From positions 1 through 64,000 of the forward strand of contig JAAZBM010000005.1 of NCBI GenBank assembly GCA_012513815.1: a stretch of 64,000 nucleotides of DNA. The letters are read 5' to 3'. Origin of the DNA: Candidatus Sumerlaeota bacterium (GTDB taxonomy: Bacteria > Sumerlaeota > Sumerlaeia > Sumerlaeales > Sumerlaeaceae). Position numbers and translations under genes: made by a program. Positions 1 through 64,000 of this stretch are shown here, piece after piece; positions within the stretch are counted from its first letter, which is position 1; each line of letters begins with the position of its first letter. The notes under the pieces were generated by a model. The model worked only from the letters and a program-made list of their open reading frames with translations. It had not been told where the DNA came from and ran no database searches.

Positions 1-85
1 ACTCCGCGATCACATTCTTAGGTCGGTACACCATCAACGACAAACTTAGCATCCTCTTCCTTCAGATTCCAGAGAATCAAATGCA

Positions 86-126
86 AAACTCCCTCGTGTT
101 TCCTCAACACAAGGGAGTTTTCTTTT
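86..126 (+). terminator. Rho-independent terminator at left edge
   Basis: A long hairpin pairs 86-100 with 106-120. It has 14 base pairs with one C/A mismatch and a 5-base loop, and is followed by TCTTTTT. It presumably ends a plus-strand gene whose body lies to the left of the window. Only short reading-frame tails are visible in positions 1-85, so that gene cannot be named. Confidence 0.75.
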
Positions 127-205
127 TACCATCTAATCAAAACCACACAAAAATCAAAGTACTTTACAAAATTCGTGGCGATGATAATGGCTATGATGTT
201 GAGTA

Positions 206-607
206 TTGAAATGCATCACAGAACTGTCAACAATCACCGCAAAACGATTCAGAACACTCTCCCCCAAACGTGTTGCCTCAAACGCAAACGAAAAAGCAAT
301 CTCTCTGCGCGATTCGTCCGCATACAATGTCATCTATCAAACAAATGCGGACACCACACCCGATTTTTGCCCCGCAGACCAATGCGTCAGCTTCTACGGC
401 TATGCTAAATGGAATCTTGTCACAAACGAAGAAACAGACTTCGGTGTCACCTTACGTGCATCCGGCGCCGGGTACATGATGCTTGTCGCATACTGGGATT
501 GCGACGCAACCGACTCAAACGGCAAACAATCCACCATGGGAATCGAAGAAATTAAATTTGAGAGAATCGACAATTGGTCCTCAGTTGACGACTGGTCTCT
601 TTTATAG
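206..607 (+). pseudogene. Decayed, internally deleted copy of the secreted protein at 741-1592
   Basis: From about 270 the translation matches the neighbouring secreted protein in two blocks. NEKAISLRDSSAYN corresponds to NEKMIRFRDSSAWN, and the C-terminal block MGIEEIKFE corresponds to MGYEEIKFE. The signal peptide and roughly 100 residues of the middle are missing, and there is no ribosome-binding site at a sensible start. The sequence ends VDDWSLL, a good form of the DW tail seen on other exported proteins in this window, whereas the intact neighbour has lost the Trp. It is best read as a duplicated gene that has been degraded by deletion. A short expressed protein cannot be excluded. Confidence 0.7.
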
Positions 608-629
608 AATTTGAACTCAGCGAATTAAG

Positions 630-668
630 CAAACGGATTGGTTCAAACTCAACGAGCCAATCCGTTTG
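630..668 (+). terminator. Hairpin downstream of the decayed copy
   Basis: A perfect 12 bp inverted repeat, CAAACGGATTGG at 630-641 with its complement at 657-668, encloses a 15-base loop. It lies 22 bases after the stop codon at 607. The T-run is poor (TTGATT), so termination may be weak. Confidence 0.55.
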
Positions 669-704
669 TTGATTATAGCAGCAGCATTTTTTCAAAACAT
701 CCCC

Positions 705-733
705 TTAACTTTCCCGCCAAAGTGTTATATATT
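705..733 (+). promoter_or_regulatory. Sigma70-like promoter giving a near-leaderless transcript
   Basis: TTAACT at 705-710 and TATATT at 728-733 are separated by 17 bases. The ATG at 741 lies only 7 bases past the -10 box and has no Shine-Dalgarno sequence. The predicted transcript would begin at or within a base or two of the start codon. Confidence 0.5.
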
Positions 734-740
734 ACAGTTA

Positions 741-1592
741 ATGACTACACTCAGACATATCCGGAACAACATCATCAGCGCCGCAGCGGCGTTCACGCTT
801 GCGGCGGCCACTTGCGCCACGGCACTCGCGGACGAGACATTACTCTATGTCAATATCAACAACGTCCCCACATCCGAGATGAACAATGGCATCCCAGCCA
901 GCACCGGACTTACGTGTACATGGAATGACTGGGGCTTCCCGACTGTCACGACGCCCGAAAGTATCGGCTTCCCCAAGCGCACAACAAACGTGAATGAAAA
1001 GATGATTCGATTCCGCGATTCAAGCGCATGGAACAGGCTCTATCCAACGGCCGCACCCAACGCGACCAAATGGAATCTCAACGGCCAGCGCCTCTCTTTC
1101 TGGGGCTACGCGAAATGGGAACCGGTTATCATGACCGAGGAAGCGTTCGGCGTGGTGCTACGCGCACCATACTCGAAGACACCCAATAGCTCATGGACAC
1201 GCCAAGGATACTTCTGCTTCTTCGGCTCCAAAGGCTCGTACTGGACACCCAAATCCGGCAGATTCTACCCGCGCGAGAGAACACCCTTTATCATGCGGGC
1301 AAACGCCGACGGCACATGGGACTTCATCGCGAGAAACGAAGGATACGCCATCGACCCCAAAGACGGATGGCACCTCTACTCCGCCCAGATGGTCAACAAC
1401 ACCATCACAATGTCTGTGGACGGAGTCGTCGTGCTCGAAGCCACCGACAGTTCCTCAGCGCGATACCAAACGGGTTTCCCCATGCTTTTTGTTTACTGGG
1501 ATGACCAAGTCAACAAGGATGCCGCCGGCAACTGGACGGCTATGGGATACGAAGAAATCAAATTCGAAAAAGTCGACGCTACTCTTCTCTGA
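741..1592 (+). CDS. Secreted protein of unknown function
   Basis: This 283-residue protein is exported. It has a basic N-terminus (MTTLRHIRNN) and an Ala-rich hydrophobic stretch, with likely cleavage after ATALA near residue 30. The rest is rich in aromatic residues, Gly and Asn, and in short beta-strand-like segments. It resembles a single jelly-roll or LamG-like lectin domain, but I do not recognise the family. I chose the start at 741 because the longer frame from 666 would put 25 untypical residues before the signal peptide. The C-terminus KVDATLL looks like a worn form of the DW tail found on other exported proteins here. A decayed paralogue lies just upstream, and the stop codon abuts the convergent gene at 1593. 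Confidence 0.7.
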   Translation: MTTLRHIRNNIISAAAAFTLAAATCATALADETLLYVNINNVPTSEMNNGIPASTGLTCTWNDWGFPTVTTPESIGFPKRTTNVNEKMIRFRDSSAWNRLYPTAAPNATKWNLNGQRLSFWGYAKWEPVIMTEEAFGVVLRAPYSKTPNSSWTRQGYFCFFGSKGSYWTPKSGRFYPRERTPFIMRANADGTWDFIARNEGYAIDPKDGWHLYSAQMVNNTITMSVDGVVVLEATDSSSARYQTGFPMLFVYWDDQVNKDAAGNWTAMGYEEIKFEKVDATLL

Positions 1593-2957
1593 TCAATCGT
1601 CGAATTCGACCCGATTAATCAGCGGGAATGGCTCAATCATCACCATCCGCGCAATCAAATTCGACGGAATCATCGAAGACCGCGTATTGCAATAGGTCGC
1701 GATGTCGTTATAATACGCCGACGCCAACGCAATCCGAGTTTCGGTATCAGACAACTCCTTCTGCAAACGCAAAAAGTTTTCGCCCGCCCTCAACTCCGGA
1801 TAACACTCCGCAAGTGCCTGCAAAGCCTGCGCGGCCTCCTGCGTCTTCACGCTGTCACCCACAAAAGACTGCTGTCCCAGTGCGCGCAACTCTGACAAAT
1901 TTCTCTGCACATCAGCCTCATAATCGCGTACCGCAGATACAATCCCGACAAGGGTCGGAATCAGCTCGGAGCGGCGTTTGAACTGCACCTCAAGGTGCGC
2001 AAAGCCCTCGTACACACGTTGACGTAAAACAACCAATCGATTGAAATTGATCGCAAGCCAAGCCAACACATTGAAGCACAGGAGCGACATCGTATAATCA
2101 ACCGCCGACTTCATCGTAAACTCCGGCCACAAAAACATCGTGATTCCCCAAAAGCTGCCCGCCATCAGCAGTGCAATGGACTTTTTCTTTTTCAGCTGCG
2201 TCACGCTATCCATCTCGCCGCCCGCCGCGATATAATACAACGGCAACGTGTAGTGACCGCCAATCATCGGAGCGACAACATCCGTGCGTTCGCGCGCGTA
2301 ACCGAAAACATAAACGGGGCTATTGACCAAAAGTGTCTGCTCCCGAAAGCGCCGCCGATGCTGCGTCCGTGAATCCTCGGCCTTCATACATTTTCCAAAA
2401 TACATCTCATCATCAGGCGTTGTCTCGCGGCAATAAATCTCATCCCCCACGACTTCCGCACCCGCGCAATCTATCAGAATCTCGCCCGAATCATCCTTCA
2501 AATAAAACGGAACATAACTTTCGTGCGCAACAATCTCAACCCAAACGTTCGCGCTTGTCTTGCCGCCCGAATTCCGCGTACACAATTCCTCAACAATGGT
2601 CTTCGTCCACACACATGGCAACCCGCTCAGATTCCCCGACATCGGAGACTCGCAGACGGTGATCCCGGACAACTCGACGCGCCCCAGAAACACACCTTGC
2701 ACGCGTGAAGTTGGTGTATCATCAAAAATCAATTGTTTGCGATAGCTCTGAAAATAGGCGCCCATCATCAGAACAGTGACACCCAAGCCTGCACAGCTAA
2801 AGAAGTCGAAAAGCTGATAAACAGCGGCCGCGAACAAGATGCCTGCCGTCAACAAAAACAGACAACAGCAGATAAAAACATATCGACCGATGCCATGCGG
2901 AACAATCGCGGGAAGGACAAAACGTTCGTTATCCGGAGCACTCGCGTCCATGGCCAA
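1593..2957 (-). CDS. Membrane protein fusing a GIDE-like domain to a LemA domain
   Basis: The protein has 454 residues. Two hydrophobic segments (about 27-50 and 53-70) are followed by a region resembling the GIDE/MULAN fold (about 85-235, with the pattern P-x-SG-x-x-C-V-W). A second membrane pair spans about 265-315. The C-terminal third is a clear LemA domain, beginning NRLVVLRQRVYEGFAHLEVQ and containing RRSELIP and a late A-x-A-Y-Y-N-D motif. LemA proteins are membrane-associated with poorly defined roles, and stand-alone LemA is about 190 residues, so the fusion is unusual. The gene starts 5 bases after the URO-D gene and is probably cotranscribed with it. A start at the third codon (MDAS) is possible. 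Confidence 0.75.
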   Translation of the reverse strand: MAMDASAPDNERFVLPAIVPHGIGRYVFICCCLFLLTAGILFAAAVYQLFDFFSCAGLGVTVLMMGAYFQSYRKQLIFDDTPTSRVQGVFLGRVELSGITVCESPMSGNLSGLPCVWTKTIVEELCTRNSGGKTSANVWVEIVAHESYVPFYLKDDSGEILIDCAGAEVVGDEIYCRETTPDDEMYFGKCMKAEDSRTQHRRRFREQTLLVNSPVYVFGYARERTDVVAPMIGGHYTLPLYYIAAGGEMDSVTQLKKKKSIALLMAGSFWGITMFLWPEFTMKSAVDYTMSLLCFNVLAWLAINFNRLVVLRQRVYEGFAHLEVQFKRRSELIPTLVGIVSAVRDYEADVQRNLSELRALGQQSFVGDSVKTQEAAQALQALAECYPELRAGENFLRLQKELSDTETRIALASAYYNDIATYCNTRSSMIPSNLIARMVMIEPFPLINRVEFDD

Positions 2958-2962
2958 ATGCC

Positions 2963-4033
2963 CTACAACCGATACAAATGGTCAGTGTATGCGCGGCGAA
3001 CGGCCTCATAGTTCTCAATCGGAACAGAAGCCGTTATCGCGTTGCTCGCCGTCAGGATATGGCCGCCCAAACCCCACCGAACATCGCTACCTACGTTAAG
3101 ACACGCCTGCACATGCTGATAAACATCCTTCGGCGTCCCAAAACTCAACGTATTCCCACAATCGAGATTCCCCAAAAATGTATGCGTCCGCCCAAAGCGC
3201 TCGCGCAACTTTCCCAAATCCATCCCGGCATGTTGGTCAATCTCAATGTAACCGTCGACATCGCATCCAACCAAAAAGTCATCAATCACGCTCCACAAAT
3301 TTCCGTCACTCGCGTTCACTGCATAGCAACCCAGAGCATGACAAACCTCCGAAGTTTTGCGCACTTCAGGCACGATAAAATCCCGATAAGCACTCGGCGA
3401 AATCAATGGACGATTCCCCGCAAAGTCGCCGCCGACGCCAATGATTTTGCAACCTGTCTCGGCATAAAACTTCGCCAACGCGATAGCCCGACGCGTACAC
3501 TGCTCAAAGTGTTGATGCGCAATCTCAGGTTCGAGCAACATTGTCTGCATCAGGTCAACATCATCCCAAACGCCATGCGTAAAAGTCGGCGCCATCATCA
3601 CAATGGACAATCCGCGCCGACGCAACTCTGCCGCAACTGCCGGATAAATCTCCAACCGCGCCGCCGGTAACAAATCGCTCTCGGCCTCACGCCGTTCAAC
3701 GCGAATTGCCATCCGATCCTCCGGCTCCTCCGCGTCAATCGGCGTCGGCGCCACATCATCAATCGGCTCGGACGGCACTGTGTAAATAATATCATGACCC
3801 AACGCGACGGCCAAATCAACCTGATCACAAGCCGCCTGCCGCACTGCCGCCGACCAACCAAGGTCGCTCACGGCCTGACGCCAATTCGACGGGTCTGCGA
3901 CGTAAATGCGATTCAAATAATAATCCACTATCGGCGACTGCATCACATACTCAAACACCGGAGTTCGATCCGGCGACTCATGCGCAAAGGCCGCAGTCAC
4001 ACGCTGCAAACTATTCATCGTATTCGGAGACAT
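2963..4033 (-). CDS. URO-D (MtaA/CmuA-type) family protein
   Basis: This 356-residue protein belongs to the uroporphyrinogen decarboxylase superfamily. It begins NSLQRVTAAFAHESPDRTPVFE and has the family's TIM-barrel pattern, including GVGGDFAGNRPLISPSAYRDF and a late FLGNLDCGNTLSFGTPKDV. Members outside haem synthesis are methyltransferases or demethylases acting with corrinoid proteins or thiols. The canonical HemE N-terminus with its substrate-binding arginines is not obvious, and no other haem gene is nearby, so a methyl-transfer role is more likely. No corrinoid protein lies next to it. Its ATG overlaps the stop of the preceding small gene by one base (TAATG), indicating translational coupling. 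Confidence 0.8.
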   Translation of the reverse strand: MSPNTMNSLQRVTAAFAHESPDRTPVFEYVMQSPIVDYYLNRIYVADPSNWRQAVSDLGWSAAVRQAACDQVDLAVALGHDIIYTVPSEPIDDVAPTPIDAEEPEDRMAIRVERREAESDLLPAARLEIYPAVAAELRRRGLSIVMMAPTFTHGVWDDVDLMQTMLLEPEIAHQHFEQCTRRAIALAKFYAETGCKIIGVGGDFAGNRPLISPSAYRDFIVPEVRKTSEVCHALGCYAVNASDGNLWSVIDDFLVGCDVDGYIEIDQHAGMDLGKLRERFGRTHTFLGNLDCGNTLSFGTPKDVYQHVQACLNVGSDVRWGLGGHILTASNAITASVPIENYEAVRRAYTDHLYRL

Positions 4034-4377
4034 TAATCCTTCTTACTGACGACGCCCTCGACGAAGCGCCCGCCCATGCGAGTGGTTGTCTTGAAAACGC
4101 CCGTCGCAACCTTGCCCGCCGTCTTACCGGCCTCCAACGTTACTTTGTTAAACTTCTTCTGGAGAACCTGTTCTGTCTCCGCCGCCGGAACAACGACCTG
4201 ATGCAAAAACGCATCGTTCACCGGCTTGAACGCCTGTTTACTGCTCTTGTAAACATCACCAAACTTCCCGACCAACGAATGCACGCCCTCGGGCAGCAGC
4301 GGAGCCTCATCACGGCTTTGAGCGAAAACATCGCCGCACAGCAGCATCGCAACACAACAGAATAACGCAGTCTTCAT
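4033..4377 (-). CDS. Small secreted helical protein
   Basis: The predicted product is 114 residues. The start at 4377 gives a clean signal peptide, MKTALFCCVAMLLCGDVFAQ, cleaved near residue 20; the longer frame would run into the end of the mutase gene. The mature part is mainly helical, with a repeated GK-T/V-A pattern (EAGKTAGKVATGVFKTTTRMG) that may be amphipathic and associate with membrane. I do not recognise a family. The gene lies 14 bases after the phosphohexomutase gene and overlaps the URO-D start by one base, so it sits in the middle of a four-gene operon. Confidence 0.6.
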   Translation of the reverse strand: MKTALFCCVAMLLCGDVFAQSRDEAPLLPEGVHSLVGKFGDVYKSSKQAFKPVNDAFLHQVVVPAAETEQVLQKKFNKVTLEAGKTAGKVATGVFKTTTRMGGRFVEGVVSKKD

Positions 4378-4390
4378 ATCGCCTGTCCCC

Positions 4391-5881
4391 CTACTGACAA
4401 TCCTTGAACAGCAACGCCTCGCCGGCGCCAAGCACCGTCGCCACCTGCTCGCGCGTCCCGGAGCCGACATAAACGCGGCCCAGAGGTTCCGTATCGCTCA
4501 GACGCATCAACATCCAACTGCCATCTTCAAGATAGAACTTCACGCCATCAATCAGATTCACACGTGCAACCTTGATTCCGACGACTTCCGACGGAGGGTT
4601 CGCCCTCAGACCCGCGAAATTCGCACGCAGCTTATTCATATCACTGGCGTGTTTGCCAATCCGGTCATAGGCGAATGGCCCAAACTCCGCACGCAGTTCC
4701 GCGACGGCTTCCTTCATGCTCTTGCCTGTAGACGCCATCATCTCGGCCGCAAGCAGACAGCTCAAAACGCCATCGCGTTCCGGCACATGATTCTTGTACC
4801 CAAAGCCGCCGCTCTCCTCGCCACCAATCAAAATATCCTTCTTCAGCATGACTTCACAAACATTCTTGAAGCCAACGGGAACCTCATAAACCGTGCGCCC
4901 AAGCTTCCCGGCGACCTTGTCGATGGTATCCGCCATCGAGGTCGTGCGCACAACATCACCGCTATAACCACGAGTCCGAACAAGATAGCGGAACAGCAAA
5001 GGCATCAAGTCATGCAACTGCACAAACTCGCCATCCTCATCCAAAACACCAAAACGGTCAGCATCGCCATCGGTCGCCAAGCCCAGCACGGCGCCCGCGT
5101 CAGACTTCATCGCCTCGATATGTTCCGACATATTCATCGCGACCGGCTCAGGCCCGGACTTCCCGCCAAACATCGGATCCGGCTTGCCATTGAGCGTCAG
5201 CACATCAACGCCCAGTTTGCGCAAAAACGCATCAACCGTGTTGCAACCCGCGCCGAACATCGGATTAAAAATCACGCGACCCTTGAAGCGACGCAGAATG
5301 TCGACATCCACAAACTTCTCCAAGTTCGCGTAGTACTCCGGCAAAAAGTCAACCTCCGTCACCGAACCGCCCGCACTGGTCGGAATCTCATCCATCTCCG
5401 CAATCCGATGCAAATGCGCCTCAATCGCGCGCGTTTCTTCGACCATCGCGGAACCACCATAATAACTCTTGAATTTCACGCCGTTATAAGTCGGCGGATT
5501 GTGGCTCGCCGTAATCATTATTCCACCGGGCAAACCCAAATGCTTCACCGAAAAGGACAACGCCGGAGTCGGGCACGGAGCGCGGCTCAGCAAAACCTTT
5601 GCCCCGCACTTAGCCGCCTGCTCGCTTAACGCACGAGCAAACTGGGGCGATAGAAAACGCGTGTCATAACCGACCGCGATCGTCGGATTTAAAACATCCG
5701 AGGTCGTCATCTTCAAATCAACCGCACCCTCTTTGCTACTCGCTGTGGCGCAAAGCCGAGCAAAATCTTTCGCGTGCGCAACCATCGCCGCCGCAATATA
5801 GCGAACATTGTCGAAGGTGAAATCCTCCGCAATCAACGCACGCCATCCATCTGTCCCAAAACGGGGCAACTTCATACTCAT
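4391..5881 (-). CDS. Phosphoglucomutase/phosphomannomutase family enzyme
   Basis: A 496-residue alpha-D-phosphohexomutase with all four signatures. The N-terminus is FGTDGWRA, the phosphoserine loop is TASHNPPTYNG (about residue 123), the metal loop is DGDADRFG (about 270), the sugar-binding loop is GGEESGGFG (about 355), and the C-terminal phosphate-binding stretch includes SDTEPLGRVYVGS. The enzyme interconverts hexose 1- and 6-phosphates. At about 50 residues longer than GlmM it is closer to PGM/PMM-like enzymes, and the substrate cannot be fixed from sequence. It is the first gene of the minus-strand operon running to 1593. Its start is MSMKLP, and codon 3 could also serve. Confidence 0.88.
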   Translation of the reverse strand: MSMKLPRFGTDGWRALIAEDFTFDNVRYIAAAMVAHAKDFARLCATASSKEGAVDLKMTTSDVLNPTIAVGYDTRFLSPQFARALSEQAAKCGAKVLLSRAPCPTPALSFSVKHLGLPGGIMITASHNPPTYNGVKFKSYYGGSAMVEETRAIEAHLHRIAEMDEIPTSAGGSVTEVDFLPEYYANLEKFVDVDILRRFKGRVIFNPMFGAGCNTVDAFLRKLGVDVLTLNGKPDPMFGGKSGPEPVAMNMSEHIEAMKSDAGAVLGLATDGDADRFGVLDEDGEFVQLHDLMPLLFRYLVRTRGYSGDVVRTTSMADTIDKVAGKLGRTVYEVPVGFKNVCEVMLKKDILIGGEESGGFGYKNHVPERDGVLSCLLAAEMMASTGKSMKEAVAELRAEFGPFAYDRIGKHASDMNKLRANFAGLRANPPSEVVGIKVARVNLIDGVKFYLEDGSWMLMRLSDTEPLGRVYVGSGTREQVATVLGAGEALLFKDCQ

Positions 5882-6030
5882 TTTCTATTTTTCCCTTCGG
5901 GTTTTATCTTAAATTACCCACAAGAACTCCAACTATGCAAACACAACAAACACAACTTACATGTGACTGAAATGCCTACTCAAACGATATCCTCATCACA
6001 GAACCAAACCAAATCACGAAAGAATGGCTG

Positions 6031-6858
6031 ATGAAGATGAACACATGGCTAAAAATAAAATGTAGAGTCTTCGAGATTGTCGAGATTGCTAAACCCGGAG
6101 ACGTCGTAAGTAAGATTTTCGACATCATCATCATTGCGCTCATTCTCATCAGTGTCGTTGTTGTCATCGAGAGTACCGTCAAAGTCGACATCAAAACCGA
6201 ACGGTTCTTCCAAGCACTCAACACATTCACCGTCATCGTTTTCACGCTCGAGTACGCCGCCCGAATCTGGACGGCCGACCTACTCCACCCCGACTGCACA
6301 CCCGGCAAAGCACGACTCAAGTACATCTTCTCCGGCATGGCCATCATCGATCTGCTCGCGATACTGCCGTTCTACTTCCCCTACTTCATTCCGATGAACC
6401 TCATCGTCCTCAGAACGCTCAGAGTCCTCAGACTCCTCAGAGTCTTCAAATTCAACCGATACACCGACTCACTATCCACCATCGGCACGGTACTCAAAGA
6501 AAGAGGCTACCAACTTATATCATCCATTTTCGTCGTCATGGTCCTCATGGTTATCGCGTCGGTTCTCATTTACACATTCGAAAACCCGCAACAACCCGAG
6601 GTCTTCCAGAACGCATTCTCCGGAATGTGGTGGGCGGTTGCCACGCTGACCACCGTCGGATACGGCGACATCTACCCCATCACAATCGCCGGAAAAATCT
6701 TCAGCGCCATCATCGCACTACTCGGAATCGGACTCGTTGCCATCCCAACCGGTATTATCTCAGCGGGCTTCATCGAGCAAATCGAAACCAAACACGCCCA
6801 AAATGAAGAACATGGCGAGAAGTGTTATTGCCCTTACTGTGGCAAGAAAATCAAATAA
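6031..6858 (+). CDS. Voltage-gated-type potassium channel with C-terminal zinc-ribbon-like tail
   Basis: A 275-residue ion channel subunit with six predicted membrane helices. The S4-like segment LRTLRVLRLLRVFKF carries regularly spaced arginines. The pore loop contains the selectivity filter TTVGYGDIYP, diagnostic of K+ selectivity, followed by the last helix with AIPTGIISAGF. Such proteins form tetramers in the cytoplasmic membrane. The C-terminus ends CYCPYCGKKIK, a CxxC pair typical of half a zinc ribbon, which is not usual for small Kv-like channels. The gene is divergent from the mutase gene and has no clear partner. The second Met (codon 3) is an alternative start. Confidence 0.9.
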   Translation: MKMNTWLKIKCRVFEIVEIAKPGDVVSKIFDIIIIALILISVVVVIESTVKVDIKTERFFQALNTFTVIVFTLEYAARIWTADLLHPDCTPGKARLKYIFSGMAIIDLLAILPFYFPYFIPMNLIVLRTLRVLRLLRVFKFNRYTDSLSTIGTVLKERGYQLISSIFVVMVLMVIASVLIYTFENPQQPEVFQNAFSGMWWAVATLTTVGYGDIYPITIAGKIFSAIIALLGIGLVAIPTGIISAGFIEQIETKHAQNEEHGEKCYCPYCGKKIK

Positions 6859-6934
6859 CAGACTTAAACTGCTAATATTACTAAATTATTTTTCTTCACA
6901 CCAACAAAAAAAGCACGACCACTGCGAAAAATAC

Positions 6935-6963
6935 TTGCATTTATTACCCAACTTAAGTATAAT
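6935..6963 (+). promoter_or_regulatory. Strong sigma70-type promoter for the secreted protein at 7042
   Basis: TTGCAT at 6935-6940 and TATAAT at 6958-6963 are separated by 17 bases. The predicted leader is about 70 bases and contains AAAGGA 12 bases before the ATG. The -35 element and the bases after it (CTTGCATTTATTA) recur at the promoter of the secreted CBM9-like gene at 20325. Confidence 0.75.
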
Positions 6964-7041
6964 AGCTATTAATGGAGAAATATAGACTCCTAAATTTACG
7001 TAGCAGAAGTCATTAATCATAAGAAAGGATATTTTATCGAT

Positions 7042-9051
7042 ATGACAAAATATACAAGTTTACTCGTTGCGGCAGCATTCGCCATCACGGCAGCAGCCAC
7101 CGCAGCAGACACAAAGACTGTCCTCTGTGACTTTGAGAGCACAGTAGACTACAGTGGCAACGCCGCAACTTGGGCATCCCCGGCAATACAAGACACAGTC
7201 GTCCTTGCCAAACAAGCCGGCATATCCGGCAACGGCATCAAAGTTGACTACACCTATCAGGGTGACTCAGCATGCACATACGCCGGATTCCATTCATGGG
7301 ATTATCCGGTCGCGACATTTGCCACATCCGTTGATATGGCAGAGGCAGACGGCTTCTCCGTTTGGATTAAGAACGAAACAGTCAGCCCATTCAGCGTTAT
7401 GTTCTACGTCAAGGATGCGGCTGGCGAAGTCATGCGCATCATGTACTCCGGCCTGCTTCCAACCGCCCATACGGACTGGACAGAGGTCATGATTCCTCTG
7501 GCGCAATCCCCAACGGATGCCACCGGTGACTTCGGACACGGCCTCCAGACCTCCATCTGGAAAAACTCCGGGCGCGCCATCGACCTTTCGAAAATCGCCG
7601 AATTCGGTATCACCGTTTACGACCGTGAAGGCGTCCAAACCGACGGTTCCTTCTCGTTCGAACTCGACGACTTCTCATTCTTTGTAGGCACCGACAACGA
7701 ACAGGTCATCAAGAAGTTTGACTTTGCGACCGACAGCGCGACAGATTGGTCCTCCTTTGATGGCGGAGTTGTCTCTCAAGGCACCGGCACCATGAACCTC
7801 ACAACCACCCTTGCAACATGGGTTCCCAAAGGCGCCGAAATCGAATTGCCTGAAACAATCGACTGCTCCAATCTGGCCTATGCCAAGTTTGACGTCGAAG
7901 GCGATGCCATCATGGCCGCCGTCAATCCGACTCTCGACCTGCACCTCATCGACGTGAACGACAAAGTCATGGCCTCCTTGGCTTACAACGTACTCAAAGC
8001 CGCCGATGGTGGTGTTTCCTTTGCGCCCACGCACACAGCGGGATGCCAGGATCTTACTTATTATGGCCTCAGCTGCTGGCGCTTCGGCACATATAGCGGC
8101 GATTATAATGCCAACAAAGACTTCGACGCGACCCAAGTCAAGAAAATCAGAATTGGCTACGAACCTCAACAGGTGGCAGACCCGGACGTCGTCGGACAAG
8201 AAGCCACCATCAAGATTAAGAGCATGACACTGGCCGCCACCGCCAAGATACCGGTTGGACCGCAACCTGAAGGCGCGAAAACAATCGATTGCGTCTGGAC
8301 AGACCAGCCAATCGCCATGGACGGAACCGGGAGCGATGCCGCTTGGAACAAGGCCGCTTGGTCAACCGCAGCGTTCACACAACGCGGCTCAACCACAGAA
8401 GTCCCCGCTGACTTCCAGGGCAAATTCAAAACAATGTGGGATGAGACATCCATGTACTTCCTGCTTGAATTCGTCACAGGCGCCACCGATGGTAAGCACT
8501 ATGGCATCAACAACAACGCCAACCAGCTTGTCTCGGCCTACTACGACGGCACCAACTTCATGAACGAATTTGATATCTTCGTATCACCCGCAGGCAACAC
8601 ACAAGGCTCGAGCCATTACTATCAGATTATGCCTTACTTCGAAACAGACGCCACCGGACATCAGCCCACTGCTTCCAACAATGGCTTCTTCTTCGGTGCC
8701 ATCGATGCAGCAGGAAGCTGGGCCAACGTTACCTCCGCCAACATCGAAGTCAAAGCAAAAGAAGATTTGGGTGCCCAAAAAGTCACATTCGAAGTCAAAG
8801 TTCCTTATGCGGGCTTGAATGACGCAACAGCCAACGGTGGCGTTGCTCAAATGAGCAAACCCGCTGTCGGTGACACATGGTACGGCAACGTCTGCCACTG
8901 GGCCAACCAGTTTAGCGGCGACACGCCCAACACAGTGCTCGCGGTTTGGGGACAAGATCCTGCTGACCTCCAAGCATGGGGCAAAGCCTATCCCATGGGC
9001 TCCTTCAACTTCGTCTATGCTGCCGAAGTCGCAGACTGGGAACTTTTCTAA
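7042..9051 (+). CDS. Secreted multi-domain CBM9-like carbohydrate-binding protein with C-terminal DW tail
   Basis: The protein has 669 residues and a signal peptide (MTKYTSLLVAAAFAITAAAT, cleaved about residue 21). Two beta-rich jelly-roll-like regions follow: about 25-220, starting VLCDFES, and about 225-405, starting KKFDFATDSATDWSSFDGG. The C-terminal region (about 415-650) has the CBM9/DOMON-like pattern, with an I-A-M-D-G-T-G-S-D-A-A-W opening, then YFLLEF and YDGTNF. It ends EVADWELF, the tag shared with other exported proteins in the window. No catalytic motif is visible, so binding of plant or host glycans at the cell surface is the reasonable inference. It has its own promoter and a strong terminator. 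Confidence 0.75.
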   Translation: MTKYTSLLVAAAFAITAAATAADTKTVLCDFESTVDYSGNAATWASPAIQDTVVLAKQAGISGNGIKVDYTYQGDSACTYAGFHSWDYPVATFATSVDMAEADGFSVWIKNETVSPFSVMFYVKDAAGEVMRIMYSGLLPTAHTDWTEVMIPLAQSPTDATGDFGHGLQTSIWKNSGRAIDLSKIAEFGITVYDREGVQTDGSFSFELDDFSFFVGTDNEQVIKKFDFATDSATDWSSFDGGVVSQGTGTMNLTTTLATWVPKGAEIELPETIDCSNLAYAKFDVEGDAIMAAVNPTLDLHLIDVNDKVMASLAYNVLKAADGGVSFAPTHTAGCQDLTYYGLSCWRFGTYSGDYNANKDFDATQVKKIRIGYEPQQVADPDVVGQEATIKIKSMTLAATAKIPVGPQPEGAKTIDCVWTDQPIAMDGTGSDAAWNKAAWSTAAFTQRGSTTEVPADFQGKFKTMWDETSMYFLLEFVTGATDGKHYGINNNANQLVSAYYDGTNFMNEFDIFVSPAGNTQGSSHYYQIMPYFETDATGHQPTASNNGFFFGAIDAAGSWANVTSANIEVKAKEDLGAQKVTFEVKVPYAGLNDATANGGVAQMSKPAVGDTWYGNVCHWANQFSGDTPNTVLAVWGQDPADLQAWGKAYPMGSFNFVYAAEVADWELF

Positions 9052-9087
9052 AAACAACTTTCTTCTAACGAAGAAATTGACAAAAAA

Positions 9088-9117
9088 AACGCTCCGGGCA
9101 AAACCGGGGCGTTTTTT
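9088..9117 (+). terminator. Rho-independent terminator of the gene at 7042-9051
   Basis: The arm AACGCTCCGG (9088-9097) pairs with CCGGGGCGTT (9104-9113) with one G-T pair. The loop is 6 bases and a six-T run begins at 9112. Its 3' arm is also the beginning of the direct repeat that flanks the restriction island. Only this 3' half reappears at 12694. Confidence 0.85.
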
Positions 9118-9222
9118 AGTTATTATGTTTTTTTTTCTTGACTTCTTCAGAAACTACGGCTATACAAAATCATATAAAGGATATATGCGCATGAACAAAC
9201 TTAATATTATCGCATTGGCAGC
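9101..9222 (+). repeat. Left direct repeat of the restriction island (truncated promoter/start copy)
   Basis: These 122 bases repeat 12694-12841 almost perfectly. They run from the 3' half of the terminator through the promoter, ribosome-binding site and first 13 codons of the secreted gene now at 12804. The left copy lacks 27 bases just after the first half of the -10 box, so TATAAT became TATACA, and its reading frame ends soon after the junction. It is therefore a dead remnant, and the repeat marks the insertion site. Confidence 0.85.
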
Positions 9223-9250
9223 GTCCGTCCGTTTCGCTTTTGGGCAGACA

Positions 9251-9322
9251 AGGCGGCGGTTGCCGCCGATTTCCATTTAAGGGAATGGCACTTGCTATTA
9301 TGGGGAACGACGAATAGCAAGC
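9251..9322. repeat. Three consecutive hairpins at the left end of the island
   Basis: GGCGGC/GCCGCC pairs at 9252-9267 around GGTT. CCATT/AATGG pairs over roughly 9273-9288. CTTGCTATT/AATAGCAAG pairs at 9291-9299 with 9313-9321 as a perfect 9 bp repeat. The region lies between the island junction and the end of mcrC. It has no T-tract and no reading frame, so it could be a recombination end or the 3' UTR of the mcrBC mRNA. Confidence 0.4.
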
Positions 9323-9350
9323 AAATCCAGTGAGTACCCAAACCGGAAAT

Positions 9351-10727
9351 TCATACTTGGCAAGTAGGGCACGGCGGTACCCACTCGTGCGCTTGCTTGT
9401 TGGGGAACACGCTTATGAATTCCTGTTCCTGAGTCTTTATTTTTGTGGTAAATTCCGAGTAATTCTGTGCATCTACGGGAATTTTCAAGCCGTGTTTGGT
9501 AACGGTGATATCATCACATGGCATGACATTTCCCTCATAGGTCGAACCACGATTCATTCGTAATTTCTGGTCATCAACACCGGATGCCTCTGGATAAAGG
9601 TAATAGCCAGCCTTAGCATCAAAACGGAACATATAAGCCAGCACCTGCAAATAGTCCCGATTTCCGATGTTATTGATAGGTTTGTACTTGGCGTCTGCAA
9701 TAATCCGCATCTCGCTATTACGACTGATGAAATCGGGGTAGATAAGTCCAACATTCCCATCAAACAGTCTCTGCGCACCCAGTCTCTGCGCACCCTTGCT
9801 GCCTTTATTCATTGGGTGATAGAACATATCCTCTATCAGTGAATTGATGTATTCCTCCCACAACCATGCGCCGTCAAACAGGATGCCGTATATCTGCCTC
9901 GATCCCGAACCGATTTGGTGTTTCTGATGCCGAAGGATCAAAAGGCACAGCCTCTGTAAAGCAAGATATTCTCTAAAATAAGCGCGGCGGACAGTATTCT
10001 TTTTATTCTGTTCAATGATTTTCTGCCTATCATATGGCTCATATGTCGGAGTCGCATCTATAACGAGTTTTATTTCGTCTTTCACTTTGATAAGGAGGCT
10101 GTTCCCATAAGGTTTTCTTTTAATAAATTCAATGGTATGCCTTACCAGTTCCATCAGGCTATTGTCATAGGAAAACTCTCGCTGATTATAGGCAACATCT
10201 CCGGCAAAGGGTGTATTCTTCTCAATGTGCCGTGCAACATCTATTGTTCCTTTTACATTTCCGTCATTGTATCTGCGGCGGATGTACTTTTTGAATAAGC
10301 CCTTGCGCATAGCTGCTTTCAGGTAATGTGGAAACAGGAACAGCAGAAAATTGAACAGCCGATTGTCCTGATTGGCATCAGTTTGCAAATCAACAATATT
10401 AGGAAAGTCCAGAACTTTGTCCAAAAGATACCGGAAAAAGTAATCCTCACCCTTTCCGCAAAAACGGGATTCGATAACGAGCCGCTCATCACCGCAGCCC
10501 AGAAAGCCCATTACATTCCTTGTACAATAGGTGTCATTTACGCTTTTGAGAATCATCTGATCCTGCGTAATGTCCTCTGCATTTTTTAAGATTTCCGGGA
10601 ACACAAACACACCTTCACGCTCAAGCTGCTCCAAGGTTTTATCTGCTATTTTGCCTGTGAGGGTTCTGATTTGAGAAAATGACTCTTTTTTCTGTTGGGC
10701 GTTATCCTTGATCCTGAGTAGCTTCAT
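9351..10727 (-). CDS. mcrC: McrC-like nuclease subunit of an McrBC restriction system
   Basis: A protein of about 458 residues of the McrC family, the endonuclease partner of McrB in restriction of modified (methylated) DNA. The PD-(D/E)xK core is visible as LIYPDFISR followed by IIADAKYKP (about residues 335-355), giving the Asp and the D-A-K pair of the active site. The start MKLLRIKDNA at 10727 is chosen because AGAGGT lies 7 bases upstream. The longer frame, which adds 15 residues, lacks such a site. The gene overlaps the end of mcrB by 26 bases. The C-terminus has an odd CPTC pair. Confidence 0.88.
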   Translation of the reverse strand: MKLLRIKDNAQQKKESFSQIRTLTGKIADKTLEQLEREGVFVFPEILKNAEDITQDQMILKSVNDTYCTRNVMGFLGCGDERLVIESRFCGKGEDYFFRYLLDKVLDFPNIVDLQTDANQDNRLFNFLLFLFPHYLKAAMRKGLFKKYIRRRYNDGNVKGTIDVARHIEKNTPFAGDVAYNQREFSYDNSLMELVRHTIEFIKRKPYGNSLLIKVKDEIKLVIDATPTYEPYDRQKIIEQNKKNTVRRAYFREYLALQRLCLLILRHQKHQIGSGSRQIYGILFDGAWLWEEYINSLIEDMFYHPMNKGSKGAQRLGAQRLFDGNVGLIYPDFISRNSEMRIIADAKYKPINNIGNRDYLQVLAYMFRFDAKAGYYLYPEASGVDDQKLRMNRGSTYEGNVMPCDDITVTKHGLKIPVDAQNYSEFTTKIKTQEQEFISVFPNKQAHEWVPPCPTCQV

Positions 10728-12108
10728 GTACATCACCTCTGGACTGGTTCGGATAGCCGTATGCCTTCGCAAACCGCTTCATAATCTCTTCTTCATCTTT
10801 CATCCCCTGAATGTATTCTTGGAGGAGCGGTTGCAGATAATCGGTCCATAGCTGATCAAAGTCCAGTGTTTTCAGCTTGAGAAAGTAAGAAGCACCGATT
10901 TGATAATTCTTGTTCAAATCCTCAACTGCAGAAATTTCCTTATTAAGGGCAGCCATTCTTCTGATTGCCTCAGCCTCCAATTCCTCATTTTCCAGCAATG
11001 CCAGCATCTCAAGGCGCTCATCCGCCGGAAGCTCCACAAAACGGAATCGGCGACGCATAGCAAAATCAAAGCTATCCACAGAACGGTCAATATCGTTCAT
11101 AGTACCGATGATATAGACATTTTCAGGGATATAAAATTTTTCATCCGGGTTGGGGTGCAGATTGGAATACTGCGTAGAAATCTCACCAGATTTTCCACGA
11201 TAACCGGGGTCAATTGCAAAGAACAGTTCACCGAAAATCTTTGAAATCTCGCCGCGGTTGATTTCATCAATGATGAATATGTATTTTTTCAGTTCCTCCT
11301 GTTTTGTCCTTGCTTTTGAAGCCGTGATTTTCTTGGCTTTAATAGCTTCGTAGATGGGTAAGTCATAGGAGTACCCTTGTGAAGCAAAAGTTTTTCCAAA
11401 AAAGGTCGTAATGTCCTTTACTTTTGTAAACTCCTGTCCGGACTCCAGCATCCTTCTAACTTCATCCAGATTCAGAGCAAGCTTGTTGACAGATGCGTTT
11501 CCGGGAATGGAGACATTGATATGCCTGTCATCCACGCTGGTAATGGTAAATTCATTTTTATGTTTCGTCTTAAATGTGTCAACACCAAACTCAACGCTGG
11601 AGAAAAACTCCGTCATGGATTCTTGAACCATGATTTCCTTTTCCATTGTTTCTGGGGATTTTTGTGAATCCTCATAGTTCTTTCTGGCACGGGCGACAAA
11701 CTTCTTGAAAATGCCGTCCTGCAATTCAAAGCCCATCGTCCCATCGTCGTTGACCTTCGGTCTCAGTCCTTCCACAAAATCAGAGTAGTCATAACTCGGA
11801 TGGAACTGAACAAACTCCACCTGTTTTTTCAGCTCGTCAGTAAGACAACTATAGTTATCCTCATAACCATTGCTGATAATATCCGCAGCAATTTCTTTGG
11901 CGAGATAGGACTTTCCAGTGCCGGGTGCGCCTCTGAAGATCAGATTTTTGGATTCAATCAGCATAGAGGAGAAAGGATTCCGATACCCTTTGAACTGTTG
12001 GACAAGTTCTTCCTGAACAGCGGCCTCCGTTTCTGCCGCCGAGGTCTCTTTCTCATCTTTTTCTGCGGTAATGGTTAATTCGAACTTCTCCTGTTGCTTT
12101 GTCTCCAT
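10702..12108 (-). CDS. mcrB: McrB-like AAA+ GTPase/ATPase, open frame from an internal ATG
   Basis: The intact open frame is 468 residues and contains the motor of McrB. Walker A is GAPGTGKS (about residue 59), Walker B is IFIIDEINRGEISKIFGELF (about 275), and the McrB-type signature GTMNDIDRSVDSFDFAMRRRFRF (about 320) contains sensor 1 and the arginine finger. McrB forms hexamers that drive McrC. The normal N-terminal DNA-recognition head is encoded just upstream but out of frame, so this frame begins after it (METKQQEKF). If expressed from here the product would resemble the short McrB form of E. coli, which lacks the DNA-binding domain. Confidence 0.85.
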   Translation of the reverse strand: METKQQEKFELTITAEKDEKETSAAETEAAVQEELVQQFKGYRNPFSSMLIESKNLIFRGAPGTGKSYLAKEIAADIISNGYEDNYSCLTDELKKQVEFVQFHPSYDYSDFVEGLRPKVNDDGTMGFELQDGIFKKFVARARKNYEDSQKSPETMEKEIMVQESMTEFFSSVEFGVDTFKTKHKNEFTITSVDDRHINVSIPGNASVNKLALNLDEVRRMLESGQEFTKVKDITTFFGKTFASQGYSYDLPIYEAIKAKKITASKARTKQEELKKYIFIIDEINRGEISKIFGELFFAIDPGYRGKSGEISTQYSNLHPNPDEKFYIPENVYIIGTMNDIDRSVDSFDFAMRRRFRFVELPADERLEMLALLENEELEAEAIRRMAALNKEISAVEDLNKNYQIGASYFLKLKTLDFDQLWTDYLQPLLQEYIQGMKDEEEIMKRFAKAYGYPNQSRGDVHEATQDQG

Positions 12109-12343
12109 AATGAAACCCTGTCCTTCCAGAAAACTTTTTGCTTCTACGGCATTAGAGCCGTCCGTGGAAATATTCCGTTTGCCAAATGGTCAGCAACGGC
12201 TACTACATACTCGGTGGATACTTTTTTCCATCCTCAGAAACAAATACATATTTTACGCTCATATTATGTTCGGGAACTCCGTTCTCGTTGGTAAATTTCA
12301 GGGCATCAATGATATCCTGTTCCTTCAGCTTTGGTATAGCCAT
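12109..12343 (-). pseudogene. Frameshifted N-terminal head of mcrB
   Basis: Reading from an ATG at 12343, preceded by a good GAGGAGG site, gives MAIPKLKEQDIIDALKFTNE and continues to KKYPP. A frame change near 12212 is needed to continue YVVAVADHLANG. Another near 12170-12175 is needed to continue ISTDGSNAVEAKSFLEGQGF, which runs into the open mcrB frame at 12108. Together these make a continuous N-terminal head of the type found on Gram-positive McrB-like proteins. Two small indels have therefore broken the gene, unless they are sequencing errors. Confidence 0.75.
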
Positions 12344-12360
12344 ACTGCACCTCCTCAATT

Positions 12361-12402
12361 GTGTGTACACACATTATAGCATACAGCCTAGATATTTTTC
12401 AA
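12361..12402 (-). promoter_or_regulatory. mcrBC promoter with a palindrome at the start site
   Basis: On the minus strand TTGAAA (12402-12397) and TATAAT (12378-12373) are 18 bases apart, with TG near the -10. The perfect 12 bp palindrome GTGTGTACACAC (12361-12372) directly follows the -10 box and covers the expected start of transcription, which is a typical place for a repressor site. The ribosome-binding site GAGGAGG and the ATG at 12343 follow. Confidence 0.65.
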
Positions 12403-12584
12403 TAGGTCCGCCGAAAACTATCGCATTAAAGTGTAACTTCTCTGTGAAGCCAAGATACTGAATAATGACTTCATTAGTGCTTTCAAATCAATTCATACGG
12501 GATATGAAGTCGGGTATTATCCATTCTTGAACAACACACCACAAAGCAGAAAATGAGAAATTTTCGACCCTTAAACGCACAAAA

Positions 12585-12618
12585 CAGACGACACCTAACC
12601 GAAGTTGAATGTCGTCTG
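12585..12618. repeat. Inverted repeat in the right flank of the island
   Basis: CAGACGACA (12585-12593) pairs with TGTCGTCTG (12610-12618) across a 16-base loop. It lies in 350 bases (12344-12693) that hold the mcrB promoter but no gene I can support. The function is unknown; it might be a terminator remnant or an element end. Confidence 0.4.
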
Positions 12619-12693
12619 CTTGTTTCCAATCCTGTTTGACAGATGCCGTAATCCGTAATTTTTGATGGATTACTGTCTTATGGACACTCTGCT

Positions 12694-12841
12694 AAACCGG
12701 GGCGTTTTTTAGTTATTATGTTTTTTTTCTTGACTTCTTCAGAAATAACGGCTATAATTAATTAAGTGATAGGGAAACCATATCAAAATCATATAAAGGA
12801 TATATGCGCATGAACAAACTTAATATTATCGCATTGGCAGC
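12694..12841 (+). repeat. Right direct repeat of the restriction island (intact copy)
   Basis: This is the 148-base intact partner of 9101-9222. It starts in the middle of the upstream gene's terminator (AAACCGGGGCG) and ends in codon 13 of the gene at 12804. It keeps the full -10 box and the 27 bases missing from the left copy. Confidence 0.85.
12730..12758 (+). promoter_or_regulatory. Sigma70-type promoter of the secreted protein at 12804
   Basis: TTGACT (12730-12735) and TATAAT (12753-12758) are separated by exactly 17 bases. The left repeat copy carries the same -35 box but a deleted -10 box, which supports these as the working elements. Confidence 0.75.
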
Positions 12842-14228
12842 TTGCGCCTTCGCGCTTGCCTCCGTTGCGGACGCAATTCCATTCGCGTCAAAAGTAGCGG
12901 CGACGAATAAAACCGTCGCGACAAACGCAAATATTGACGTAACCTACTTCCTCAATGAGGCTGCGCAAGACGTGGCCGTCAATCTTCTTGACGCAAGCGA
13001 CAATGTCGCCGCAACCGCCGTTGGAACAACCGCAGCGGGCGTCAATAGCGCGACCGTCAAAGCCCCTGCTACTGCTGGTGCATACAGACTTCAGATTTCT
13101 GTCACCGGCGCCGCCGCCGAGCAAAAAGTCATCAACGCCTTTTACTCGGAATACTGGGATGAAGGAGCCAACCCCATTGCGGACGCCTGCCCCGATGCGA
13201 CACGCTCCATCTATAACGGTTTCTCGCCCCGTGGCGCTCTGGCCGTGACGGATCAAGACCTTGACAACTTCGGACGCATCATGATGATTTCGGCCTTGGG
13301 CAGCGACCACTGTTGGGCCATGAACACTGACGCCGCTCTTGGATGGTGGTTCCCGACCGAAACTCAAAAAGGTAAAGACACAGCCAATGTCAAATCCGCT
13401 TCAGCGCCTGCCAGTTCCATGGTTATGAGTGCAGGTTGGATGCCCGACGGTCAAACATCACTCCAATACTCCGGACAAAATGGCAATACCAACCCTAGCG
13501 CAGGTTACGCGTTCCAAGTTGGTGGAACAGATGATACGGATATCGTCGACAAAACAAACGGTATGCTGAGTGGACTCTATGCCCGCGGCGCCACAGTATT
13601 TGACTATGGTGACAAACGCTACCTCCTTCAGGCAGCCGGTGGTAATTTCTATCGCGCCGAAATGGACAAGACAACCAACTTGCCCGATGAGGCAACCCGC
13701 ATTACGTTGTTGACCGGTGCCACCTCGGCGAAAAATGCCTTTACCTATGGTGACCATGTCTATTGCGTCGACAGAACAGGCAAAAAGGTTTATCGTTTCA
13801 CGACTGAACAACTCGCCAATGCTACGGAAGGAATGGCTCTTCCCACTGCGGAATGGATTGCCGACTGCGCCGCTGGCGAATCGATTACTTACGTCTGCTT
13901 CGGACCGCAAGGCGAAGTATACGCAATGAACAGAGGTAGCTCCTCCACAGATATTCTTTATCTCGGAAACGACAGCGAAGCCACCAGTTCCAAAGTCGTC
14001 GACTTAGCGGCCGACACCGTTGCCTCGCTTGCGTTCACGGTTAACGCAACCTATGGTTGCTTCGCCACTGACCCCGCCGGAAACTTCATCATCGGCGACA
14101 ATGGCAAGGAAATTCTTGTCGCGCTTGCCCCCGCCAACACCGGCGGCACATTCGCGACCAAAGCGCCTCTCTCACAGAACATCACTGTTGAATCGGGCGC
14201 TGGTGTTGCGGACTGGACACTGCAGTAA
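12804..14228 (+). CDS. Secreted Ig-like plus beta-propeller-like protein with C-terminal DW tail
   Basis: The protein has 474 residues and a signal peptide (NKLNIIALAACAFALASVADA). Next comes an Ig/FlgD-like strand-rich module of about 80 residues (VAATNKTVATNANIDVTYF to GAYRLQISVTG). A long repeat-rich body follows with blades resembling a beta-propeller (GDKRYLLQAAGG, GDHVYCVDRTG, GPQGEVYAMNRG). It ends GAGVADWTLQ, a variant of the exported-protein tag. No enzyme motif is seen. ATG codons occur at 12804 and 12810; the second has better spacing from AAAGGA at 12795-12800. Before the island inserted, the gene directly followed the one at 7042. Confidence 0.75.
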   Translation: MRMNKLNIIALAACAFALASVADAIPFASKVAATNKTVATNANIDVTYFLNEAAQDVAVNLLDASDNVAATAVGTTAAGVNSATVKAPATAGAYRLQISVTGAAAEQKVINAFYSEYWDEGANPIADACPDATRSIYNGFSPRGALAVTDQDLDNFGRIMMISALGSDHCWAMNTDAALGWWFPTETQKGKDTANVKSASAPASSMVMSAGWMPDGQTSLQYSGQNGNTNPSAGYAFQVGGTDDTDIVDKTNGMLSGLYARGATVFDYGDKRYLLQAAGGNFYRAEMDKTTNLPDEATRITLLTGATSAKNAFTYGDHVYCVDRTGKKVYRFTTEQLANATEGMALPTAEWIADCAAGESITYVCFGPQGEVYAMNRGSSSTDILYLGNDSEATSSKVVDLAADTVASLAFTVNATYGCFATDPAGNFIIGDNGKEILVALAPANTGGTFATKAPLSQNITVESGAGVADWTLQ

Positions 14229-14265
14229 CTCTGTACTCCTGTTGCAAAACAAGAAATCATAACAC

Positions 14266-14305
14266 AGAAGAACCCTTTCTCATCTCATCGAGAGAGGGTT
14301 CTTCT
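14266..14305 (+). terminator. Long hairpin after the secreted protein gene
   Basis: A 16 bp stem pairs 14266-14281 with 14290-14305 with one G-T pair around an 8-base loop. The following sequence (ACTGTTATC) is a poor T-run, so it may act mainly to stabilise or partly terminate before the gene at 14329. Confidence 0.6.
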
Positions 14306-14328
14306 ACTGTTATCACAAGGAAATGACC

Positions 14329-15123
14329 ATGAGAACAAAATACATAATTCTGCTAACTGCGATGGTAGCAACATCAATGATAATGATGAATGCCTGTGAC
14401 AACAAGAAACCGGCCCCCGCGCAGGAAGAACAAAAGTCATCTATCACAACGCACAAGAGAACACCGAAGAAAATTCGCGCAAGAAAACGCAACACGGAAA
14501 TGACAACCACCGCCAGCGAGCAGATGACAACGGCGACTGACACGAACACTTCAGCGCCCGAGGAAATAGCGGCCGAAAAGAAGGCAAAGAAACTTGCGGC
14601 GGAAATCAAGGCACGAGCCACAACTCTTACGGGAACAATTGCTCTCGCACGTGTCATCGTCGAGGGCGAAACCACCGACCCTGTCACCAAAGCGGAGAAC
14701 GTCCTTGCGACACTGCCGCCCCTGCCTCCGCCCACGGATCTCAACACAACACTCACCGAAGACGCATGGAAAGCGTTGCCCACCGACCAAGCTGTCAGCC
14801 AAGCAAAGGCGCGATTCCAAAAAGCAGTGGACTCACGCAAACCCGGGCAGCATCTTGACGTAGCCGAAACCCGAAGCACCTGCACGTACTTAGAGGGTTA
14901 CGCCAAGAAGCTTCAGTCGCTCAAATACGGCTCACAAAAGGGACAACTATCAAAAGACGATTGGGAAAATTTGCAAGTGTTCGTTTTTGACGCATGCAGC
15001 GACCTGACCGAAGCGGCAAACATCGGCGGCTCGGTACCTGTCGAGAAGGTGGAGCAATTGTTGCGCCGCGCCGAAGGCAACCTCAAACAGGCCGAGGCCA
15101 TCGCTCGCACTGCCAATCGGTGA
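14329..15123 (+). CDS. Putative lipoprotein of unknown function
   Basis: This protein of about 264 residues begins MRTKYIILLTAMVATSMIMM and has a Cys at the N-A-C that follows, a plausible lipobox, so it is probably a lipoprotein. After it come a charged low-complexity linker (residues 25-80, Lys/Thr/Glu-rich) and a helical domain. The latter half is soluble with regular heptad-like Leu/Ala spacing. I recognise no family. The start at 14329 has AAGGA 7 bases upstream; the ATG at 14323 is too close to that site. Confidence 0.6.
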   Translation: MRTKYIILLTAMVATSMIMMNACDNKKPAPAQEEQKSSITTHKRTPKKIRARKRNTEMTTTASEQMTTATDTNTSAPEEIAAEKKAKKLAAEIKARATTLTGTIALARVIVEGETTDPVTKAENVLATLPPLPPPTDLNTTLTEDAWKALPTDQAVSQAKARFQKAVDSRKPGQHLDVAETRSTCTYLEGYAKKLQSLKYGSQKGQLSKDDWENLQVFVFDACSDLTEAANIGGSVPVEKVEQLLRRAEGNLKQAEAIARTANR

Positions 15124-15216
15124 CGCTTCTTTGTCATTGATTCCAAGAAATTATTATACCGAAAAGAGGGTACTTGCTAAAGGATTCTATCTGTATAATT
15201 CGGGATATGAAAAAAG

Positions 15217-15666
15217 ATGCGAATTGTTTTTGCGAACGACCACGCCGCCTTTGAGGCGCGTGTTGCCTTGATTGAACATTTACGCGACCTGGGGCACGAG
15301 GTTTTGGATTGCGGAACAAGCACCAAAGAGAGCGTGGACTATCCATGTGTTGTTGTTCCGGCGATAAAGGCTCTGCGCGAGGGCGCCGTCGACCGCATTG
15401 TCCTCATGTGTGGGTCCGGCTTGGGCGTCAGCATCGCCGCGAACAGATACGAAGGAATTCGCTGTGCTCTCTGCACGGACGAGTATGCGGCCGAGATGTC
15501 GCGCAGACATAACAACGCGAACGCCATTGCCTTGCGCGCGCGGGAACAGGACCCGGCGATGAACATCCGCGTTCTGGATAAATGGCTGACAACGGACTAC
15601 GAGGGCGGTCGGCATCAGAGACGCGTAGAACTCATTGATTCTATGCCAAAGAACGAAAAGTTTTGA
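15217..15666 (+). CDS. rpiB: Ribose-5-phosphate isomerase B
   Basis: This 149-residue enzyme interconverts ribose 5-phosphate and ribulose 5-phosphate in the pentose phosphate pathway. It has the RpiB/LacAB pattern: an N-terminal [11 protein letters not shown] phosphate-binding strand, the catalytic Cys loop [23 protein letters not shown] (Cys about residue 67) and the [14 protein letters not shown] helix. A TATAAT box at 15194-15199 with a poor -35 lies 17 bases before the ATG, giving a very short leader. glyA follows after 28 bases and is probably cotranscribed. Confidence 0.9.
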
Positions 15667-15694
15667 ACTACATATTACAGGAGACATATCAACC

Positions 15695-16957
15695 ATGAGC
15701 GATTTATGGATTGAAAGCAACACGATGGCAACGGCGGACCCGGAGGTATTCAACGCCATTTGCGCCGAAGAAGCTCGCCAAAGCGAAGGGCTCGAAATGA
15801 TTGCGAGCGAAAACTTTGTTAGCCGCGCCATACTGCAGGCACTCGGAACAGTCCTGACAAACAAGTATGCCGAAGGCTTGCCTGGCAAAAGATACTATGG
15901 CGGGTGCCAGTGTGTCGACGTGGTCGAGCAAATGGCAATCGACCGTGTGAAGAAGCTCTTCAACGCGGAGCATGCCAATGTTCAGCCGCACTCCGGAGCA
16001 CAGGCAAACACCGCCGTATTCTTCGCCACGATGAAGCCCGGCGACACCTTCCTCGGAATGAATCTCGCCCATGGTGGTCACCTCACGCACGGCTCGCCCG
16101 TCAGCTTGTCGGGGCAGTACTTCAACGCCGTATCATACGGCGTGCGCAAAGACACCGAGACAATCGACTATGACGACATGGCGGCAAAGGCCAAAGAGTT
16201 CAAACCAAAGGTCATCATCGGCGGCTCATCAAGCTATCCAAGACAAATCGACTTCGCCAAGATGGCGGAAATCGCGAAAGAAAACGGCGCCTTGCTGATG
16301 GTTGATATGGCGCACTATTCGGGACTCATCGCCGCCGGACTGTACGACTCCCCCGTGCCATACGCGGATTTCGTGACAAGCACAACGCACAAGACCCTCC
16401 GCGGCCCACGCTCCGGCATGGTGCTCAGTAAAGCCGAACACGCCGCCGCAATCAACAAGGCCGTCTTCCCCGGAATTCAGGGCGGGCCATTGATGCACGT
16501 CATCGCCGCAAAAGCGATTTGCTTTGGCGAGGCTCTGAAGCCCGAGTTCAAGGACTACCAGCACAGAGTCCGCATGAATGCCGACGCGCTCGCCGAGGAA
16601 CTTCAGGCACAGGGACTACGCCTCGTCTCGGGCGGAACCGACTGCCACATGATGATGATTGACCTGACCAGTATCGGCGAAATCACCGGCAAAATCGCGC
16701 AGCAAGTGCTCGAGGAGGCCGGCATCACAACGAACAAGAACATGATTCCATACGACACGCGCAAGCCCATGGAAGCCAGCGGCATTCGCATCGGCACACC
16801 GGCGCTCACGACACGTGGCATGGGAACTGAAGAAATGCAGACCATCGCCAGATGGATCGCTCAGGTGCTCAAGGCGCCCGAGGACAAAGAACTCGTGAAG
16901 AAGGTTCACGCGAGCGTCACCGAGTTGGCCTCGCAATTCCCTCTTCATCGCGCGTAA
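15695..16957 (+). CDS. glyA: Serine hydroxymethyltransferase
   Basis: The enzyme is 420 residues, the usual size. It is a PLP-dependent enzyme converting serine and tetrahydrofolate to glycine and methylene-THF. Visible signatures are the N-terminal [18 protein letters not shown], then [26 protein letters not shown], and the Schiff-base lysine motif [13 protein letters not shown] (about residue 230). The start MSDLWIES is preferred because ACAGGAGA lies 9 bases upstream; an in-frame ATG at 15635 would overlap rpiB and add 20 unlikely residues. An 8 bp inverted repeat (16983-16990 with 17008-17015) follows the gene. Confidence 0.95.
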
Positions 16958-17042
16958 CACAAAACCGCAAAACGACTATGATGGCGACAGTGGCGTGTGA
17001 ATCGTCCCTGTCGCCCTATTGTTTCAACACAGTGAGGATGAA

Positions 17043-18080
17043 ATGAGAACACGACGTAACTACCTGAAATCGCTAACCGGCATCGCAAGCATCGTTTGCG
17101 CGATGGCGCTGATGCCACACACCGCAAGCGCATTGCGGATTATCGACATGTCGACGACTGAAAGCCCCAACGCCGCCATCGCGAAGAAGGCAATGGGACT
17201 GACGCAAAACCCGATGACTAAGCTGAGTGAGATAACGACTCAATCGGCCACGAAAAACACTCTCATTCCGCCGCCGCGGGAAAAGCTGCAGGGCTATCAC
17301 ACGCAGGTCGGCGCCGGAACGCTCTTTGTCCCGGACTACTACACGCCCGAACCTGATGCGCAAATCACCCTCGTGCTCTTCTTCCATGGCGCGGCGTGGT
17401 GCGCGGAGCAAGGATTCGTCCACTCCCGCCGCAACGCCGTCCTCGTCTCGGTCAACGCCGCGAACTATGGCTACCCCCAACTGCTGGCCGACCCCAAGAC
17501 GCTAGACGAGATCGTGAACGGCACAAACGGCGTTATGAAGCGTTTGGGCAAGTCAACCGGCGAAGTCCGACGCATTGTGCTCGCGTCGTTCAGCGGCGGC
17601 TGGACAGGCGTTGACGCGGTGCTGCGCGATGCACGCTATGCGCCGATGGTAACGGCTGTACTCCTTGCGGATTCCCTGTATCCGCGCCGAGCCGGAAAAT
17701 CCGAAATCGACCCGGAGATGTTGGCGCCCATCGCCGACTTCGCTCAACAGGCTGCGGCACCCGAAGTCGCCGGACAGGAGCCACGAACGATGGTCTTCTC
17801 GTTCCTCTATCCGCCGGAGGAAAAGTATCGCACCAACATGACCTATCGCGCGGCTCGCGAGTTGGCGACACGCACCCAAGCGAACTGGACGCCCTCCAAG
17901 GAAACAAATATTCGGGGAAAGAAGATTGCCGAGCGCGCGGACAAAAACAGATTGCATATCATCGCGGTCGAGGGAATGACGACTCAAGACCACTTCGAGC
18001 ATTTCTACGGTTGGGAGGAACTCCTGAACCAGTCCTCCATCCCCCAAGCACCCACTTCCGTGAGCAAGACCAATGATTGA
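17043..18080 (+). CDS. Tat-exported alpha/beta-hydrolase-like protein
   Basis: A 345-residue protein with a twin-arginine signal (TRRNYLKSLTG, hydrophobic core to about residue 31, cleavage near TASA). The mature part has an alpha/beta-hydrolase arrangement: VLFFHGAAWC as the oxyanion-hole strand, then IVLASFSGGWTG in the nucleophile-elbow position. The elbow reads A-S-F-S-G rather than the usual G-x-S-x-G, so the serine could still be catalytic. A late region around DHFEHFYGW might supply the His. The substrate is unknown. The start at 17043 follows GAGGA. It overlaps the next gene by 8 bases. Confidence 0.65.
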   Translation: MRTRRNYLKSLTGIASIVCAMALMPHTASALRIIDMSTTESPNAAIAKKAMGLTQNPMTKLSEITTQSATKNTLIPPPREKLQGYHTQVGAGTLFVPDYYTPEPDAQITLVLFFHGAAWCAEQGFVHSRRNAVLVSVNAANYGYPQLLADPKTLDEIVNGTNGVMKRLGKSTGEVRRIVLASFSGGWTGVDAVLRDARYAPMVTAVLLADSLYPRRAGKSEIDPEMLAPIADFAQQAAAPEVAGQEPRTMVFSFLYPPEEKYRTNMTYRAARELATRTQANWTPSKETNIRGKKIAERADKNRLHIIAVEGMTTQDHFEHFYGWEELLNQSSIPQAPTSVSKTND

Positions 18081-18291
18081 AGTCAAAGTCCACCCCAAAG
18101 CCAAACGCAACGCGATTGTCCGCCACAGCGATGAGTTGTTTGAGATCTGGACAACGGCGGCGCCGGACAAGGGCGACGCCAACGATGCCGTCACGCGGAT
18201 GCTCGCAAAGGAACTGAACATTGCCCGAAGCAATCTGAGCCTCGTCCGCGGACACACAGCCAGAACGAAATTCTTTTCCATCAGCGAGTAG
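18073..18291 (+). CDS. DUF167 (YggU/UPF0235) family protein
   Basis: This 72-residue protein matches the UPF0235 family along its length. It has IEVKVHPKAKRNAI at the start, the central PDKGDANDAVTRMLAKELN helix, and SLVRGHTARTKFFSI at the end. The family folds as a small alpha/beta protein of undefined function. The ATG overlaps the end of the hydrolase-like gene by 8 bases, so the two are translated from one message. Confidence 0.9.
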   Translation: MIEVKVHPKAKRNAIVRHSDELFEIWTTAAPDKGDANDAVTRMLAKELNIARSNLSLVRGHTARTKFFSISE

Positions 18292-18307
18292 TCAACACAA
18301 ACGCACA

Positions 18308-18343
18308 TAAAAAAAGAACCGCCCCGATTGCTCGGAGCGGTTC
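18308..18343 (-). terminator. Terminator of the secreted protein gene at 18388-20325
   Basis: The stem GAACCGC...GCGGTTC spans 18316-18343 with an inner CCGA/TCGG pair and one mismatch. On the minus strand it is followed by a run of seven T (18315-18309), so it mainly serves the minus-strand gene. It may also stop plus-strand transcripts from 18291. Confidence 0.8.
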
Positions 18344-18387
18344 ATGTTTTGCGACCGGATTCTCTATTCGAGAATCATTCGCTTATC

Positions 18388-20325
18388 CTAAAAGAGCGAC
18401 CAGTCGGTAACGGCAGCACCTGCGCCGAATCGGACTGCGCCCATCGGATGCGCGGATGCGCCCGAGGGTGGGTTGTTAGGATCGACACACCACATGGAGT
18501 CTTCGGAGGCTTCTGTCGTGTCGCTGGTTGTCCAGCTGCTACGGGAGACCTGGAGGTACCATTCATCGCCATCGGCAGGCGCGGGCTGAACAGCGACACT
18601 GCCCGTGTTGCAAGCAGCAACGGTAAGCGAGGTGTAAGGAACCGCAATTTCGAAGACAACTTTGTCTGTCATTTCTTTAGCTTTGCAAATGATTGCGCCA
18701 GAGGATTGATCCCAACCGCCCCAACCTGGGGTGTAGGTCGCGCCGTAGACATAACCGTTGTTCGAGCCGGAGGGTTGATGCGCACTCGAGTCTGTCTCCA
18801 TGTATTGGCAAATCTGGTAGATGCCACCGTCGCTGTTGTTCTTGGGGCACAGCCAAACGCCGAAGCTGTCTACCCAGTCACCAGTATCGGGGTTGTAGTA
18901 ACCTCTTTGGTTCTGGTAGCTGTTGGCATCGGGAGCATAGAACTTTTTGGCGGTCGCGCCGGTGAAGTACTCAACCAAGAAATACAGTTGGTTGTCGTCA
19001 TACATAACCTTGAACTGGCTCTGGAAGTCTGCGCCTGCGGCAACGCCGGCATCTTTTTCGAAGCCGTTTGCCCACGGGGCTTGGAGCCACTGAGCATCGC
19101 TACCTGTACCGTCGAAGACGAGGGGCGATGTTGCTCTAACAGCGGTAACTGTCTTGTAGGGAGGAGGAACGATTGTTTTGATACCGGTGAGTTCTTCAAT
19201 CCAAACATTGGCTTGGACTGCGTTGACGCTGTCGCCGTTGTTCATGAAGGTGAACCTGACGGTCTTAATTTTGGTCATATCCAAATTTTTGTCGCCGTCC
19301 CATACGTTCTGGATGAAGACGCCATCTGCAGCTCCACTTGCACTGCCAAGGATAACGGGCATGTCAACGGTGACCCATTCGTTGATTGTGGCGGCGGCAT
19401 TCATGCGAGCGTCTGCCTGTGCGCCATTTTCGTCGATCAGGTTTAACTGAACATAGCCGGCCAAACCGCCTTCGTTGACAATGTTACCCTTTAACTTCAC
19501 GCGAACGGAACTGTATTGCGAGAGGTCGGTAATGGTGGGCAGATCCTTCCGGAATCCGCTTGTATACCAGTGGTCACCGAATTGGATATCGGCCCTAAAG
19601 GCGTTGCCGTCTTTGGTGACAGCGACTGTGTTATCTGCAACATGGTTTTCATCTGTGTATCCGCCACCGTTGTAGACTTCCCAGTCAGCAACGTTTTCGC
19701 ACTTCAGGATGCTCTCGGATGCTTTGGTCACGGGGGCTGTGTCGTCGAAGCGAATGTTGTCAATCCAGTAGCCGTTTGTATATGTGGGGCTTTCGGCTGC
19801 AGCATTCAAATAGGTCGCGAAAACAAGCTTGGTGATGCGCGAAATCGCGACGTTGTTGACGTACGCATTGCCGCGAGAGTTGACCGTAAACTTGTCGAAT
19901 GAACAGACCATTTCCTGCCATTCGGTCGTCGTGCTTTTGTCGACGCTGCAGAAATAGCCATTGTCTTTCTCGTCAAGGGCAAGGATGAACATGGGGATGC
20001 TTTTGCCGTTGGCGTCATTCATCAACTTGGTGTTGAATTTGATTGACGTGAACGCGCTGAGGTCAATGGGTTGTGCCAGCGGGCAAACAGCCATGTATTC
20101 CCAATAGGCATCACCCCAGTTTGCATACGAAACTTTGATGCTCCCTGCGCCTTCGAACTTTTCGGTGGCGTCAAACTCGACGACGGTTTCACGTTGACCG
20201 TTATAGCCGTGTTGTTCCCATATCCAACCGCCAAGTTGGTTGCAGTCGTCAAGCACAACTTCCGCACCCATTGCGGGAACGGCTAGCGCGACAGCTGCCA
20301 ATAAACTGAAAGAGTATTTCATCAT
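18388..20325 (-). CDS. Secreted multi-domain CBM9-like protein with C-terminal DW tail
   Basis: The protein has 645 residues and a signal peptide (MMKYSFSLLAAVALAVPAMG). It has the same plan as the 669-residue protein at 7042: two jelly-roll-like domains (about 22-205 and 212-385), then a CBM9-like C-terminal domain. That domain opens SPLVFDGTGSDAQWLQAPW and includes YFLVEYF and WVDSFGVWL. It ends GAAVTDWSLF, the exported-protein tag. No catalytic residues are apparent; glycan binding at the cell surface is inferred. AAAGGAG lies 11 bases upstream of the first of two adjacent ATG codons. Promoter and terminator are both clear, so it is transcribed alone. Confidence 0.75.
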   Translation of the reverse strand: MMKYSFSLLAAVALAVPAMGAEVVLDDCNQLGGWIWEQHGYNGQRETVVEFDATEKFEGAGSIKVSYANWGDAYWEYMAVCPLAQPIDLSAFTSIKFNTKLMNDANGKSIPMFILALDEKDNGYFCSVDKSTTTEWQEMVCSFDKFTVNSRGNAYVNNVAISRITKLVFATYLNAAAESPTYTNGYWIDNIRFDDTAPVTKASESILKCENVADWEVYNGGGYTDENHVADNTVAVTKDGNAFRADIQFGDHWYTSGFRKDLPTITDLSQYSSVRVKLKGNIVNEGGLAGYVQLNLIDENGAQADARMNAAATINEWVTVDMPVILGSASGAADGVFIQNVWDGDKNLDMTKIKTVRFTFMNNGDSVNAVQANVWIEELTGIKTIVPPPYKTVTAVRATSPLVFDGTGSDAQWLQAPWANGFEKDAGVAAGADFQSQFKVMYDDNQLYFLVEYFTGATAKKFYAPDANSYQNQRGYYNPDTGDWVDSFGVWLCPKNNSDGGIYQICQYMETDSSAHQPSGSNNGYVYGATYTPGWGGWDQSSGAIICKAKEMTDKVVFEIAVPYTSLTVAACNTGSVAVQPAPADGDEWYLQVSRSSWTTSDTTEASEDSMWCVDPNNPPSGASAHPMGAVRFGAGAAVTDWSLF

Positions 20326-20411
20326 ACTATATAAGACTCCTTTTCAAAAGTAGTTCTAATGTTTTGGACTATTGAAAGCAATATCTGTATCAATAGTTTC
20401 CATTATTAATG

Positions 20412-20440
20412 ATTATATGCAATCGCTATAATAAATGCAA
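20412..20440 (-). promoter_or_regulatory. Sigma70-type promoter sharing its pattern with 6935-6963
   Basis: On the minus strand TTGCAT (20440-20435) and TATAAT (20417-20412) are 17 bases apart. The sequence CTTGCATTTATTA, and an ATTAATGGA-like start of the leader, are shared with the promoter of the gene at 7042. Confidence 0.75.
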
Positions 20441-20523
20441 GTGTTTTTTTACAATTTAGCAAAAAAAATGTTTTACGCAATTATTCCACCGAAAAGGCGT
20501 CTGTCCGCGTGACTCACTATTGA

Positions 20524-21648
20524 CTAATCAAGTGTCTTCTTGTAGACCTTGACGGCGATAATCGACAATATCAGGATAATAATCCCCATCGGCCAGATGT
20601 GCGGCCAACACTCGGCAAGACCGTTGCCCTTGAGCATGATACCACGCACAATGCGCATGAAATAGGTCACCGGAATACAGTTGCCGATGGCCTGTGCCCA
20701 GCCAGGCATCCCAACAAATGGATAAATAAAACCGGAAAGTAACAACGATGGCATGAACACCAGAATCGTCATTTGTAACGCTTGCAATTGGTTTTTGGCA
20801 AGCGACGAGATGGTGTAGCCAATGGCAAGATTCCCCGTAATAAACAAAATGATGGACAGCACAAACACCCACCAACTTCCCAAAAAGGGCACCTTGAAAA
20901 AGAAGATGGCCATGATCAGGATAAACGCGGCTTGGATGAGGCCAACAATCAGATTCGGCACGATTTTCCCGGCCATGATTTCGAGGGGACGCACAGGCAT
21001 CGACAGCATCGTCTCCATCGTCCCACGTTCATTCTCACGAGTCAGCGACAACGCCGTCATCATAATGCCCATCAGCGTCAGTAGCACGGCAATCAGCCCC
21101 GGCACAATGTTATACCGTATCATTGCCTCGGGGTTATAGCACCGCTGAATCCGCAGGTCGATGGGCATCTCCGTGTTGACCATTGAACGGACACTGCCGG
21201 TGAGGTCGCGGCGGATGCTCCGCAAAATCACCTCCGACATAGCGCCGATGCTATTCGCCGTTGCCGAGGGGTCCGAAGCGTCGGCCTGTAGCAAAAGCGC
21301 GGGCTTGCGCCCACTCAACAAATCGCGCGTAAAGTTTTCGGGGATTGTCAGCACAAAATAGACTTCGCCCTTTTGCAGAAGCTCGTCCCCTTCCGCATCC
21401 GTGCTTATTCGGGTCGTCAGGTCAAAATACTCGCTGTTCGTCATCGCCGCCGTCAGGTCACGCACGACGATACTGTTATCACGAATCAGCACCGCCGTCG
21501 GAAGATGCTTCGGGTCATTGTTGATGGCGTACGTGAACAAGAACACCTGCATCACCGGTATCGCCAGCACCATGGCAAAGGTGGATTTGTCGCGACGCAG
21601 CTGCGTGAGTTCCTTAATCAGTATCGCCAGAAATCGCCGGAACATCAA
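20524..21648 (-). CDS. ABC-2 type exporter permease
   Basis: This 374-residue membrane protein of the YbhR/YhhJ-type ABC-2 permease family has an N-terminal helix (FAMVLAIPVMQVFLFTYAIN) and a large extracytoplasmic domain of about 150 residues. Five C-terminal helices follow, with the conserved RENERGTMETMLSMPVRPLEIMAGK before them. It forms the channel of an exporter with the ATPase and HlyD-like protein upstream. YbhFGRS-type systems usually have two permeases and only one is present here, so it may act as a homodimer. Its ATG overlaps the ATPase stop by 4 bases. Confidence 0.88.
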   Translation of the reverse strand: MMFRRFLAILIKELTQLRRDKSTFAMVLAIPVMQVFLFTYAINNDPKHLPTAVLIRDNSIVVRDLTAAMTNSEYFDLTTRISTDAEGDELLQKGEVYFVLTIPENFTRDLLSGRKPALLLQADASDPSATANSIGAMSEVILRSIRRDLTGSVRSMVNTEMPIDLRIQRCYNPEAMIRYNIVPGLIAVLLTLMGIMMTALSLTRENERGTMETMLSMPVRPLEIMAGKIVPNLIVGLIQAAFILIMAIFFFKVPFLGSWWVFVLSIILFITGNLAIGYTISSLAKNQLQALQMTILVFMPSLLLSGFIYPFVGMPGWAQAIGNCIPVTYFMRIVRGIMLKGNGLAECWPHIWPMGIIILILSIIAVKVYKKTLD

Positions 21649-22568
21649 TCGCGACCTCCGTTGTTGTGCATGTAGTAGATGAACACATCCTCAAGGCTGG
21701 GGCTTGTCCGGCTCCACTGAATCCCACGACGCTCCCGATAGCTCTCAATCACTTGCTCAAGCGCCTGGCCATCAACTCCGCTGACATGCACGACATTGCC
21801 AAAGGGCGCAACCGTCGCGACGGCCGGTGAGGACTTCAACTCATTCATCACGCCAATCACATCGGCGCCTGTGGCGCTCCACGTTTGCAGGCCGGAATTC
21901 GCGATGACCTCGCTCACGCTGCCTTCGGCGATAATGTGCCCGTAGTAGAGATAGATAATCGCGTGGCACCGCTCGGCCTCGTCCATGTAGTGTGTGCTGA
22001 CCAGAACCGTCAAGCCATCGCGAGCAAGCTGATGAATCTCATCCCAAAAATCGCGGCGAGCCTGCGGGTCAACTCCCGCCGTCGGCTCGTCAAGCAAAAG
22101 CAATTTGGGCGAGTGAAGGATGCACGCAGCAAGCGAAAGCCGCTGTTTCCATCCACCCGAAAGTGTGCCCGCAAGCTGCTCTGAACGGCTCAAAAGACCA
22201 AACCGCCGCAACATCGCCTCGACACTATCGCACGGCTGAGCAAGACCAAAAACATTCGCGACAAACATCAGGTTTTCGCGAACGGTCAGATCCTCCCAAT
22301 AACTAAATCGCTGCGTCATGTAGCCAACTTGCTGCTTGATTTTGTTGGATTCCTTGCGGATGTCATACCCCAGACAAGTGCCCGTGCCGCCATCGGGCGT
22401 CAGCAGGCCACACAAAAGGCGAATCGTTGTCGTTTTGCCGCTGCCATTCGGCCCCAGAAAACCATAAATCTTGCCTTGGGGAACGCGGAGATTGACGTTG
22501 TCAACAACCGTGTTGTTCCCAAAACGTTTGCTCAGGTTCGAGACTTCAATCGCGTAGGTCGGCGTCAC
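21645..22568 (-). CDS. ABC exporter ATPase subunit
   Basis: This 307-residue ABC ATPase has Walker A GPNGSGKTTT (about residue 39), the Q-loop, the signature LSGGWKQRLSLA (Trp instead of the usual Gln after GG), Walker B LLLLDEPTAGVDP and the switch His in STHYMDEAERC. The C-terminal 80 residues resemble the regulatory extension of drug or polymer exporters. It energises the ABC-2 permease encoded downstream. The HlyD-type gene is 11 bases upstream, so the three form one operon. Confidence 0.9.
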   Translation of the reverse strand: MTPTYAIEVSNLSKRFGNNTVVDNVNLRVPQGKIYGFLGPNGSGKTTTIRLLCGLLTPDGGTGTCLGYDIRKESNKIKQQVGYMTQRFSYWEDLTVRENLMFVANVFGLAQPCDSVEAMLRRFGLLSRSEQLAGTLSGGWKQRLSLAACILHSPKLLLLDEPTAGVDPQARRDFWDEIHQLARDGLTVLVSTHYMDEAERCHAIIYLYYGHIIAEGSVSEVIANSGLQTWSATGADVIGVMNELKSSPAVATVAPFGNVVHVSGVDGQALEQVIESYRERRGIQWSRTSPSLEDVFIYYMHNNGGRD

Positions 22569-22579
22569 AATGCGCTCCC

Positions 22580-23524
22580 CTAATCCAGACGGAGACTCAG
22601 CGGCAGACCCGGACGGAGTGCCTCATCGAAGGTCTCGGGGCGCGCCTCGACCATGAACACAAGTTTGCTCCGAGACTCAACACTGTAAATGACGGGAGGC
22701 GTAAACTCCGCCTCGGATGAGATATAACTCACACGGGCACGAAACGCCTTCTCGACACCATCCGCGGAGGCCGTCACCGTCTGCCCGAGACGAATGCGCG
22801 GCAACTGCTCCTGACTCACAAAGAACCGAATCTTGCGATTCTCACGCGGCAATAACATCACGACCGCAGCACCCGCCGGAACATACTCGCCCACACGATA
22901 CATGACCCGCTCCACATACGCATCACTCACGGCGCGCGGGCAAGCCTCACGCAACAACTCGCGAGCCTGACTCGTGCGCTGCTCCTGAATCTCAATATCG
23001 TCCTTCGCTGCCCGCAGCAAATCCTCACGCCCACCAAGAGACGCCACCGCCAACTCGCCTTTGACCTGACTCACCGACGCCTGCGCCGACAAATACTGCA
23101 TCTTCAACGCGTCAACCGAAGACTGACTGACCGTATTCGTCTCAATCAGTTTTGCCGCGCGCTCATACTCAATCTTGGCGTTATCCAGCCGAGCCTGCGC
23201 GTCATCCAACTTCCGCTTGATAACGTCAACCTCCTCCGGACGCTTGCCCTTTTCCAAATCCGCGAGAGTCGCCCGCGCCTTCCGGACGCCGGCCTCCGCG
23301 GCACCAAGGTCCGCTTTGAGACGAGCCGTATCAAGATGAAACAAAACGTCGCCCGCATGCGTCTGACTGCCATCGACAACGGCAATCGACTCCAGAACGC
23401 CACACGTTGTCGGCCCAACATAAACGTATTCGCCTTCAACATAACCCGTCAGCGGCTTATCCGCAGGCGAGCAACCGCACAACGCAACAACCAACAACGT
23501 GACAACCGACAACAACTTAGACAT
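22580..23524 (-). CDS. HlyD/YbhG-type periplasmic adaptor lipoprotein
   Basis: This 314-residue membrane-fusion protein starts MSKLLSVVTLLVVALCGC, with a probable lipid-anchored Cys near residue 18, followed by a short biotinyl-lipoyl-like strand (YVEGEYVYVGPTTCGVLES). A long alpha-helical hairpin of about 110 residues comes next (ARATLADLEKG to REDLLRAAKDDIEIQEQRT), then beta-barrel strands. It links the ABC exporter to the outer membrane. The start at 23524 has GAGGAG 7 bases upstream; a longer frame from 23581 would spoil the signal peptide. No outer-membrane TolC gene is nearby. Confidence 0.85.
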   Translation of the reverse strand: MSKLLSVVTLLVVALCGCSPADKPLTGYVEGEYVYVGPTTCGVLESIAVVDGSQTHAGDVLFHLDTARLKADLGAAEAGVRKARATLADLEKGKRPEEVDVIKRKLDDAQARLDNAKIEYERAAKLIETNTVSQSSVDALKMQYLSAQASVSQVKGELAVASLGGREDLLRAAKDDIEIQEQRTSQARELLREACPRAVSDAYVERVMYRVGEYVPAGAAVVMLLPRENRKIRFFVSQEQLPRIRLGQTVTASADGVEKAFRARVSYISSEAEFTPPVIYSVESRSKLVFMVEARPETFDEALRPGLPLSLRLD

Positions 23525-23616
23525 GCTTCTGCTCCTCTCATAATTTCGCATTACCTCAGACCGGAGCGAATATGCATGCATGACTTAGCCGTTAGCCCCG
23601 GAGCCTGCATCCGACT

Positions 23617-25263
23617 CTAATTGTCAAATTCTTTGACGCCGTTTTTGCCGCTGATTTTGATGCTATACATGGCTTGGTCGGCCTTCTCAATCAGAATTTC
23701 GTAGGATGTTCCGTTCTCGGGGAAGCGCGTAAGTCCTATACTGCATTTGATTTGCAGGGTCTCGCCTTCACGAACAATCAGTTCGGAGGACAGCCGTTTC
23801 GTCAGATTGCCGATGAAGGTATCCAAGTTGGTGATGACGTTTTGGTCGCTGATGCACAGCACAAATTCATCGCCCCCGAAGCGGCAGCCGTATCCGTGAC
23901 CATAAATCGCGTCGAGCAGAATCTCGCCGATAAATCGGATAATGCGGTCGCCAAAGGCGTGGCCGTACTGCGAATTGAAGTTCTTGAAGTCGTCAATATC
24001 GATGAACAGGAACACGAGGTAAGACTTGGAGGGGGACTTTCCGGCTTCGAACTTGTTGATGAGTTCACGCACGGCCGGTTCAAAGAAGGTGCGGCTATAT
24101 AGCTTCGTCATCGGGTCGTACTTCGCGCGCTTGAGTAGCTGGGTATTCTTTTCTTGCAGCGCATCAAGCAACGTGTTGAAGGCATTAATCATAAGGTCGA
24201 TTTCATCGGTACGAGTGACAACCGAGATCGGGCTCATGAGTCCCTTGCTTTTGCTATCTTCGATTTGCGAAATCACCTTGTGCATTTTTCGGACGAAATA
24301 TCCCGCGGAGCGGGTTGCGACATAGAGGAAGAGACCGGCAACAATGACCATAAAACCGAACAGGATAACCGCTATTCGATAAATTGGGAAAACGATCGTG
24401 TTATAATTCTCGGTTTCGACAACCTTCCAACCGGTACTCGGAATGACAGAGTAATAAGCGATTCGTTTAGTCTTTGTCCGCAAGTTCATGAACGTGAAAA
24501 CGCCCTTTGGATGCGTCGGAAAATTGACTTTCGCCCATTCCTCTGCAAAGTCATTCATCACGCCCACTTGCGACAAGTTGTGCCGGCGCTGGGGGTTCAC
24601 GGTGTTCACAAAGGAATTGTTGTTGTCATAGATTACGGTGAACTTGTTGGGCTCTTTGTAGTCTTCATCAGTCAGCGCAATGGCCTTGATGAATTCTTTC
24701 ATGGAGAGGAAGAATGTGATATACCCGATGACAGTGTCATTATCTTTCACAGGCACGACGCAGATATGAACCGTCTTGCCGTTATATAAACTGCTGTTGG
24801 AGATAATTTCAGAGAAGCAGAACCCGTGTTCGCGCGACTTCTTCATCAAATCCGCCGAGATTGGAAGATCGTTTTTGGTTTCTTCGTTACTCGACGAAAA
24901 AAGGAGATTTCCTTCCTTGTCATTGAGCGTAATGAAAACGTACGACGGTTTGATGTCGGTAGTACTCTCAAATAGAATCTGAATAGGATTCATAGATTCC
25001 TGCGTAATCGTTGAGGTTTTGTCATACTCGTTGAGCGCCTTTCGAACAGCAAAAACACGAGAGAAAACAAGAGCCGTTTCCTTGATGGTGTTGATGTTTC
25101 TCTCGGCAATAGTGGCCTTACGCTCGGCATTAGACGCGAGTTGCTCAAAGACAGAATCACGCAAGTACATGTAGCCTAACGCAATGAAGGTTCCGCTGAT
25201 AATGACGAGCGGAAGGATGGCTGCGATGATGAGCAAAAATGCCAGTTGTTTACGAATTTTCAT
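23617..25263 (-). CDS. Membrane diguanylate cyclase with extracytoplasmic sensor domain
   Basis: A 548-residue protein with an N-terminal membrane helix (LAFLLIIAAILPLVIISGTFI) and a large extracytoplasmic region resembling a double Cache sensor (about 35-285). A second helix (about 288-312) and a HAMP-like linker follow, then a GGDEF domain (about 375-545). The active-site loop is RFGGDEF, preceded by the metal-binding IDIDDFKNFN, so it should make cyclic di-GMP. No RxxD inhibitory site precedes the loop. It lies 84 bases downstream of a paralogue with an almost identical C-terminal domain. The two are probably cotranscribed and sense different signals. Confidence 0.88.
   Translation of the reverse strand: MKIRKQLAFLLIIAAILPLVIISGTFIALGYMYLRDSVFEQLASNAERKATIAERNINTIKETALVFSRVFAVRKALNEYDKTSTITQESMNPIQILFESTTDIKPSYVFITLNDKEGNLLFSSSNEETKNDLPISADLMKKSREHGFCFSEIISNSSLYNGKTVHICVVPVKDNDTVIGYITFFLSMKEFIKAIALTDEDYKEPNKFTVIYDNNNSFVNTVNPQRRHNLSQVGVMNDFAEEWAKVNFPTHPKGVFTFMNLRTKTKRIAYYSVIPSTGWKVVETENYNTIVFPIYRIAVILFGFMVIVAGLFLYVATRSAGYFVRKMHKVISQIEDSKSKGLMSPISVVTRTDEIDLMINAFNTLLDALQEKNTQLLKRAKYDPMTKLYSRTFFEPAVRELINKFEAGKSPSKSYLVFLFIDIDDFKNFNSQYGHAFGDRIIRFIGEILLDAIYGHGYGCRFGGDEFVLCISDQNVITNLDTFIGNLTKRLSSELIVREGETLQIKCSIGLTRFPENGTSYEILIEKADQAMYSIKISGKNGVKEFDN
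23636..24020 (-). repeat. GGDEF-coding segment nearly identical to 25372-25755
   Basis: The 3' ends of the two cyclase genes match at roughly 95 percent of bases over about 380 positions. The sensor-coding parts have diverged to weak protein similarity. Sharp loss of similarity at the 5' side suggests recent gene conversion. Confidence 0.8.
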
Positions 25264-25347
25264 AGATGATATCGACTTCTCGTTGTCGCCAACAACAACA
25301 CATTCCTTGTTTTTGATGGGCGGCCATTCGCGCTATTCCGGAGATAT

Positions 25348-27003
25348 TCATGACTCTTCATCAGACTCCTTCATGCCGTTTTTGCTGTTGATTTTGATGT
25401 TATATATGGCTTGGTCGGCCTTCTCAATCAGAATTTCGTAGGATGTTCCGTTCTCGGGGAAGCGCGTTAGTCCTATACTGCATTTGATTTGTAGGGTCTC
25501 GCCTTCACGAACAATCAGTTCGGAGGACAGCCGTTTCGTCAGATTGTCGATGAAGGTATCCAAGTTGGTGATGACATTTTGGTCGCTGATGCACAGCACA
25601 AATTCATCGCCCCCGAAGCGGCAGCCGTAGCCGTGACCATAAATCGCGTCGAGCAAAATCCCACCGATAAATCGGATGATGCGATCGCCAAAGTCGTGGC
25701 CGTACTGCGAATTGAAGTTCTTGAAGTCATCAATGTCGACAAACAGGAAAACGAGATACGATTTCTTCGGGCCTTTTTCGGGGTCATACTGTTTAATAAG
25801 CCGCCGAACCGTTTCCTCGAACGAGGTGCGATTATAGAGTTTCGTCAACTGGTCATACTTTGCCCGCGCGACAAGTTCGGTATTCTGTTTGTCGAACTTA
25901 TCCAACATCTTGTTGAAAGCCGTGATAAGCTTGTCGACTTCATGAGTTTTCGTATTCATATCGATACGCTGCAACGGCTTGAGGGTCTCGATTTGTTGAA
26001 TGAGTTTCTTGAGCCTGTTACTGAAGACGTTCGCGTAGCGGTTGGCAATGAGGAAGAACAGCACCGCGACAACAAGAATGAAAATGAATATGTACACCGC
26101 ATTGATGACAGCTGACATAACGATTTGACGCTCGGATGTCGAGCTAACGATTTTCCATTCCGTCCCCTCGATACAACAGTAGAACGCCAATCGATGTTCG
26201 CCGGTAGTATAATTATAGAAAGTGAAAAAACCATTGGGCTTCTCGTGGAAGTCGATTTTCTCCCAAGTATCTTTAAAGTCCACCAAGCCGACCTCATTCT
26301 TCAAATCCATGAGGTAGTGAGGCGGGTTCGAGTTGATGAAGCGGTTATACTGGTCATAAACAGCAATGAATGTTTTGTTGTCCCGCGGTGAATCTGCCAT
26401 CGTAATCACATCCATAAGTGATTCAGCCGACAGTAGGAACGCGAGATATCCCAAGGCTTTTCTGTTTTCCAAAACCGGCTTGACACAATAGTACATCCGT
26501 TTGTCACGCGTATACTGATTGTCCGTAATAATCTCAGAAAAGAGCACGCCCTTACTCTCGGCAAGTTTCATTTCTTCCGCGATAGACAGATTCGCTTTTT
26601 GCTCGATGATTGTTCCCTCGTATAATGGGTTGTTCGACACTAGGCAAGTTCCGCTAGTGTCGAACACAGAAACAAGAGTGACCGGCGATTTGACATCCTT
26701 GGTGTAGCAAAACAGATTCCTGATTTTGGTGATTCTGTCGCTCGATATTGTTGTGGTTTTGTCGTACTCGCTGAGGCTGTCCATGATGATTGGCATATGC
26801 GCGAAAATATCCGCCATCTCGCTGATATCAGCGATAAGATGATTGGCGATACCTGCCTTGAGCGAGACATTCGCCTCGATGTTCTTGTAAATCGTCGCGC
26901 GATGATTCTGATAGTCTCTCGTAATCACAACCGTACCAATGACTATCAGCGGCAAAAGTGCCGCGATAAGCATCAGCCAAGTCAACTGTTTACGAAATTC
27001 CAT
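25348..27003 (-). CDS. Membrane diguanylate cyclase, paralogue of the downstream gene
   Basis: A 551-residue protein with the same architecture as the neighbour: N-terminal helix (LTWLMLIAALLPLIVIGTVVI), Cache-type extracytoplasmic sensor (about 35-285), second helix, linker and GGDEF domain (active loop RFGGDEF, metal loop VDIDDFKNFN). The sensor shares only scattered identity with the neighbour, while the last 170 residues are almost the same. The visible loop is intact, so cyclase activity is expected, and no RxxD inhibitory site is present. It is the first gene of the pair, with an upstream region of about 180 bases ending in the divergent terminator at 27138. Confidence 0.88.
   Translation of the reverse strand: MEFRKQLTWLMLIAALLPLIVIGTVVITRDYQNHRATIYKNIEANVSLKAGIANHLIADISEMADIFAHMPIIMDSLSEYDKTTTISSDRITKIRNLFCYTKDVKSPVTLVSVFDTSGTCLVSNNPLYEGTIIEQKANLSIAEEMKLAESKGVLFSEIITDNQYTRDKRMYYCVKPVLENRKALGYLAFLLSAESLMDVITMADSPRDNKTFIAVYDQYNRFINSNPPHYLMDLKNEVGLVDFKDTWEKIDFHEKPNGFFTFYNYTTGEHRLAFYCCIEGTEWKIVSSTSERQIVMSAVINAVYIFIFILVVAVLFFLIANRYANVFSNRLKKLIQQIETLKPLQRIDMNTKTHEVDKLITAFNKMLDKFDKQNTELVARAKYDQLTKLYNRTSFEETVRRLIKQYDPEKGPKKSYLVFLFVDIDDFKNFNSQYGHDFGDRIIRFIGGILLDAIYGHGYGCRFGGDEFVLCISDQNVITNLDTFIDNLTKRLSSELIVREGETLQIKCSIGLTRFPENGTSYEILIEKADQAIYNIKINSKNGMKESDEES
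25372..25755 (-). repeat. GGDEF-coding segment nearly identical to 23636-24020
   Basis: This is the partner of the repeat in the downstream cyclase gene. Differences are few and mostly silent, in contrast to the diverged sensor-coding parts. Confidence 0.8.
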
Positions 27004-27130
27004 GAGACCTCTATTTTGAGTTGCGTTCTCTTAATCTAAGGTTATGGTGTGCATAACAGATTATTTACTATAATGCTCAAAACGTAAAAACTCTGCTCAA
27101 GTCCTAATGACCATACAAAATGGTATCATC

Positions 27131-27174
27131 ATAAAAAGCGTTCTCCCCACTATCCGAGATAGCGAGGAGAACGC
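27131..27174 (-). terminator. Terminator of the secreted protein gene at 27208-27942
   Basis: A perfect 9 bp stem (27138-27146 with 27166-27174) contains an inner CTATC/GATAG pair. On the minus strand it is followed by TTTTTAT, giving a good rho-independent terminator. Confidence 0.85.
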
Positions 27175-27207
27175 ATGTGATTTCGTTTTTAAGATACTTC
27201 TTTACTG

Positions 27208-27942
27208 TTAGAACAGCGACCAGTCGTTAACAGCAGCAACGCCATTGACAAGGTTGAGTGTTCCCCAAGGCTTCTTGATGAAACCACCGGCGTCGACTCC
27301 GGGACCGCTCCATCTTGTGAAGCTGTATGCGGCGTTTGTCGAGAAGCAAATCTGGAATTGGAAGGATGTTCCATTGACCAAATCGCAGATAGTGGGATCA
27401 AATGTTCCAACGCGAGGAATCTTGATTTCGCAAGTCCAACCATCATCGGTGAACTTCGTCTTGGCTTCGACCTTGGTGTTGTCAGCGGGCGCTGGCCATG
27501 GAGCATATCCTGCGCTGTCGAAAGATTTATCAGCTTCGCCTGTTGTTTCCCAATTGGCGCCGGCTTTGAAAGCTCCGTGATAGAAGTTAGCCTCACTACC
27601 GGTAATGAAGAATTCGGAATCCGCTTCGGCGAATGTGAAGGCGCCACCGGGATTGCCTATAATGCTCTTAGCATCGGGGAAGAGTCTCTTCGTGAAGATG
27701 TAGAGATTGTCAGCGGAATAGGCTGCTTTGAAGTCCGCCTGCATGTTGCTGGGCAAAGTCGAGCTATCACTGTAGGAAAGCCACAGGGTGCCACCGGCCC
27801 ACGAGACATCGTTCCAGACTTCGTTTGTGCCGTCGCCGGTCATCTCAAAGTCGTTAATCTGATACGCGTCATATGTTTTATTCTCTTGAGCAGAAGCAAC
27901 TGCTGCAAGCGCGATAACAGCTAAAAAAACCATTTTTCTCAT
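27208..27942 (-). CDS. Secreted single-domain CBM9-like protein with C-terminal DW tail
   Basis: This 244-residue protein has a signal peptide (MRKMVFLAVIALAAVASAQ) and essentially one CBM9/DOMON-like domain. It opens YQINDFEMTGDGTNEVWNDV and contains LYIFTKRLF, EADSEFFITG and WTCEIKIPRVG. It ends GVAAVNDWSLF, the same tag as on the 645-residue protein at 18388. As the smallest tagged protein it is the clearest case that the tail is an addition to a complete domain. AAAGGAG precedes the ATG by 12 bases. No convincing -10/-35 pair was found in the 200 bases upstream. Confidence 0.75.
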   Translation of the reverse strand: MRKMVFLAVIALAAVASAQENKTYDAYQINDFEMTGDGTNEVWNDVSWAGGTLWLSYSDSSTLPSNMQADFKAAYSADNLYIFTKRLFPDAKSIIGNPGGAFTFAEADSEFFITGSEANFYHGAFKAGANWETTGEADKSFDSAGYAPWPAPADNTKVEAKTKFTDDGWTCEIKIPRVGTFDPTICDLVNGTSFQFQICFSTNAAYSFTRWSGPGVDAGGFIKKPWGTLNLVNGVAAVNDWSLF

Positions 27943-28147
27943 GTGAAAATAAAACTCCTTTTACATTTTTGTTTTTGATTTGCCTAGCGTGCTTTGGGGA
28001 AACTGAGACAAATTCTGATAACCATTATTTTGATTTGAAATTATTATTCTAAATTTATATCTGAAAAACACATCACTCTCACATCGCTCAGATGGTGTGT
28101 AATGACGATATTTCGTTGCCGGTGTTATGTTTGTAAGTTATATAAAC

Positions 28148-29236
28148 ATGATAGATTCATCAAGCAAAACACCGGTTATTGGTTGGTTTATCTCGGGTCA
28201 TGGCTTAGGTCATGCGTCCCGTTCAACGCAGGTGATTCGGCGTTTGCCGGCGTCACAGGTTCGCGTGATTGTCTTTTCTCTTGCCGATCGCCATTTCATT
28301 GAGCGGGAGTGCGGCCGTCCGGTTCGCGTGATTAGCCGTTCATGGGATCATGGGCCGGTGCAGGCGTCCGGTTTCGAGATTGACTGGGAGGCGAGTTTTC
28401 GCGAGTGCCTTCGTGTTCAGGAATCCGTCGAAAATGATGGCGGCGCTCTGGGGCGTTTCTTGATGAGCGAGGGCGTGACGCTCGTTGTGAGCGACATTTC
28501 CCCCTATCCGCTTGCAGTCGCTTCGCGTCTTGGTATCCCCGGCGTTTGTATCACGAATTTCACGTGGTGCGACGTGCTTGCGCCCTGCACTGTCGGCGAC
28601 AAACGACGGGAAGATTTAATAACCGCCTATCGCGCGGACTACGAGTGCGCGTCGCTGACTCTCCGAACACCGCTGAGTTTCCCGATGAATTACATGCCGC
28701 ATCGCCAAGACATCGATTTGATTGCGACTTGTGGCGTTCGCAATCGCCGTGCGGAGTTGCGGCAGTCGGTAGGCGCACGCGATGATGAGCGGCTTGTGTG
28801 TTTGTACCTTGGCCTCTGGGGAACGGGCGATTTGGATACAGAGCGGTTGCGTTCCATCCGTGGCGTTCGCTTTGTGAGTTATCGGCCCGTCGGCGATTGC
28901 GCATCTATTGTCGACCCGGACTTGTGGCCGTTCGAGGACTTGATTACCTCTTGCGATTGCGTGATGTGCAAACCGGGCTACGGCGCCTTTTCGTCCTGCA
29001 TGGCAAACGGAGTGCCGTGCCTGACTTACCCACGTCCGGAGTTCGCCGAGTATCATTATTTGCGGTCGGGCGTCGACGCATGGGGTGGCGCGGTTCATCT
29101 GCCCGTTAGCGACATGATGAGTGGCAATTGGCTTACGGGGCTTGAGGAGACACTAAGTCTACGCCCCGAGCGAGTTTCTTCGGACGGGGCGTTGCAAGGT
29201 GCTCATTACATTTTGGATTTGCTTGGAGTGTCGTGA
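28148..29236 (+). CDS. GT-B fold glycosyltransferase-like protein
   Basis: A protein of about 362 residues. The N-terminus VIGWFISGHGLGHASRSTQV carries the Gly-rich GHG-x-GH-x-x-R loop typical of GT-B glycosyltransferases of the MurG/UDP-glycosyltransferase type, and of the N-terminal half of bacterial and plant arabinokinase-like proteins. The C-terminal half has the donor-binding pattern CDCVMCKPGYGAFSSCMANGVPCLTYPRPEF. The substrate is unknown. There is no Shine-Dalgarno sequence; a TTATAT box sits just 4 bases before the ATG at 28148, so the message may be leaderless. An upstream in-frame ATG at 28127 is possible but adds no conserved residues. Confidence 0.75.
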   Translation: MIDSSSKTPVIGWFISGHGLGHASRSTQVIRRLPASQVRVIVFSLADRHFIERECGRPVRVISRSWDHGPVQASGFEIDWEASFRECLRVQESVENDGGALGRFLMSEGVTLVVSDISPYPLAVASRLGIPGVCITNFTWCDVLAPCTVGDKRREDLITAYRADYECASLTLRTPLSFPMNYMPHRQDIDLIATCGVRNRRAELRQSVGARDDERLVCLYLGLWGTGDLDTERLRSIRGVRFVSYRPVGDCASIVDPDLWPFEDLITSCDCVMCKPGYGAFSSCMANGVPCLTYPRPEFAEYHYLRSGVDAWGGAVHLPVSDMMSGNWLTGLEETLSLRPERVSSDGALQGAHYILDLLGVS

Positions 29237-29249
29237 TTGAGTGCGAGCA

Positions 29250-32200
29250 TCAAACTTCGGTAGCCGCTTCGCGGAACTGCCTGACGATGTCACGAACAGT
29301 CGAGCTGTCCTCATCGACAAAATCGATTCTCATTCTGCGAATTCCGGCGGCAACCATAGCGGGAACATTCGCCAACATGGACTTAGGTTCACTAGCGTAA
29401 ACAATATTGCGGCAAGCGTCATCTGTTTTGACAACGTGGTCGACGCCTTTGCGGTCGCGGAGCGAGATATTCTTGAACTCGCACTGTCTGCCACATTCGG
29501 GGAACTTCGTTGCTTCGTTCGGCGCGGTGTGTTTGCAGTAGAGGCAATGCTCCGTATAGAACATCGGAATTCGCTGATAGACAACCGGCTCGAACCACGC
29601 GGGCACACTGTTTTCGAGCAATGCGCAAATGTTTTCGATTGCGAGTTCGGGCGAGAAAGCCATCCGCTCGAAACCGGCTTTGCGCATGAGCGCCGCCGTG
29701 AGGTCGTTGGCGATATTCATCGAGAAGTCCGCCGTCATTGGAACGGGGCAATTGCTCTGCTGAAGAATCTGCCATTGCGCCGGACCACGAACGAGCAAGG
29801 CATCCGGGTACGAATTGAGTAGCGTCCGCACATAGTGCGTCTCGCCGGGTTTGATTGCGCGGATCGTGGCCGGGGCAAACCGCGGGCCGTCCTCGCCAAT
29901 CATCTCGCGAACCTGAACATACTGACGCGGGTCTTCGAGTTCAACATAAATCGTGTCGATGTTTTCGAGAAGTTTCACCGCTTCGATTTGCTCGATTGTA
30001 CGGCAAAGAACGGAAATTTTTGTTTCGCTGGCCGGAACAACTTCCTTGCCAAACTCCTCCGCGAATTCCGTCTTGATTTCCTCACGCATCTGCGCAAGCG
30101 CCATCTCATCAACGGGTCGATTTGTGCCTTTCTCTCTTCTCTTTTCGAGCAGCGCTTCGACAGCGCTCCGTCTGATGTTATTCAGTCGGCTGAGCGGCAC
30201 CATCATGTTCTCGTCGATGTTCGCTTCGAGGCGGCGCAGTCTGAACGGGGTGTTGCCCATTCTCCCGATTTGAACCTCGAGTGTCTCCTGCGTTAATGGT
30301 CTGTCATTCGCCCATTCCGCGTCTTCCGTATCCTCGACCGTCACTTCGTTGCCGAAACTATCGGTCATGGTCATCTTGAGTTTATCGCCGACTTTGCCTT
30401 CGACTTCCGCCACGACCGGTCGCCGATAGAGGAATTCCGCGTTCTTGTAGGTCGCGTCGAGCATCTGTTCGAGTTCGACATCGCTCGTCTTCCAAACTCT
30501 GTCGCCACGGTTCACTCGCTCCGTAACAAGGGCGTCGTTGCCGAACGACAACATGAATCTGAGGGGCGCTTTTTCTGTCGGCGCGACCGAATCAAACTTT
30601 TGTCCACCGCGTTCGATGGTGTAGACACGTCCGCCTTCTTCCTGACTTTCGGCGCGATTGCCACATTCAAAAACAACGCCGTCGCCGGTGCGCAACGGTG
30701 CGCAAAGCTGAACTTCGACCATGCCGGTCTTCGTCACGAACACAACTTCACCGATAAGCATACCGTGATTCTTCGGTGTCTTTCCGTCGACAAGAGTCTG
30801 ATGATTGGTGCCGTTGAGATGTCCGGTGGAAAGCCCACGGCTGAAAGACATTTCGAGTTTGCGTTTGATTTCAGGTGTCATCACCGGGCGCGAGGGTCTC
30901 GCCTTCGCGTGAGGTGGCATGGCTTGGTCGATGCCATCGCGATACGACGAAATCACCGCCGCGACATATCTCGCGTTTTTCAATCTGCCTTCGATTTTCA
31001 GTGCAGCAACTCCCGCGCTAATCATATCGCCGATAAGCGGGAAAGCGCAAAGGTCGTTGGGCGACAACGGGAAGCGAACGAGGTTCGCGTCGCGGATGGG
31101 TTCTCCGTCAACGCAAAGGGTGTAGGGCAAACGGCACGGCTGCGCGCAAACACCGCGATTGGCGCTGCGGCCTCCGAGCGCTTCGCTGGCACAGCAAAGC
31201 CCACTGTAACTCATGCACAACGCTCCATGCGCGAACGCTTCAATTTCGATATTCGTTTCATCCGCAAGTCTCTTGAGTTCAGCGATGCTGAGTTCGCGAG
31301 GCGCGACGGCACGCGAGAAGGCAAGCCCCCATGTGTTGGTGGCGTGAACAGCCTCGGCGCATGTCAGCGCAGCTTGTGTGCTGGCGTGTCTGGGGAGTTC
31401 GGGCGCAAGTTTGGACATGAGCCACGCAAGTCCGAGGTCCTGGATCAGGACGGCATCGACACCGGCGTTGCTGCATGTCAGCACAAGTCCCGCCGCTTCG
31501 TCAAGCTCGTTCGTGAAAATGAGCGTGTTCAGCGTGACAAAACCGGAGAGACCTCTCTCGTGGAGAGTCCGCATAATTTCGGGGAGTTCTTCCGACGTGA
31601 AATTGTTTGCGCCACGCATCCGCGCGTTAAAATTGTTCAGACCAAAGTACACCGCATCCGCGCCGTTTTCGATAGCGGCCTTCAGCATCTCGCGGCTCCC
31701 GACAGGCGCGAGCAATTCCGGTTTGCGGCCGGCAACCTTAGGGATGGCAAGCTCGCTCAAATACTCGGAATTCTCGCCTCTGTCGGCAAAACGTTTTCTG
31801 TCGCCGAAAGAGCCACGGTCACGGTCACGGTCACCAAAGGATTTGCGTTCACGGTCGCGTTCGCCATACGGCTTACGCTCGCGGTCGCCAAAGGAACTTC
31901 TCTCACGGTCGCCATAAGGTCTGCGTTCGCGGTCACCAAAGGAGCCTCTGTCGCGGTCACGGTCACCATACGGTTTACGCTCACGGTCGCCGAATTCGCG
32001 CCGATGCGAGAAATCGCCGAAACCATATTCTTCTTCGTTTTCCTCGCGACGGGGGCGGCGTGGTTCCTGCACCGCGTTCGGGTCATACAGACCCTTGAAC
32101 ATGCGGCGATTGGGGGGACGGAAAAAACTGTCTTCGGGTTTCGTCTCGTAACGTGGGCGCTCATCGCGGTGGTCGCGGTCGCCATAAGATCTGCGCTCGC

Positions 32201-32810
32201 GGTCACGGTCACCATACGGCTTACGCTCGCGGTCACCGAACGGCTTGCGGTCTCTGTCGCCATAAGGTTTTCTATCGCGGTCGCCAAACGGTTTGCGGTC
32301 ACGATCTCCAAAAGACCTATGCTCTCTGTCGCCGAACGGTTTGCGATCTCTGTCGCCATAAGGCTTACGGTCACGGTCGCCGAAGGGCTTGCGCTCTCTA
32401 TCACCATAAGGCTTGCTGTCTCTGTCGCCGAACGGTTTGCGGTCTCGGTCACCGTAAGGTCTGCGCTCGCGATCACCAAAAGGTTTACGGTCTCTATCGC
32501 CGAACGGCTTGCGTTCTCTGTCGCCATAAGGTTTTCTATCGCGGTCACCGAATGGCTTCCGGTCACGGTCGCCATAGGGTTTACTGTCGCGCTCGCCATA
32601 AGGCTTTCTATCGCGGTCTCTGTCTCTATCTCCGAACGGTTTACGTTCTCTGTCGCCATAAGGTTTTCTATCGCGGTCACCGAATGGCTTCCGGTCACGG
32701 TCGCCATAGGGTTTCCGGTCACGATTCCCAAAAGGTTTCCGATCGCGATCTCCAAAAAGTTTGCGATCGCGGAATCCGCCTCCGCCTCTATTTCCGTTGT
32801 TATCTCTCAT
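29250..32810 (-). CDS. U32 peptidase family (RlhA/YdcP-like) protein with long Arg-Asp repeat tail
   Basis: The protein is 1186 residues. Residues about 350-1186 form a U32 family protein: PELLAPVGSREMLKAAIENGADAVYFG, AFAHGALCMSYSGLC and the Cys-rich RSANRGVCAQPCRLPY, then a DUF3656-like C-terminal region. The best-known relative, E. coli RlhA, hydroxylates C2501 of 23S rRNA, so RNA modification is a reasonable role. Residues 1-345 are low complexity, built from an 8-residue unit RDRKP(F/Y)GD. An acidic/aromatic interruption near residues 215-270 breaks the array. Such a tail is not part of ordinary U32 proteins and may bind RNA or drive condensation. A ribosome-binding site (AAGGAG) sits inside the end of queD, so the two genes are coupled. 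Confidence 0.82.
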   Translation of the reverse strand: MRDNNGNRGGGGFRDRKLFGDRDRKPFGNRDRKPYGDRDRKPFGDRDRKPYGDRERKPFGDRDRDRDRKPYGERDSKPYGDRDRKPFGDRDRKPYGDRERKPFGDRDRKPFGDRERRPYGDRDRKPFGDRDSKPYGDRERKPFGDRDRKPYGDRDRKPFGDREHRSFGDRDRKPFGDRDRKPYGDRDRKPFGDRERKPYGDRDRERRSYGDRDHRDERPRYETKPEDSFFRPPNRRMFKGLYDPNAVQEPRRPRREENEEEYGFGDFSHRREFGDRERKPYGDRDRDRGSFGDRERRPYGDRERSSFGDRERKPYGERDRERKSFGDRDRDRGSFGDRKRFADRGENSEYLSELAIPKVAGRKPELLAPVGSREMLKAAIENGADAVYFGLNNFNARMRGANNFTSEELPEIMRTLHERGLSGFVTLNTLIFTNELDEAAGLVLTCSNAGVDAVLIQDLGLAWLMSKLAPELPRHASTQAALTCAEAVHATNTWGLAFSRAVAPRELSIAELKRLADETNIEIEAFAHGALCMSYSGLCCASEALGGRSANRGVCAQPCRLPYTLCVDGEPIRDANLVRFPLSPNDLCAFPLIGDMISAGVAALKIEGRLKNARYVAAVISSYRDGIDQAMPPHAKARPSRPVMTPEIKRKLEMSFSRGLSTGHLNGTNHQTLVDGKTPKNHGMLIGEVVFVTKTGMVEVQLCAPLRTGDGVVFECGNRAESQEEGGRVYTIERGGQKFDSVAPTEKAPLRFMLSFGNDALVTERVNRGDRVWKTSDVELEQMLDATYKNAEFLYRRPVVAEVEGKVGDKLKMTMTDSFGNEVTVEDTEDAEWANDRPLTQETLEVQIGRMGNTPFRLRRLEANIDENMMVPLSRLNNIRRSAVEALLEKRREKGTNRPVDEMALAQMREEIKTEFAEEFGKEVVPASETKISVLCRTIEQIEAVKLLENIDTIYVELEDPRQYVQVREMIGEDGPRFAPATIRAIKPGETHYVRTLLNSYPDALLVRGPAQWQILQQSNCPVPMTADFSMNIANDLTAALMRKAGFERMAFSPELAIENICALLENSVPAWFEPVVYQRIPMFYTEHCLYCKHTAPNEATKFPECGRQCEFKNISLRDRKGVDHVVKTDDACRNIVYASEPKSMLANVPAMVAAGIRRMRIDFVDEDSSTVRDIVRQFREAATEV
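31795..32790 (-). repeat. Array of degenerate 24 bp repeats coding (RDRKP[F/Y]GD)n
   Basis: Roughly 1 kb of tandem 24-base units encodes the basic-acidic tail of the U32 protein. A non-repeat interval lies at about 31995-32155. Units differ at silent positions and at Phe/Tyr, Lys/Arg and Asp/Glu, which points to old expansion under protein-level selection. The repeat also keeps other frames open on both strands, which are not genes. Confidence 0.85.
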
Positions 32811-32812
32811 TA

Positions 32813-33235
32813 CTACTCTCCTTTATACGCGGCAGCGTTATTCTCGGTTTCCCAAATTTTGATTTTATACAGTCTTACGTGAGCAGGCATATACGGTTGG
32901 ATTCGTTTCCAAAATTCCACACACAGATTCTCCGCGGTTGGATTTATGCCTTGAAGCCATGGAACATCCTCATTGAGGTTTTTGTGGTCGACATGGTTGA
33001 TAATGTGTTCTTGTATGAGTTTTTTCAGTTCCGTCAAATCCATTAGCATCCCGGTCGTTTCGTCAGGTGTACCGGCGACAGTCAACTCGATGGTATAAGT
33101 ATGTCCGTGGTTGTGGAGGTTCGCGCATTTGCCAAACGCAATCGAGTTTGCATTGTCGTCCCAGCCTGTCACTTTTAGTCTGTGACTGGCGGCGAACTCG
33201 GCGCGGCGTGTGATGTAAAGTATTTTCGATGACAT
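32813..33235 (-). CDS. queD: 6-carboxytetrahydropterin synthase (QueD/PTPS family)
   Basis: A 140-residue enzyme of the 6-pyruvoyl-tetrahydropterin synthase family, catalysing an early step of queuosine precursor synthesis. The zinc ligands are visible as the His in FAASH (about residue 18) and the pair in LHNHGHTY (about 41-43). The catalytic Cys is in FGKCANLHNHGH. The late His/Glu signature HVDHKNLNED and the closing IWETENNAAAY complete it. It heads a two-gene unit with the U32 protein. queA lies elsewhere in the window, and no queE or queC is visible. Confidence 0.9.
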   Translation of the reverse strand: MSSKILYITRRAEFAASHRLKVTGWDDNANSIAFGKCANLHNHGHTYTIELTVAGTPDETTGMLMDLTELKKLIQEHIINHVDHKNLNEDVPWLQGINPTAENLCVEFWKRIQPYMPAHVRLYKIKIWETENNAAAYKGE

Positions 33236-33509
33236 ACTATGGTGTTATGTTTTATCTGTCTTAGTCAATGGGCATCTGGCAAAGCAGCGCATTCAAGTAG
33301 CTGCGTGTATCATTGACCCTAATGAATTTGTGCGGATTTCATAGAACAATGCCCTTGCGTGACAGGTTTCTCGTTCCCGCCATTTGGGGCACTTTGATGT
33401 GCAGATGATAACGATTTTCATTCATAAAAATCAGACAATTTGCTCAACTCTTGCGCGTATTGCCGCTCTTATCATTCATTATTTTTGACAATGTTTGTAG
33501 TAAGAAGTC

Positions 33510-35486
33510 ATGAAAAAGTTAATTCCATGCTTGTTCATCCTCACCGTTTTGCTCGGTTGCTCAAACGTTTATGCCGATGACGCCGCTCGTCCCGTCGCCT
33601 TATCGGCGGATGGTCGCGCTGTGTTAGAATGCGCCTCGGGCGATTTTGGTCTGAGGTTGCGCGATATGAATTCGTCCGATTCGGTTCTACTCGTTTCGAA
33701 CGATTATGCTTGCTACTACGGAAGTTTTTCGGCAGATGGCAGTCGCGTCGGCTACAAGGACTATGTCCCGTCAGACAATGGTTCTCTCTTGCAGGTGCCT
33801 TCGGTTTACTTGCGCGACACCGGTCGCGTGATTCGTCTGAGTTCGCCGACAGCCGTCGCAGGCAATCCATCTTTTGGTGGGTCGGATGCCATTGCGTGGA
33901 CATGTGGCGAAGCACTTTTTGTTTTGCGAATTGACGCGGATGGAACGCTCGCCGCTCCCCGCCAAAAGTCCCTTGGTTTCGTCGCGAATCATTGCGCCGT
34001 GTCGCCCGATGGTTCCCGCGTCGTTGTTATATCCCCGACAGGCGATGTGTATGTGGTTGCGCCGGATGCCGATACAATGCGGCGGTGCGGCCATGTCGAT
34101 GGCGGATTCGCGCCGATCTTCAGTCCTTCCGGCGATCGTGTACTGGTGACGACGAGCCGTGGAGATATGGCTGTCGTAGCCATCGCGACGGGCAACGTCA
34201 CAACGATTCGCCGCACATGCATGGGTGCTCCCGAAGCATGTTGGTTAGGCGATGACGCCGTCGGCTTCTCGCAGTACGAGAGCAACGGCGATGTCACGGC
34301 ACGAACGCAACGTGTGCGGGTTGACGTGAATTCGATGACGACACACAGTTTATTTTCGCGCAATTTCGACGCCCGCATCGTGACGAACACGAAGGGTGAC
34401 GCAGCGGTCGCGAACAGTGCGGAGATTGCCCGTGCATCGCGCGCTTTGCGCAATACTCGCGCGCAACAACCTGCGGCGCCAACGGGCACTCCCACCAAGT
34501 CGAACGGAAAAGTGACCGTCGGCACGAGTGTTTATTTCACGGGACTGATTCCGTACCTCAACCAAGTTTACGATTCACTGGACTTATTCTCCGGCGGTCA
34601 TTCTTGTTGCGGTTCGGTCGCGAGCATTATGGCCACCCAGTACTACTGGAAGCTGCCACCCAAACCTACGGTCACGTCCAAAGGCGGGAGTCATATCTCC
34701 TACTGGGGCTCATATATCTCTGATATTTTCACCATCAACGGCAAGACCTTCAACGCAGCTTCGAGCACCGCATGGGGCGAGGATTTGGCTGGCTATTACG
34801 GTGTTTTCGGGTGGTTCCTGCAAGACTACAACGCGTCATCACTGGGCCGGAGCAAGCGGCTCGCCGAGTTCATCAGCGCCTGCGGACTCACCTCATCGTG
34901 CGATGATTCCGTCTCGGGCGAGACCGGCATCACCAAGGCCCGCACCGAAATCGATAACGAGTATCCCTTTGTTGTCCTGAACAGCATCACCTCATCGGGC
35001 CACTACACAACCTGCATGGGTTACGTCAAGAATCAGCACACGTTGATTTTTTACGACCCCTACGGCAACAAGAATATCTCCTATCCTAGCAAAGATGGCC
35101 GACTGGCGTATTATGACACGCCGGGTCACAACAATGGCTACATGAATCTAAACTCGGTCTGGCGCTTCATTTACGCCCGCGGTTCCAATCCTACGAGTTT
35201 GACCTTGTCCGCCACGAGTAGTGTTTTGAATGCCGGAAAGTCCGTGCAAGTCAATGCCGTCGCGACAATGAACAAGGGCGGGTCACGCACCATCAACACC
35301 GCTGTAACATGGGGTTCGAGCAATACGTCCGTCGCAACAGTCAGCGAGAGTGGCGTCGTCACCGGGTCAGGAAGTTTGACAAAGGACAGTACGGCAAATA
35401 TCTGCGCGAATTATCAGAACTTCACGGCCGTTTATCCCGTCACAGTCCGCGCAAATGCCAACATCACAGACTGGAATGAGCAATAG
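33510..35486 (+). CDS. Secreted C39-like cysteine peptidase with beta-propeller and Ig-like domains and DW-type tail
   Basis: A 658-residue exported protein. The signal peptide MKKLIPCLFILTVLLGC could be a lipoprotein signal (LLGC) or a cleaved one ending at VYA. Residues about 30-310 are WD/TolB-like propeller strands (FSADGSRVGYKD, VSPDGSRVVVI). Residues about 345-560 are a papain-like C39-type peptidase: Cys in GGHSCCGSVAS, His in SSGHYTTCMGYV and Asp in LIFYDPYGN. An Ig-like BIG2-type domain follows (SLTLSATSSVLNAGKSVQV to GVVTGSGSL). The protein ends NANITDWNEQ, a variant of the exported tag. It probably degrades proteins or peptides outside the cell. Confidence 0.75.
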   Translation: MKKLIPCLFILTVLLGCSNVYADDAARPVALSADGRAVLECASGDFGLRLRDMNSSDSVLLVSNDYACYYGSFSADGSRVGYKDYVPSDNGSLLQVPSVYLRDTGRVIRLSSPTAVAGNPSFGGSDAIAWTCGEALFVLRIDADGTLAAPRQKSLGFVANHCAVSPDGSRVVVISPTGDVYVVAPDADTMRRCGHVDGGFAPIFSPSGDRVLVTTSRGDMAVVAIATGNVTTIRRTCMGAPEACWLGDDAVGFSQYESNGDVTARTQRVRVDVNSMTTHSLFSRNFDARIVTNTKGDAAVANSAEIARASRALRNTRAQQPAAPTGTPTKSNGKVTVGTSVYFTGLIPYLNQVYDSLDLFSGGHSCCGSVASIMATQYYWKLPPKPTVTSKGGSHISYWGSYISDIFTINGKTFNAASSTAWGEDLAGYYGVFGWFLQDYNASSLGRSKRLAEFISACGLTSSCDDSVSGETGITKARTEIDNEYPFVVLNSITSSGHYTTCMGYVKNQHTLIFYDPYGNKNISYPSKDGRLAYYDTPGHNNGYMNLNSVWRFIYARGSNPTSLTLSATSSVLNAGKSVQVNAVATMNKGGSRTINTAVTWGSSNTSVATVSESGVVTGSGSLTKDSTANICANYQNFTAVYPVTVRANANITDWNEQ

Positions 35487-35498
35487 AACTGACCGCGT

Positions 35499-36395
35499 TT
35501 AACGGTGTTCCGTCTCGCTTGTCGCTGAGGTATCAGTCTCGGTCGTTGTGCCGTTGAGTTCAATCGTGGTCGTCGTCGCGGCACTGCGCTTCTTCATTTC
35601 CGCCTGATATGCCGTCGCCGTGAGCGCTTTGATGTTGCCCATGAAAACAGATTTCCATGTCGATTCCTGCGGGGACATATCGGGGAAATTCGCGAACATG
35701 ACCAGCGGAACATTGAGCTGTTCGGCCAGCGCCTTTGCGACGGTGTCCCCCTCATGTTTGTTCCCGATAACAAACTCGACATTCTTATTTCGAGCCAGTT
35801 CTGTCAGCTCCGCAATCGACACCGTTTCAGTCGGGCCGAATTCGCCAACGACATTCATCCAGAGCCAACGACAGAACGTGGACTGTCTTTTGGACGCGAG
35901 AACATTCTTGCCAATGAGGCCGCGAATGTGCGCTCGGCCAAGCCGCGAGAGTCTGAGGTCGGCGGGGCGGAGTTCCTCAAGTCGCGCGTCGATAGCAGTC
36001 GCCGAGGTCTCGGGGTCATACTGCTTGAGGGCGTCGGCAATCTGTTTGCGAGCGGAGGTGTAGTGCGTCGGCACCATCATCCCCTCGGGAACATGAATCG
36101 GGATGATGCGCAGATTGGGAAACGTCTTCAGCTTAGTACCCATGTCCTCTTGTGTGTCCAAGCAAAAGAAAAGTTTCGCTTTGGTCAACGCCTTGGCGTC
36201 GGATGGCTTGAGGTCAAAGTGCCCGGGGCATCCCGTGGAGCCGGTAAGCCTGACGATAGGCGCGGAGGTTATCTCCGCGACGGCACACTCGAGATACGAT
36301 GACGATACCGCCACAGGCGTCTGCTGTGCGCCAAGAGCATTCGCTGTCGCGACAATCGCGAGAGCGTACAGGATATGAACGAGTTTATGTCTCAT
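35499..36395 (-). CDS. ZnuA-like metal ABC transporter substrate-binding protein
   Basis: A 298-residue exported protein (signal peptide MRHKLVHILYALAIVATANALG) with the cluster A-I metal-binding protein pattern. PGHFDLKPSDAKALTKAKLFF corresponds to the His-containing metal loop, and the back half has a GNKHEGDTVAKALAEQLNVPLV strand-helix. Residues 265-298 form a Thr/Ser/Glu-rich tail. No permease or ATPase is adjacent, so it may be an orphan binding protein or serve a transporter elsewhere. The full set of metal ligands cannot be confirmed. It converges on the C39 peptidase gene with a 12-base gap. Confidence 0.7.
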   Translation of the reverse strand: MRHKLVHILYALAIVATANALGAQQTPVAVSSSYLECAVAEITSAPIVRLTGSTGCPGHFDLKPSDAKALTKAKLFFCLDTQEDMGTKLKTFPNLRIIPIHVPEGMMVPTHYTSARKQIADALKQYDPETSATAIDARLEELRPADLRLSRLGRAHIRGLIGKNVLASKRQSTFCRWLWMNVVGEFGPTETVSIAELTELARNKNVEFVIGNKHEGDTVAKALAEQLNVPLVMFANFPDMSPQESTWKSVFMGNIKALTATAYQAEMKKRSAATTTTIELNGTTTETDTSATSETEHR

Positions 36396-36407
36396 ACGAA
36401 TTTAGAT

Positions 36408-36436
36408 TATTTATGATTAGGAGAAACATTCTTCAA
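36408..36436 (-). promoter_or_regulatory. Promoter of the ZnuA-like gene
   Basis: On the minus strand TTGAAG (36436-36431) and TAAATA (36413-36408) are 17 bases apart. The expected start is only about 5 bases before the ATG at 36395 and there is no Shine-Dalgarno sequence, another near-leaderless arrangement. Confidence 0.5.
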
Positions 36437-36499
36437 CAAAAAAACGTAGTCTCTCAAGAATAATGCTCATATGCTTTGGTATGTTTTTTCTTGCCGTGT

Positions 36500-36575
36500 G
36501 GCCGATTAGCTCAATTGGTAGAGCAGCAGACTCTTAATCTGTTTGTTCTGGGTTCGAGTCCCAGATCGGTCACCA
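36500..36575 (+). tRNA. tRNA-Lys (anticodon CTT)
   Basis: The 76 bases fold as a complete cloverleaf. The acceptor stem GGCCGAT pairs with ATCGGTC with one G-T pair. The D arm is AGCTCAATTGGTAGAGC, the anticodon loop CTCTTAA reads CTT, and the T arm contains GGTTCGAGTCC. CCA is encoded. It reads AAG lysine codons. Confidence 0.95.
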
Positions 36576-36588
36576 TTTTTTTTGATTT

Positions 36589-36630
36589 ACACTCAAAGCC
36601 ACAACACCGGTTTTGAGTGTTGTTTTTTTT
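36589..36630 (+). terminator. Terminator of the tRNA-Lys gene
   Basis: A 12 bp stem (36589-36600 with 36609-36620, one G-T pair) around an 8-base loop is followed by TGTTTTTTTT. It starts 14 bases after the tRNA. Confidence 0.88.
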
Positions 36631-36798
36631 GGTGTTTTGGGGACGATTTTTGTGAGGATTTAGCATTTAGTAACAGAGATACATCGATTTATTGTGGTTT
36701 ATATAGGGTGGTATACAGTAAAGAGATATATTTTGTAGCTCGCTAATACTGAGAAATACAAGGTCTTGTGCTTTTTTTGAGCAAAGGCGCTTTTTTTC

Positions 36799-36857
36799 TT
36801 GATTATTTTACCTTATATATAGCATACTATGTTAATGTCTGGTACAAGATATTGTGG
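36799..36857 (+). promoter_or_regulatory. Candidate nrdJ promoter with two NrdR-type boxes
   Basis: Two 16-base sites, 36810-36825 and 36842-36857, each match the core of the NrdR box (CwAtATaTwG) at 9 of 10 positions. The cores are TTATATATAG and CAAGATATTG. They are spaced 32 bases centre to centre, the three-helical-turn spacing usual for NrdR. A weak promoter (TTGATT at 36799, CATACT at 36823, 18-base spacer) overlaps the first box, which suits repression. The rest of 36631-36798 is A+T-rich with no gene that I can see. Confidence 0.5.
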
Positions 36858-36913
36858 GGTTTTGTTACCGTACAAATATGGTTTGGGATAACAGTTAGTT
36901 TGGGTGTTTTGTT

Positions 36914-39094
36914 ATGAGTAGTAATGAGAAGCCTTATTGCGGTATGGAGCCAAAATTTGGTCCGAATGCTCGTGCGGTACTTGCGCGACGGTATTTTATA
37001 CGCGATGATTCCGGTCACGCTCTGGAAGACGAAACATCCTTGGTTTATCGTGTGGCGAATAACATCGCTGAGGCTGACCGCAGCTATGGCGCAGACGAAG
37101 AGGGTGTCTCTCGCACACGCGAAAAGTTCTACAAGATGATTGCGTCATGTGATTTTCTGCCTAATTCTCCGACGCTGATGAATGCAGGCAAAGGCGCCCC
37201 TCAACAGCTGAGCGCGTGCTTCGTGCTGCCGGTGGCAGACAGCATCGATTCCATTTTCGACGCGGTCAAACATGCCGCGATTATCCACAAAACAGGCGGC
37301 GGCACAGGTTTTTCCTTTTCGCGGTTGCGCCCCAAGAGTGACATCGTTCGCTCGACAAAAGGCGTGAGCAGCGGCCCTGTGTCATTCATGCGCGTATTCA
37401 ATGCGGCGACCGAGGCAATCAAGCAGGGCGGCGCTCGGCGTGGCGCCAACATGGGCATCCTGAGCATTCACCATCCGGACATTCTGGAATTTATCGAATG
37501 CAAAGCGGATATGGTGTCGATTACGAATTTCAACATTTCCGTCGCCATCACCGAGAAATTCATGGAGGCTGTGGATTCTGGCTCGGATTATGACCTCATC
37601 AATCCGCGCAATGGCAAAAAAGTTGGCTCTCTGAATGCTCTCGTGGTCTTTGACAAGATTGTCGACAATGCATGGCGCAACGGCGACCCGGGAATTGTTT
37701 TCATCGACCGCATCAATCGCGACAATGCCACCCCGAGTCTCGGTTCTATCGAGAGCACGAACCCCTGTGGCGAGCAGCCATTGCTGCCTTATGAGGCGTG
37801 CAATCTTGGCTCAATCAATTTGAACAATTTCCTCAAAGAAGTCCCCGCCCCCGCATGGAGCAACGAGTTGCCAGCGGTTACCGGCGAGTGCAGTCTGCCC
37901 GAGCTTGTGGGCGAGGATGGCATCCGTTCGCGCAACCTGATGGGCGGCAACAGCGTTTTTGTTATCGACTGGGAGCGGCTTGGCACCTGCGTCCACGAGT
38001 CGGTTCACTTCTTGGATAACGTCATCGAGCAGAGCAATTTCCCGCTTCCTCAAATCGAGGAATTGGTGAAGAAGGGCAATCGCAAGATTGGTCTCGGCGT
38101 GATGGGTTTTGCGGATTTACTGTTCAAGATGGGCATCGGCTATAACACGCCCGAAGCCGTCCGCACAGGCTCGAAGTTGATGGAATTCATCTACAAGGAA
38201 GCGGCACTGGCAAGCGAATCCCTTGCGGTAAGTCGTGGGGCCTTTGGCAATTTCTCGAATTCCGTCTTCGCCGACCCGAATCACCCGTGGTTTACCTTTG
38301 GCAAACCACGCCGCAACGCGACCGTCACGACAATCGCCCCGACAGGCACCATCTCGATTATCGCCGGTTGTTCATCAGGCATCGAGCCGCTGTTCTCGTT
38401 GAGTTTCTATCGGATTGTGATGGATAACGACAAACTTGTCGAGGTTCATCCGTTCTTCGAGCAAGTCGCCAAGGCGCGTGGGTTCTACTCCGAAAGCCTG
38501 ATGCAGGAACTGGCAGACGGCAAGGCGCTGCATGACATCGAGGGCATTCCACAAGATGTGCTGGATGTGTTTGTGACGGCGCACGATATCACCCCATACT
38601 GGCATCTGGAGCATCAGGCGGCATTCCAGGAGTTTTGCGAGAACGCCGTGAGCAAGACGGTGAACTTTGTACATTCGGCGACGCGTGATGACGTCGCAAA
38701 CGTTTATCGCTTGGCATGGAAAAAAGGTTGCAAGGGCGTCACAATCTATCGTGATGGCTCGCGCGATGCACAAGTTTTGTATGTGGGAAGCAATTCCGAC
38801 AAGCAAGCGGCACCCATTTCGACCCCACCAAAGGAGGAGAAAAAGCAAGAAGCAGCACTGAGCACTGGCTCGTTTAGGGTTAAAATCAAGGCCAGTTCTA
38901 CAGTCGGCGCGCCCAAGACTTCTGTCGAGTCTCGTTTTGTCTCAAAAAAACAAAATGTCACCGAACAAGTTACAGATTCGTCTGTTATAAATAGGAACAA
39001 TCAGGAGAAGTGTCCGGAATGCGGAAGAGGCGTTTTGGTCACCGAAGAAGGTTGTAGAAAATGTTATTCGTGCGGGTATTCTAAGTGCGGGTAA
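36914..39094 (+). CDS. nrdJ: Adenosylcobalamin-dependent (class II) ribonucleotide reductase
   Basis: A 726-residue enzyme reducing ribonucleotides to deoxyribonucleotides with a cobalamin-derived radical. Visible hallmarks are [10 protein letters not shown], the Cys in [10 protein letters not shown], the finger-loop region [24 protein letters not shown] (about residue 280) with the radical Cys, and [25 protein letters not shown]. The C-terminus carries a zinc-ribbon-like CPECG...[13 protein letters not shown] segment with redox-active cysteines, as is common in this class. It needs no oxygen. Paired NrdR-type boxes precede it. No class I or III reductase is seen here. Confidence 0.95.
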
Positions 39095-39120
39095 CATACA
39101 GAAGATATCGCAGAGAGACG

Positions 39121-39765
39121 ATGCTGAATAAGAAACGGAATCCTCGTTCCGGTCCGCCGCGGCTGATTACGGTGGATTTGAGAACGACACAAAACCGCCG
39201 GAGGATTGGCGTTGGGGCATTTTGTGGCCTAGCGTTGGTCGTTTTGCTGTTCGTATTGAATTATGGCGTCGCTCATTTGCGCTTCTTGACACTCGAAATG
39301 CGCACGGAAACCTATCGCGCAAGTGCCTTGCAGATGGAGAATATGCGAAAGATTAGGGAACTGGAGCAGAGTCGCGACGTCAAACTTGATTCTGAAACGG
39401 TTCGTTCAATCGCCACAACCCAGCTCGGCATGCAACAGGTGTCCCCCAAGAATCGTCTTGACAACTTCAAGCCGTCACCCGCGGCGCTAGCCTACGCAAA
39501 CTACTCGAATTACCACTCAACATCGGTCAAGCCCTATAAAAACATAGTGGAAGACATCGCGAATCAGGTCGAGATTTCACCCATTCGTAAGGTTCTATTT
39601 TCGTTCATCGACGCCGGCAAGGCCTTTGCCGCTGTGACCGAAATCAATAATGAACGGCGCATTATCGACGAGAAAATCGTTCGGACTCCGACGCCTGCGC
39701 CAACGTCCGACGTTCACTCAGAAAACCTGAGCAATGATAGTGTGGAGACAACTCCGGCCCCTTAA
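39121..39765 (+). CDS. FtsL-like single-pass membrane protein
   Basis: A protein of about 214 residues with a basic cytoplasmic N-terminus (about 30 residues), one membrane helix (IGVGAFCGLALVVLLFVLNYGV) and a coiled-coil-like stretch (LRFLTLEMRTETYRASALQMENMRKIRELEQ). The short SETVRSIATTQLGMQQVSP is the feature that resembles FtsL/DivIC proteins, which end their coiled coil with an I-A-x-x-x-L-G-M-x-x-P pattern. A Pro/Thr-rich periplasmic tail follows, making it longer than usual FtsL. The start at 39121 is preferred over 39085, which would overlap nrdJ. Cell-division function is inferred from the pattern only. Confidence 0.5.
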   Translation: MLNKKRNPRSGPPRLITVDLRTTQNRRRIGVGAFCGLALVVLLFVLNYGVAHLRFLTLEMRTETYRASALQMENMRKIRELEQSRDVKLDSETVRSIATTQLGMQQVSPKNRLDNFKPSPAALAYANYSNYHSTSVKPYKNIVEDIANQVEISPIRKVLFSFIDAGKAFAAVTEINNERRIIDEKIVRTPTPAPTSDVHSENLSNDSVETTPAP

Positions 39766-39797
39766 CATCCCGCAATATAGTCGCGAAGAGTCAAGGG

Positions 39798-39829
39798 CGG
39801 ATTCGTTTTGAGAACGAATTCGTTTTTTT
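39798..39829 (+). terminator. Terminator after the FtsL-like gene
   Basis: CGGATTCGTT (39798-39807) pairs with AACGAATTCG (39813-39822) with one G-T pair around TTGAG, followed by seven T. It stands directly before the end of the convergent aroA gene. Confidence 0.85.
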
Positions 39830-41243
39830 ATTTTGTGGCCATGAGTTGTCGGATTTTGTCCCATTGCTCCCAGAATTGCGGAAATGACTTCGCGACACAG
39901 TCCGTATTGTCAAGTTTGACAGTAATCCCAATAAGTTCCAGAAGTGAGAGGCTCATGGCAAGTCTGTGGTCGTTGTGCGCGGAGAAGAAAACCGAGGTGT
40001 TCCGGAGATTTGCTCTCTGGATATTGTTCAGTTGCTGGATAATCAACGTGCCATTTTCCATCTTGGCAGTGGCGCCGATGCGGTCAAGCTCCTGAATAAT
40101 CGCCTGAATCCGATTGCTTTCCTTTAGTTCAAGGTGTTCGACTCCGTAGAGTTTGGTCGGGCCAGAATACGCGATGGCACCGAGCACGGCAACCGTGGGC
40201 ACAAGGTCAGGATACGAAGACATATCCCACTCGACACCGCAGAGTTCCCCGGCTGAGGCCGGTTTCGCTGTAACACAGACTTCGTCGGTCACAATGGTCG
40301 CGCCCATCTTCTTGAGGATTTGAGTGATAACCCGGTCGCCCTGTAGCGATGCTTTGTCGAGACCTTCGACTTGAACCGACATTGGCCCGAGTGCCCCGGC
40401 CGCGAGGAAGTAGGAAGCCGTTGACCAGTCGGCATCGCAAGAAACCTTTGAGGGTTTGTAGGTGGACGGGCTGATGTCAAACTTGATATAACCCGGCTTG
40501 GGCATTTCTTCCATTTTCCGCCAATCAATCGGCGCCCACTCATCAAGCAACTTGCGCCGCGTCGAGACGACGACTTTCACACCGAACATTTCCATCGCGT
40601 CAAGCGTCAGCAACACATACTTCCACGACGCGATTCTTCGGCCGGTTGGGAATATGGTCACCGGCGTTTTCGCGAGAGGTGCCGCGAGCAAAAGCCCGGA
40701 AAGATACTGATTTGTGTCGGCGCAATCAATCTCGATGCGACCGCCATTAATTCCGTTGGCGATAATGATGAACGGCGTGTGCCACTCTCTGCCGAGAAAC
40801 TCAAACTGGCATCCTTGTTGTTGGAGCACCTTCAGCAGTGGTTCGATTGGTCTCTCGTCCATTCTCTCGCTGCCAAAAACATGGAAGCGTGTCCCGGAGA
40901 TCCCGATTGCCGCAAGCACAGGCGTCAGGAATCGGCATGTTGTCCCGGAATCGCCGACGCAACAGGAGAATCCCTGGATATCGTTGGAGTAGAGCGGGTT
41001 GCCCTTTCCGAGGGGAATGCCCATGATTTCGAGTTTTCTGGCTCCGCATGCGCCTTTGCCCTTTGCAAGCACGACCGCTCCGGCGGCAGCGAGGACTCCG
41101 GCAGTGCGACGGGTGTCGGCACAGTCGAGATTATTCTCGAGAGTTGACGTCCCATCCGCAAGCGCCGCGCATATCCCAAGACGATGTGACATAGACTTAG
41201 ACGGGCATACTTGTATATTCGCAGTTTGAGTAATCATTTTCAT
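39828..41243 (-). CDS. aroA: 3-phosphoshikimate 1-carboxyvinyltransferase (EPSP synthase)
   Basis: A 471-residue enzyme of the shikimate pathway joining shikimate 3-phosphate and PEP. Signatures include the N-terminal KSMSHRLGICAALADG, NSGTT-like GDSGTTCRFLTPVLAA (about residue 100), QYLSGLLLAAPLA, and the late LKESNRIQAIIQELDRIG with HNDHRLAMSLSLLEL. It is somewhat longer than the usual 430 residues. It is the last gene of the aromatic operon with ADH synthase and chorismate mutase; 93 bases separate it from the mutase gene, and no terminator or clear promoter is seen between them. Met 3 is an alternative start. Confidence 0.92.
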   Translation of the reverse strand: MKMITQTANIQVCPSKSMSHRLGICAALADGTSTLENNLDCADTRRTAGVLAAAGAVVLAKGKGACGARKLEIMGIPLGKGNPLYSNDIQGFSCCVGDSGTTCRFLTPVLAAIGISGTRFHVFGSERMDERPIEPLLKVLQQQGCQFEFLGREWHTPFIIIANGINGGRIEIDCADTNQYLSGLLLAAPLAKTPVTIFPTGRRIASWKYVLLTLDAMEMFGVKVVVSTRRKLLDEWAPIDWRKMEEMPKPGYIKFDISPSTYKPSKVSCDADWSTASYFLAAGALGPMSVQVEGLDKASLQGDRVITQILKKMGATIVTDEVCVTAKPASAGELCGVEWDMSSYPDLVPTVAVLGAIAYSGPTKLYGVEHLELKESNRIQAIIQELDRIGATAKMENGTLIIQQLNNIQRANLRNTSVFFSAHNDHRLAMSLSLLELIGITVKLDNTDCVAKSFPQFWEQWDKIRQLMATK

Positions 41244-41336
41244 TTCTATGCGTTTCTCAATTCGACGTCATTCGTTTTTTTCTCACTAAGCGCGAGGGCA
41301 TTACAACACATTACTACTTTGTCAAAAACGAATTTA

Positions 41337-41639
41337 CTATTTCTTTTCACTGTTAATTCTCTCTTGCAGTCTGACAGAAGCGCTCACAATTTCGTTCCAT
41401 ATTTCGCTAATGTCGTCATTTGTTAACGGTCCCTGATTCAATGCTTGCAGCGCGAGTTTGACCTGTTCCTCACGCTGCGGACACTTAACCGCCGCCCCCG
41501 GGCAACGGCTTTTCAGCCCCCCGATTTCCAAAGCAACTGACGTTCTTTGATTCAGCAAAGCGAGTATCTGTTTATCGATACTGTCAATCTGATTTCTGAG
41601 GTCAGACAACTTCATATCAAACTCGGTTTTGCCGGTCAT
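41337..41639 (-). CDS. Chorismate mutase (AroQ type)
   Basis: A 100-residue all-helical protein with the AroQ fold pattern. [33 protein letters not shown] carries the first-helix Arg and the Arg/Lys of the active site. [38 protein letters not shown] gives helices 2 and 3 with a terminal Gln. It converts chorismate to prephenate, the branch point to Phe and Tyr. Its ATG overlaps the stop of the ADH synthase gene (ATGA), and Met 9 is a possible alternative. Regulation is probably through the attenuator upstream of the operon. Confidence 0.85.
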
Positions 41640-42439
41640 GCGTTTTCTCCCGTCGCGTCGAGCGCCTGTTCGAGCGACCAGTTCTCGTGGACAAGGCCGC
41701 GCAGAGCCGTGAGTAGCTTTTGCGGATCGGGATTCTGGAAGATGTTACGGCCGACGCTGAGACCGGAGGCACCCGCCCGAATGCTGTCTCTTGTCATGGT
41801 CAGGAATGCCTTGGTCGTGTCCAGTTTGGGACCACCGGCGATAACGACAGGGATGCAGCTACCTGCGACGACTTTGGAGAACGTCTCCACGCTGCCTGTC
41901 CATCCGACCTTCACGACGTCCGCCCCGAGTTCCATGCCGACACGAGCGCAATGCGCGACGAGTGTGGGGTCGTATTCGTTCTTGATGTTGGGGCCTCTGC
42001 CGTACACCATCGCCAGCAACGGGACACCCCACTCACGTGCGACACTTGATACATACCCGAAGTCCACGAGCATATCGTGCTCGGTTTCGTCTCCGATGTT
42101 GATGTGAACCGACACAGCATCCGCACCAAGCCTAAGCGCGTCCTCGACCGTTGCGACGAGGGCTTTGGCGTTCGGGAATGGTGACAGTGAGGTACTGGCA
42201 CTCAGGTGCAAGATAAGCCCGAGGTCACGCCCGCTCGATCTGTGGCCGCATCCGACAAGTCCCTTGTGCATAAGCACTGCGTCTGCGCCGCCTTCGGCGA
42301 TTTTGCTCACCGTCTGCCGTATGTCAACAAGTCCGTCAATGGGGCCTACGCTGACTCCATGGTCGAGTGGGACGATGATGGTACGTCCGTCCTGTCTGTT
42401 AATTAAGCGTTCCATGCGAATCGCTTTTCCGATATTCAT
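41636..42439 (-). CDS. ADH synthase / DhnA-type class I aldolase family protein
   Basis: A 267-residue protein of the DeoC/FbaB-like aldolase family. It matches the form called 2-amino-3,7-dideoxy-D-threo-hept-6-ulosonate (ADH) synthase: [26 protein letters not shown] (Schiff-base region near residue 55), [12 protein letters not shown] and [12 protein letters not shown] (lysine near 176). ADH synthase makes the precursor of dehydroquinate in archaea that lack DAHP synthase. Linkage to chorismate mutase and aroA supports an aromatic role over glycolysis. No dehydroquinate synthase II gene is in the window. GGGAGA precedes the ATG by 5 bases. Confidence 0.82.
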
Positions 42440-42486
42440 GATTGTCTCCCAATCTATTTAGAATTTATGTTTTGGATTTTTCAAAC

Positions 42487-42536
42487 AAAAAAAAGACCGC
42501 AAGCTCGATTGAACCTCTCACGAGCCTGCGGTCTTT
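42487..42536 (-). terminator. Attenuator terminator in the leader of the aromatic operon
   Basis: The 5' arm 42536-42521 and the 3' arm 42507-42492 form 16 base pairs (one G-T) around a 13-base loop. Eight consecutive T (42494-42487) follow on the minus strand. It lies 29 bases after the leader peptide stop codon and 48 bases before the ATG of the ADH synthase gene. No gene other than the leader peptide ends upstream, so it can only serve as an attenuator. Confidence 0.85.
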
Positions 42537-42602
42537 ATCCGTCGAAAAAGCCGGATTTACTTCATTATAAATCCGAAATTTCCGCGCAGCCCGCAGGCCT
42601 CG
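42521..42602 (-). promoter_or_regulatory. Predicted antiterminator pairing of the aromatic leader
   Basis: CGAGGCCTGCGG (42602-42591), inside the leader peptide frame just after its Tyr codons, can pair with CCGCAGGCTCG (42531-42521). That gives 8 uninterrupted GC-rich pairs, then one bulged G, then three more. The second segment is the 5' arm of the terminator, so the two structures exclude each other. A separate small hairpin (42552-42559 with 42568-42575) contains the leader stop codon. Confidence 0.7.
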
Positions 42603-42693
42603 CGTAAGCGTAATAAAAATAAAATTGCCAGCTCGCGGCAACAATGTCGCGAGGATTGTTCATCGTTATTCTGCTGTAAATTTCGGTTTTCAT
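42565..42693 (-). CDS. Aromatic-rich leader peptide controlling the aromatic operon
   Basis: A 42-residue frame, or 32 residues from the second Met at 42663. Residues 22-30 read WQFYFYYAY: one Trp, two Phe and four Tyr within nine codons. The peptide then continues ARPAGCAEISDL to a TAA. Composition and position match leader peptides such as PheL or TrpL, where stalling on scarce charged tRNA alters folding of the leader RNA. The segment able to form the antiterminator begins one codon after the last Tyr. It should not be a functional protein in itself. The first ATG is preceded by only a weak GGA. Confidence 0.8.
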   Translation of the reverse strand: MKTEIYSRITMNNPRDIVAASWQFYFYYAYARPAGCAEISDL

Positions 42694-42736
42694 AATTCCG
42701 TTGATTTTATATATGTTTTTGTGTTCGAATTTATTC

Positions 42737-42753
42737 TGTCGAGTCTATCGACA
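42737..42753. promoter_or_regulatory. Inverted repeat between divergent transcription units
   Basis: TGTCGA and TCGACA flank GTCTA, a 17-base near-palindrome upstream of both the aromatic leader and the sugar transporter promoter. It has the look of a repressor or activator site, but no regulator gene is adjacent. Confidence 0.4.
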
Positions 42754-42788
42754 AAACAGAGTAGCGCTGTCAGATTTTGGCGAATATG

Positions 42789-42817
42789 TTGGCATTATAA
42801 CGCTTTAAGGTTATATA
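42789..42817 (+). promoter_or_regulatory. Promoter of the sugar ABC importer operon
   Basis: TTGGCA (42789-42794) and TATATA (42812-42817) are 17 bases apart, with about 24 bases of leader before the ATG at 42848. On the opposite strand a TATAAT at 42799-42794 could belong to the aromatic leader promoter but lacks a good -35 box. Confidence 0.65.
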
Positions 42818-42847
42818 AAATTTAGTCTCAGTACAGGAATTTGTGTC

Positions 42848-43852
42848 ATGGTAAATTTACGTCATTATTCGTTTGGATTAATCTTGTTAGCGTTTTTCGG
42901 AACGTCATTTTTGTTCGTCGGTTGTGATGGTTCTTCACCTTCTGTTTCCGGTGATACCGCCGCAAGCCCCGCAGGAAGCCCTGACGCAACCGCCAAACCT
43001 CGCATCGCGTTGGTCATGAAGTCGTTGGCGAATGAGTTTTTCCAGACAATGGAGTCCGGCGCAAAGCGTCATCAGGAAGAATCGAAGAGTTACGAGTTGT
43101 TGTCCAATGGAATTAAGGATGAGAAAGATGTTACCCGTCAGATTGACCTTGTCGAGCAGATGGCGGCACAGGGCGTTGACGCGATTGTCATTGCTCCGGC
43201 AGATTCCAAGGCTTTGATTCCGGTGCTCGAGAAAGTGCGGAAGCAGAATATCATTGTCGTCAATATTGACAACCGTCTCGATGAGGCAATCCTGAAAGAG
43301 AAGGGTTTGTGCATTCCTTTTGTTGGGCCGAACAACCGCACAGGCGCTGAAGCTGTCGGCAATTACGTGTTGGACAAATTGTCGTCAGGTTCCGAGGTCG
43401 TCATCGTTGAGGGCGTTCCGAATGCATATAACGGCGAGCAGCGCAAACTTGGTTTTGAGGATGCCATCAAGAATCGTGGGATGAATCTGGTTGCGTCGCA
43501 GACGGCGAATTGGGAGATGAGCGAGGCGAATACGCTAGTCGGCTCGATGTTGGTTGCTCACCCGAATCTGAAGTGCGTCTTGGCCGCGAATGACAACATG
43601 GCGTTGGGCGCCGTCAGCGCGATTGCCGCAGCAGGCAAGTCCGCCGATGTTATTGTCGGCGGGTTCGATAATATTTCCGCGGCACAGAATCTGGTCAAGG
43701 AAGGCAAACTGGCCGCGACGGCAGATCAGTACGGCGACAAGCTGGCTGTGTTCGGCATTGAGTATGCGCAGAAACTTCTTGCGGACAAGAACGCCGCTCC
43801 CGCAGACCTCGAGACAACAGTTTCGTTGGTCACAGCGGATTCTCTGAAGTAG
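42848..43852 (+). CDS. Sugar-binding lipoprotein of a ribose-type ABC importer
   Basis: A 334-residue periplasmic binding protein of the RbsB type, lipid-anchored through the Cys in FLFVGC (about residue 26). A short Ser/Pro linker precedes the domain, which opens RIALVMKSLANEFFQTMESGAKRH. Features include GVDAIVIAPADSKALIPVLEKV, the hinge NIDNRLDE, and VEGVPNAYNGEQRKLGFEDAI. The family binds ribose, galactose, xylose or related sugars, and the sequence does not settle which. It is first in the operon binding protein, ATPase, permease. Confidence 0.88.
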   Translation: MVNLRHYSFGLILLAFFGTSFLFVGCDGSSPSVSGDTAASPAGSPDATAKPRIALVMKSLANEFFQTMESGAKRHQEESKSYELLSNGIKDEKDVTRQIDLVEQMAAQGVDAIVIAPADSKALIPVLEKVRKQNIIVVNIDNRLDEAILKEKGLCIPFVGPNNRTGAEAVGNYVLDKLSSGSEVVIVEGVPNAYNGEQRKLGFEDAIKNRGMNLVASQTANWEMSEANTLVGSMLVAHPNLKCVLAANDNMALGAVSAIAAAGKSADVIVGGFDNISAAQNLVKEGKLAATADQYGDKLAVFGIEYAQKLLADKNAAPADLETTVSLVTADSLK

Positions 43853-43874
43853 TTTCAGTCGTCGTTTTTCGGTT

Positions 43875-45446
43875 ATGATTTCTCGTTCGGATACACCGCT
43901 GCTCGAGTGCCGCGGGTTGCGCAAGCATTATCCCGGCGTCAAGGCGTTGGATGATGTATCGTTCTCCGTCTATGCAGGCAGCGTCCATGCCCTTGTTGGC
44001 GAGAACGGCGCGGGCAAGAGTACGCTGACTCGTTGCCTGTGCGGATTGGAACGTCCGGACGGCGGCTCGATGCTACGCGACGGCGCAGCGTATGCGCCCC
44101 TTTCACGTTCGGCGTCGGAGGCGCTTGGCGTTCGGATGGTTCTGCAAGAACTGAACATCCTTGACACATTGACCGTTGCGGAGAATTTGTTTTTCGACCG
44201 CTTGCCCGTCAAGTGCGGCCTGATTGACCGTGCCACTTTGCGTTCGATGTCAGTCCGTGCTCTGGAGCGTGTAGGCTTATCCGGTTTTGACCCCGATTTG
44301 CTATGCAGTCATCTGGGCGTTGGCCAAAAGCAGATGGTCGAGATTGCCGCAGGGTTGGCTCGTGAGTGTCGCGTGTTGGTTCTGGATGAGCCGACGGCTT
44401 CTCTGACACAATCGGAGACTGTGCGGCTGTTTGAGCAGATACGGCAATTGCGCGCCGATGGCATGGGCATCGTGTATATTTCGCATCGCATGGAAGAGAT
44501 TTTGCAGATAGCGGATTATGTTTCCGTCATGCGTGATGGTCACATGATTGATACGCTCGAGGCGAACGGGTTGCAGCTTGATTCGATTATCCATTTGATG
44601 GTTGGGCGCGAGCTAAAGGGCGAGATGGAAGACTTGCGCGGCGCTCATGACTCGCGAGGTCGTGTTGCGTTACGCGTCGAAGGGTTGCGGCATCCGCCGA
44701 TGGTTCACGATGTGTCGTTCGATTTGCATTATGGCGAAATCGTAGGTCTTGCGGGGCTTGTGGGCGCAGGTCGCACCGAGTCTGTCCGCTGCCTGTTTGG
44801 CGCGGATCGTCCGACAGGCGGAAACATTTATCTTGGCGAGAGTACCGTTCCGATTCGCATCAAGTCCCCTCGTCAGGCCGTCTCGCACGGCATCGCGCTG
44901 ATACCCGAAGACCGAAAATCTCAGGGGCTGTTACTGCCTCTGGCGATATGTGCCAACATAACATTGGCGCATATGCGCTCCGTTGTTTCGGGATTGCCGG
45001 GATGGATTTCCCCGAATCGCGAACGGCACGTCGCAACGGATTACGCGCAACGCTTGGGCGTCAAGTGCTCAGGTATCGAGCAGGCGGTTGGTCATCTGAG
45101 CGGCGGCAATCAACAGAAAACGATTATCGCGCGGTGGTTGTTGCGTGACTGCAACATCTTGATTTTCGACGAGCCAACACGCGGAATCGACATGGGCGCG
45201 CGAGTTGAAATTTACAAACTCATCCGACATCTGGCCACTGTCGATGGCAAGGCCGTTTTGATTGTGTCCTCTGACATGATGGAATTGTCGATGATTTGTG
45301 ATCGCATTGTCGTGCTGTCCGCGGGCTATAGCGTCGCGGAGTTCGCGCGCGGCGAGTGGACGAGCGAGAAGATTATGGAAGCGGCTTTGCTGAAACATCT
45401 TGGTGATAAGTCGAGTGTGGTTGAAGGGAATACTGTTAATGAGTAA
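43875..45446 (+). CDS. Ribose-type sugar ABC transporter ATPase (double domain)
   Basis: A 523-residue protein with two fused ABC domains, as in RbsA/MglA/XylG. The first has Walker A GENGAGKST, signature LGVGQKQMVEIA and Walker B VLVLDEPTASLT. The second has a degenerate Walker A (GLVGAGRTE), LSGGNQQKTIIARWL and LIFDEPTRGIDMG. The conserved LIPEDRKSQGLLL linker is present. It powers uptake of the sugar captured by the upstream lipoprotein. It starts 22 bases after that gene and overlaps the permease gene by 8 bases. Confidence 0.92.
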   Translation: MISRSDTPLLECRGLRKHYPGVKALDDVSFSVYAGSVHALVGENGAGKSTLTRCLCGLERPDGGSMLRDGAAYAPLSRSASEALGVRMVLQELNILDTLTVAENLFFDRLPVKCGLIDRATLRSMSVRALERVGLSGFDPDLLCSHLGVGQKQMVEIAAGLARECRVLVLDEPTASLTQSETVRLFEQIRQLRADGMGIVYISHRMEEILQIADYVSVMRDGHMIDTLEANGLQLDSIIHLMVGRELKGEMEDLRGAHDSRGRVALRVEGLRHPPMVHDVSFDLHYGEIVGLAGLVGAGRTESVRCLFGADRPTGGNIYLGESTVPIRIKSPRQAVSHGIALIPEDRKSQGLLLPLAICANITLAHMRSVVSGLPGWISPNRERHVATDYAQRLGVKCSGIEQAVGHLSGGNQQKTIIARWLLRDCNILIFDEPTRGIDMGARVEIYKLIRHLATVDGKAVLIVSSDMMELSMICDRIVVLSAGYSVAEFARGEWTSEKIMEAALLKHLGDKSSVVEGNTVNE

Positions 45447-46410
45447 GTTGAGTTTACCGGTGAGTGTCGGCGCCAGAGGTTCCGTGTTGAAAGACTACGC
45501 AGGCCTGTTGGTCGCGCTGTTGTTGATTGTTGTCGTTTTCGCGATGATTGCGCCTTCGTTCCTGAGCACAGCGACATTCGTGACCGTCGCCAATCAGGTG
45601 CCGACAGCGATACTGATTGCAATCGCGATGACCTTCGTTTTGATAACGGGCGAGATTGACCTTTCCGTTGGTAGCGTCTTGGGTTTGTGCGGCGCGGTGC
45701 TCGGAGTGTCGATGACAAAACTCGGACTCGGGCTGATTCCGGCAGCCATTCTTAGCATTCTGACCGGCGCCGTTTGCGGTTTGATAACAGGCTTCATCGT
45801 CGTTCGCTGGAAGTTGCCCTCATTCATCGTCACGCTTGGCATGCTCGAGGCCGCCCGTGGGTCAGCGTATCTCGTGACCAATTCGCGCACGGTCTATATT
45901 GGCGAGCCAATCGTTTGCGTGTCCAATGCGTCGGTGTTTGGTGTATCCGCTGTATTCATTTTTGCGCTGCTCTTAGTCTTCATCGCGCAGATTGTTTTGA
46001 CGCGAACGGTGTTCGGCCGCCGCTTGATTGCCGTTGGCACAAACGAGGAAGCCGTTCGGTTGTCAGGTATTGACCCGCGCCCCTTGAAGCTCGCCGTTTT
46101 CGTAATCAGCGGCGCGCTTGTTGGTCTGGCGTCGATTGTTCTGTGCTCACGCTTGGGCGCCGCCGATCCAAACGCCGGCAATGGTTTCGAGTTGACCGCG
46201 ATTGCCGCTGCCGTCATTGGCGGAACGAGTTTGTCCGGTGGTCGGGGCAATTTGATTAGCAGCTTCTTTGGCGTTCTGATTATCAGTGTCCTGAGTGCCG
46301 GTCTGGCACAGGCAAACGCCAGCGAACCAACGAAGCGCCTGATTACCGGCATCGTGATTGTTCTGGCGGTTATCGTCGACCAGATTCGTCGGTCTCGCAA
46401 AGACCGTTAG
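45439..46410 (+). CDS. Ribose-type sugar ABC transporter permease
   Basis: A 323-residue membrane protein of the RbsC/XylH family with about nine hydrophobic helices. It has the family pattern TFVLITGEIDLSVGSVLGL early, GFIVVRWKLPSFIVTLGML in the middle, and the cytoplasmic coupling loop TNEEAVRLSGIDPRPLKLAVFVISG. The segment NGFELTAIAAAVIGGTSLSGG precedes the last helices. The start at 45439 overlaps the ATPase stop (ATGAGTAA). Only transport genes are present, so the sugar kinase and catabolic genes must be elsewhere. Confidence 0.92.
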   Translation: MSKLSLPVSVGARGSVLKDYAGLLVALLLIVVVFAMIAPSFLSTATFVTVANQVPTAILIAIAMTFVLITGEIDLSVGSVLGLCGAVLGVSMTKLGLGLIPAAILSILTGAVCGLITGFIVVRWKLPSFIVTLGMLEAARGSAYLVTNSRTVYIGEPIVCVSNASVFGVSAVFIFALLLVFIAQIVLTRTVFGRRLIAVGTNEEAVRLSGIDPRPLKLAVFVISGALVGLASIVLCSRLGAADPNAGNGFELTAIAAAVIGGTSLSGGRGNLISSFFGVLIISVLSAGLAQANASEPTKRLITGIVIVLAVIVDQIRRSRKDR

Positions 46411-46546
46411 TTCCTCGATTTCGCGCGGCAACACAAGCGAGTTTGCCCAGAGCCGTTCGTGACCTATTGACCCGCCCGGAAATTTATCCATTCATATTCT
46501 TTGTATTTGTATTCAGTTTAGATAAGACTTTGGAGATTATTAGTTC

Positions 46547-47407
46547 ATGCTTACGCTTTGGCATTCAATCGTTTTGGGAACAGTTCAGGGACTTGGCGAA
46601 TTTTTGCCCATCAGTTCGAGTGCTCACCTGCGGATTGTTCCGTGGCTGTTTGGCTGGCAAACCATGGAATCCTATCCCCCGGAATTCGCGCAAGCGTTTG
46701 ATGTTTCGCTTCATGCGGGCACACTGATTGCGGTCTTGATTTACTTCTTCTGGGACTGGCTGATGCTGTTCGCCACTTACATTGGCGATTGCCGCCAGAA
46801 GCGTTGGCTCGGCACCCGTCGCGGGTCGCTGTTGCCAAAGTTGGTTATCGCGACGATTCCGGCCGCGATTTTGGGCAAGCTCTTCGAAGAACCAATTGAA
46901 AATCTCTTCTACGAACGCACCGATTTCATGTGGATACTGGGCGTGAACCTTGCCGTATTTGGTGTTCTGCTGTGGTGGAGCGAGCGCGTGGGCAAGAAAT
47001 CAAAAGAGATGGCCGACTTGAGTTGGACGATGGCGCTTGTCATTGGGTTGGCGCAGGCCGCGGCACTTGTGCCGGGAGTCTCACGCAGCGGCATCACCAT
47101 CGTTGCCGCGCTGCTGATTGGCCTGACACGGGCAGATGCGGCACGGTTTTCCTTCCTGCTTGGGACACCGATTATCGCCGGAGCGACAATGCTCAAGATA
47201 ACGACCTTACTCAACGCTGGACCGGACGCGCGAATGCCGGTGATTGTTGGTATCATCACGAGCGCCATTGTGGGTCTGCTTGCGATACACTTCCTCATCA
47301 AATGGGTTACCTCCTATGGTTATGGCCTCTTCGCGTGGTACCGCTTTGGGTTGGCGGCTCTCGTGATAGGCGTTTATCTGCATCGGACGGGGATTCTGAC
47401 ACTATAA
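46547..47407 (+). CDS. uppP: Undecaprenyl-diphosphatase
   Basis: A 286-residue integral membrane enzyme recycling the lipid carrier of peptidoglycan and O-antigen synthesis by removing a phosphate from undecaprenyl diphosphate. The two active-site motifs are evident: GTVQGLGEFLPISSSAHL (residues about 11-28) and VPGVSRSGITIVAALLIGLTR (about 178). Several further helices complete the fold. Its length is near the family norm. It confers bacitracin tolerance when abundant. It starts a run of plus-strand genes with short gaps. Confidence 0.93.
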   Translation: MLTLWHSIVLGTVQGLGEFLPISSSAHLRIVPWLFGWQTMESYPPEFAQAFDVSLHAGTLIAVLIYFFWDWLMLFATYIGDCRQKRWLGTRRGSLLPKLVIATIPAAILGKLFEEPIENLFYERTDFMWILGVNLAVFGVLLWWSERVGKKSKEMADLSWTMALVIGLAQAAALVPGVSRSGITIVAALLIGLTRADAARFSFLLGTPIIAGATMLKITTLLNAGPDARMPVIVGIITSAIVGLLAIHFLIKWVTSYGYGLFAWYRFGLAALVIGVYLHRTGILTL

Positions 47408-47435
47408 GGATTGATAATTGCATACAGGATGTGAG

Positions 47436-49436
47436 ATGACAGAGATTGGCCGTTACAGTCGGCATCACGACGTAAGGTCGTTACTGCCATTCGGGATATT
47501 CCTACTGCTCATGGTGGGGGCGGCACTACCGGCATGCTCACTTCGTATGCATTTGTTTACGGTTTTGAGCGGAACAGTGCCACTGCTTTTTATGCGCCGC
47601 CGTTGGGGCTTGGTCACATTGCTGCTGTTATCCGTTCCGGTGAGCCTACTCATGTGGTCCGGCATTACGCTTGTGTTGGGAACCATCTCGATTCGCTACT
47701 ACGCGCTCAGCCCATGGATTGTCGCCCTCCTTAGCGGACTCGTCATCTACCGGCAACAGGTTGCCAAACACTGTCCGCCTGCGCAGATTCGCGTGAAACC
47801 AAACCCGGGCGAATGGTGCGCCATCGGGTTCGCAATCCTTGGACTCTTTTTTATGGGTGTGATGTGGTTACAGAATGGTCTTTGGCCAGCACCGAATGGA
47901 AATATGAATTGGATATATTGCCAAGTCTGGACAGGTATGGACTGCCTCTATCTTTGTGCTTTGGCCGAACAGGTTTTGATGCGTGGTGGTTGGCCGGTCG
48001 AAAATCCTTTCATGGCAGGCGTTGGCAATTACTATCCATCGCTGTGTCATTGCGGACTTGCCGGACTGACCTATTTGCGAGGCAATTGCGTTTATGTCGG
48101 CGCGATGTCGTGGATGGTTACGCATGGGGCGTGTTCGGCCGGATTACTGGGACTTGTCTGTTGCAGGTTTGCAGGCAGTATGCGCAAGTGGCATGGGGTT
48201 TTCTTTGGCGCGATAGCGGCACTGTTTTTTGTTATTCAACGCGGTGACCTCCTGTTTTTTCCACAAACGAGTTTCTTAGTGACACCGGTACTGTTACTGC
48301 TTGCGTGGTTACTGTTTGATCTCAAAGGCCATCAGAAGGCAATGCGCGCAACCGCGATTGCTATTGTTATCGCTTACTTGCTTATTATCAGTCATACTGT
48401 TTCATCCGTCGTTGCAGGTGTATTGCTGACAGTCGTCATGTTGTCCATGTTGGCACGGCCTTCAACGCGCCGAGCGGGATTCGCCGTCATGATTGCGTTG
48501 GTGGGAATCGGCATTCTGTTTTTAGCGATGAATCATTTTCCCTACGCCGGAGTGCCCGGTTACTATGAGCGTGAATGGTTATCTTGGCAACAGAATTTCC
48601 GGGTTCTGACTCTTCCCGTTCTGATTGTCCTATCCATTGGCATTGTTGGCGTTTGCTTTTTGCGAGGTAGCGGTTTGTTCCGCGGTGGCATCATACTGTT
48701 TGCCCTTGCGACGGCTGGATTGCTCTATCAACTGCAAGGAGTTTTCGCGCCTGACGGATGGAATCGATGGTTCCGAATGTTCAACAGCGTGCGGTTTTGG
48801 CAGCTTGGACTGCTATTCACAATTCCATTCTTTGCGCACATAAAATCTCGCATTGTTGCGCTCGCGGTACCTTCATTACTCATACTGGCGACTTTCATAT
48901 TCCCCAATTCCACAATGTCACTTAGCCTTGCCCCATTCTCTCAACCATCTTTCAAGTTCGTGAATGCGAAAAGCGAAGGAATTCTGAAATATCTTCGCGA
49001 GAAGACAGAGCCAACAGATGTCATTTCGTCAAATTACCCTCACTTTTTTTCGGCATTTACAGGTCGGTGTGAGCTGATGGCAGATGAGGAGAATTGTTGG
49101 GGAATGGACACGCTACCGCCCGAGAAGTTTTGGTCAATGCGCGAGGAATACTTGCGTCTTTGGACTTCCGATTCATGGACGACAGTCACACCATCAATGC
49201 GTGCGGAAATCGCACAAACAGCTCGTGTTCGCTGGCTCGTGTACGTGACCACACCTGATGATAACGAAGGAACGGTCGCCTTATCTAAAATGCTTGGCCG
49301 TTACCCGAAGGACTTTGTGACACCGTTCTTGTTCTCGCATCCGTTGGCATTATTCCGCGCCAACTGGGGCATGACCGAGACCACAACGACAACGACCGCG
49401 ACAACCGAAGCAAAGGATGAGAACATTGCGAATTAG
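47436..49436 (+). CDS. Large multi-pass membrane protein of unknown function
   Basis: A protein of about 666 residues with some 13 predicted membrane helices in the first 500 residues and a soluble C-terminal domain of about 150 residues. The layout, with early helices, a sizeable loop containing WENPFMAGVGNYYP-like sequence (GGWPVENPFMAGVGNYYP) and a periplasmic C-terminal domain, recalls GT-C lipid-dependent glycosyltransferases. I see no certain catalytic DxD or ExD motif. It might act in envelope glycan assembly with the neighbouring uppP. It starts after AGGA at 47436 rather than 47418 and overlaps queA by 20 bases. Confidence 0.6.
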   Translation: MTEIGRYSRHHDVRSLLPFGIFLLLMVGAALPACSLRMHLFTVLSGTVPLLFMRRRWGLVTLLLLSVPVSLLMWSGITLVLGTISIRYYALSPWIVALLSGLVIYRQQVAKHCPPAQIRVKPNPGEWCAIGFAILGLFFMGVMWLQNGLWPAPNGNMNWIYCQVWTGMDCLYLCALAEQVLMRGGWPVENPFMAGVGNYYPSLCHCGLAGLTYLRGNCVYVGAMSWMVTHGACSAGLLGLVCCRFAGSMRKWHGVFFGAIAALFFVIQRGDLLFFPQTSFLVTPVLLLLAWLLFDLKGHQKAMRATAIAIVIAYLLIISHTVSSVVAGVLLTVVMLSMLARPSTRRAGFAVMIALVGIGILFLAMNHFPYAGVPGYYEREWLSWQQNFRVLTLPVLIVLSIGIVGVCFLRGSGLFRGGIILFALATAGLLYQLQGVFAPDGWNRWFRMFNSVRFWQLGLLFTIPFFAHIKSRIVALAVPSLLILATFIFPNSTMSLSLAPFSQPSFKFVNAKSEGILKYLREKTEPTDVISSNYPHFFSAFTGRCELMADEENCWGMDTLPPEKFWSMREEYLRLWTSDSWTTVTPSMRAEIAQTARVRWLVYVTTPDDNEGTVALSKMLGRYPKDFVTPFLFSHPLALFRANWGMTETTTTTTATTEAKDENIAN

Positions 49437-50496
49437 TGAATTTGAATATGAACTTCCGCCTGAGCTGATTGCCGACAAGCCCGCCGATCGCCGCGAGTTG
49501 TCGCGATTGCTGGTGCTCGACAAAAACAGCGGCGAGCGTTCACATTCGCATTTCTGCGAAATTGGGCATTGGCTGCGTCCCGGCGATTTACTGGTGATGA
49601 ACAATAGCCGTGTCATGCGGGCGCGCCTGTATGGCACACGCGTGCCGAGCGGCGGCAAGGTAGAGGCCTTGTTGCTCGAACCATCAGCCGATGCTTGCTC
49701 CGTGGGTTGTTGCCGTTGGGTCGCGATGTGTCGACCGGCAAAGAGACTGGTCCTCGGCGAGCGAGTTCGGTTTGGGGATGGCGCCATCGAAGGCGTGGTG
49801 CGCGGAGTTCTTGATGAGGGCGAACGCGTGTTCGAGTTTCCTGTGCCGGATATTTTGCCGATACTCGACGAGATTGGCGAGTTGCCGTTGCCGCCGTATA
49901 TTGTTCGCCGTCGGCGTGAGTTGGGTTTGCCCATCATTCAGGCCGCCGATGATGACCGTTATCAGACCGTTTACGCCAGACCGCAAGGCAGCGTCGCCGC
50001 CCCGACTGCGGGTCTGCACTTCACCAGTCAGTTGCTTGACCAGCTACGGGCGACTGGCATCGAGACAGCCGAGGTGACTCTCCATGTTGGCGCGGGGACG
50101 TTCAAGCCTGTCGAGGTCGAGGATATCGCCGAGCACAAGATGCATACGGAACACTACACGATTTCAGACGACGCGGCCAATCGCATCAATCAGGCTCGCC
50201 GTGAGGGTCGCCGCGTTGTGGCCGTTGGAACAACGACGACGCGATGCATCGAGGCGAGCGCGCAGGCCACAGGCTGCGTCGTGCCCGGTTTGGCGGCAAC
50301 GTGCATCATGATTGCGCCCGGCTACAAGTGGCGCGTGACGGATGCGCTCATCACAAACTTTCATTTGCCCCGCAGCACTCTGCTGTTGTTAGTCAGCGCC
50401 CTTGCGTCGCGCGAGGCAATTCTGGATGCATACGCGGAGGCCGTGCGGATGCGCTACAGATTCTTCAGTTATGGCGACGCGATGTTCATTCATTAA
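49417..50496 (+). CDS. queA: S-adenosylmethionine:tRNA ribosyltransferase-isomerase
   Basis: A 359-residue enzyme transferring the ribosyl part of SAM to preQ1 in tRNA, forming epoxyqueuosine. Signatures are ISEFEYELPPELIADKPADRRELSRLLVL at the start, DLLVMNNSRVMRARLYGTR, PLPPYIVR, the TVYARPQGSVAAPTAGLHFT block, and the late NFHLPRSTLLLLVSALASRE with RYRFFSYGDAMFI. With queD at 32813 it shows queuosine synthesis. Its start lies inside the end of the membrane protein gene, so the genes are coupled. Confidence 0.95.
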   Translation: MRTLRISEFEYELPPELIADKPADRRELSRLLVLDKNSGERSHSHFCEIGHWLRPGDLLVMNNSRVMRARLYGTRVPSGGKVEALLLEPSADACSVGCCRWVAMCRPAKRLVLGERVRFGDGAIEGVVRGVLDEGERVFEFPVPDILPILDEIGELPLPPYIVRRRRELGLPIIQAADDDRYQTVYARPQGSVAAPTAGLHFTSQLLDQLRATGIETAEVTLHVGAGTFKPVEVEDIAEHKMHTEHYTISDDAANRINQARREGRRVVAVGTTTTRCIEASAQATGCVVPGLAATCIMIAPGYKWRVTDALITNFHLPRSTLLLLVSALASREAILDAYAEAVRMRYRFFSYGDAMFIH

Positions 50497-50520
50497 CCCC
50501 ATAGAAAGCGAGACCTTTTC

Positions 50521-51495
50521 ATGATTCGATTCTTTTTACTATCGTCTATCATTCTTATCCTTGGCATTTGCGGCGCGGCCGAGCCAACAACCTCGACGGC
50601 ATCGCTTGAGATTGGCGCCCCCGTCGCGAACCGCGACAAAGGTGTGCGGAGCTTGACGCTCAATCTTCGGATGGTTGACGCCGAGAACGGCACGACTGTC
50701 GCGCCGACCTCGTTGTCATTGCTGCGAAATATATCGAACATCGAGGCGTCCAAAATCGATGAAATCTCGTGGCCACAACCCGTCAAGCCGCCATACCAAT
50801 TCTACTCGATTCTCTCCGTTCCACGTAACGGCGCGACGCCGGAGTTTTTCTCAATGGGCGAGTTGCCCATTCCTGTGGCAGACGACGGAACGAGCGGCGC
50901 GGCTCTCACTTTGCGTTTGCGCGAGACCACCCTACATCCGCAATCAAATCTGTTTTGGATCAAGGTCGCGGCGCCGGGCTACTATCCTGTCCTGTGCAAT
51001 GCCGGCATTCTGGCTCGCTATCGTGATTCGGGTATTCGGGATTTTGTCTTTGATCGTATTGTTCCGCTCCCCAAGCCTCGGTTGCGCATCGACGCCGCCA
51101 CAAGCACGCAGACGGTGGAGTTGGCCTCCGGCGTCACCGCCACGATTCCCCCAATCACACAAGACATGTGGCTTGATGTTTTGCCCTCAGGCTGTAAATC
51201 TTTCCCACTCGAGAGCATGAGCGAACCCTACTATTGCTTAGCGCTGGCGGTGCATTCGCCCGACCTGAAGTTGTCCGCGCCGATAGAGCTACGTGTTCAC
51301 GCCCGCGACGCCTTCCCGGCGATGCGCCGTGCGATGGGGATGCGTTTTGGCCGCGTCAATCCGGAAACATGGCGTTTCGCGTTTGACCGTCCGGTCGACC
51401 CCGAGATTGAGGACGCGGGCAAAGCTCGCCTCAACCGGAGTTGGAATTATCGCTGTTCAATTTCATCAATCGGATTCTATTATTTATATCGATAA
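50521..51495 (+). CDS. Secreted protein of unknown function
   Basis: A 324-residue protein with a signal peptide (MIRFFLLSSIILILGICGA, cleaved before AEP). The mature part is strand-rich with polar turns and no long helices. There are no Cys pairs or catalytic motifs that I can recognise. It does not carry the DW tail, which argues that the tail is not universal to exported proteins here. It starts 24 bases after queA and is probably in the same message. Confidence 0.6.
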   Translation: MIRFFLLSSIILILGICGAAEPTTSTASLEIGAPVANRDKGVRSLTLNLRMVDAENGTTVAPTSLSLLRNISNIEASKIDEISWPQPVKPPYQFYSILSVPRNGATPEFFSMGELPIPVADDGTSGAALTLRLRETTLHPQSNLFWIKVAAPGYYPVLCNAGILARYRDSGIRDFVFDRIVPLPKPRLRIDAATSTQTVELASGVTATIPPITQDMWLDVLPSGCKSFPLESMSEPYYCLALAVHSPDLKLSAPIELRVHARDAFPAMRRAMGMRFGRVNPETWRFAFDRPVDPEIEDAGKARLNRSWNYRCSISSIGFYYLYR

Positions 51496-51552
51496 ACAAA
51501 TAATTGAATATTTTGTATATAGAAATAATACTGAAGGTTGGGGGCGACTCAT

Positions 51553-52200
51553 ATGAATGACACAAAAGAAGCAGTGCCGGAATTGACAGCAGAGGAGCGC
51601 TCAAAGCGAGTTAGTGCGCGGCGCGTAGACAAAATCGTAGCCACGATTGGTATGTGCATTTCCGCGCTGATTTGTCTTTACGCGTTTTGGCATATCGTTG
51701 CCAATTTTCCGACGGAGGGATACAACCCTGATACTCTCTACGAGAATATATGCGCTTTTGCGATAGGTGTTTTTGTCGCGTTCATCACGTTACTTTTCGT
51801 CATCATTCGCAATGTTATGCGCAGCAAAAACAAGTGGCTAGCGTTGTTCCTTCCCGCGGAAGTGTTTGACCCTCCCCCCACGGACTGCGAGATTTCGCCG
51901 AAGTCCCGCACGATTACGATTCTACTTCTCCTCTTGTCCGGACAGGTCGGTTTCTTTCTGCATTTGTTTTATGTAAAACGCGTCACCGAAGGCTTGTTGT
52001 TCTGCATGTTCACCGTGCTTGCATTATGGGGAGCGTTATACTTTTTCGTTGCCTTGTTGGCCGACAAATGGATGCCCACACTCTTGTCGTTGGTATTCGC
52101 TTACTCCATTTTCTTTGTCTGCCGCTTTTTCTACGATTTGTATTCAATCGCAGTGGGCACCTTCAAGGACAGCAGTGGCAAACCGGTTCTCCGTTGGTAG
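51553..52200 (+). CDS. TM2-domain-like membrane protein
   Basis: A 215-residue protein with two N-terminal helices (about 25-45 and 65-88), a short cytoplasmic segment, and a C-terminal half resembling the TM2 domain. That half has a paired-helix region with FLHLFYVKRVTEGLLF, and closes YDLYSIAVGTFKDSSGKPVL, the D-G-x-x-L-like ending of TM2 proteins. Function is unknown. The ATG at 51553 has a GGGGGCG stretch upstream; an earlier in-frame ATG at 51538 adds 5 residues. The 55 bases before it are A+T-rich. Confidence 0.6.
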   Translation: MNDTKEAVPELTAEERSKRVSARRVDKIVATIGMCISALICLYAFWHIVANFPTEGYNPDTLYENICAFAIGVFVAFITLLFVIIRNVMRSKNKWLALFLPAEVFDPPPTDCEISPKSRTITILLLLLSGQVGFFLHLFYVKRVTEGLLFCMFTVLALWGALYFFVALLADKWMPTLLSLVFAYSIFFVCRFFYDLYSIAVGTFKDSSGKPVLRW

Positions 52201-52203
52201 AGC

Positions 52204-53352
52204 CTACCGGGGCTGATTTAGGTTGAGGTTGTTGCGCTTCTCGGTGTGTTCCTTGAGCGCGACTCGGAACTGCGTGAATGCCTGCGTCAGTTCCTCAAAA
52301 TCCGTAATGGTCATGAGTTTTTCGCGCATTCGTTTTGCGCCCGGACAACCCTTAATGTAGTGTTGGCTGTGCTTTCTCATTTCGAGAATGCCACGCTTCT
52401 CGCCCTTATACTGGATATTCGTCCGCGTGTGCTCGATGACGAGCGCGAGCCGTTCATCCACCGACACATTCTTCATGTAGTGCGGCACTCTGACCGAGAT
52501 TTCCGATTCTTCCCCATCCGGGTAAATCATTTCGTCGCCCGGTACCTGATCCTCGTGCGTGATTTCTCCGGCGATGAATTTGTCAATGGCGCTAGCGCAA
52601 GCCGTGATGAGCCATGGATTTCCCATGAGTGCCCGACCAATCATAACCGCGTCGCATTGCGTCGTTCGCATCATTCGAATCGCGTCGGCAGGCGATGTAA
52701 TGTCGCCGTTGCCGATGAGCGGAACACTAATGACCTTACGCAGTTGCGCGATGTGCTCCCAGTTCGCGGAACCGCTGTAGCCCTGCTTCCGCGTCCTTGG
52801 ATGCAAAATGATGGCGTCCGCCCCCGCCTCCTGACAGGCCGGAGCAAGGTCGATGAAATTGAGATGCTCGTCATCCCATCCCGAACGTAGCTTGACACTC
52901 ACCGGCAGATTCGTATTGGCGCGCACAGCCTTGACGCACTCCACCGCAATCTCCGGCGTTTTCATAATAGCGCATCCGTTACCATTCCCCGTCACATGTT
53001 TTGCCGGGCATCCCATGTTAATGTCAATCCATGCCACCCCGCCGCGCTTGGTGATAATATCCGCCGCAAGCCCCATCCGTTCCGGGTTCGACCCCACGAT
53101 TTGCACACCAACAGGCGCTCGCTCGCCCTCGTAATCAAGGATATTCCACGTTCCCCAGTCATCGCGCGTCAGTCCCTCCACCGAGACCATCGGCGTGAAC
53201 ATCATCTCCGCCCCCATAGAGCGCATGATTTCGCGGAACGGTCTATCGCTGTTATTGCACAACGGTGCCGTGATGACGCGAGAGTGAATCAGCAGTCCCG
53301 CAATACTAAGCGGCGGCACGGATATGGGTGATGTATGGGCGTTTGAGTTCAT
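52204..53352 (-). CDS. tRNA-dihydrouridine synthase
   Basis: A 382-residue flavoenzyme reducing uridines in tRNA D-loops. It has the Dus pattern: ITAPLCNNSDRPFREIMRSMGAEMMFTPM, IDINMGCPAKHVTGNGNGCAIMKTPE with the catalytic Cys (near residue 115), LPVSVKLRSGWDD, IILHPRTRKQGYSG, NGDITSPADAIRMM and DAVMIGRALMGNPWLI. Closest in feel to DusB, but the subtype is not certain. It converges on the TM2-like gene. The small gene at 53394 lies 41 bases upstream on the same strand. Confidence 0.93.
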   Translation of the reverse strand: MNSNAHTSPISVPPLSIAGLLIHSRVITAPLCNNSDRPFREIMRSMGAEMMFTPMVSVEGLTRDDWGTWNILDYEGERAPVGVQIVGSNPERMGLAADIITKRGGVAWIDINMGCPAKHVTGNGNGCAIMKTPEIAVECVKAVRANTNLPVSVKLRSGWDDEHLNFIDLAPACQEAGADAIILHPRTRKQGYSGSANWEHIAQLRKVISVPLIGNGDITSPADAIRMMRTTQCDAVMIGRALMGNPWLITACASAIDKFIAGEITHEDQVPGDEMIYPDGEESEISVRVPHYMKNVSVDERLALVIEHTRTNIQYKGEKRGILEMRKHSQHYIKGCPGAKRMREKLMTITDFEELTQAFTQFRVALKEHTEKRNNLNLNQPR

Positions 53353-53393
53353 TGCCCTTTTATCTACAACAATGACCGCTGTTAATTATACGC

Positions 53394-53549
53394 TTAGGGC
53401 GCCGGAGCCGGAATCACTGCCTGTGGTGTTGGTGCCGGAGTTGACGGGGAATGCTCGTTGTGTCTCTTCCCAAAGAATACCATGACAACAACACAGAGAG
53501 CAATTGCGATGATTAAAACAATACTCGACATAAACTTGTGACTTTTCAT
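53394..53549 (-). CDS. Small single-pass membrane protein with Pro-rich tail
   Basis: A 51-residue frame. MKSHKFMSS leads to the membrane helix IVLIIAIALCVVVMVFFG (about 10-27) and then to a Pro/Ala-rich tail ending VIPAPAP. GGGAG lies rather far upstream (15 bases). It sits between lspA and dus on the same strand in an interval otherwise empty. Function is unknown; small proteins of this sort are often missed. Confidence 0.5.
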   Translation of the reverse strand: MKSHKFMSSIVLIIAIALCVVVMVFFGKRHNEHSPSTPAPTPQAVIPAPAP

Positions 53550-53625
53550 TTCTGTTACAAGTCGCTCCCTTTAATTTAGTATATTATAATCTTACATCCA
53601 AATTTTTTTTCCAAATCTAATTTCA

Positions 53626-54306
53626 TCATTCAGATGCAGACTTATTTGATTTTTTTTCCCCCGAAACCGATTTTGGGTCAGAATCGAGTTGTTTCGTGAA
53701 GATGGCAAGTATGATGATAATCGCAAGCCCGATGTCGATAAAAGAGTCGGCAACGTTGAATGTGGGCCAGTGCGACGACGCATAGTACCAGTCGATGAAA
53801 TCGATGACATACCCGAAGCGTAGCCGATCAACGATGTTGCCGATGGCGCCGCCAATAACCATGCCCGTGGCAGCAAACGACAGCAGATGCTGCCGCGAGA
53901 AAGTCCGCGCCCAACCGATGAGCGCGACAAGAATGACAAGCGAGATGATCGCCAGCAACAGGGGATTCCCGCTCAGCACCGAAAAAGCGCCGCCCGTGTT
54001 GTGTGCCAGATAAAAGTTGAAACATCCGGAGATGACTTCATGCGGCGGATAGTTCGGCTGAGCCATCGCCTGTGCCATTGCCTGTGTCGGGAAAAGGAAC
54101 GACGACAGCCCGATGTCATGTCCCGCGAAGCCATCCGGCGTGAGCATTGCGGTTGCCCACCACTTCGTGATGACATCCGCGACAAGCACCACTGCCGCCA
54201 CACCGGCCAGCGTCAACCAACACGGTTTCTTGCCCCGTCCGAGGGGCGCGTCAGAGGCTTGAGCTTCAGCAGCTTCGCAGACTGCGGGGTCTTCATTGAC
54301 AGACAT
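53626..54306 (-). CDS. lspA: Lipoprotein signal peptidase (signal peptidase II)
   Basis: A 226-residue inner-membrane aspartic protease that cleaves lipoprotein signal peptides after lipidation. The catalytic motifs are GGAIGNIVDRLRFGYVIDFID (first Asp, about residue 155) and TFNVADSFIDIG (second Asp). FNFYLAHNTGGAFSVL is the conserved asparagine region. It is longer than E. coli LspA (164), with a 30-residue hydrophilic N-terminus, an insertion after the first helix, and a Lys/Ser-rich C-terminus. It fits the several lipoproteins encoded nearby. It follows the histidine kinase gene by 14 bases. Confidence 0.92.
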   Translation of the reverse strand: MSVNEDPAVCEAAEAQASDAPLGRGKKPCWLTLAGVAAVVLVADVITKWWATAMLTPDGFAGHDIGLSSFLFPTQAMAQAMAQPNYPPHEVISGCFNFYLAHNTGGAFSVLSGNPLLLAIISLVILVALIGWARTFSRQHLLSFAATGMVIGGAIGNIVDRLRFGYVIDFIDWYYASSHWPTFNVADSFIDIGLAIIIILAIFTKQLDSDPKSVSGEKKSNKSASE

Positions 54307-54320
54307 AAATATACTTATCC

Positions 54321-55652
54321 TTAAGTTGTTTCGGGCGCGACCGGAAGATAGATGGTAAAAATTGTTTCGCCGGGTTGACTCTGCACATCGATTCGCCCGC
54401 CATGTTCGGCCGTAATTGTCTCGGCGATATACAGCCCAAGACCTGTGCCCTTGTCGGGCGTTTTGGTTGTATGGAACGGCGAGAATATCTTGCTGATGAT
54501 TTCCGGCGGAATGCCCGGCCCGTTGTCCTGCAGCTTGATGACGACAAACTTCTTATCCGCCGTCATACTTGCCGACGCCGTCAGCTTGCCATTACCTTCC
54601 ATCGCCTGATACGCGTTCACCATAATGTTCGACAACACCTGAACGAGCCTGATGCGGGTTCCGAAAACCGGAGGTAGGTTCTGTTCGTCGAGCGTTTTGT
54701 CGATGATAAACTCACACCCTTTGCGCTCATACCTCACAAGCGCCGCGCTGCGCAGAATGAGTTCCGTCACATCGAGATACTCGGCCTCCGTCTCGGGAGC
54801 GACAAATTTTTCCAGACCCACATCCCCAAGAATATTCAGGAACGCCTTCACCTCGCCGCGGATCGTATCCCGTTCCTGCGCGGTGAGCTCTGGCATATCA
54901 TCCAAATCATTCCGAATATTCAGCACCGGCTTCTTTAGGTCATGGAGCAAATTCGCCGTCAGTTGTCCGGCGAGCGCCATTCGCTCCATACGCGTAAGTT
55001 CTTTTTGCTTTTGTTCAATCTCAATCGTCGTTTGCGAAATCCGGACTTGCTGCCTGCGCAATTGCATAATAAGAGTCACAAGCAACGCGGCAAGCAACAC
55101 AATCATACTCGCGGCAAGCCCACGGACAAAGTTCAAAGTCGTCTTGTCCGTATTCACCATCAGAGTCCCCAGAGGAATCCCATCAAAATACAGCGGACGC
55201 TTAATCCATTCCGTCCCCAGTCCCACCGTTGTCGGCCTATCGTTAGGCGCAGACGTACCGGCATACTCCAATGCGCGCGCGTAGAAAGGATAGACAACAG
55301 CCTCCGTTCCGTCAGGGAGCTTCTTCGCGACAAGAATATGCTTAATCGCGATACGATTCTCAAAGTTACGCATCAGATTCTCCAACTCCGAGAACTGCAC
55401 GCGAATATCATCAGGCACACCGAGCGTCGACGACTCCGAGAGAATCTGTTCGAGACTATCAATTTCGTTTTCCCAAGCCGTCACGATTCTGTTATGCATC
55501 TGCCACAGCGTCACCAGAGCGAGCAACGCGACAATGATTGCCAACGAAGTAATGAGCCGAATATTGATTTGCAAATTCGGTTGTTTCTTAATCCTCGGAG
55601 ACGGAGTTATTTCGTTTACTTTGTTGCGCATCGTCCTGTTGCAATAATACAT
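54321..55652 (-). CDS. Membrane sensor histidine kinase
   Basis: A 443-residue kinase. The N-terminus has one helix (about 32-52), an extracytoplasmic sensor of about 120 residues and a second helix (about 175-197), followed by a coiled coil. The phosphoacceptor His is in TANLLHDLKKP (about 243). The ATP-binding domain shows LSNIMVNAYQAM (N box), DNGPGIPPEIISKIFSPFHTTK (G1/F) and GTGLGLYIAETITAEHGG (G2). No response regulator is adjacent. The start at 55652 or Met 8 (55631) cannot be separated by ribosome-binding sites. Confidence 0.85.
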   Translation of the reverse strand: MYYCNRTMRNKVNEITPSPRIKKQPNLQINIRLITSLAIIVALLALVTLWQMHNRIVTAWENEIDSLEQILSESSTLGVPDDIRVQFSELENLMRNFENRIAIKHILVAKKLPDGTEAVVYPFYARALEYAGTSAPNDRPTTVGLGTEWIKRPLYFDGIPLGTLMVNTDKTTLNFVRGLAASMIVLLAALLVTLIMQLRRQQVRISQTTIEIEQKQKELTRMERMALAGQLTANLLHDLKKPVLNIRNDLDDMPELTAQERDTIRGEVKAFLNILGDVGLEKFVAPETEAEYLDVTELILRSAALVRYERKGCEFIIDKTLDEQNLPPVFGTRIRLVQVLSNIMVNAYQAMEGNGKLTASASMTADKKFVVIKLQDNGPGIPPEIISKIFSPFHTTKTPDKGTGLGLYIAETITAEHGGRIDVQSQPGETIFTIYLPVAPETT

Positions 55653-55913
55653 TTTTCCGCGGAATATGAGGCAAAGTTAGATTGCGCTAACACAACATAA
55701 ACACGAGACATTTTATGTTCATGATGGACACTAAAGCTTTGCGAGACTTATTTCTTTTCGAAATAGCATTGCATAGCATCAGAGACAATCTTTGTTAGCG
55801 GCAGGTGGTTTTGTTTTTTGTTTGTGTGGGGACTCAATAATTTTATGCAAGTAGAACTTTTTGCCTGTATACTATTAATATCAAAGATTTTGGGATTTTC
55901 AAAGGTGTTTTAG

Positions 55914-58574
55914 GTGGAGAGTTTAGAACCGGTCGATCCTCGTATAGGGAATTTGGAGCGTGCCATTATCAATGGGCATTCCGATGTCGCGTTTGATATC
56001 ATTTCTTCTTTTCCTTCCGACGGCGTCGATGCATTGATGCTTGTCGAGTTGGCGGGGAATTTGCTCAGTCGTTTGTATTCGGAATTTCACGGAAGCGCAA
56101 TCGAGATGTTGTGGGGACGCATGGCGACCGTACCGAGTGGCCCAATCACGCGTATTCGCACGATGATTCAATCCGATGTCGAGGCAACGATGAATTGGCG
56201 CCGACGCCTGAACAGTCTGGTGAATGAGCGGTTGTCGAATCATTTGGTTGACGCCATGAAGGCGAGCAATATGAATGTGGTCAGCGCGGTGATGCAGGAG
56301 ATGGTGAATTCCGCCACCAAGGAAGAGGATCGCAAGATGCGTCTGCGCCAAGTGGGAGCACTGCTTGGCGGTTTGTTGCACGAACGCGAGCGTTCTTTCG
56401 CGTTTGTCCGTTCGGTTGGCGCGACACCCGAGCGCTGGGGATTTAAACCCAATGACGCTATGATTCTTCTAAACGAGTATAACGCCGCGGCCGCGCAGGT
56501 TGCCGCGCGACGACAGGACATGGAAATCGCGTCGATGAACACGGAGCTGACGCAAACGGTGATTGAGCTGAGCAAGTCGCTGCCAAATCGTATGTCTTTG
56601 ACCGAACCATCGGATGAGCAGGTGGCAACCTTTGACCGACAGATGCGCGCCTTGTTGCGCTGCGTTGTTTGCACCCCGTCGCATAGTTGTTTGCCCGAGA
56701 TGGTGATGATTTTGAGCGAGTTCGCGCCGCGCAATGTGAGCAGCACGGCGGCGGCGGCAGGCGCGGAACAGCGGCTTTACATGACGCTTGGCCGAACGGC
56801 CAGACTGACAACCGCGCGCGTTTTTGGCGCGTTGGGCAAAATACCGCAACTGGGCAAATTGTTTTTGGATTTCGCAATCGAGAACGCGTCCGAGGGAACA
56901 CGTATCGGAAAGTTCGCGGTTGAGACGCTCGGGGTTTTGCACATCGCCGAGGCCGAGGCTTTCCTGATTCGCAGTTTACAGGCGCGAGGCGGGCGGACAC
57001 GTATCGAGGCCGCCTATGCGTTGGGCGCGATAAGCGGCTCGAAGGCGCTGGACGCGCTGGTCAAGTTCTTGCGCGAGTTGCTCAAGCAACCCGTGCTGGA
57101 TGTCGAACACAAACGGCTTGCCTATACGGTGATTGAGTCGATTGGGCGTGGGTTGCGCCCGCTGCCGCCCAAAGAACGCAATGGGATGATTCAGCGGTTG
57201 ATTCACGTGATTCCCATGACGGAAACAGATTTCAAGGTCGCGGTGCTGCTGAACTTTTTCAACGCGAAAATTGATGAGACCGACAAGAATATTTGCGAGT
57301 GGGGCGCCGCAACGGCCACGGAATTGCTGTGGTTGCCGGATAACTCCCGCTTGGCGTTGCGTGGCGCTCGCACGCAGTTGGGATGGCGTCAGCCGCTGAT
57401 CGATTTGTTGATTCGTCTGATGCCCGTTGTGCCCGAAGTGATTGTCAAAACCGTCGAATCTAATCTGGGGCGCTATTGCGGCGCGTATCTGGCTGTGGCC
57501 GAATTGTTTGGCAGAGTGCCGACGCCAGAGGAATTGCCGGTTCTGCGGCAGATGGTCATCCAACTTGCCATGCAGTCGGAAGAGCACCATGGCGCCCGGG
57601 ACATGTACAAACAGGAGACCTACTACGACGCTTCGTCGGAATCCAGTTTGCCCCTGACCAAGGACACCGTTTTGGCGTCCGTCGTTTACGCGATTTCTCA
57701 GCAGAAGGACGAGGCCGGCGACGAGTTGCTGTCGGAAGTCTTCCGCATGGCGCAGTCAAAGCGCCTGCCGATGCCCGGACGCGAATCCGCGGCGTTGCTG
57801 ATGGAAGCCCACATGAAGGTCGCGAAGCGCAAGGGCAACAGCGACGCCAACATCCCCGAGGCGATGCAGTCCACTGCAGGCAAAAAGAAAAATGATTTGT
57901 CGATGATTGGCAACGATGTTTATCAGATGATTGACGATTTGTCGACGAGCTTTATGTTCAAAGGCAAGCGGCGTCAGAAGCGCGTCGCGGCACTCGTCGG
58001 ATTGGCGCAGGCGGGCGAAGTGCGCGCGCTGCCGCGAATGGTTGAGCTGCTCGGCGATGCCGATTCGGTGATTGCGGGAGCGGCGCAAACCGCGATTCTG
58101 GATTTGCTGCCAAAGATTAGCGGCAAGGCAAATGAGTTCGAGATGCTGATGGATTCGCTGTTGCGCGAGTTGCTTCTGGTTAAGGAAAACGGCCCGCGCG
58201 AACGGATCGCGTTCCTGTTGGCGCGCATGAAACCCGCGCAAGACCCGCTGCGGACAAAGATTGAGTCCACCATGATGGGAGCCAAAACGCCACAGGCGGT
58301 GAAGCTTGTTCTGGCACATAGCATTCTGCCAATCATCAAAGGCGCAGATGAAGTCGCAAGCGAGCAGTCGTCGGCTCGAAACAAAGCGGCCGAAAAAACA
58401 GACGCTGAACCGGACCCCGCACTGGAAACTCTCAAGAGGTTCCTGCCCAACCGCGGGCTGCCCGGAATGGACGTGGAGATAAGCGAATTGGACAAAAAAC
58501 GCGCCTACATGATGGCGCGCCAAGAATGGATTCGGAACGGCAAGCGTGGCCCCGAGCCACAGCCACCACAATAG
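55914..58574 (+). CDS. HEAT-repeat-like protein of unknown function
   Basis: An 886-residue, probably cytoplasmic protein without signal peptide or membrane helices. Much of it is helical, with HEAT/armadillo-type repeats. RIEAAYALGAISGSKALDALVKFLREL (about residue 365) and RVAALVGLAQAGEVRALPRMVELLGDADSVIAGAAQTAILDLL (about 690) are examples. Such scaffolds bind proteins or nucleic acids, and no enzyme motif is seen. The GTG start follows AAAGGTG by 8 bases, and a TATACT box lies at 55868-55873. ligA begins 15 bases after its stop, so the two are cotranscribed. Confidence 0.7.
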   Translation: MESLEPVDPRIGNLERAIINGHSDVAFDIISSFPSDGVDALMLVELAGNLLSRLYSEFHGSAIEMLWGRMATVPSGPITRIRTMIQSDVEATMNWRRRLNSLVNERLSNHLVDAMKASNMNVVSAVMQEMVNSATKEEDRKMRLRQVGALLGGLLHERERSFAFVRSVGATPERWGFKPNDAMILLNEYNAAAAQVAARRQDMEIASMNTELTQTVIELSKSLPNRMSLTEPSDEQVATFDRQMRALLRCVVCTPSHSCLPEMVMILSEFAPRNVSSTAAAAGAEQRLYMTLGRTARLTTARVFGALGKIPQLGKLFLDFAIENASEGTRIGKFAVETLGVLHIAEAEAFLIRSLQARGGRTRIEAAYALGAISGSKALDALVKFLRELLKQPVLDVEHKRLAYTVIESIGRGLRPLPPKERNGMIQRLIHVIPMTETDFKVAVLLNFFNAKIDETDKNICEWGAATATELLWLPDNSRLALRGARTQLGWRQPLIDLLIRLMPVVPEVIVKTVESNLGRYCGAYLAVAELFGRVPTPEELPVLRQMVIQLAMQSEEHHGARDMYKQETYYDASSESSLPLTKDTVLASVVYAISQQKDEAGDELLSEVFRMAQSKRLPMPGRESAALLMEAHMKVAKRKGNSDANIPEAMQSTAGKKKNDLSMIGNDVYQMIDDLSTSFMFKGKRRQKRVAALVGLAQAGEVRALPRMVELLGDADSVIAGAAQTAILDLLPKISGKANEFEMLMDSLLRELLLVKENGPRERIAFLLARMKPAQDPLRTKIESTMMGAKTPQAVKLVLAHSILPIIKGADEVASEQSSARNKAAEKTDAEPDPALETLKRFLPNRGLPGMDVEISELDKKRAYMMARQEWIRNGKRGPEPQPPQ

Positions 58575-58589
58575 CGTGCGACAATAACC

Positions 58590-60830
58590 ATGGCGAATAT
58601 GGACAAATCCAAACAACCCGAGCAATTATCACTTTTTGACGAGGTCGTTGATGGCGCGGGTGCACCCAAGCCAACAACAAATCCGGAAGCGGAAAAGCAC
58701 GCCGCAGAGGTTGTTCGCTTACGCGCCGAGATTGCTCATCACGATCAGATTTATTATTCTGAGGGACGCAACGAAATTGAAGATTATGAGTATGACAAGC
58801 TCGTTCGAGAGTTGCGAACCGAAGAAGACAAACTGAAAAAGAAAGACCCGAATCACGAGTTGCTAACCATCGCTTCGCCGCTCAATCAGGTTGGCGGCGG
58901 CGCCGTCGACCGTACCGGCGAAACCGTGCGCCACGCACAACGAATGCTCTCGATTGACAACACGTATAATGAGGACGAGTTGCTTGATTTCGACAATCGT
59001 GTGCGCGAGGCCCTGTCATCCGCGGGAGAGCTTGCCGAGGCGTCAACGCCTGTCGATTATGTCGTCGAGTTAAAGTTGGACGGCATCGCGGTGTCAGTGA
59101 TGTATGAGCATGCCCAGTTGCGCTATGCGGCAACGCGAGGCAACGGCGAGGATGGCGAAATCATCACCGGAAGCTTATCACGCTCGCCCAATGTTCCGAA
59201 CAAGTTATCCGATGCCTTTGCGGCTTTTGATGTTTTGGAATTGCGCGGAGAAGCGTTTTTGACATTTGATGATTTCAACAGAATCAACAACTCGTTGGAT
59301 CAGCTCAACAAAAAGCCCGCCGCGAATCCTCGTAATCTCGCGGCCGGAACACTCAAGCGACTGGATGAATTCAATTCGGCATCACGCCGCATTTCGGTTC
59401 GGTTCTACGCGGTCGGCGCAGCCTCGGGAGACGCGTTGCCCGAGACTCACAGCGAATTGTTGTCGATGTTTGCGGCCGGGGGTTTGCCCGTGAACGACAC
59501 ATATCGGTTGTGTCACGGGATTAACGAGGTCATCGAGTTCGAGCGCGAGTGGGAACACAAGCGCCACGAGTTGCCATATCCGGTGGATGGACTTGTCGTG
59601 AAAGTCAATCGCCGCGCATGGTGGGACATTCTGGGGACGACCGCCAAGTCGCCGCGCTACATGATTGCGTACAAGTTCAACACAATGCGCGCGTCGACAG
59701 AACTGCTCGCCGTGACATGGCAAGTCGGCCGAACCGGAATTCTGACTCCGGTCGCGGAGCTGGCTCCCGTACAGCTTGCCGGAACGACAGTCAAGCGGGC
59801 GACACTGCATAATTACGATGAGATTTGCCGTCTTGGAGTTCGCGTCGGCGATGATGTTTTAGTCGAAAAAAGCGGCGAAATTATCCCGAAGATTCTGCGC
59901 GTCTCTGAGGATTATGTGCGCACTGGCAAAGAAACCGAGATTGCCATCCCGGCGTCATGTCCCGAATGTGGAGGGGCCGTTGTCCTTTCCGAGGGAGATG
60001 CTTCGCCATACTGTCAAAACGAGAATTGCGAGGGACGCAAGCGCGCGCAGTTCACCCATTTCGCGAGTCGCGCGGCAATGGACATTCAGGGACTGGATGA
60101 GGCATCCGTGCGGTTGGCAATGAATGGCGGAATCCTAAATGATATCGCCGATATTTACTATTGGACTGAGGCGCAATGGACAGATTTGTTGCGCCGTCGT
60201 GCGTCAGACGCTAATGTCAAGGGCGCCGAAAAGAAGGAGTATAAACTCGCTAAAATCATGGTCGATGAGGTCGAAGAGAGCAAGGCCGCTCCTTTGCATC
60301 GCGTGTTGTTTGCGCTCGGCATTCCGCAAGTTGGAGCGACAACGGCACGGGATCTTGCGCGCACCTTTGGGTCATTGGAAAATCTGATGGCGACAACCAC
60401 TGAAGATTTGGAGAAAGTGGATGGCGTTGGCAGTGTAACAGCACGTGGCGTCGTGGATTACTTCGCGGACGAAGCGCACCGCAAAACCATCGACCGCATG
60501 CGGGCGGCGGGCGTTCGATTCGAGAACACACTGATAACTATTGTTGCCGGTGACGACCCGAAAGCAAACGAGAATAATCCGTTTATCGGACGGACTCTCG
60601 TACTGACCGGAACCCTGTCGAGCATGAAACGGGATGAGGCAAAAAATCGCCTCGAAGCTCTCGGCGCGACAGTCTCGGGCAGCGTCAGCGCGAAAACATG
60701 GGCCGTAGTCGCAGGGCCGGATGCCGTCGGCACAACCAAACTAAAAACCGCCGCAGCCAAAGGCGTACAAATCATCCAAGAAGAAGAATTCCTGCGCCTC
60801 CTCGCCGCTGCCGAAGACCCAATCGCCTAA
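58590..60830 (+). CDS. ligA: NAD-dependent DNA ligase with N-terminal clamp-binding-like motif
   Basis: A 746-residue ligase sealing nicks in DNA with NAD. The Ia domain includes HHDQIYYSEGRNEIEDYEYDKL, the catalytic lysine is in VELKLDGIAVS (about residue 162), and the OB-fold domain follows. The zinc finger is CPECGG...YCQNENC (about 456-475), then helix-hairpin-helix repeats (ALGIPQVGATTARDLA) and a C-terminal BRCT domain (NPFIGRTLVLTGTLSSMKRDEA). The N-terminal extension contains QLSLF at residues 12-16, identical to the consensus sliding-clamp-binding peptide. That is not a standard part of bacterial LigA. Confidence 0.95.
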   Translation: MANMDKSKQPEQLSLFDEVVDGAGAPKPTTNPEAEKHAAEVVRLRAEIAHHDQIYYSEGRNEIEDYEYDKLVRELRTEEDKLKKKDPNHELLTIASPLNQVGGGAVDRTGETVRHAQRMLSIDNTYNEDELLDFDNRVREALSSAGELAEASTPVDYVVELKLDGIAVSVMYEHAQLRYAATRGNGEDGEIITGSLSRSPNVPNKLSDAFAAFDVLELRGEAFLTFDDFNRINNSLDQLNKKPAANPRNLAAGTLKRLDEFNSASRRISVRFYAVGAASGDALPETHSELLSMFAAGGLPVNDTYRLCHGINEVIEFEREWEHKRHELPYPVDGLVVKVNRRAWWDILGTTAKSPRYMIAYKFNTMRASTELLAVTWQVGRTGILTPVAELAPVQLAGTTVKRATLHNYDEICRLGVRVGDDVLVEKSGEIIPKILRVSEDYVRTGKETEIAIPASCPECGGAVVLSEGDASPYCQNENCEGRKRAQFTHFASRAAMDIQGLDEASVRLAMNGGILNDIADIYYWTEAQWTDLLRRRASDANVKGAEKKEYKLAKIMVDEVEESKAAPLHRVLFALGIPQVGATTARDLARTFGSLENLMATTTEDLEKVDGVGSVTARGVVDYFADEAHRKTIDRMRAAGVRFENTLITIVAGDDPKANENNPFIGRTLVLTGTLSSMKRDEAKNRLEALGATVSGSVSAKTWAVVAGPDAVGTTKLKTAAAKGVQIIQEEEFLRLLAAAEDPIA

Positions 60831-61024
60831 CACCCGGCACCATCCGCAACCACACATAATACATGGCAACCACACATTCATGACAACAAGTGCTAAGCCC
60901 CTCGTGCATATAGTTAGTAAATACTCGCTACGCAATATTCATTACTTTTTGCATCGCATACTTTTATAAACTGTAGTCATTCAAAAGCAGTCACAATCGG
61001 GCAATTCCGCCAACAAAAAGGCTT

Positions 61025-61993
61025 TTACTCATCGAGAATCTTCGCCTCATACCCAAGCTCGCGCAACAACGCCATGTCCGTTTTCGTTGTAATCCCCACC
61101 GTTGTCAGCATATCGCCCGAAATGGCCGCGTTAGCCCCCGAGGCAAAACAACCCCGACCCTTGTCCGGGAGCAGCCCCCTGCCACCGGCCAGACGGATAA
61201 AGGCACTCGGAAGGATAAACCGATAAACCGCGACGATTCGGCGCATATCGTCATCCGTCAAAGACTCATTGTGCCCGAACGGCGTCCCGGAGATTGGGTT
61301 CAGCAGATTCATCGGCACACTCTTCACGCCAAGTTCACGCAGACTGAGCGCCATATCAATCCGATCCTCAACAGTCTCGCCCAGTCCCATGATGCCGCCG
61401 CTACACACAGACAGACCGGCAGCAAGCGCGCACCGAATCGCCTGCACCTTATCGTCAAACGTATGCGTGGTACAGATATTCGGGAAGTTCCGACGCGAAG
61501 TCTCCAGATTGTTATGAGCCCTCGTCACACCGGCATCCTTCAGCCGCCGAAACTGCTGCTCGCTCAGCAAGCCAAAGGAAACGCAAACAGAAATCCCGAC
61601 CTTCTCTTTAATTTCTCGAACCGCGTCACACATCTCATCCACTTCCGCGTCCGAAAGACACTTCCCGGAAGTAACGATGGAATACCGCAAAACGCCCTGC
61701 TCGTGATTGAGCGCCGCCTGAGCCAAGATTTCCTCTTTTGAAAGCAAAGGATACCGTGGCGCGCAAGTATGATTGTGAGCGGATTGCGCGCAAAACTTAC
61801 AATTCTCCGAGCAACAGCCGCTTTTCGCGTTGATAATGGCGCAAATATCAAATCGATTCGAACAAAAATGCCGACGGATCCTGTCCGCATTCCCACACAA
61901 CTCCGCAAGCGGCTGTTCATACAAAAACAAAGCCTCCGCCCGCCCGAGCGGTTTCCCCTCAAGCACTTCATCAGTTAATACATCAAGATTCAT
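61025..61993 (-). CDS. bioB: Biotin synthase
   Basis: A 322-residue radical SAM enzyme inserting sulfur into dethiobiotin. The SAM-cluster motif is CCSENCKFCAQS (about residues 57-68), and the second cluster region includes SVCSGGIMGLGETVEDRIDMALSLRELG. The length is typical. AGGG lies 7 bases before the ATG, and a modest promoter (TTGGGG and TATAGA, 17-base spacer) lies upstream. No other biotin gene is near, and a BirA operator is not recognisable. Confidence 0.93.
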   Translation of the reverse strand: MNLDVLTDEVLEGKPLGRAEALFLYEQPLAELCGNADRIRRHFCSNRFDICAIINAKSGCCSENCKFCAQSAHNHTCAPRYPLLSKEEILAQAALNHEQGVLRYSIVTSGKCLSDAEVDEMCDAVREIKEKVGISVCVSFGLLSEQQFRRLKDAGVTRAHNNLETSRRNFPNICTTHTFDDKVQAIRCALAAGLSVCSGGIMGLGETVEDRIDMALSLRELGVKSVPMNLLNPISGTPFGHNESLTDDDMRRIVAVYRFILPSAFIRLAGGRGLLPDKGRGCFASGANAAISGDMLTTVGITTKTDMALLRELGYEAKILDE

Positions 61994-62366
61994 CGCCCAT
62001 CCCTCACAGCAAAGGTTTATCTATAATAATACAATCAGACTCCCCCAAAAATATCCACCAACCAACTAACCGCACAAACACCACCCTCGCCTCCCCCAAG
62101 CCATCTAGGCCAACTAATAAATTAACAGCTTTTAGTCCACCACTCCACTCTTCACTCTTAACTCTTCACTCTAATTGAAGCTCTTCACTCTTAACTCTTT
62201 ACTCTAGCTAAAACCTTTTCGGACAATCTTTTAAGAACGAACTTCAATCATATAATGTAGCTAATTACACAAAACAAAACATCAAAATACACGTTCAGCG
62301 CGGGCATCACCATCGCCCGCTGACGCGGTTCAGTATGTGACACAACATCATGAGGTAGTGGAATCA
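61994..62366. other. Intergenic region before hsdM with direct repeats and leader hairpin
   Basis: This 370-base interval holds the bioB promoter side, then two 26-base direct copies of CTCTTCACTCTTAACTCTTC plus ACTCTA (62148-62173 and 62181-62206, one mismatch) set 33 bases apart. A TATAAT at 62251-62256 is a likely -10 box for hsdM. A bulged hairpin in the leader pairs CAGC and GGGC with GCCC and GCTG at about 62314-62340. No gene is seen. Confidence 0.6.
62148..62206. repeat. Two-copy 26 bp direct repeat
   Basis: CTCTTCACTCTTAACTCTT-(C/T)-ACTCTA occurs at 62148-62173 and 62181-62206. Each copy is itself made of a CTCTTCACTCTTAA theme, so the unit may be part of a longer dispersed simple repeat. 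Confidence 0.75.
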
Positions 62367-64000
62367 ATGGCAATCAGCATTCGGAAACTGGAAACACAAC
62401 TTTGGGAATCGGCTGATCTTTTGCGCCAAGGCTCAAAGCTCACATCGAATCAGTATTGCATGCCGGTTCTCGGCCTGATATTCCTACGCTATGCCTATGG
62501 CCGATACAAGTTAGTCGAAGCTGAAATCCTCAAGAATCGCCCCTCTCGCAAAGGCAGAATCATTCCCCTCGAAGCAAGTGACTTCGTCGCGAAAAGCGCG
62601 CTCTATCTGCCAAAAGAGGCGCAGTATGACTACCTCGTGAACCTGCCGGTGAATATCGCGAACGCCAAACTCAAGAACAAAAACGGACACCCCATGACGA
62701 GCCTTGGCGAGGTGGTCAACAACGCGATGCTCCTGATTGAGGACCAGAGCGATTTGCTCAAGGGTGTACTCCCCAAAAACTACACGGACTTATCCGATGA
62801 CATGCTTGCGGACTTGCTACGCATCTTCAACAACAGCACGCTTGACGAGGTGGGCGGCGACATTGTCGGACGCATCTACGAATACTTCATCAACAAATTC
62901 GCCAAGAACATCGCCACGGACGACGGAGCGTTCTTCACGCCAAAATCGCTAGTCAAAATGATTGTCAACATCATTGAACCTAAACGCGGCGTGTTACTTG
63001 ACCCCGCCTGTGGTTCGGGCGGGATGTTCGTTCAAAGTGGAGATTTCGTCAACCAATCGGGCATGAACGCCAACAACGCCATGACTTTTTTCGGACAGGA
63101 ATTGCGCGAGTACAACGCCCAACTGTGCCTGATGAACATGGCTGTTCATGGGCTAACCGGAGTCATCAAATCGGGCAACGAAGCGAACACTTTCTACCAC
63201 GATGCCCATCATCTCGATGGCACCTGTGATTATGTCATGGCGAATCCGCCGTTTAATGTAGACAAGGTCAAGCCCGAGTCTTGCGAAAACGCCAAACGCC
63301 TGCCGTTTGGCATGACAAACGTCAACGACAAAAAGGAAGTCAGCAACGCCAACTACCTATGGATTTCGTATTTCTACAGCTACCTGAACGACCATGGACG
63401 CGCCGGATTTGTCATGGCTTCTTCGGCGACGGATAGCCAAGACAAGGACAAAGCAATCCGCGAGCAGCTCATCAAAACGGGTCATGTCGATGTGATGTTC
63501 AGTGTCGCCAACAAATTCTTCTACACAAAAACATTGCCGTGTTCTCTTTGGTTCTTTGATAAGGGCAAGAGCAAAGCCATCAAGGACAAAGTCCTGTTTA
63601 TCGACGCCAGAAACTACTATACTGTTGTTGACCGGAAGCTGAACGAATGGTCGGAATGGCAGATGAAGAATCTGAATGCCATCGTGTGGTTATATCGCGG
63701 CGAAACGCAGAAGTATCAGGGATTACTGGCTGAGTATCGCGCGGCACTCGGCTGCGACAAGCCTTTTGCCGAGCAGGCGCGTGATTTGGCGGCGGCGGTC
63801 AAGGCGCTACGCCACAAGGCCAAGGCGGCGGTGGAGGCGGCCAACCGGCGCGAGAAGAAGAGAACTCAGGGCGACTATGACGCTCAACTGGAAGAACTGA
63901 CCGACGCGCTCACGATTGCCAAAGAAGCAAACTGGTTAGTTGAGAAGTTTGGCAACAAGGGCAAGTACGCGGATGTACTTGGATTGTGCAAAGTCGCGTC
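62367..64000 (+). CDS. hsdM: Type I restriction system DNA methyltransferase subunit (HsdM), truncated by window edge
   Basis: At least 544 codons are open to the right edge. The N-terminal helical domain (KLETQLWESADLLRQGSKLT) is followed by the N6-adenine methylase core. The SAM-binding motif I is LLDPACGSGGMF (about residue 212), the catalytic motif IV is YVMANPPFN (about 290), and the typical GRAGFVMASSATDSQDKDKAIRE helix comes after. Charged coiled-coil-like sequence follows. The start ATGGCAATC is the first in frame. The specificity and restriction genes should follow outside the window. This is the second defence-related locus here, besides mcrBC. Confidence 0.9.
   Translation, partial: MAISIRKLETQLWESADLLRQGSKLTSNQYCMPVLGLIFLRYAYGRYKLVEAEILKNRPSRKGRIIPLEASDFVAKSALYLPKEAQYDYLVNLPVNIANAKLKNKNGHPMTSLGEVVNNAMLLIEDQSDLLKGVLPKNYTDLSDDMLADLLRIFNNSTLDEVGGDIVGRIYEYFINKFAKNIATDDGAFFTPKSLVKMIVNIIEPKRGVLLDPACGSGGMFVQSGDFVNQSGMNANNAMTFFGQELREYNAQLCLMNMAVHGLTGVIKSGNEANTFYHDAHHLDGTCDYVMANPPFNVDKVKPESCENAKRLPFGMTNVNDKKEVSNANYLWISYFYSYLNDHGRAGFVMASSATDSQDKDKAIREQLIKTGHVDVMFSVANKFFYTKTLPCSLWFFDKGKSKAIKDKVLFIDARNYYTVVDRKLNEWSEWQMKNLNAIVWLYRGETQKYQGLLAEYRAALGCDKPFAEQARDLAAAVKALRHKAKAAVEAANRREKKRTQGDYDAQLEELTDALTIAKEANWLVEKFGNKGKYADVLGLCKVA

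What the first reader, a model, noticed from the sequence alone, without database searches (positions are those of the whole stretch)
9101..12841. McrBC island bracketed by 122/148 bp direct repeats of a host promoter and gene start
Seen: mcrB and mcrC sit between two copies of the segment running from mid-terminator of one secreted gene to codon 13 of the next. The left copy has lost 27 bases including part of the -10 box. This is far longer than a transposon target duplication and there is no recombinase. Inference: acquisition through recombination with a circle or template carrying the local segment, followed by decay of the redundant copy.
Basis: partly seen in the sequence, partly recalled or inferred. 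Interest (0 to 1): 0.65.

Follow-up and report, generated by a model that had tools for sequence, protein, structure and literature searches.

The report
Foreign restriction-gene island between duplicated promoters
A decaying pair of foreign restriction genes (mcrBC) sits in the genome of an uncultured bacterium between two copies of the local promoter, the mark of an unusual but already described way in which restriction genes insert without any transposon enzyme.

Summary
A 148-bp host segment (12694-12841: second half of a terminator, promoter, first 13 codons) recurs at 9101-9222, same orientation, bracketing a 3.47-kb insert of lower G+C with mcrB and mcrC. The copies match at 119 of 121 aligned positions apart from gaps of 27 and 1 nt. 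The genome has no third copy, only a diverged paralogue promoter that keeps the 27-nt stretch, so the left copy is the one that decayed. The insert resembles Bacillota mobile DNA; the host is a Sumerlaeota-like draft genome (66% complete). McrB is broken: two frameshifting deletions in its ScoMcrA-like head and a 450-nt in-frame deletion before its ATPase. The layout fits 'insertion with long target duplication', described for restriction genes since 2000; I place it there as a new, decaying member in an uncultured phylum with a type IV system. No same-genus genome is held, so the empty site could not be examined. Ku was found in 0 of 8 family genomes, which speaks against classical end joining.

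The parts
9084..9117 (+). intrinsic terminator of the 7042 gene; the repeat begins in its loop
   Evidence: 14-bp stem, 6-nt loop, T tail
9101..9222 (+). left (decayed) copy of the host segment, 122 nt; lacks 27 nt including part of the -10 box
   Evidence: 119 of 121 aligned positions identical to the right copy
9223..12693 (.). foreign insert, 3471 bp, G+C 43.2%
   Evidence: composition; homologues
9350..9407 (-). conserved short element shared with plasmid pRGI00823 and a Bacillota-titled MAG beside a parA-like ORF; perhaps a remnant of a transfer origin (inference)
   Evidence: 34/36 bp to HG796376.1; 45/52 bp to L127
9351..10772 (-). mcrC, 473 aa, with a 15-nt internal tandem duplication (9766-9795); its tail after about 9459 differs from its relatives and runs into the element above
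   Evidence: PF10117 E 1.5e-51; 75% identity to L031; nucleotide match ends at 9459/9460
10702..12108 (-). mcrB remnant, 468 aa: AAA+ part only
   Evidence: PF07728; GAPGTGKS, IFIIDEINRGE and MNDIDRS conserved in the alignment
12055..12066 (-). junction of a 450-nt in-frame deletion in mcrB, GAAA at both edges in the relative
   Evidence: alignment with L031
12109..12343 (-). original 5' part of mcrB (ScoMcrA-like head), out of frame through 1-nt and 4-nt deletions near 12211 and 12173
   Evidence: alignment with L031; head fold of the relative matches ScoMcrA 5zmm_B, Z 9.5
12373..12402 (-). mcrB promoter-like site TTGAAA-18-TATAAT, followed by the palindrome TGTGTGTACACACA
12541..12687 (-). 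donor-type intergenic stretch upstream of mcrB, up to 6 bp from the right repeat
   Evidence: 76% to MT836257.1
12694..12841 (+). right (intact) copy of the host segment, 148 nt
12730..12758 (+). promoter-like site of the 12804 gene, TTGACT-17-TATAAT
   Evidence: similar -10 and downstream stretch in the C7 paralogue
12804..14228 (+). host gene whose 5' end is duplicated; secreted-type protein of a host family
   Evidence: paralogue on C7, 44%

Best explanation
A piece of Bacillota-derived mobile DNA carrying mcrBC entered this Sumerlaeota-like cell and was joined into the chromosome between 7042 and 12804 in one illegitimate event that copied the 148-bp target to both sides (insertion with long target duplication). 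Shown: direct repeats around a foreign insert, flush within 6 bp on the right, no other copies in the genome, no recombinase gene seen in the insert. Inferred: the route. I think a break or fork switch in the terminator loop, with the two chromosome ends overlapping by 148 bp when the foreign fragment was bridged in by copying, is likelier than Ku-type end joining. The duplication left both neighbours whole (terminator on the left, promoter on the right), which may be why it survived. Afterwards the unneeded left promoter lost 27 nt and mcrB lost its N-terminal sensing part, so the island is now probably inert as a restriction system.
For: Repeat layout and polarity. Repeat absent elsewhere in the genome except a diverged paralogue promoter. 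Low G+C insert. McrB 81-83% identical to two IMG/VR contigs; three more McrC relatives; their neighbours include type I restriction genes, an IS30-like ORF and serine-recombinase ORFs (names read from the sequences, from recall). Donor-like similarity to within 6 bp of the right repeat. None of 5 relatives shows flanking direct repeats, 3 of 5 with enough flank on both sides, so the repeat is host target. Conserved McrB/McrC proteins with saturated silent sites against frameshifts and a deletion: recent decay. Ku in 0 of 8 family genomes; ComEC in 7 of 8, that is 7 of 7 relatives. Published class: long, variable target duplications of the order of 100 bp for restriction systems (passages).
Against: No empty allele could be shown: no same-genus genome among the 60 relatives searched, and the 5 named Sumerlaeota hits of the genome scan are only 56-59% identical in a neighbouring gene. 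The leftmost 127 bp of the insert (9223-9349) have no match, so the left edge is not proven flush. A larger integrated element that later shrank would look alike. The host draft is 66% complete and its own lack of Ku and ComEC says little.
Confidence: 0.6

Rival explanations
1. Single-crossover integration of a circle (or template from another strain) that already carried the 148-bp segment next to mcrBC: the first reader's view.
For: Gives exactly such direct repeats; ComEC present in 7 of 7 relatives, so uptake of relatives' DNA is conceivable.
Against: Needs a donor in which Bacillota-type mcrBC was already joined to this host promoter, so it only moves the first insertion elsewhere; relatives' mcrBC lack such repeats.
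Confidence: 0.15
2. Tandem duplication of the 12804 gene region came first; mcrBC then replaced the body of the first copy.
For: The gene has a paralogue, so the family does duplicate.
Against: Donor-like sequence reaches to 6 bp from the right repeat, so the insertion would have had to end by chance at the duplication joint; a search of the own genome with the island found no further host-like stretch inside it.
Confidence: 0.09
3. The repeats are the ends (attL/attR) of a shrunken integrative element whose recombinase was deleted.
For: The tail of mcrC carries an element shared with a plasmid and a parA-neighbouring site; one relative lies just behind serine-recombinase ORFs (L146).
Against: No recombinase seen in the insert; the repeat is host-type sequence with a paralogue and much longer than a usual crossover core (general knowledge).
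Confidence: 0.1
4. Assembly chimera of a metagenome: two strains joined at a 120-150-bp repeat.
For: The genome is a 66%-complete draft and repeats of this length can mislead short-read assembly (general knowledge).
Against: The two copies differ (27-nt gap, two substitutions), each joined to a different flank; a simple collapse would not invent them.
Confidence: 0.06

Closest known systems
Insertion with long target duplication of restriction-modification genes (Nobusato et al. 2000; Furuta et al. 2010; originals not seen, known here through papers that cite them)
   Same: Restriction genes without their own recombinase, bracketed by direct repeats of the order of 100 bp that are target sequence
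   Different: Here a type IV (McrBC) locus, in an uncultured phylum, inserted between genes with terminator and promoter preserved, and already decaying; the empty allele is not yet seen
ScoMcrA-headed McrBC loci of Bacillota-like mobile DNA (L030, L031, L144-L146)
   Same: McrB 81-83% identical to the two closest, McrC 75% to L031
   Different: The window copy lost the head frame and 150 residues before the ATPase, and its mcrC tail differs
Integrative elements with att direct repeats
   Same: Foreign cargo between direct repeats at a gene start
   Different: No integrase; repeat far longer than a usual core

Membership tests
Insertion with long target duplication | direct repeats of roughly 100 bp flanking the insert | tested here: met
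   122/148 nt, 119 of 121 aligned positions identical
Insertion with long target duplication | repeat is target (host) sequence, not part of the incoming unit | tested here: met
   host paralogue promoter carries the same layout; 0 of 5 relatives have flanking repeats, 3 of 5 with usable flanks
Insertion with long target duplication | insert holds restriction genes and no transposase or recombinase | tested here: met
   mcrB/mcrC only; of the other small ORFs only one was scanned against Pfam
Insertion with long target duplication | related genome with an empty site and one copy | not testable with these tools
Functional McrBC restriction system | McrC nuclease family | tested here: met
   PF10117, E 1.5e-51
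Functional McrBC restriction system | McrB AAA+ GTPase part | tested here: met
   profile A2, which includes the window protein, matches solved McrB chains such as 6hz4 (E 1.5e-39); MNDIDRS present (the motif's role is recalled)
Functional McrBC restriction system | intact N-terminal DNA-sensing part of McrB | tested here: not met
   frameshifts in the head and a 450-nt deletion; hence not filed as a working system
att-flanked integrative element | integrase or large serine recombinase in the element | tested here: not met
   no such ORF seen in 9223-12693

The most novel reading that the evidence does not exclude
Restriction genes carried by Bacillota mobile DNA can cross phyla and settle with a long target duplication through a general host repair route that needs neither recombinase nor Ku, and the hairpin loop of a terminator is a preferred breakpoint; such islands would be recognisable in genomes at large by duplicated terminator-promoter segments.
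Probability: 0.2. Interest if true: 0.55.

Novelty: new member of a known kind. Interest (0 to 1): 0.33.

Why it matters
In the papers I could search I saw no settled mechanism for insertion with long target duplication. A case far from Helicobacter, in a family without detected Ku, with a breakpoint inside a hairpin loop and with both neighbours kept whole, narrows the options and gives a signature that can be counted across genomes. For the organism itself it points to recent gene flow from Bacillota into Sumerlaeota and to a defence locus already on its way out.

Tried and rejected
Empty site: 60 relatives plus the own genome, the family (8 genomes) and the one genome-contig scan with a neighbouring phosphomannomutase-like gene gave no same-genus genome. 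Around the distant homologues of the 12804 gene in 11 relatives' loci (about 1.5 kb each side) none of 11 other window proteins matched, so no synteny was seen.

Donor: DNA of the insert against plasmids and phages, its edges apart, 113 and 98 genomes of two unnamed classes, and three pattern scans of viral contigs for the mcrC-tail element (no hits). No donor with both edges was found; only the mcrC-tail element and the upstream stretch matched elsewhere.

Dispersed element: rejected. RNA family in the island or repeat: nothing above gathering score. tRNA-associated att site: the only tRNA in the window is at 36500.

Fold of the lost McrB part: first model poor (pLDDT 51), second usable (pLDDT 78). 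Foldseek found no match at E <= 0.001; VIA-align gave ScoMcrA for residues 4-84 (Z 9.5) and Z 4.3 or less for the other rows, so the lost domain is not named.

Selection test: silent sites saturated (pS 0.78-0.84), so no dN/dS ratio.

Full report
Observation. The window is the first 64 kb of an 81.7-kb contig of a draft genome (1.88 Mb, 17 contigs, 66% complete). Between a CBM9-type secreted protein gene (7042-9051) and another secreted-type gene (12804-14228) lies a 3471-bp stretch with mcrC and mcrB on the minus strand. It is bracketed by direct repeats: 9101-9222 and 12694-12841. Of 121 aligned positions 119 are identical, with gaps of 27 and 1 nt. The edges are uncertain by a few bases.

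Which copy decayed. The genome has a paralogue of the 12804 gene on contig C7 (44% identity). Its promoter region aligns with the right copy across most of the 27-nt stretch missing from the left copy. So the left copy lost the 27 nt. The right copy holds a near-consensus promoter (TTGACT-17-TATAAT).

Where the breakpoints lie. The repeat starts in the loop of the terminator of the 7042 gene (14-bp stem, 6-nt loop). The left copy therefore keeps the whole terminator and the right copy a whole promoter, so both neighbours look intact. This may reflect selection rather than targeting; one case cannot tell.

The insert is foreign. Its G+C is 43.2% against 52.1% for the window. McrB is 81-83% identical to two IMG/VR contigs, and a McrC scan added three more relatives, 66-70% identical to the McrC of L031. 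Neighbours of these are type I restriction genes, an IS30-like ORF (L144) and serine-recombinase ORFs (L146); these names come from reading the sequences. The best plasmid relatives listed are Enterococcus and Streptococcus, 40-48%. The stretch upstream of mcrB matches a human-gut contig deposited as phage, to 12687. The end of mcrC is not like its relatives: similarity stops at about 9459, and a short element follows that matches a small plasmid, pRGI00823, at 34 of 36 bp and a Bacillota-titled genome (Pelotomaculum sp.) at 45 of 52 bp beside a parA-like ORF. I read it as a remnant of a plasmid or conjugative element, perhaps a transfer origin; that label is inference and was not tested. The leftmost 127 bp have no match.

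Host. In the genome-contig scan with a neighbouring gene the five best hits are named Sumerlaeota/BRC1 (56-59%), the next is of another phylum at 47%. The host is therefore probably a Sumerlaeota of a genus not held here.

State of the genes. McrB of the five IMG/VR relatives has about 680-695 residues. The window ORF has 468. Its start region (12343 downwards) is put out of frame by 1-nt and 4-nt deletions, and 450 nt are missing in frame just before the AAA+ part, with GAAA at both edges in the relative. The N-terminal region is conserved among five relatives (62-83% identity to L031). Its first 80 residues fold like the head of ScoMcrA (5zmm_B, Z 9.5, rmsd 1.9, 67 residues); the rest has no reliable match. 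ATPase motifs and McrC are open. Protein identity is high while silent sites are saturated, so the genes were under constraint until recently. The locus is probably inert as a restriction system.

How it got there. The repeats are host target: the own genome has only these copies and a paralogue promoter, and none of five relatives has flanking repeats, three of five having enough flank on both sides. The right edge is flush within 6 bp. That favours one event which inserted the fragment and duplicated the target. Ku was found in 0 of 8 family genomes (of 14 control genomes only Bacillus subtilis rang), so classical end joining is unlikely. ComEC was found in 7 of 8, missing only in the incomplete host draft, so DNA uptake is plausible. 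I favour a copying (template-switch) route starting near the terminator hairpin; this step is inference.

Known class. Restriction systems are reported to insert with long and variable target duplications of the order of 100 bp (PMC3874152, passages; PMC3031569, passages; PMC1643837, passages; PMC4978471, passages). The original papers (Nobusato 2000, Furuta 2010) I saw only as references; Furuta 2010 is not held. PMC2614495 (passages) reports that McrBC genes move between distant groups, sit near mobility genes and decay often, and lists Nobusato 2000 in its references. In my searches no paper with such an insertion of McrBC or in Sumerlaeota showed up in the listings; most subscription papers are not in the library.

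Verdict. It is a new, decaying member of a known kind.

Noticed in passing
ORF ends at 604(+), 9048(+), 14225(+), 18391(-), 27211(-): Five secreted-type ORFs end in the motif [VA]xDWx[LF]x; 0 in 100 mononucleotide shuffles. The C7 paralogue (L003) and one same-family genome (L040) show it too: perhaps a C-terminal tag of secreted proteins in this group.
   Followed up: partly
29250-32810(-): A U32-peptidase-like ORF (name from recall) carries a long N-terminal array of 8-residue repeats of the RKPYGDRD type, 24-bp units at about 31821-32780.
   Followed up: no
23617-25263(-) and 25348-27003(-): Two adjacent GGDEF-type genes share 381 bp at 95% while the rest is diverged: recent duplication or gene conversion.
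   Followed up: no
9766-9795: 15-nt perfect tandem duplication inside mcrC, adding GAQRL.
   Followed up: partly
12360-12373: Palindrome TGTGTGTACACACA at the mcrB -10 box; a similar GTGTGTACACAC stands in MT836257.1 downstream of the matching stretch: a possible shared operator.
   Followed up: no

Follow-up and report, generated by a model that had tools for sequence, protein, structure and literature searches.

The window, by which we mean the whole stretch of 64,000 nucleotides of Candidatus Sumerlaeota bacterium DNA that was analysed, carries on its minus strand an aromatic biosynthesis operon consisting of the genes for ADH synthase (ADHS; 2-amino-3,7-dideoxy-D-threo-hept-6-ulosonate synthase), chorismate mutase (CM) and EPSP synthase (aroA). 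Ahead of these genes, at 42693-42487, lies a leader for which the initial annotation had proposed ribosome-mediated attenuation, and all the elements it noted there were found:

42565..42693, minus strand: leader peptide ORF, 42 codons, MKTEIYSRITMNNPRDIVAASWQFYFYYAYARPAGCAEISDL
42604..42630, minus strand: control codons W22-Y30, WQFYFYYAY, nine codons with 1 Trp, 2 Phe and 4 Tyr
42591..42608, minus strand: antiterminator strand CTTACGCGAGGCCTGCGG, conserved and covarying in 43 leaders
42598-42591, minus strand: antiterminator core GCCTGCGG, within the strand 42591..42608
42551..42576, minus strand: small hairpin TCGGATTTATAATGAAGTAAATCCGG, between the antiterminator strand and the terminator, containing the leader stop codon
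42515..42536, minus strand: terminator 5' arm with part of the loop; its alternative partners are the antiterminator strand (through 42531-42515) and the terminator 3' arm (through 42536-42521)
42487..42507, minus strand: terminator 3' arm and T8 tract
41636..42439, minus strand: ADHS (TIGR01949, 382.6 bits, cut-off 299.45)
41337..41639, minus strand: CM, type II, 100 aa (PF01817)
39828..41243, minus strand: aroA, EPSP synthase (TIGR01356)

Anatomy of the leader

The 42-codon ORF with WQFYFYYAY at codons 22-30 and the 16-bp terminator with its T8 tract ahead of the first structural gene are both present as first described. The terminator pairs 42536-42521 with 42507-42492 around a loop of 13 nt, is followed by T8 at 42494-42487 and has an energy of -28.3 kcal/mol. 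The segment said to be complementary to the 5' arm of this hairpin exists as well, although its extent had been drawn too short, at 42602-42591: it occupies 42608-42591 and pairs with 42531-42515 in a 16-bp helix interrupted by a single bulge (G42599) and a single A/A mismatch. RNAduplex predicts -27.1 kcal/mol for this interaction, two further pairs being counted, which is near the value for the terminator. The arm 42531-42521 is common to antiterminator and terminator, and the two structures are mutually exclusive.

The leader thus described unites an upstream short ORF, with a run of codons for the end products of the operon, and a rho-independent terminator between that ORF and the first gene, as expected of an attenuator. 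Among 20,000 dinucleotide shuffles of the region, 8 contained a short ORF with at least seven F/Y/W in nine codons, and the predicted fold of the leader region has -84.5 kcal/mol, compared with a mean of -57.9 for shuffled sequences (z = -5.7). The gene upstream of the leader (42848+) is divergent, so that the terminator can serve only transcripts entering the aro operon and must lie in their 5' leader. Transcription starting downstream of the terminator had been named as an observation that would speak against attenuation; no consensus promoter is found between the terminator and ADHS, which is a weak test, and the sequence ahead of the window's leader ORF showed neither a good promoter nor a Shine-Dalgarno site.

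Elsewhere in the window, four predicted proteins (7042-9051, 12804-14228, 18388-20325 and 33510-35486), most of them with a signal-like N-terminus, share a short C-terminal motif in the versions VADWELF, VADWTLQ, VTDWSLF and ITDWNEQ, possibly a sorting or anchoring signal of the lineage. A further protein of 1186 aa (29250-32810, minus strand) has a long N-terminal repeat of the RDRKPFGD/RDRKPYGD type, followed by what appears by eye to be a U32-type peptidase domain.

Conservation and covariation in relatives

A genome scan with an ADHS alignment yielded 80 loci, mostly from Desulfobacterota, on which all prevalence figures given here rest. An aromatic-rich short ORF stands upstream of ADHS in at least 45 of the 73 relatives with usable upstream DNA, nearly always with 8-13 residues from the aromatic run to the stop; the window's leader peptide has 12 after its last aromatic residue. 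The same type of leader precedes more than 40 Desulfobacterota ADHS operons. Alignment of leaders from orthologous operons, which the initial annotation had suggested as a check, was carried out with MAFFT on 43 leaders of one type without use of pairing information and recovers both the conserved short aromatic peptide and a covarying antiterminator stem.

In this alignment the antiterminator helix (columns 78-87 with 143-152) has 94.7% of its cells paired, a value that drops to 35-42% in controls with the partner shifted by 1-3 columns, and its covariation score was reached by none of 500 shuffles. The terminator helix is 91% paired. Column pair 81-149, the one freely varying position of the antiterminator helix, is UA in 28 leaders, CG in 7, UG in 6 and AU in 1, with one other or unpaired; in 33 of the 43 leaders column 149 faces a mismatch in the terminator, which therefore cannot account for the covariation. 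When changes are placed on the ADHS tree, the arm position has changed about 11 times and its partner about 7 times, and a conservative tree-aware test on independent pairs gives 2-3 pairs for and none against, a number that alone is too small for significance. The antiterminator is therefore, as in an attenuator, both exclusive with the terminator and conserved with compensating changes, and the aromatic codons and alternate pairing, whose absence from relatives would have told against the original proposal, are kept in them. A covariance model built from 42 relatives alone, the window being left out, returned the window's leader as the top match in the 1.88-Mb genome (38.2 bits, E = 3.7e-6); the second match, at 36582-36645, lies directly after a tRNA gene (E = 0.09).

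What is conserved in the short ORF is its aromatic content, the spacing to the antiterminator and the RNA that encodes the tail of the peptide. This pattern bears on two other explanations. The ORF might encode a functional small peptide acting in trans, with attenuation absent or secondary, and the presence of the peptide in many genomes and the precedent of Sinorhizobium peTrpL, which has trans roles besides attenuation (PMC7298713), would agree with this; the N-terminal residues, however, are not conserved, and other groups keep the logic with other sequences, which makes such a peptide very unlikely. Control of the terminator by a T-box, a riboswitch or an RNA-binding antiterminator protein is scarcely credible: the one hint of it is a match to bglG-cis-reg far below threshold (31.6 bits, where the gathering score is 80), whereas no Rfam family reaches its gathering threshold in the window or in the loci of 13 relatives, with nothing convincing at E <= 1, and a codon run held at a fixed distance from the antiterminator is a signal readable only by a ribosome.

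ADHS loci of Desulfobacca-like, Syntrophobacterales and other deltaproteobacterial genomes show the same logic as the window's attenuator-type leader in unrelated sequences. In L089, L091 and L105, UGCGCC...CUUUUAAAAG pairs with CUUUUAAAAG...GGCGCA, and in L095 UGUCUGCC pairs with GGCAGACA. In all, leaders whose antiterminator sequences differ from those of the main type form three more groups (L089/L091/L105/L084, L086/L094/L107 and L095/L101), in one of which GUCGAGG near the leader start complements CCUCGAC beside the antiterminator, a possible protector. A Pseudodesulfovibrio clade of ADHS (L068, L071, L081, L082, L097) is without a recognisable attenuator, and the genome of at least one of its members has a second ADHS (L035).

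The starts of the leaders also fall into classes. TTGAC precedes the leader ATG by 35-40 nt in 24 of 45 leaders (among them L033, L035, L037, L040-L044, L047, L048, L050, L051, L057-L059, L064, L066, L067 and L069), nearly always without a Shine-Dalgarno motif, and this spacing should place the transcript start at the AUG or directly beside it, making the leader peptides leaderless. A second class has a spacing of 54-61 nt, often with a Shine-Dalgarno motif.

Ribosome position and the antiterminator

The last aromatic codon starts 9 nt before the antiterminator core in 31 of the 43 leaders and 8 nt before it in the window. From the end of the core to the stop codon the distance ranges over 13-25 nt and is 13-16 in 32 of the 43; the window has 23, and some relatives likewise have 22-25. 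Masked folds were computed with a ribosome set at each codon in turn, for the RNA lying beyond it and with transcription halted before the terminator 3' arm, the ribosome being modelled as a hard block and folding kinetics left out. On these terms the antiterminator probability in the window is 0.8-1.0 while the A site lies between W22 and A29, 0.2 at Y30 and 0 from R32 on, and in 15 relatives the antiterminator is likewise lost at or just past the last aromatic codon. A ribosome stalled in the aromatic run thus leaves the antiterminator strand free and an advancing one covers it, the geometry that an attenuator calls for.

Together with the elements themselves, this geometry, the conservation, the covariation and the predicted folds support the original attenuator reading in its essentials, and from them we infer transcription start, leader translation, stalling and switching. 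RNA polymerase would start upstream of the leader ORF with a ribosome following. Were charged Phe-, Tyr- or Trp-tRNA scarce, the ribosome would stall in WQFYFYY, its front edge not quite reaching the antiterminator strand (42608-42591). This strand could then capture the terminator 5' arm (42531-42515) while the 3' arm is still unmade, and polymerase would read on into ADHS, CM and aroA. When aromatic amino acids are abundant, the ribosome would pass over the antiterminator strand toward the stop codon, the covered strand would leave the 16-bp terminator to form, and transcription would end near 42487. Three RNA segments would suffice for this: the antiterminator strand, the shared arm and the terminator arm.

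The pairing that would normally hide the antiterminator segment had been called not obvious, and indeed no protector of the four-segment type of E. coli trpL occurs in the predicted folds; a 7-bp candidate in the window, CCTCGCG/CGCGAGG, was rejected as absent from them. On this point the original reading needs correcting. In the modelled folds without a ribosome the antiterminator forms with a probability of 0.90 in the window and at least 0.83 in 13 of the 15 relatives, its strand apparently hidden by nothing, and no protector is needed if an advancing ribosome covers that strand. The ribosome therefore probably brings about the off state by moving into the antiterminator strand and continuing to the stop codon. 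A ribosome at the window's own stop codon, 23 nt away, would not cover the antiterminator, which makes the off state less certain for the window. As the antiterminator is predicted to form without a ribosome, removal of the leader start codon is expected to raise expression.

Origin of the operon and comparison with known attenuators

The operon differs in affinity from its surroundings. The window's ADHS is 60-71% identical to those of Desulfovibrionales and in a quick tree falls inside a 60-row clade rich in that order (SH-aLRT 100), on a long branch (0.49) whose exact neighbour is unsure; at E <= 1e-60 ADHS is absent from the other genomes of the same class that were searched. The CM resembles the CM domain of Desulfovibrionales CM-prephenate dehydratase (identity up to 44%), and aroA is 38-45% identical to Desulfovibrionales, whereas full-length matches from its own taxonomic family reach about 29-31%. 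DHQ synthase II, encoded away from the ADHS operon, is 67% identical to that of Nitratidesulfovibrio and was found in none of 20 relatives. The flanks of the operon are native, RNR being 64-69% and uppP 55-60% identical to family mates. The gene of this Desulfovibrionales-like DHQ synthase II (L121:9358-10353, minus strand) and a gene for chorismate synthase, by sequence aroC, point away from each other, and no leader was noticed in the short gap between them.

The only PF00793 match in the genome is a truncated DAHP synthase with two in-frame TAGs (L122, G000:C10:288000-306000, at about 8977-9378), 52-55% identical to family mates and adjoining an intact prephenate dehydratase gene, apparently a pseudogene of the displaced native entry enzyme. 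Canonical aroB, present in all eight relatives searched, was not found in the genome, whose assembly is 66% complete, so that gene absences are weak evidence. Since ADHS, DHQ synthase II and aroA are Desulfovibrionales-like, the neighbours native and the native DAHP synthase a pseudogene, the operon, leader included, probably entered the lineage from Desulfovibrionales by horizontal transfer, as judged from these sequence affinities. The initial annotation's attenuated archaeal-type entry enzyme thus stands insofar as ADHS lies under an attenuator-type leader, but operon and leader are those of Desulfovibrionales.

A leader acquired in this way could have become a non-working relic, its ORF decaying and its terminator simply constitutive. 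In favour of this, the recipient is only distantly related, the spacing is 8 nt instead of 9, so that the antiterminator strand falls in a different frame, the stop codon comes later than in most relatives, and the start and promoter signals are weak. Yet the aromatic run, the core antiterminator and the terminator have been kept despite the large divergence indicated by the ADHS end branch, and the window's antiterminator helix has been lengthened to 16 bp by changes in both strands, where a relic would lose complementarity; we consider decay unlikely. The leader is very likely a three-segment, ribosome-mediated transcription attenuator of a family that precedes ADHS operons in Desulfovibrionales and in other Desulfobacterota, and it probably arrived with its operon.

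Identity with a known Rfam leader family or T-box was considered and rejected, no match reaching the gathering score. The literature searched, mostly open-access, contained no report of an attenuator for ADHS operons or Desulfobacterota and nothing relevant on leader peptides of Desulfovibrio or of deltaproteobacteria, so novelty is provisional. Rodionov 2004 does not cover aromatic amino acids, the accessible portions of PMC1262725 and PMC2965389 report no ADHS leader, and that of the latter, on premature-terminator families, mentions neither Desulfovibrio nor aromatic nor aroF. Provisionally, the leader represents a new family of a known kind. The chances seem evenly balanced for the fuller proposal, namely an undescribed Desulfobacterota attenuator family that reads Phe, Tyr and Trp together, is protector-less, often has a leaderless AUG and is portable, having crossed with the ADHS operon that replaced a native DAHP synthase route under attenuation. 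Archaeal-type aromatic entry in sulfate reducers would gain a concrete, testable regulator, none having been found described before; a protector-less attenuator design has its geometry visible across dozens of genomes; and a pathway entry point and its cis-regulatory RNA would have moved together into a distant lineage in which the displaced enzyme is still visible as a pseudogene.

The leaders trpL and pheL of E. coli combine a leader peptide bearing control codons with an antiterminator exclusive with a rho-independent terminator, ahead of an aromatic biosynthesis operon, and the present leader shares this plan. It differs in that no protector is predicted, for which reason it is not classed as a trpL-type four-segment attenuator, in reading Phe, Tyr and Trp in one run, in preceding genes of the ADHS route and in having no sequence similarity that Rfam recognises. 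Corynebacterium glutamicum ilvL, in which terminator and antiterminator overlap and transcription starts one nucleotide from the leader start codon, resembles the near-AUG start inferred for many Desulfobacterota relatives, but senses branched-chain amino acids, has an anti-antiterminator and belongs to another phylum (PMC11857589). Sinorhizobium meliloti trpL is alike in that its attenuator RNA begins with the start codon of the leader and precedes an aromatic operon, although trpL reads Trp only, controls trpE(G) and has its added trans roles (PMC7298713). Candidate attenuators of Actinobacteria, for which the accessible portion of PMC1262725 gives no conserved structures in most other amino acid pathways, and those of PMC2965389, as far as its accessible text goes, are like the present family in that they too were predicted by comparing leaders and have complementary triples conserved over a long range.
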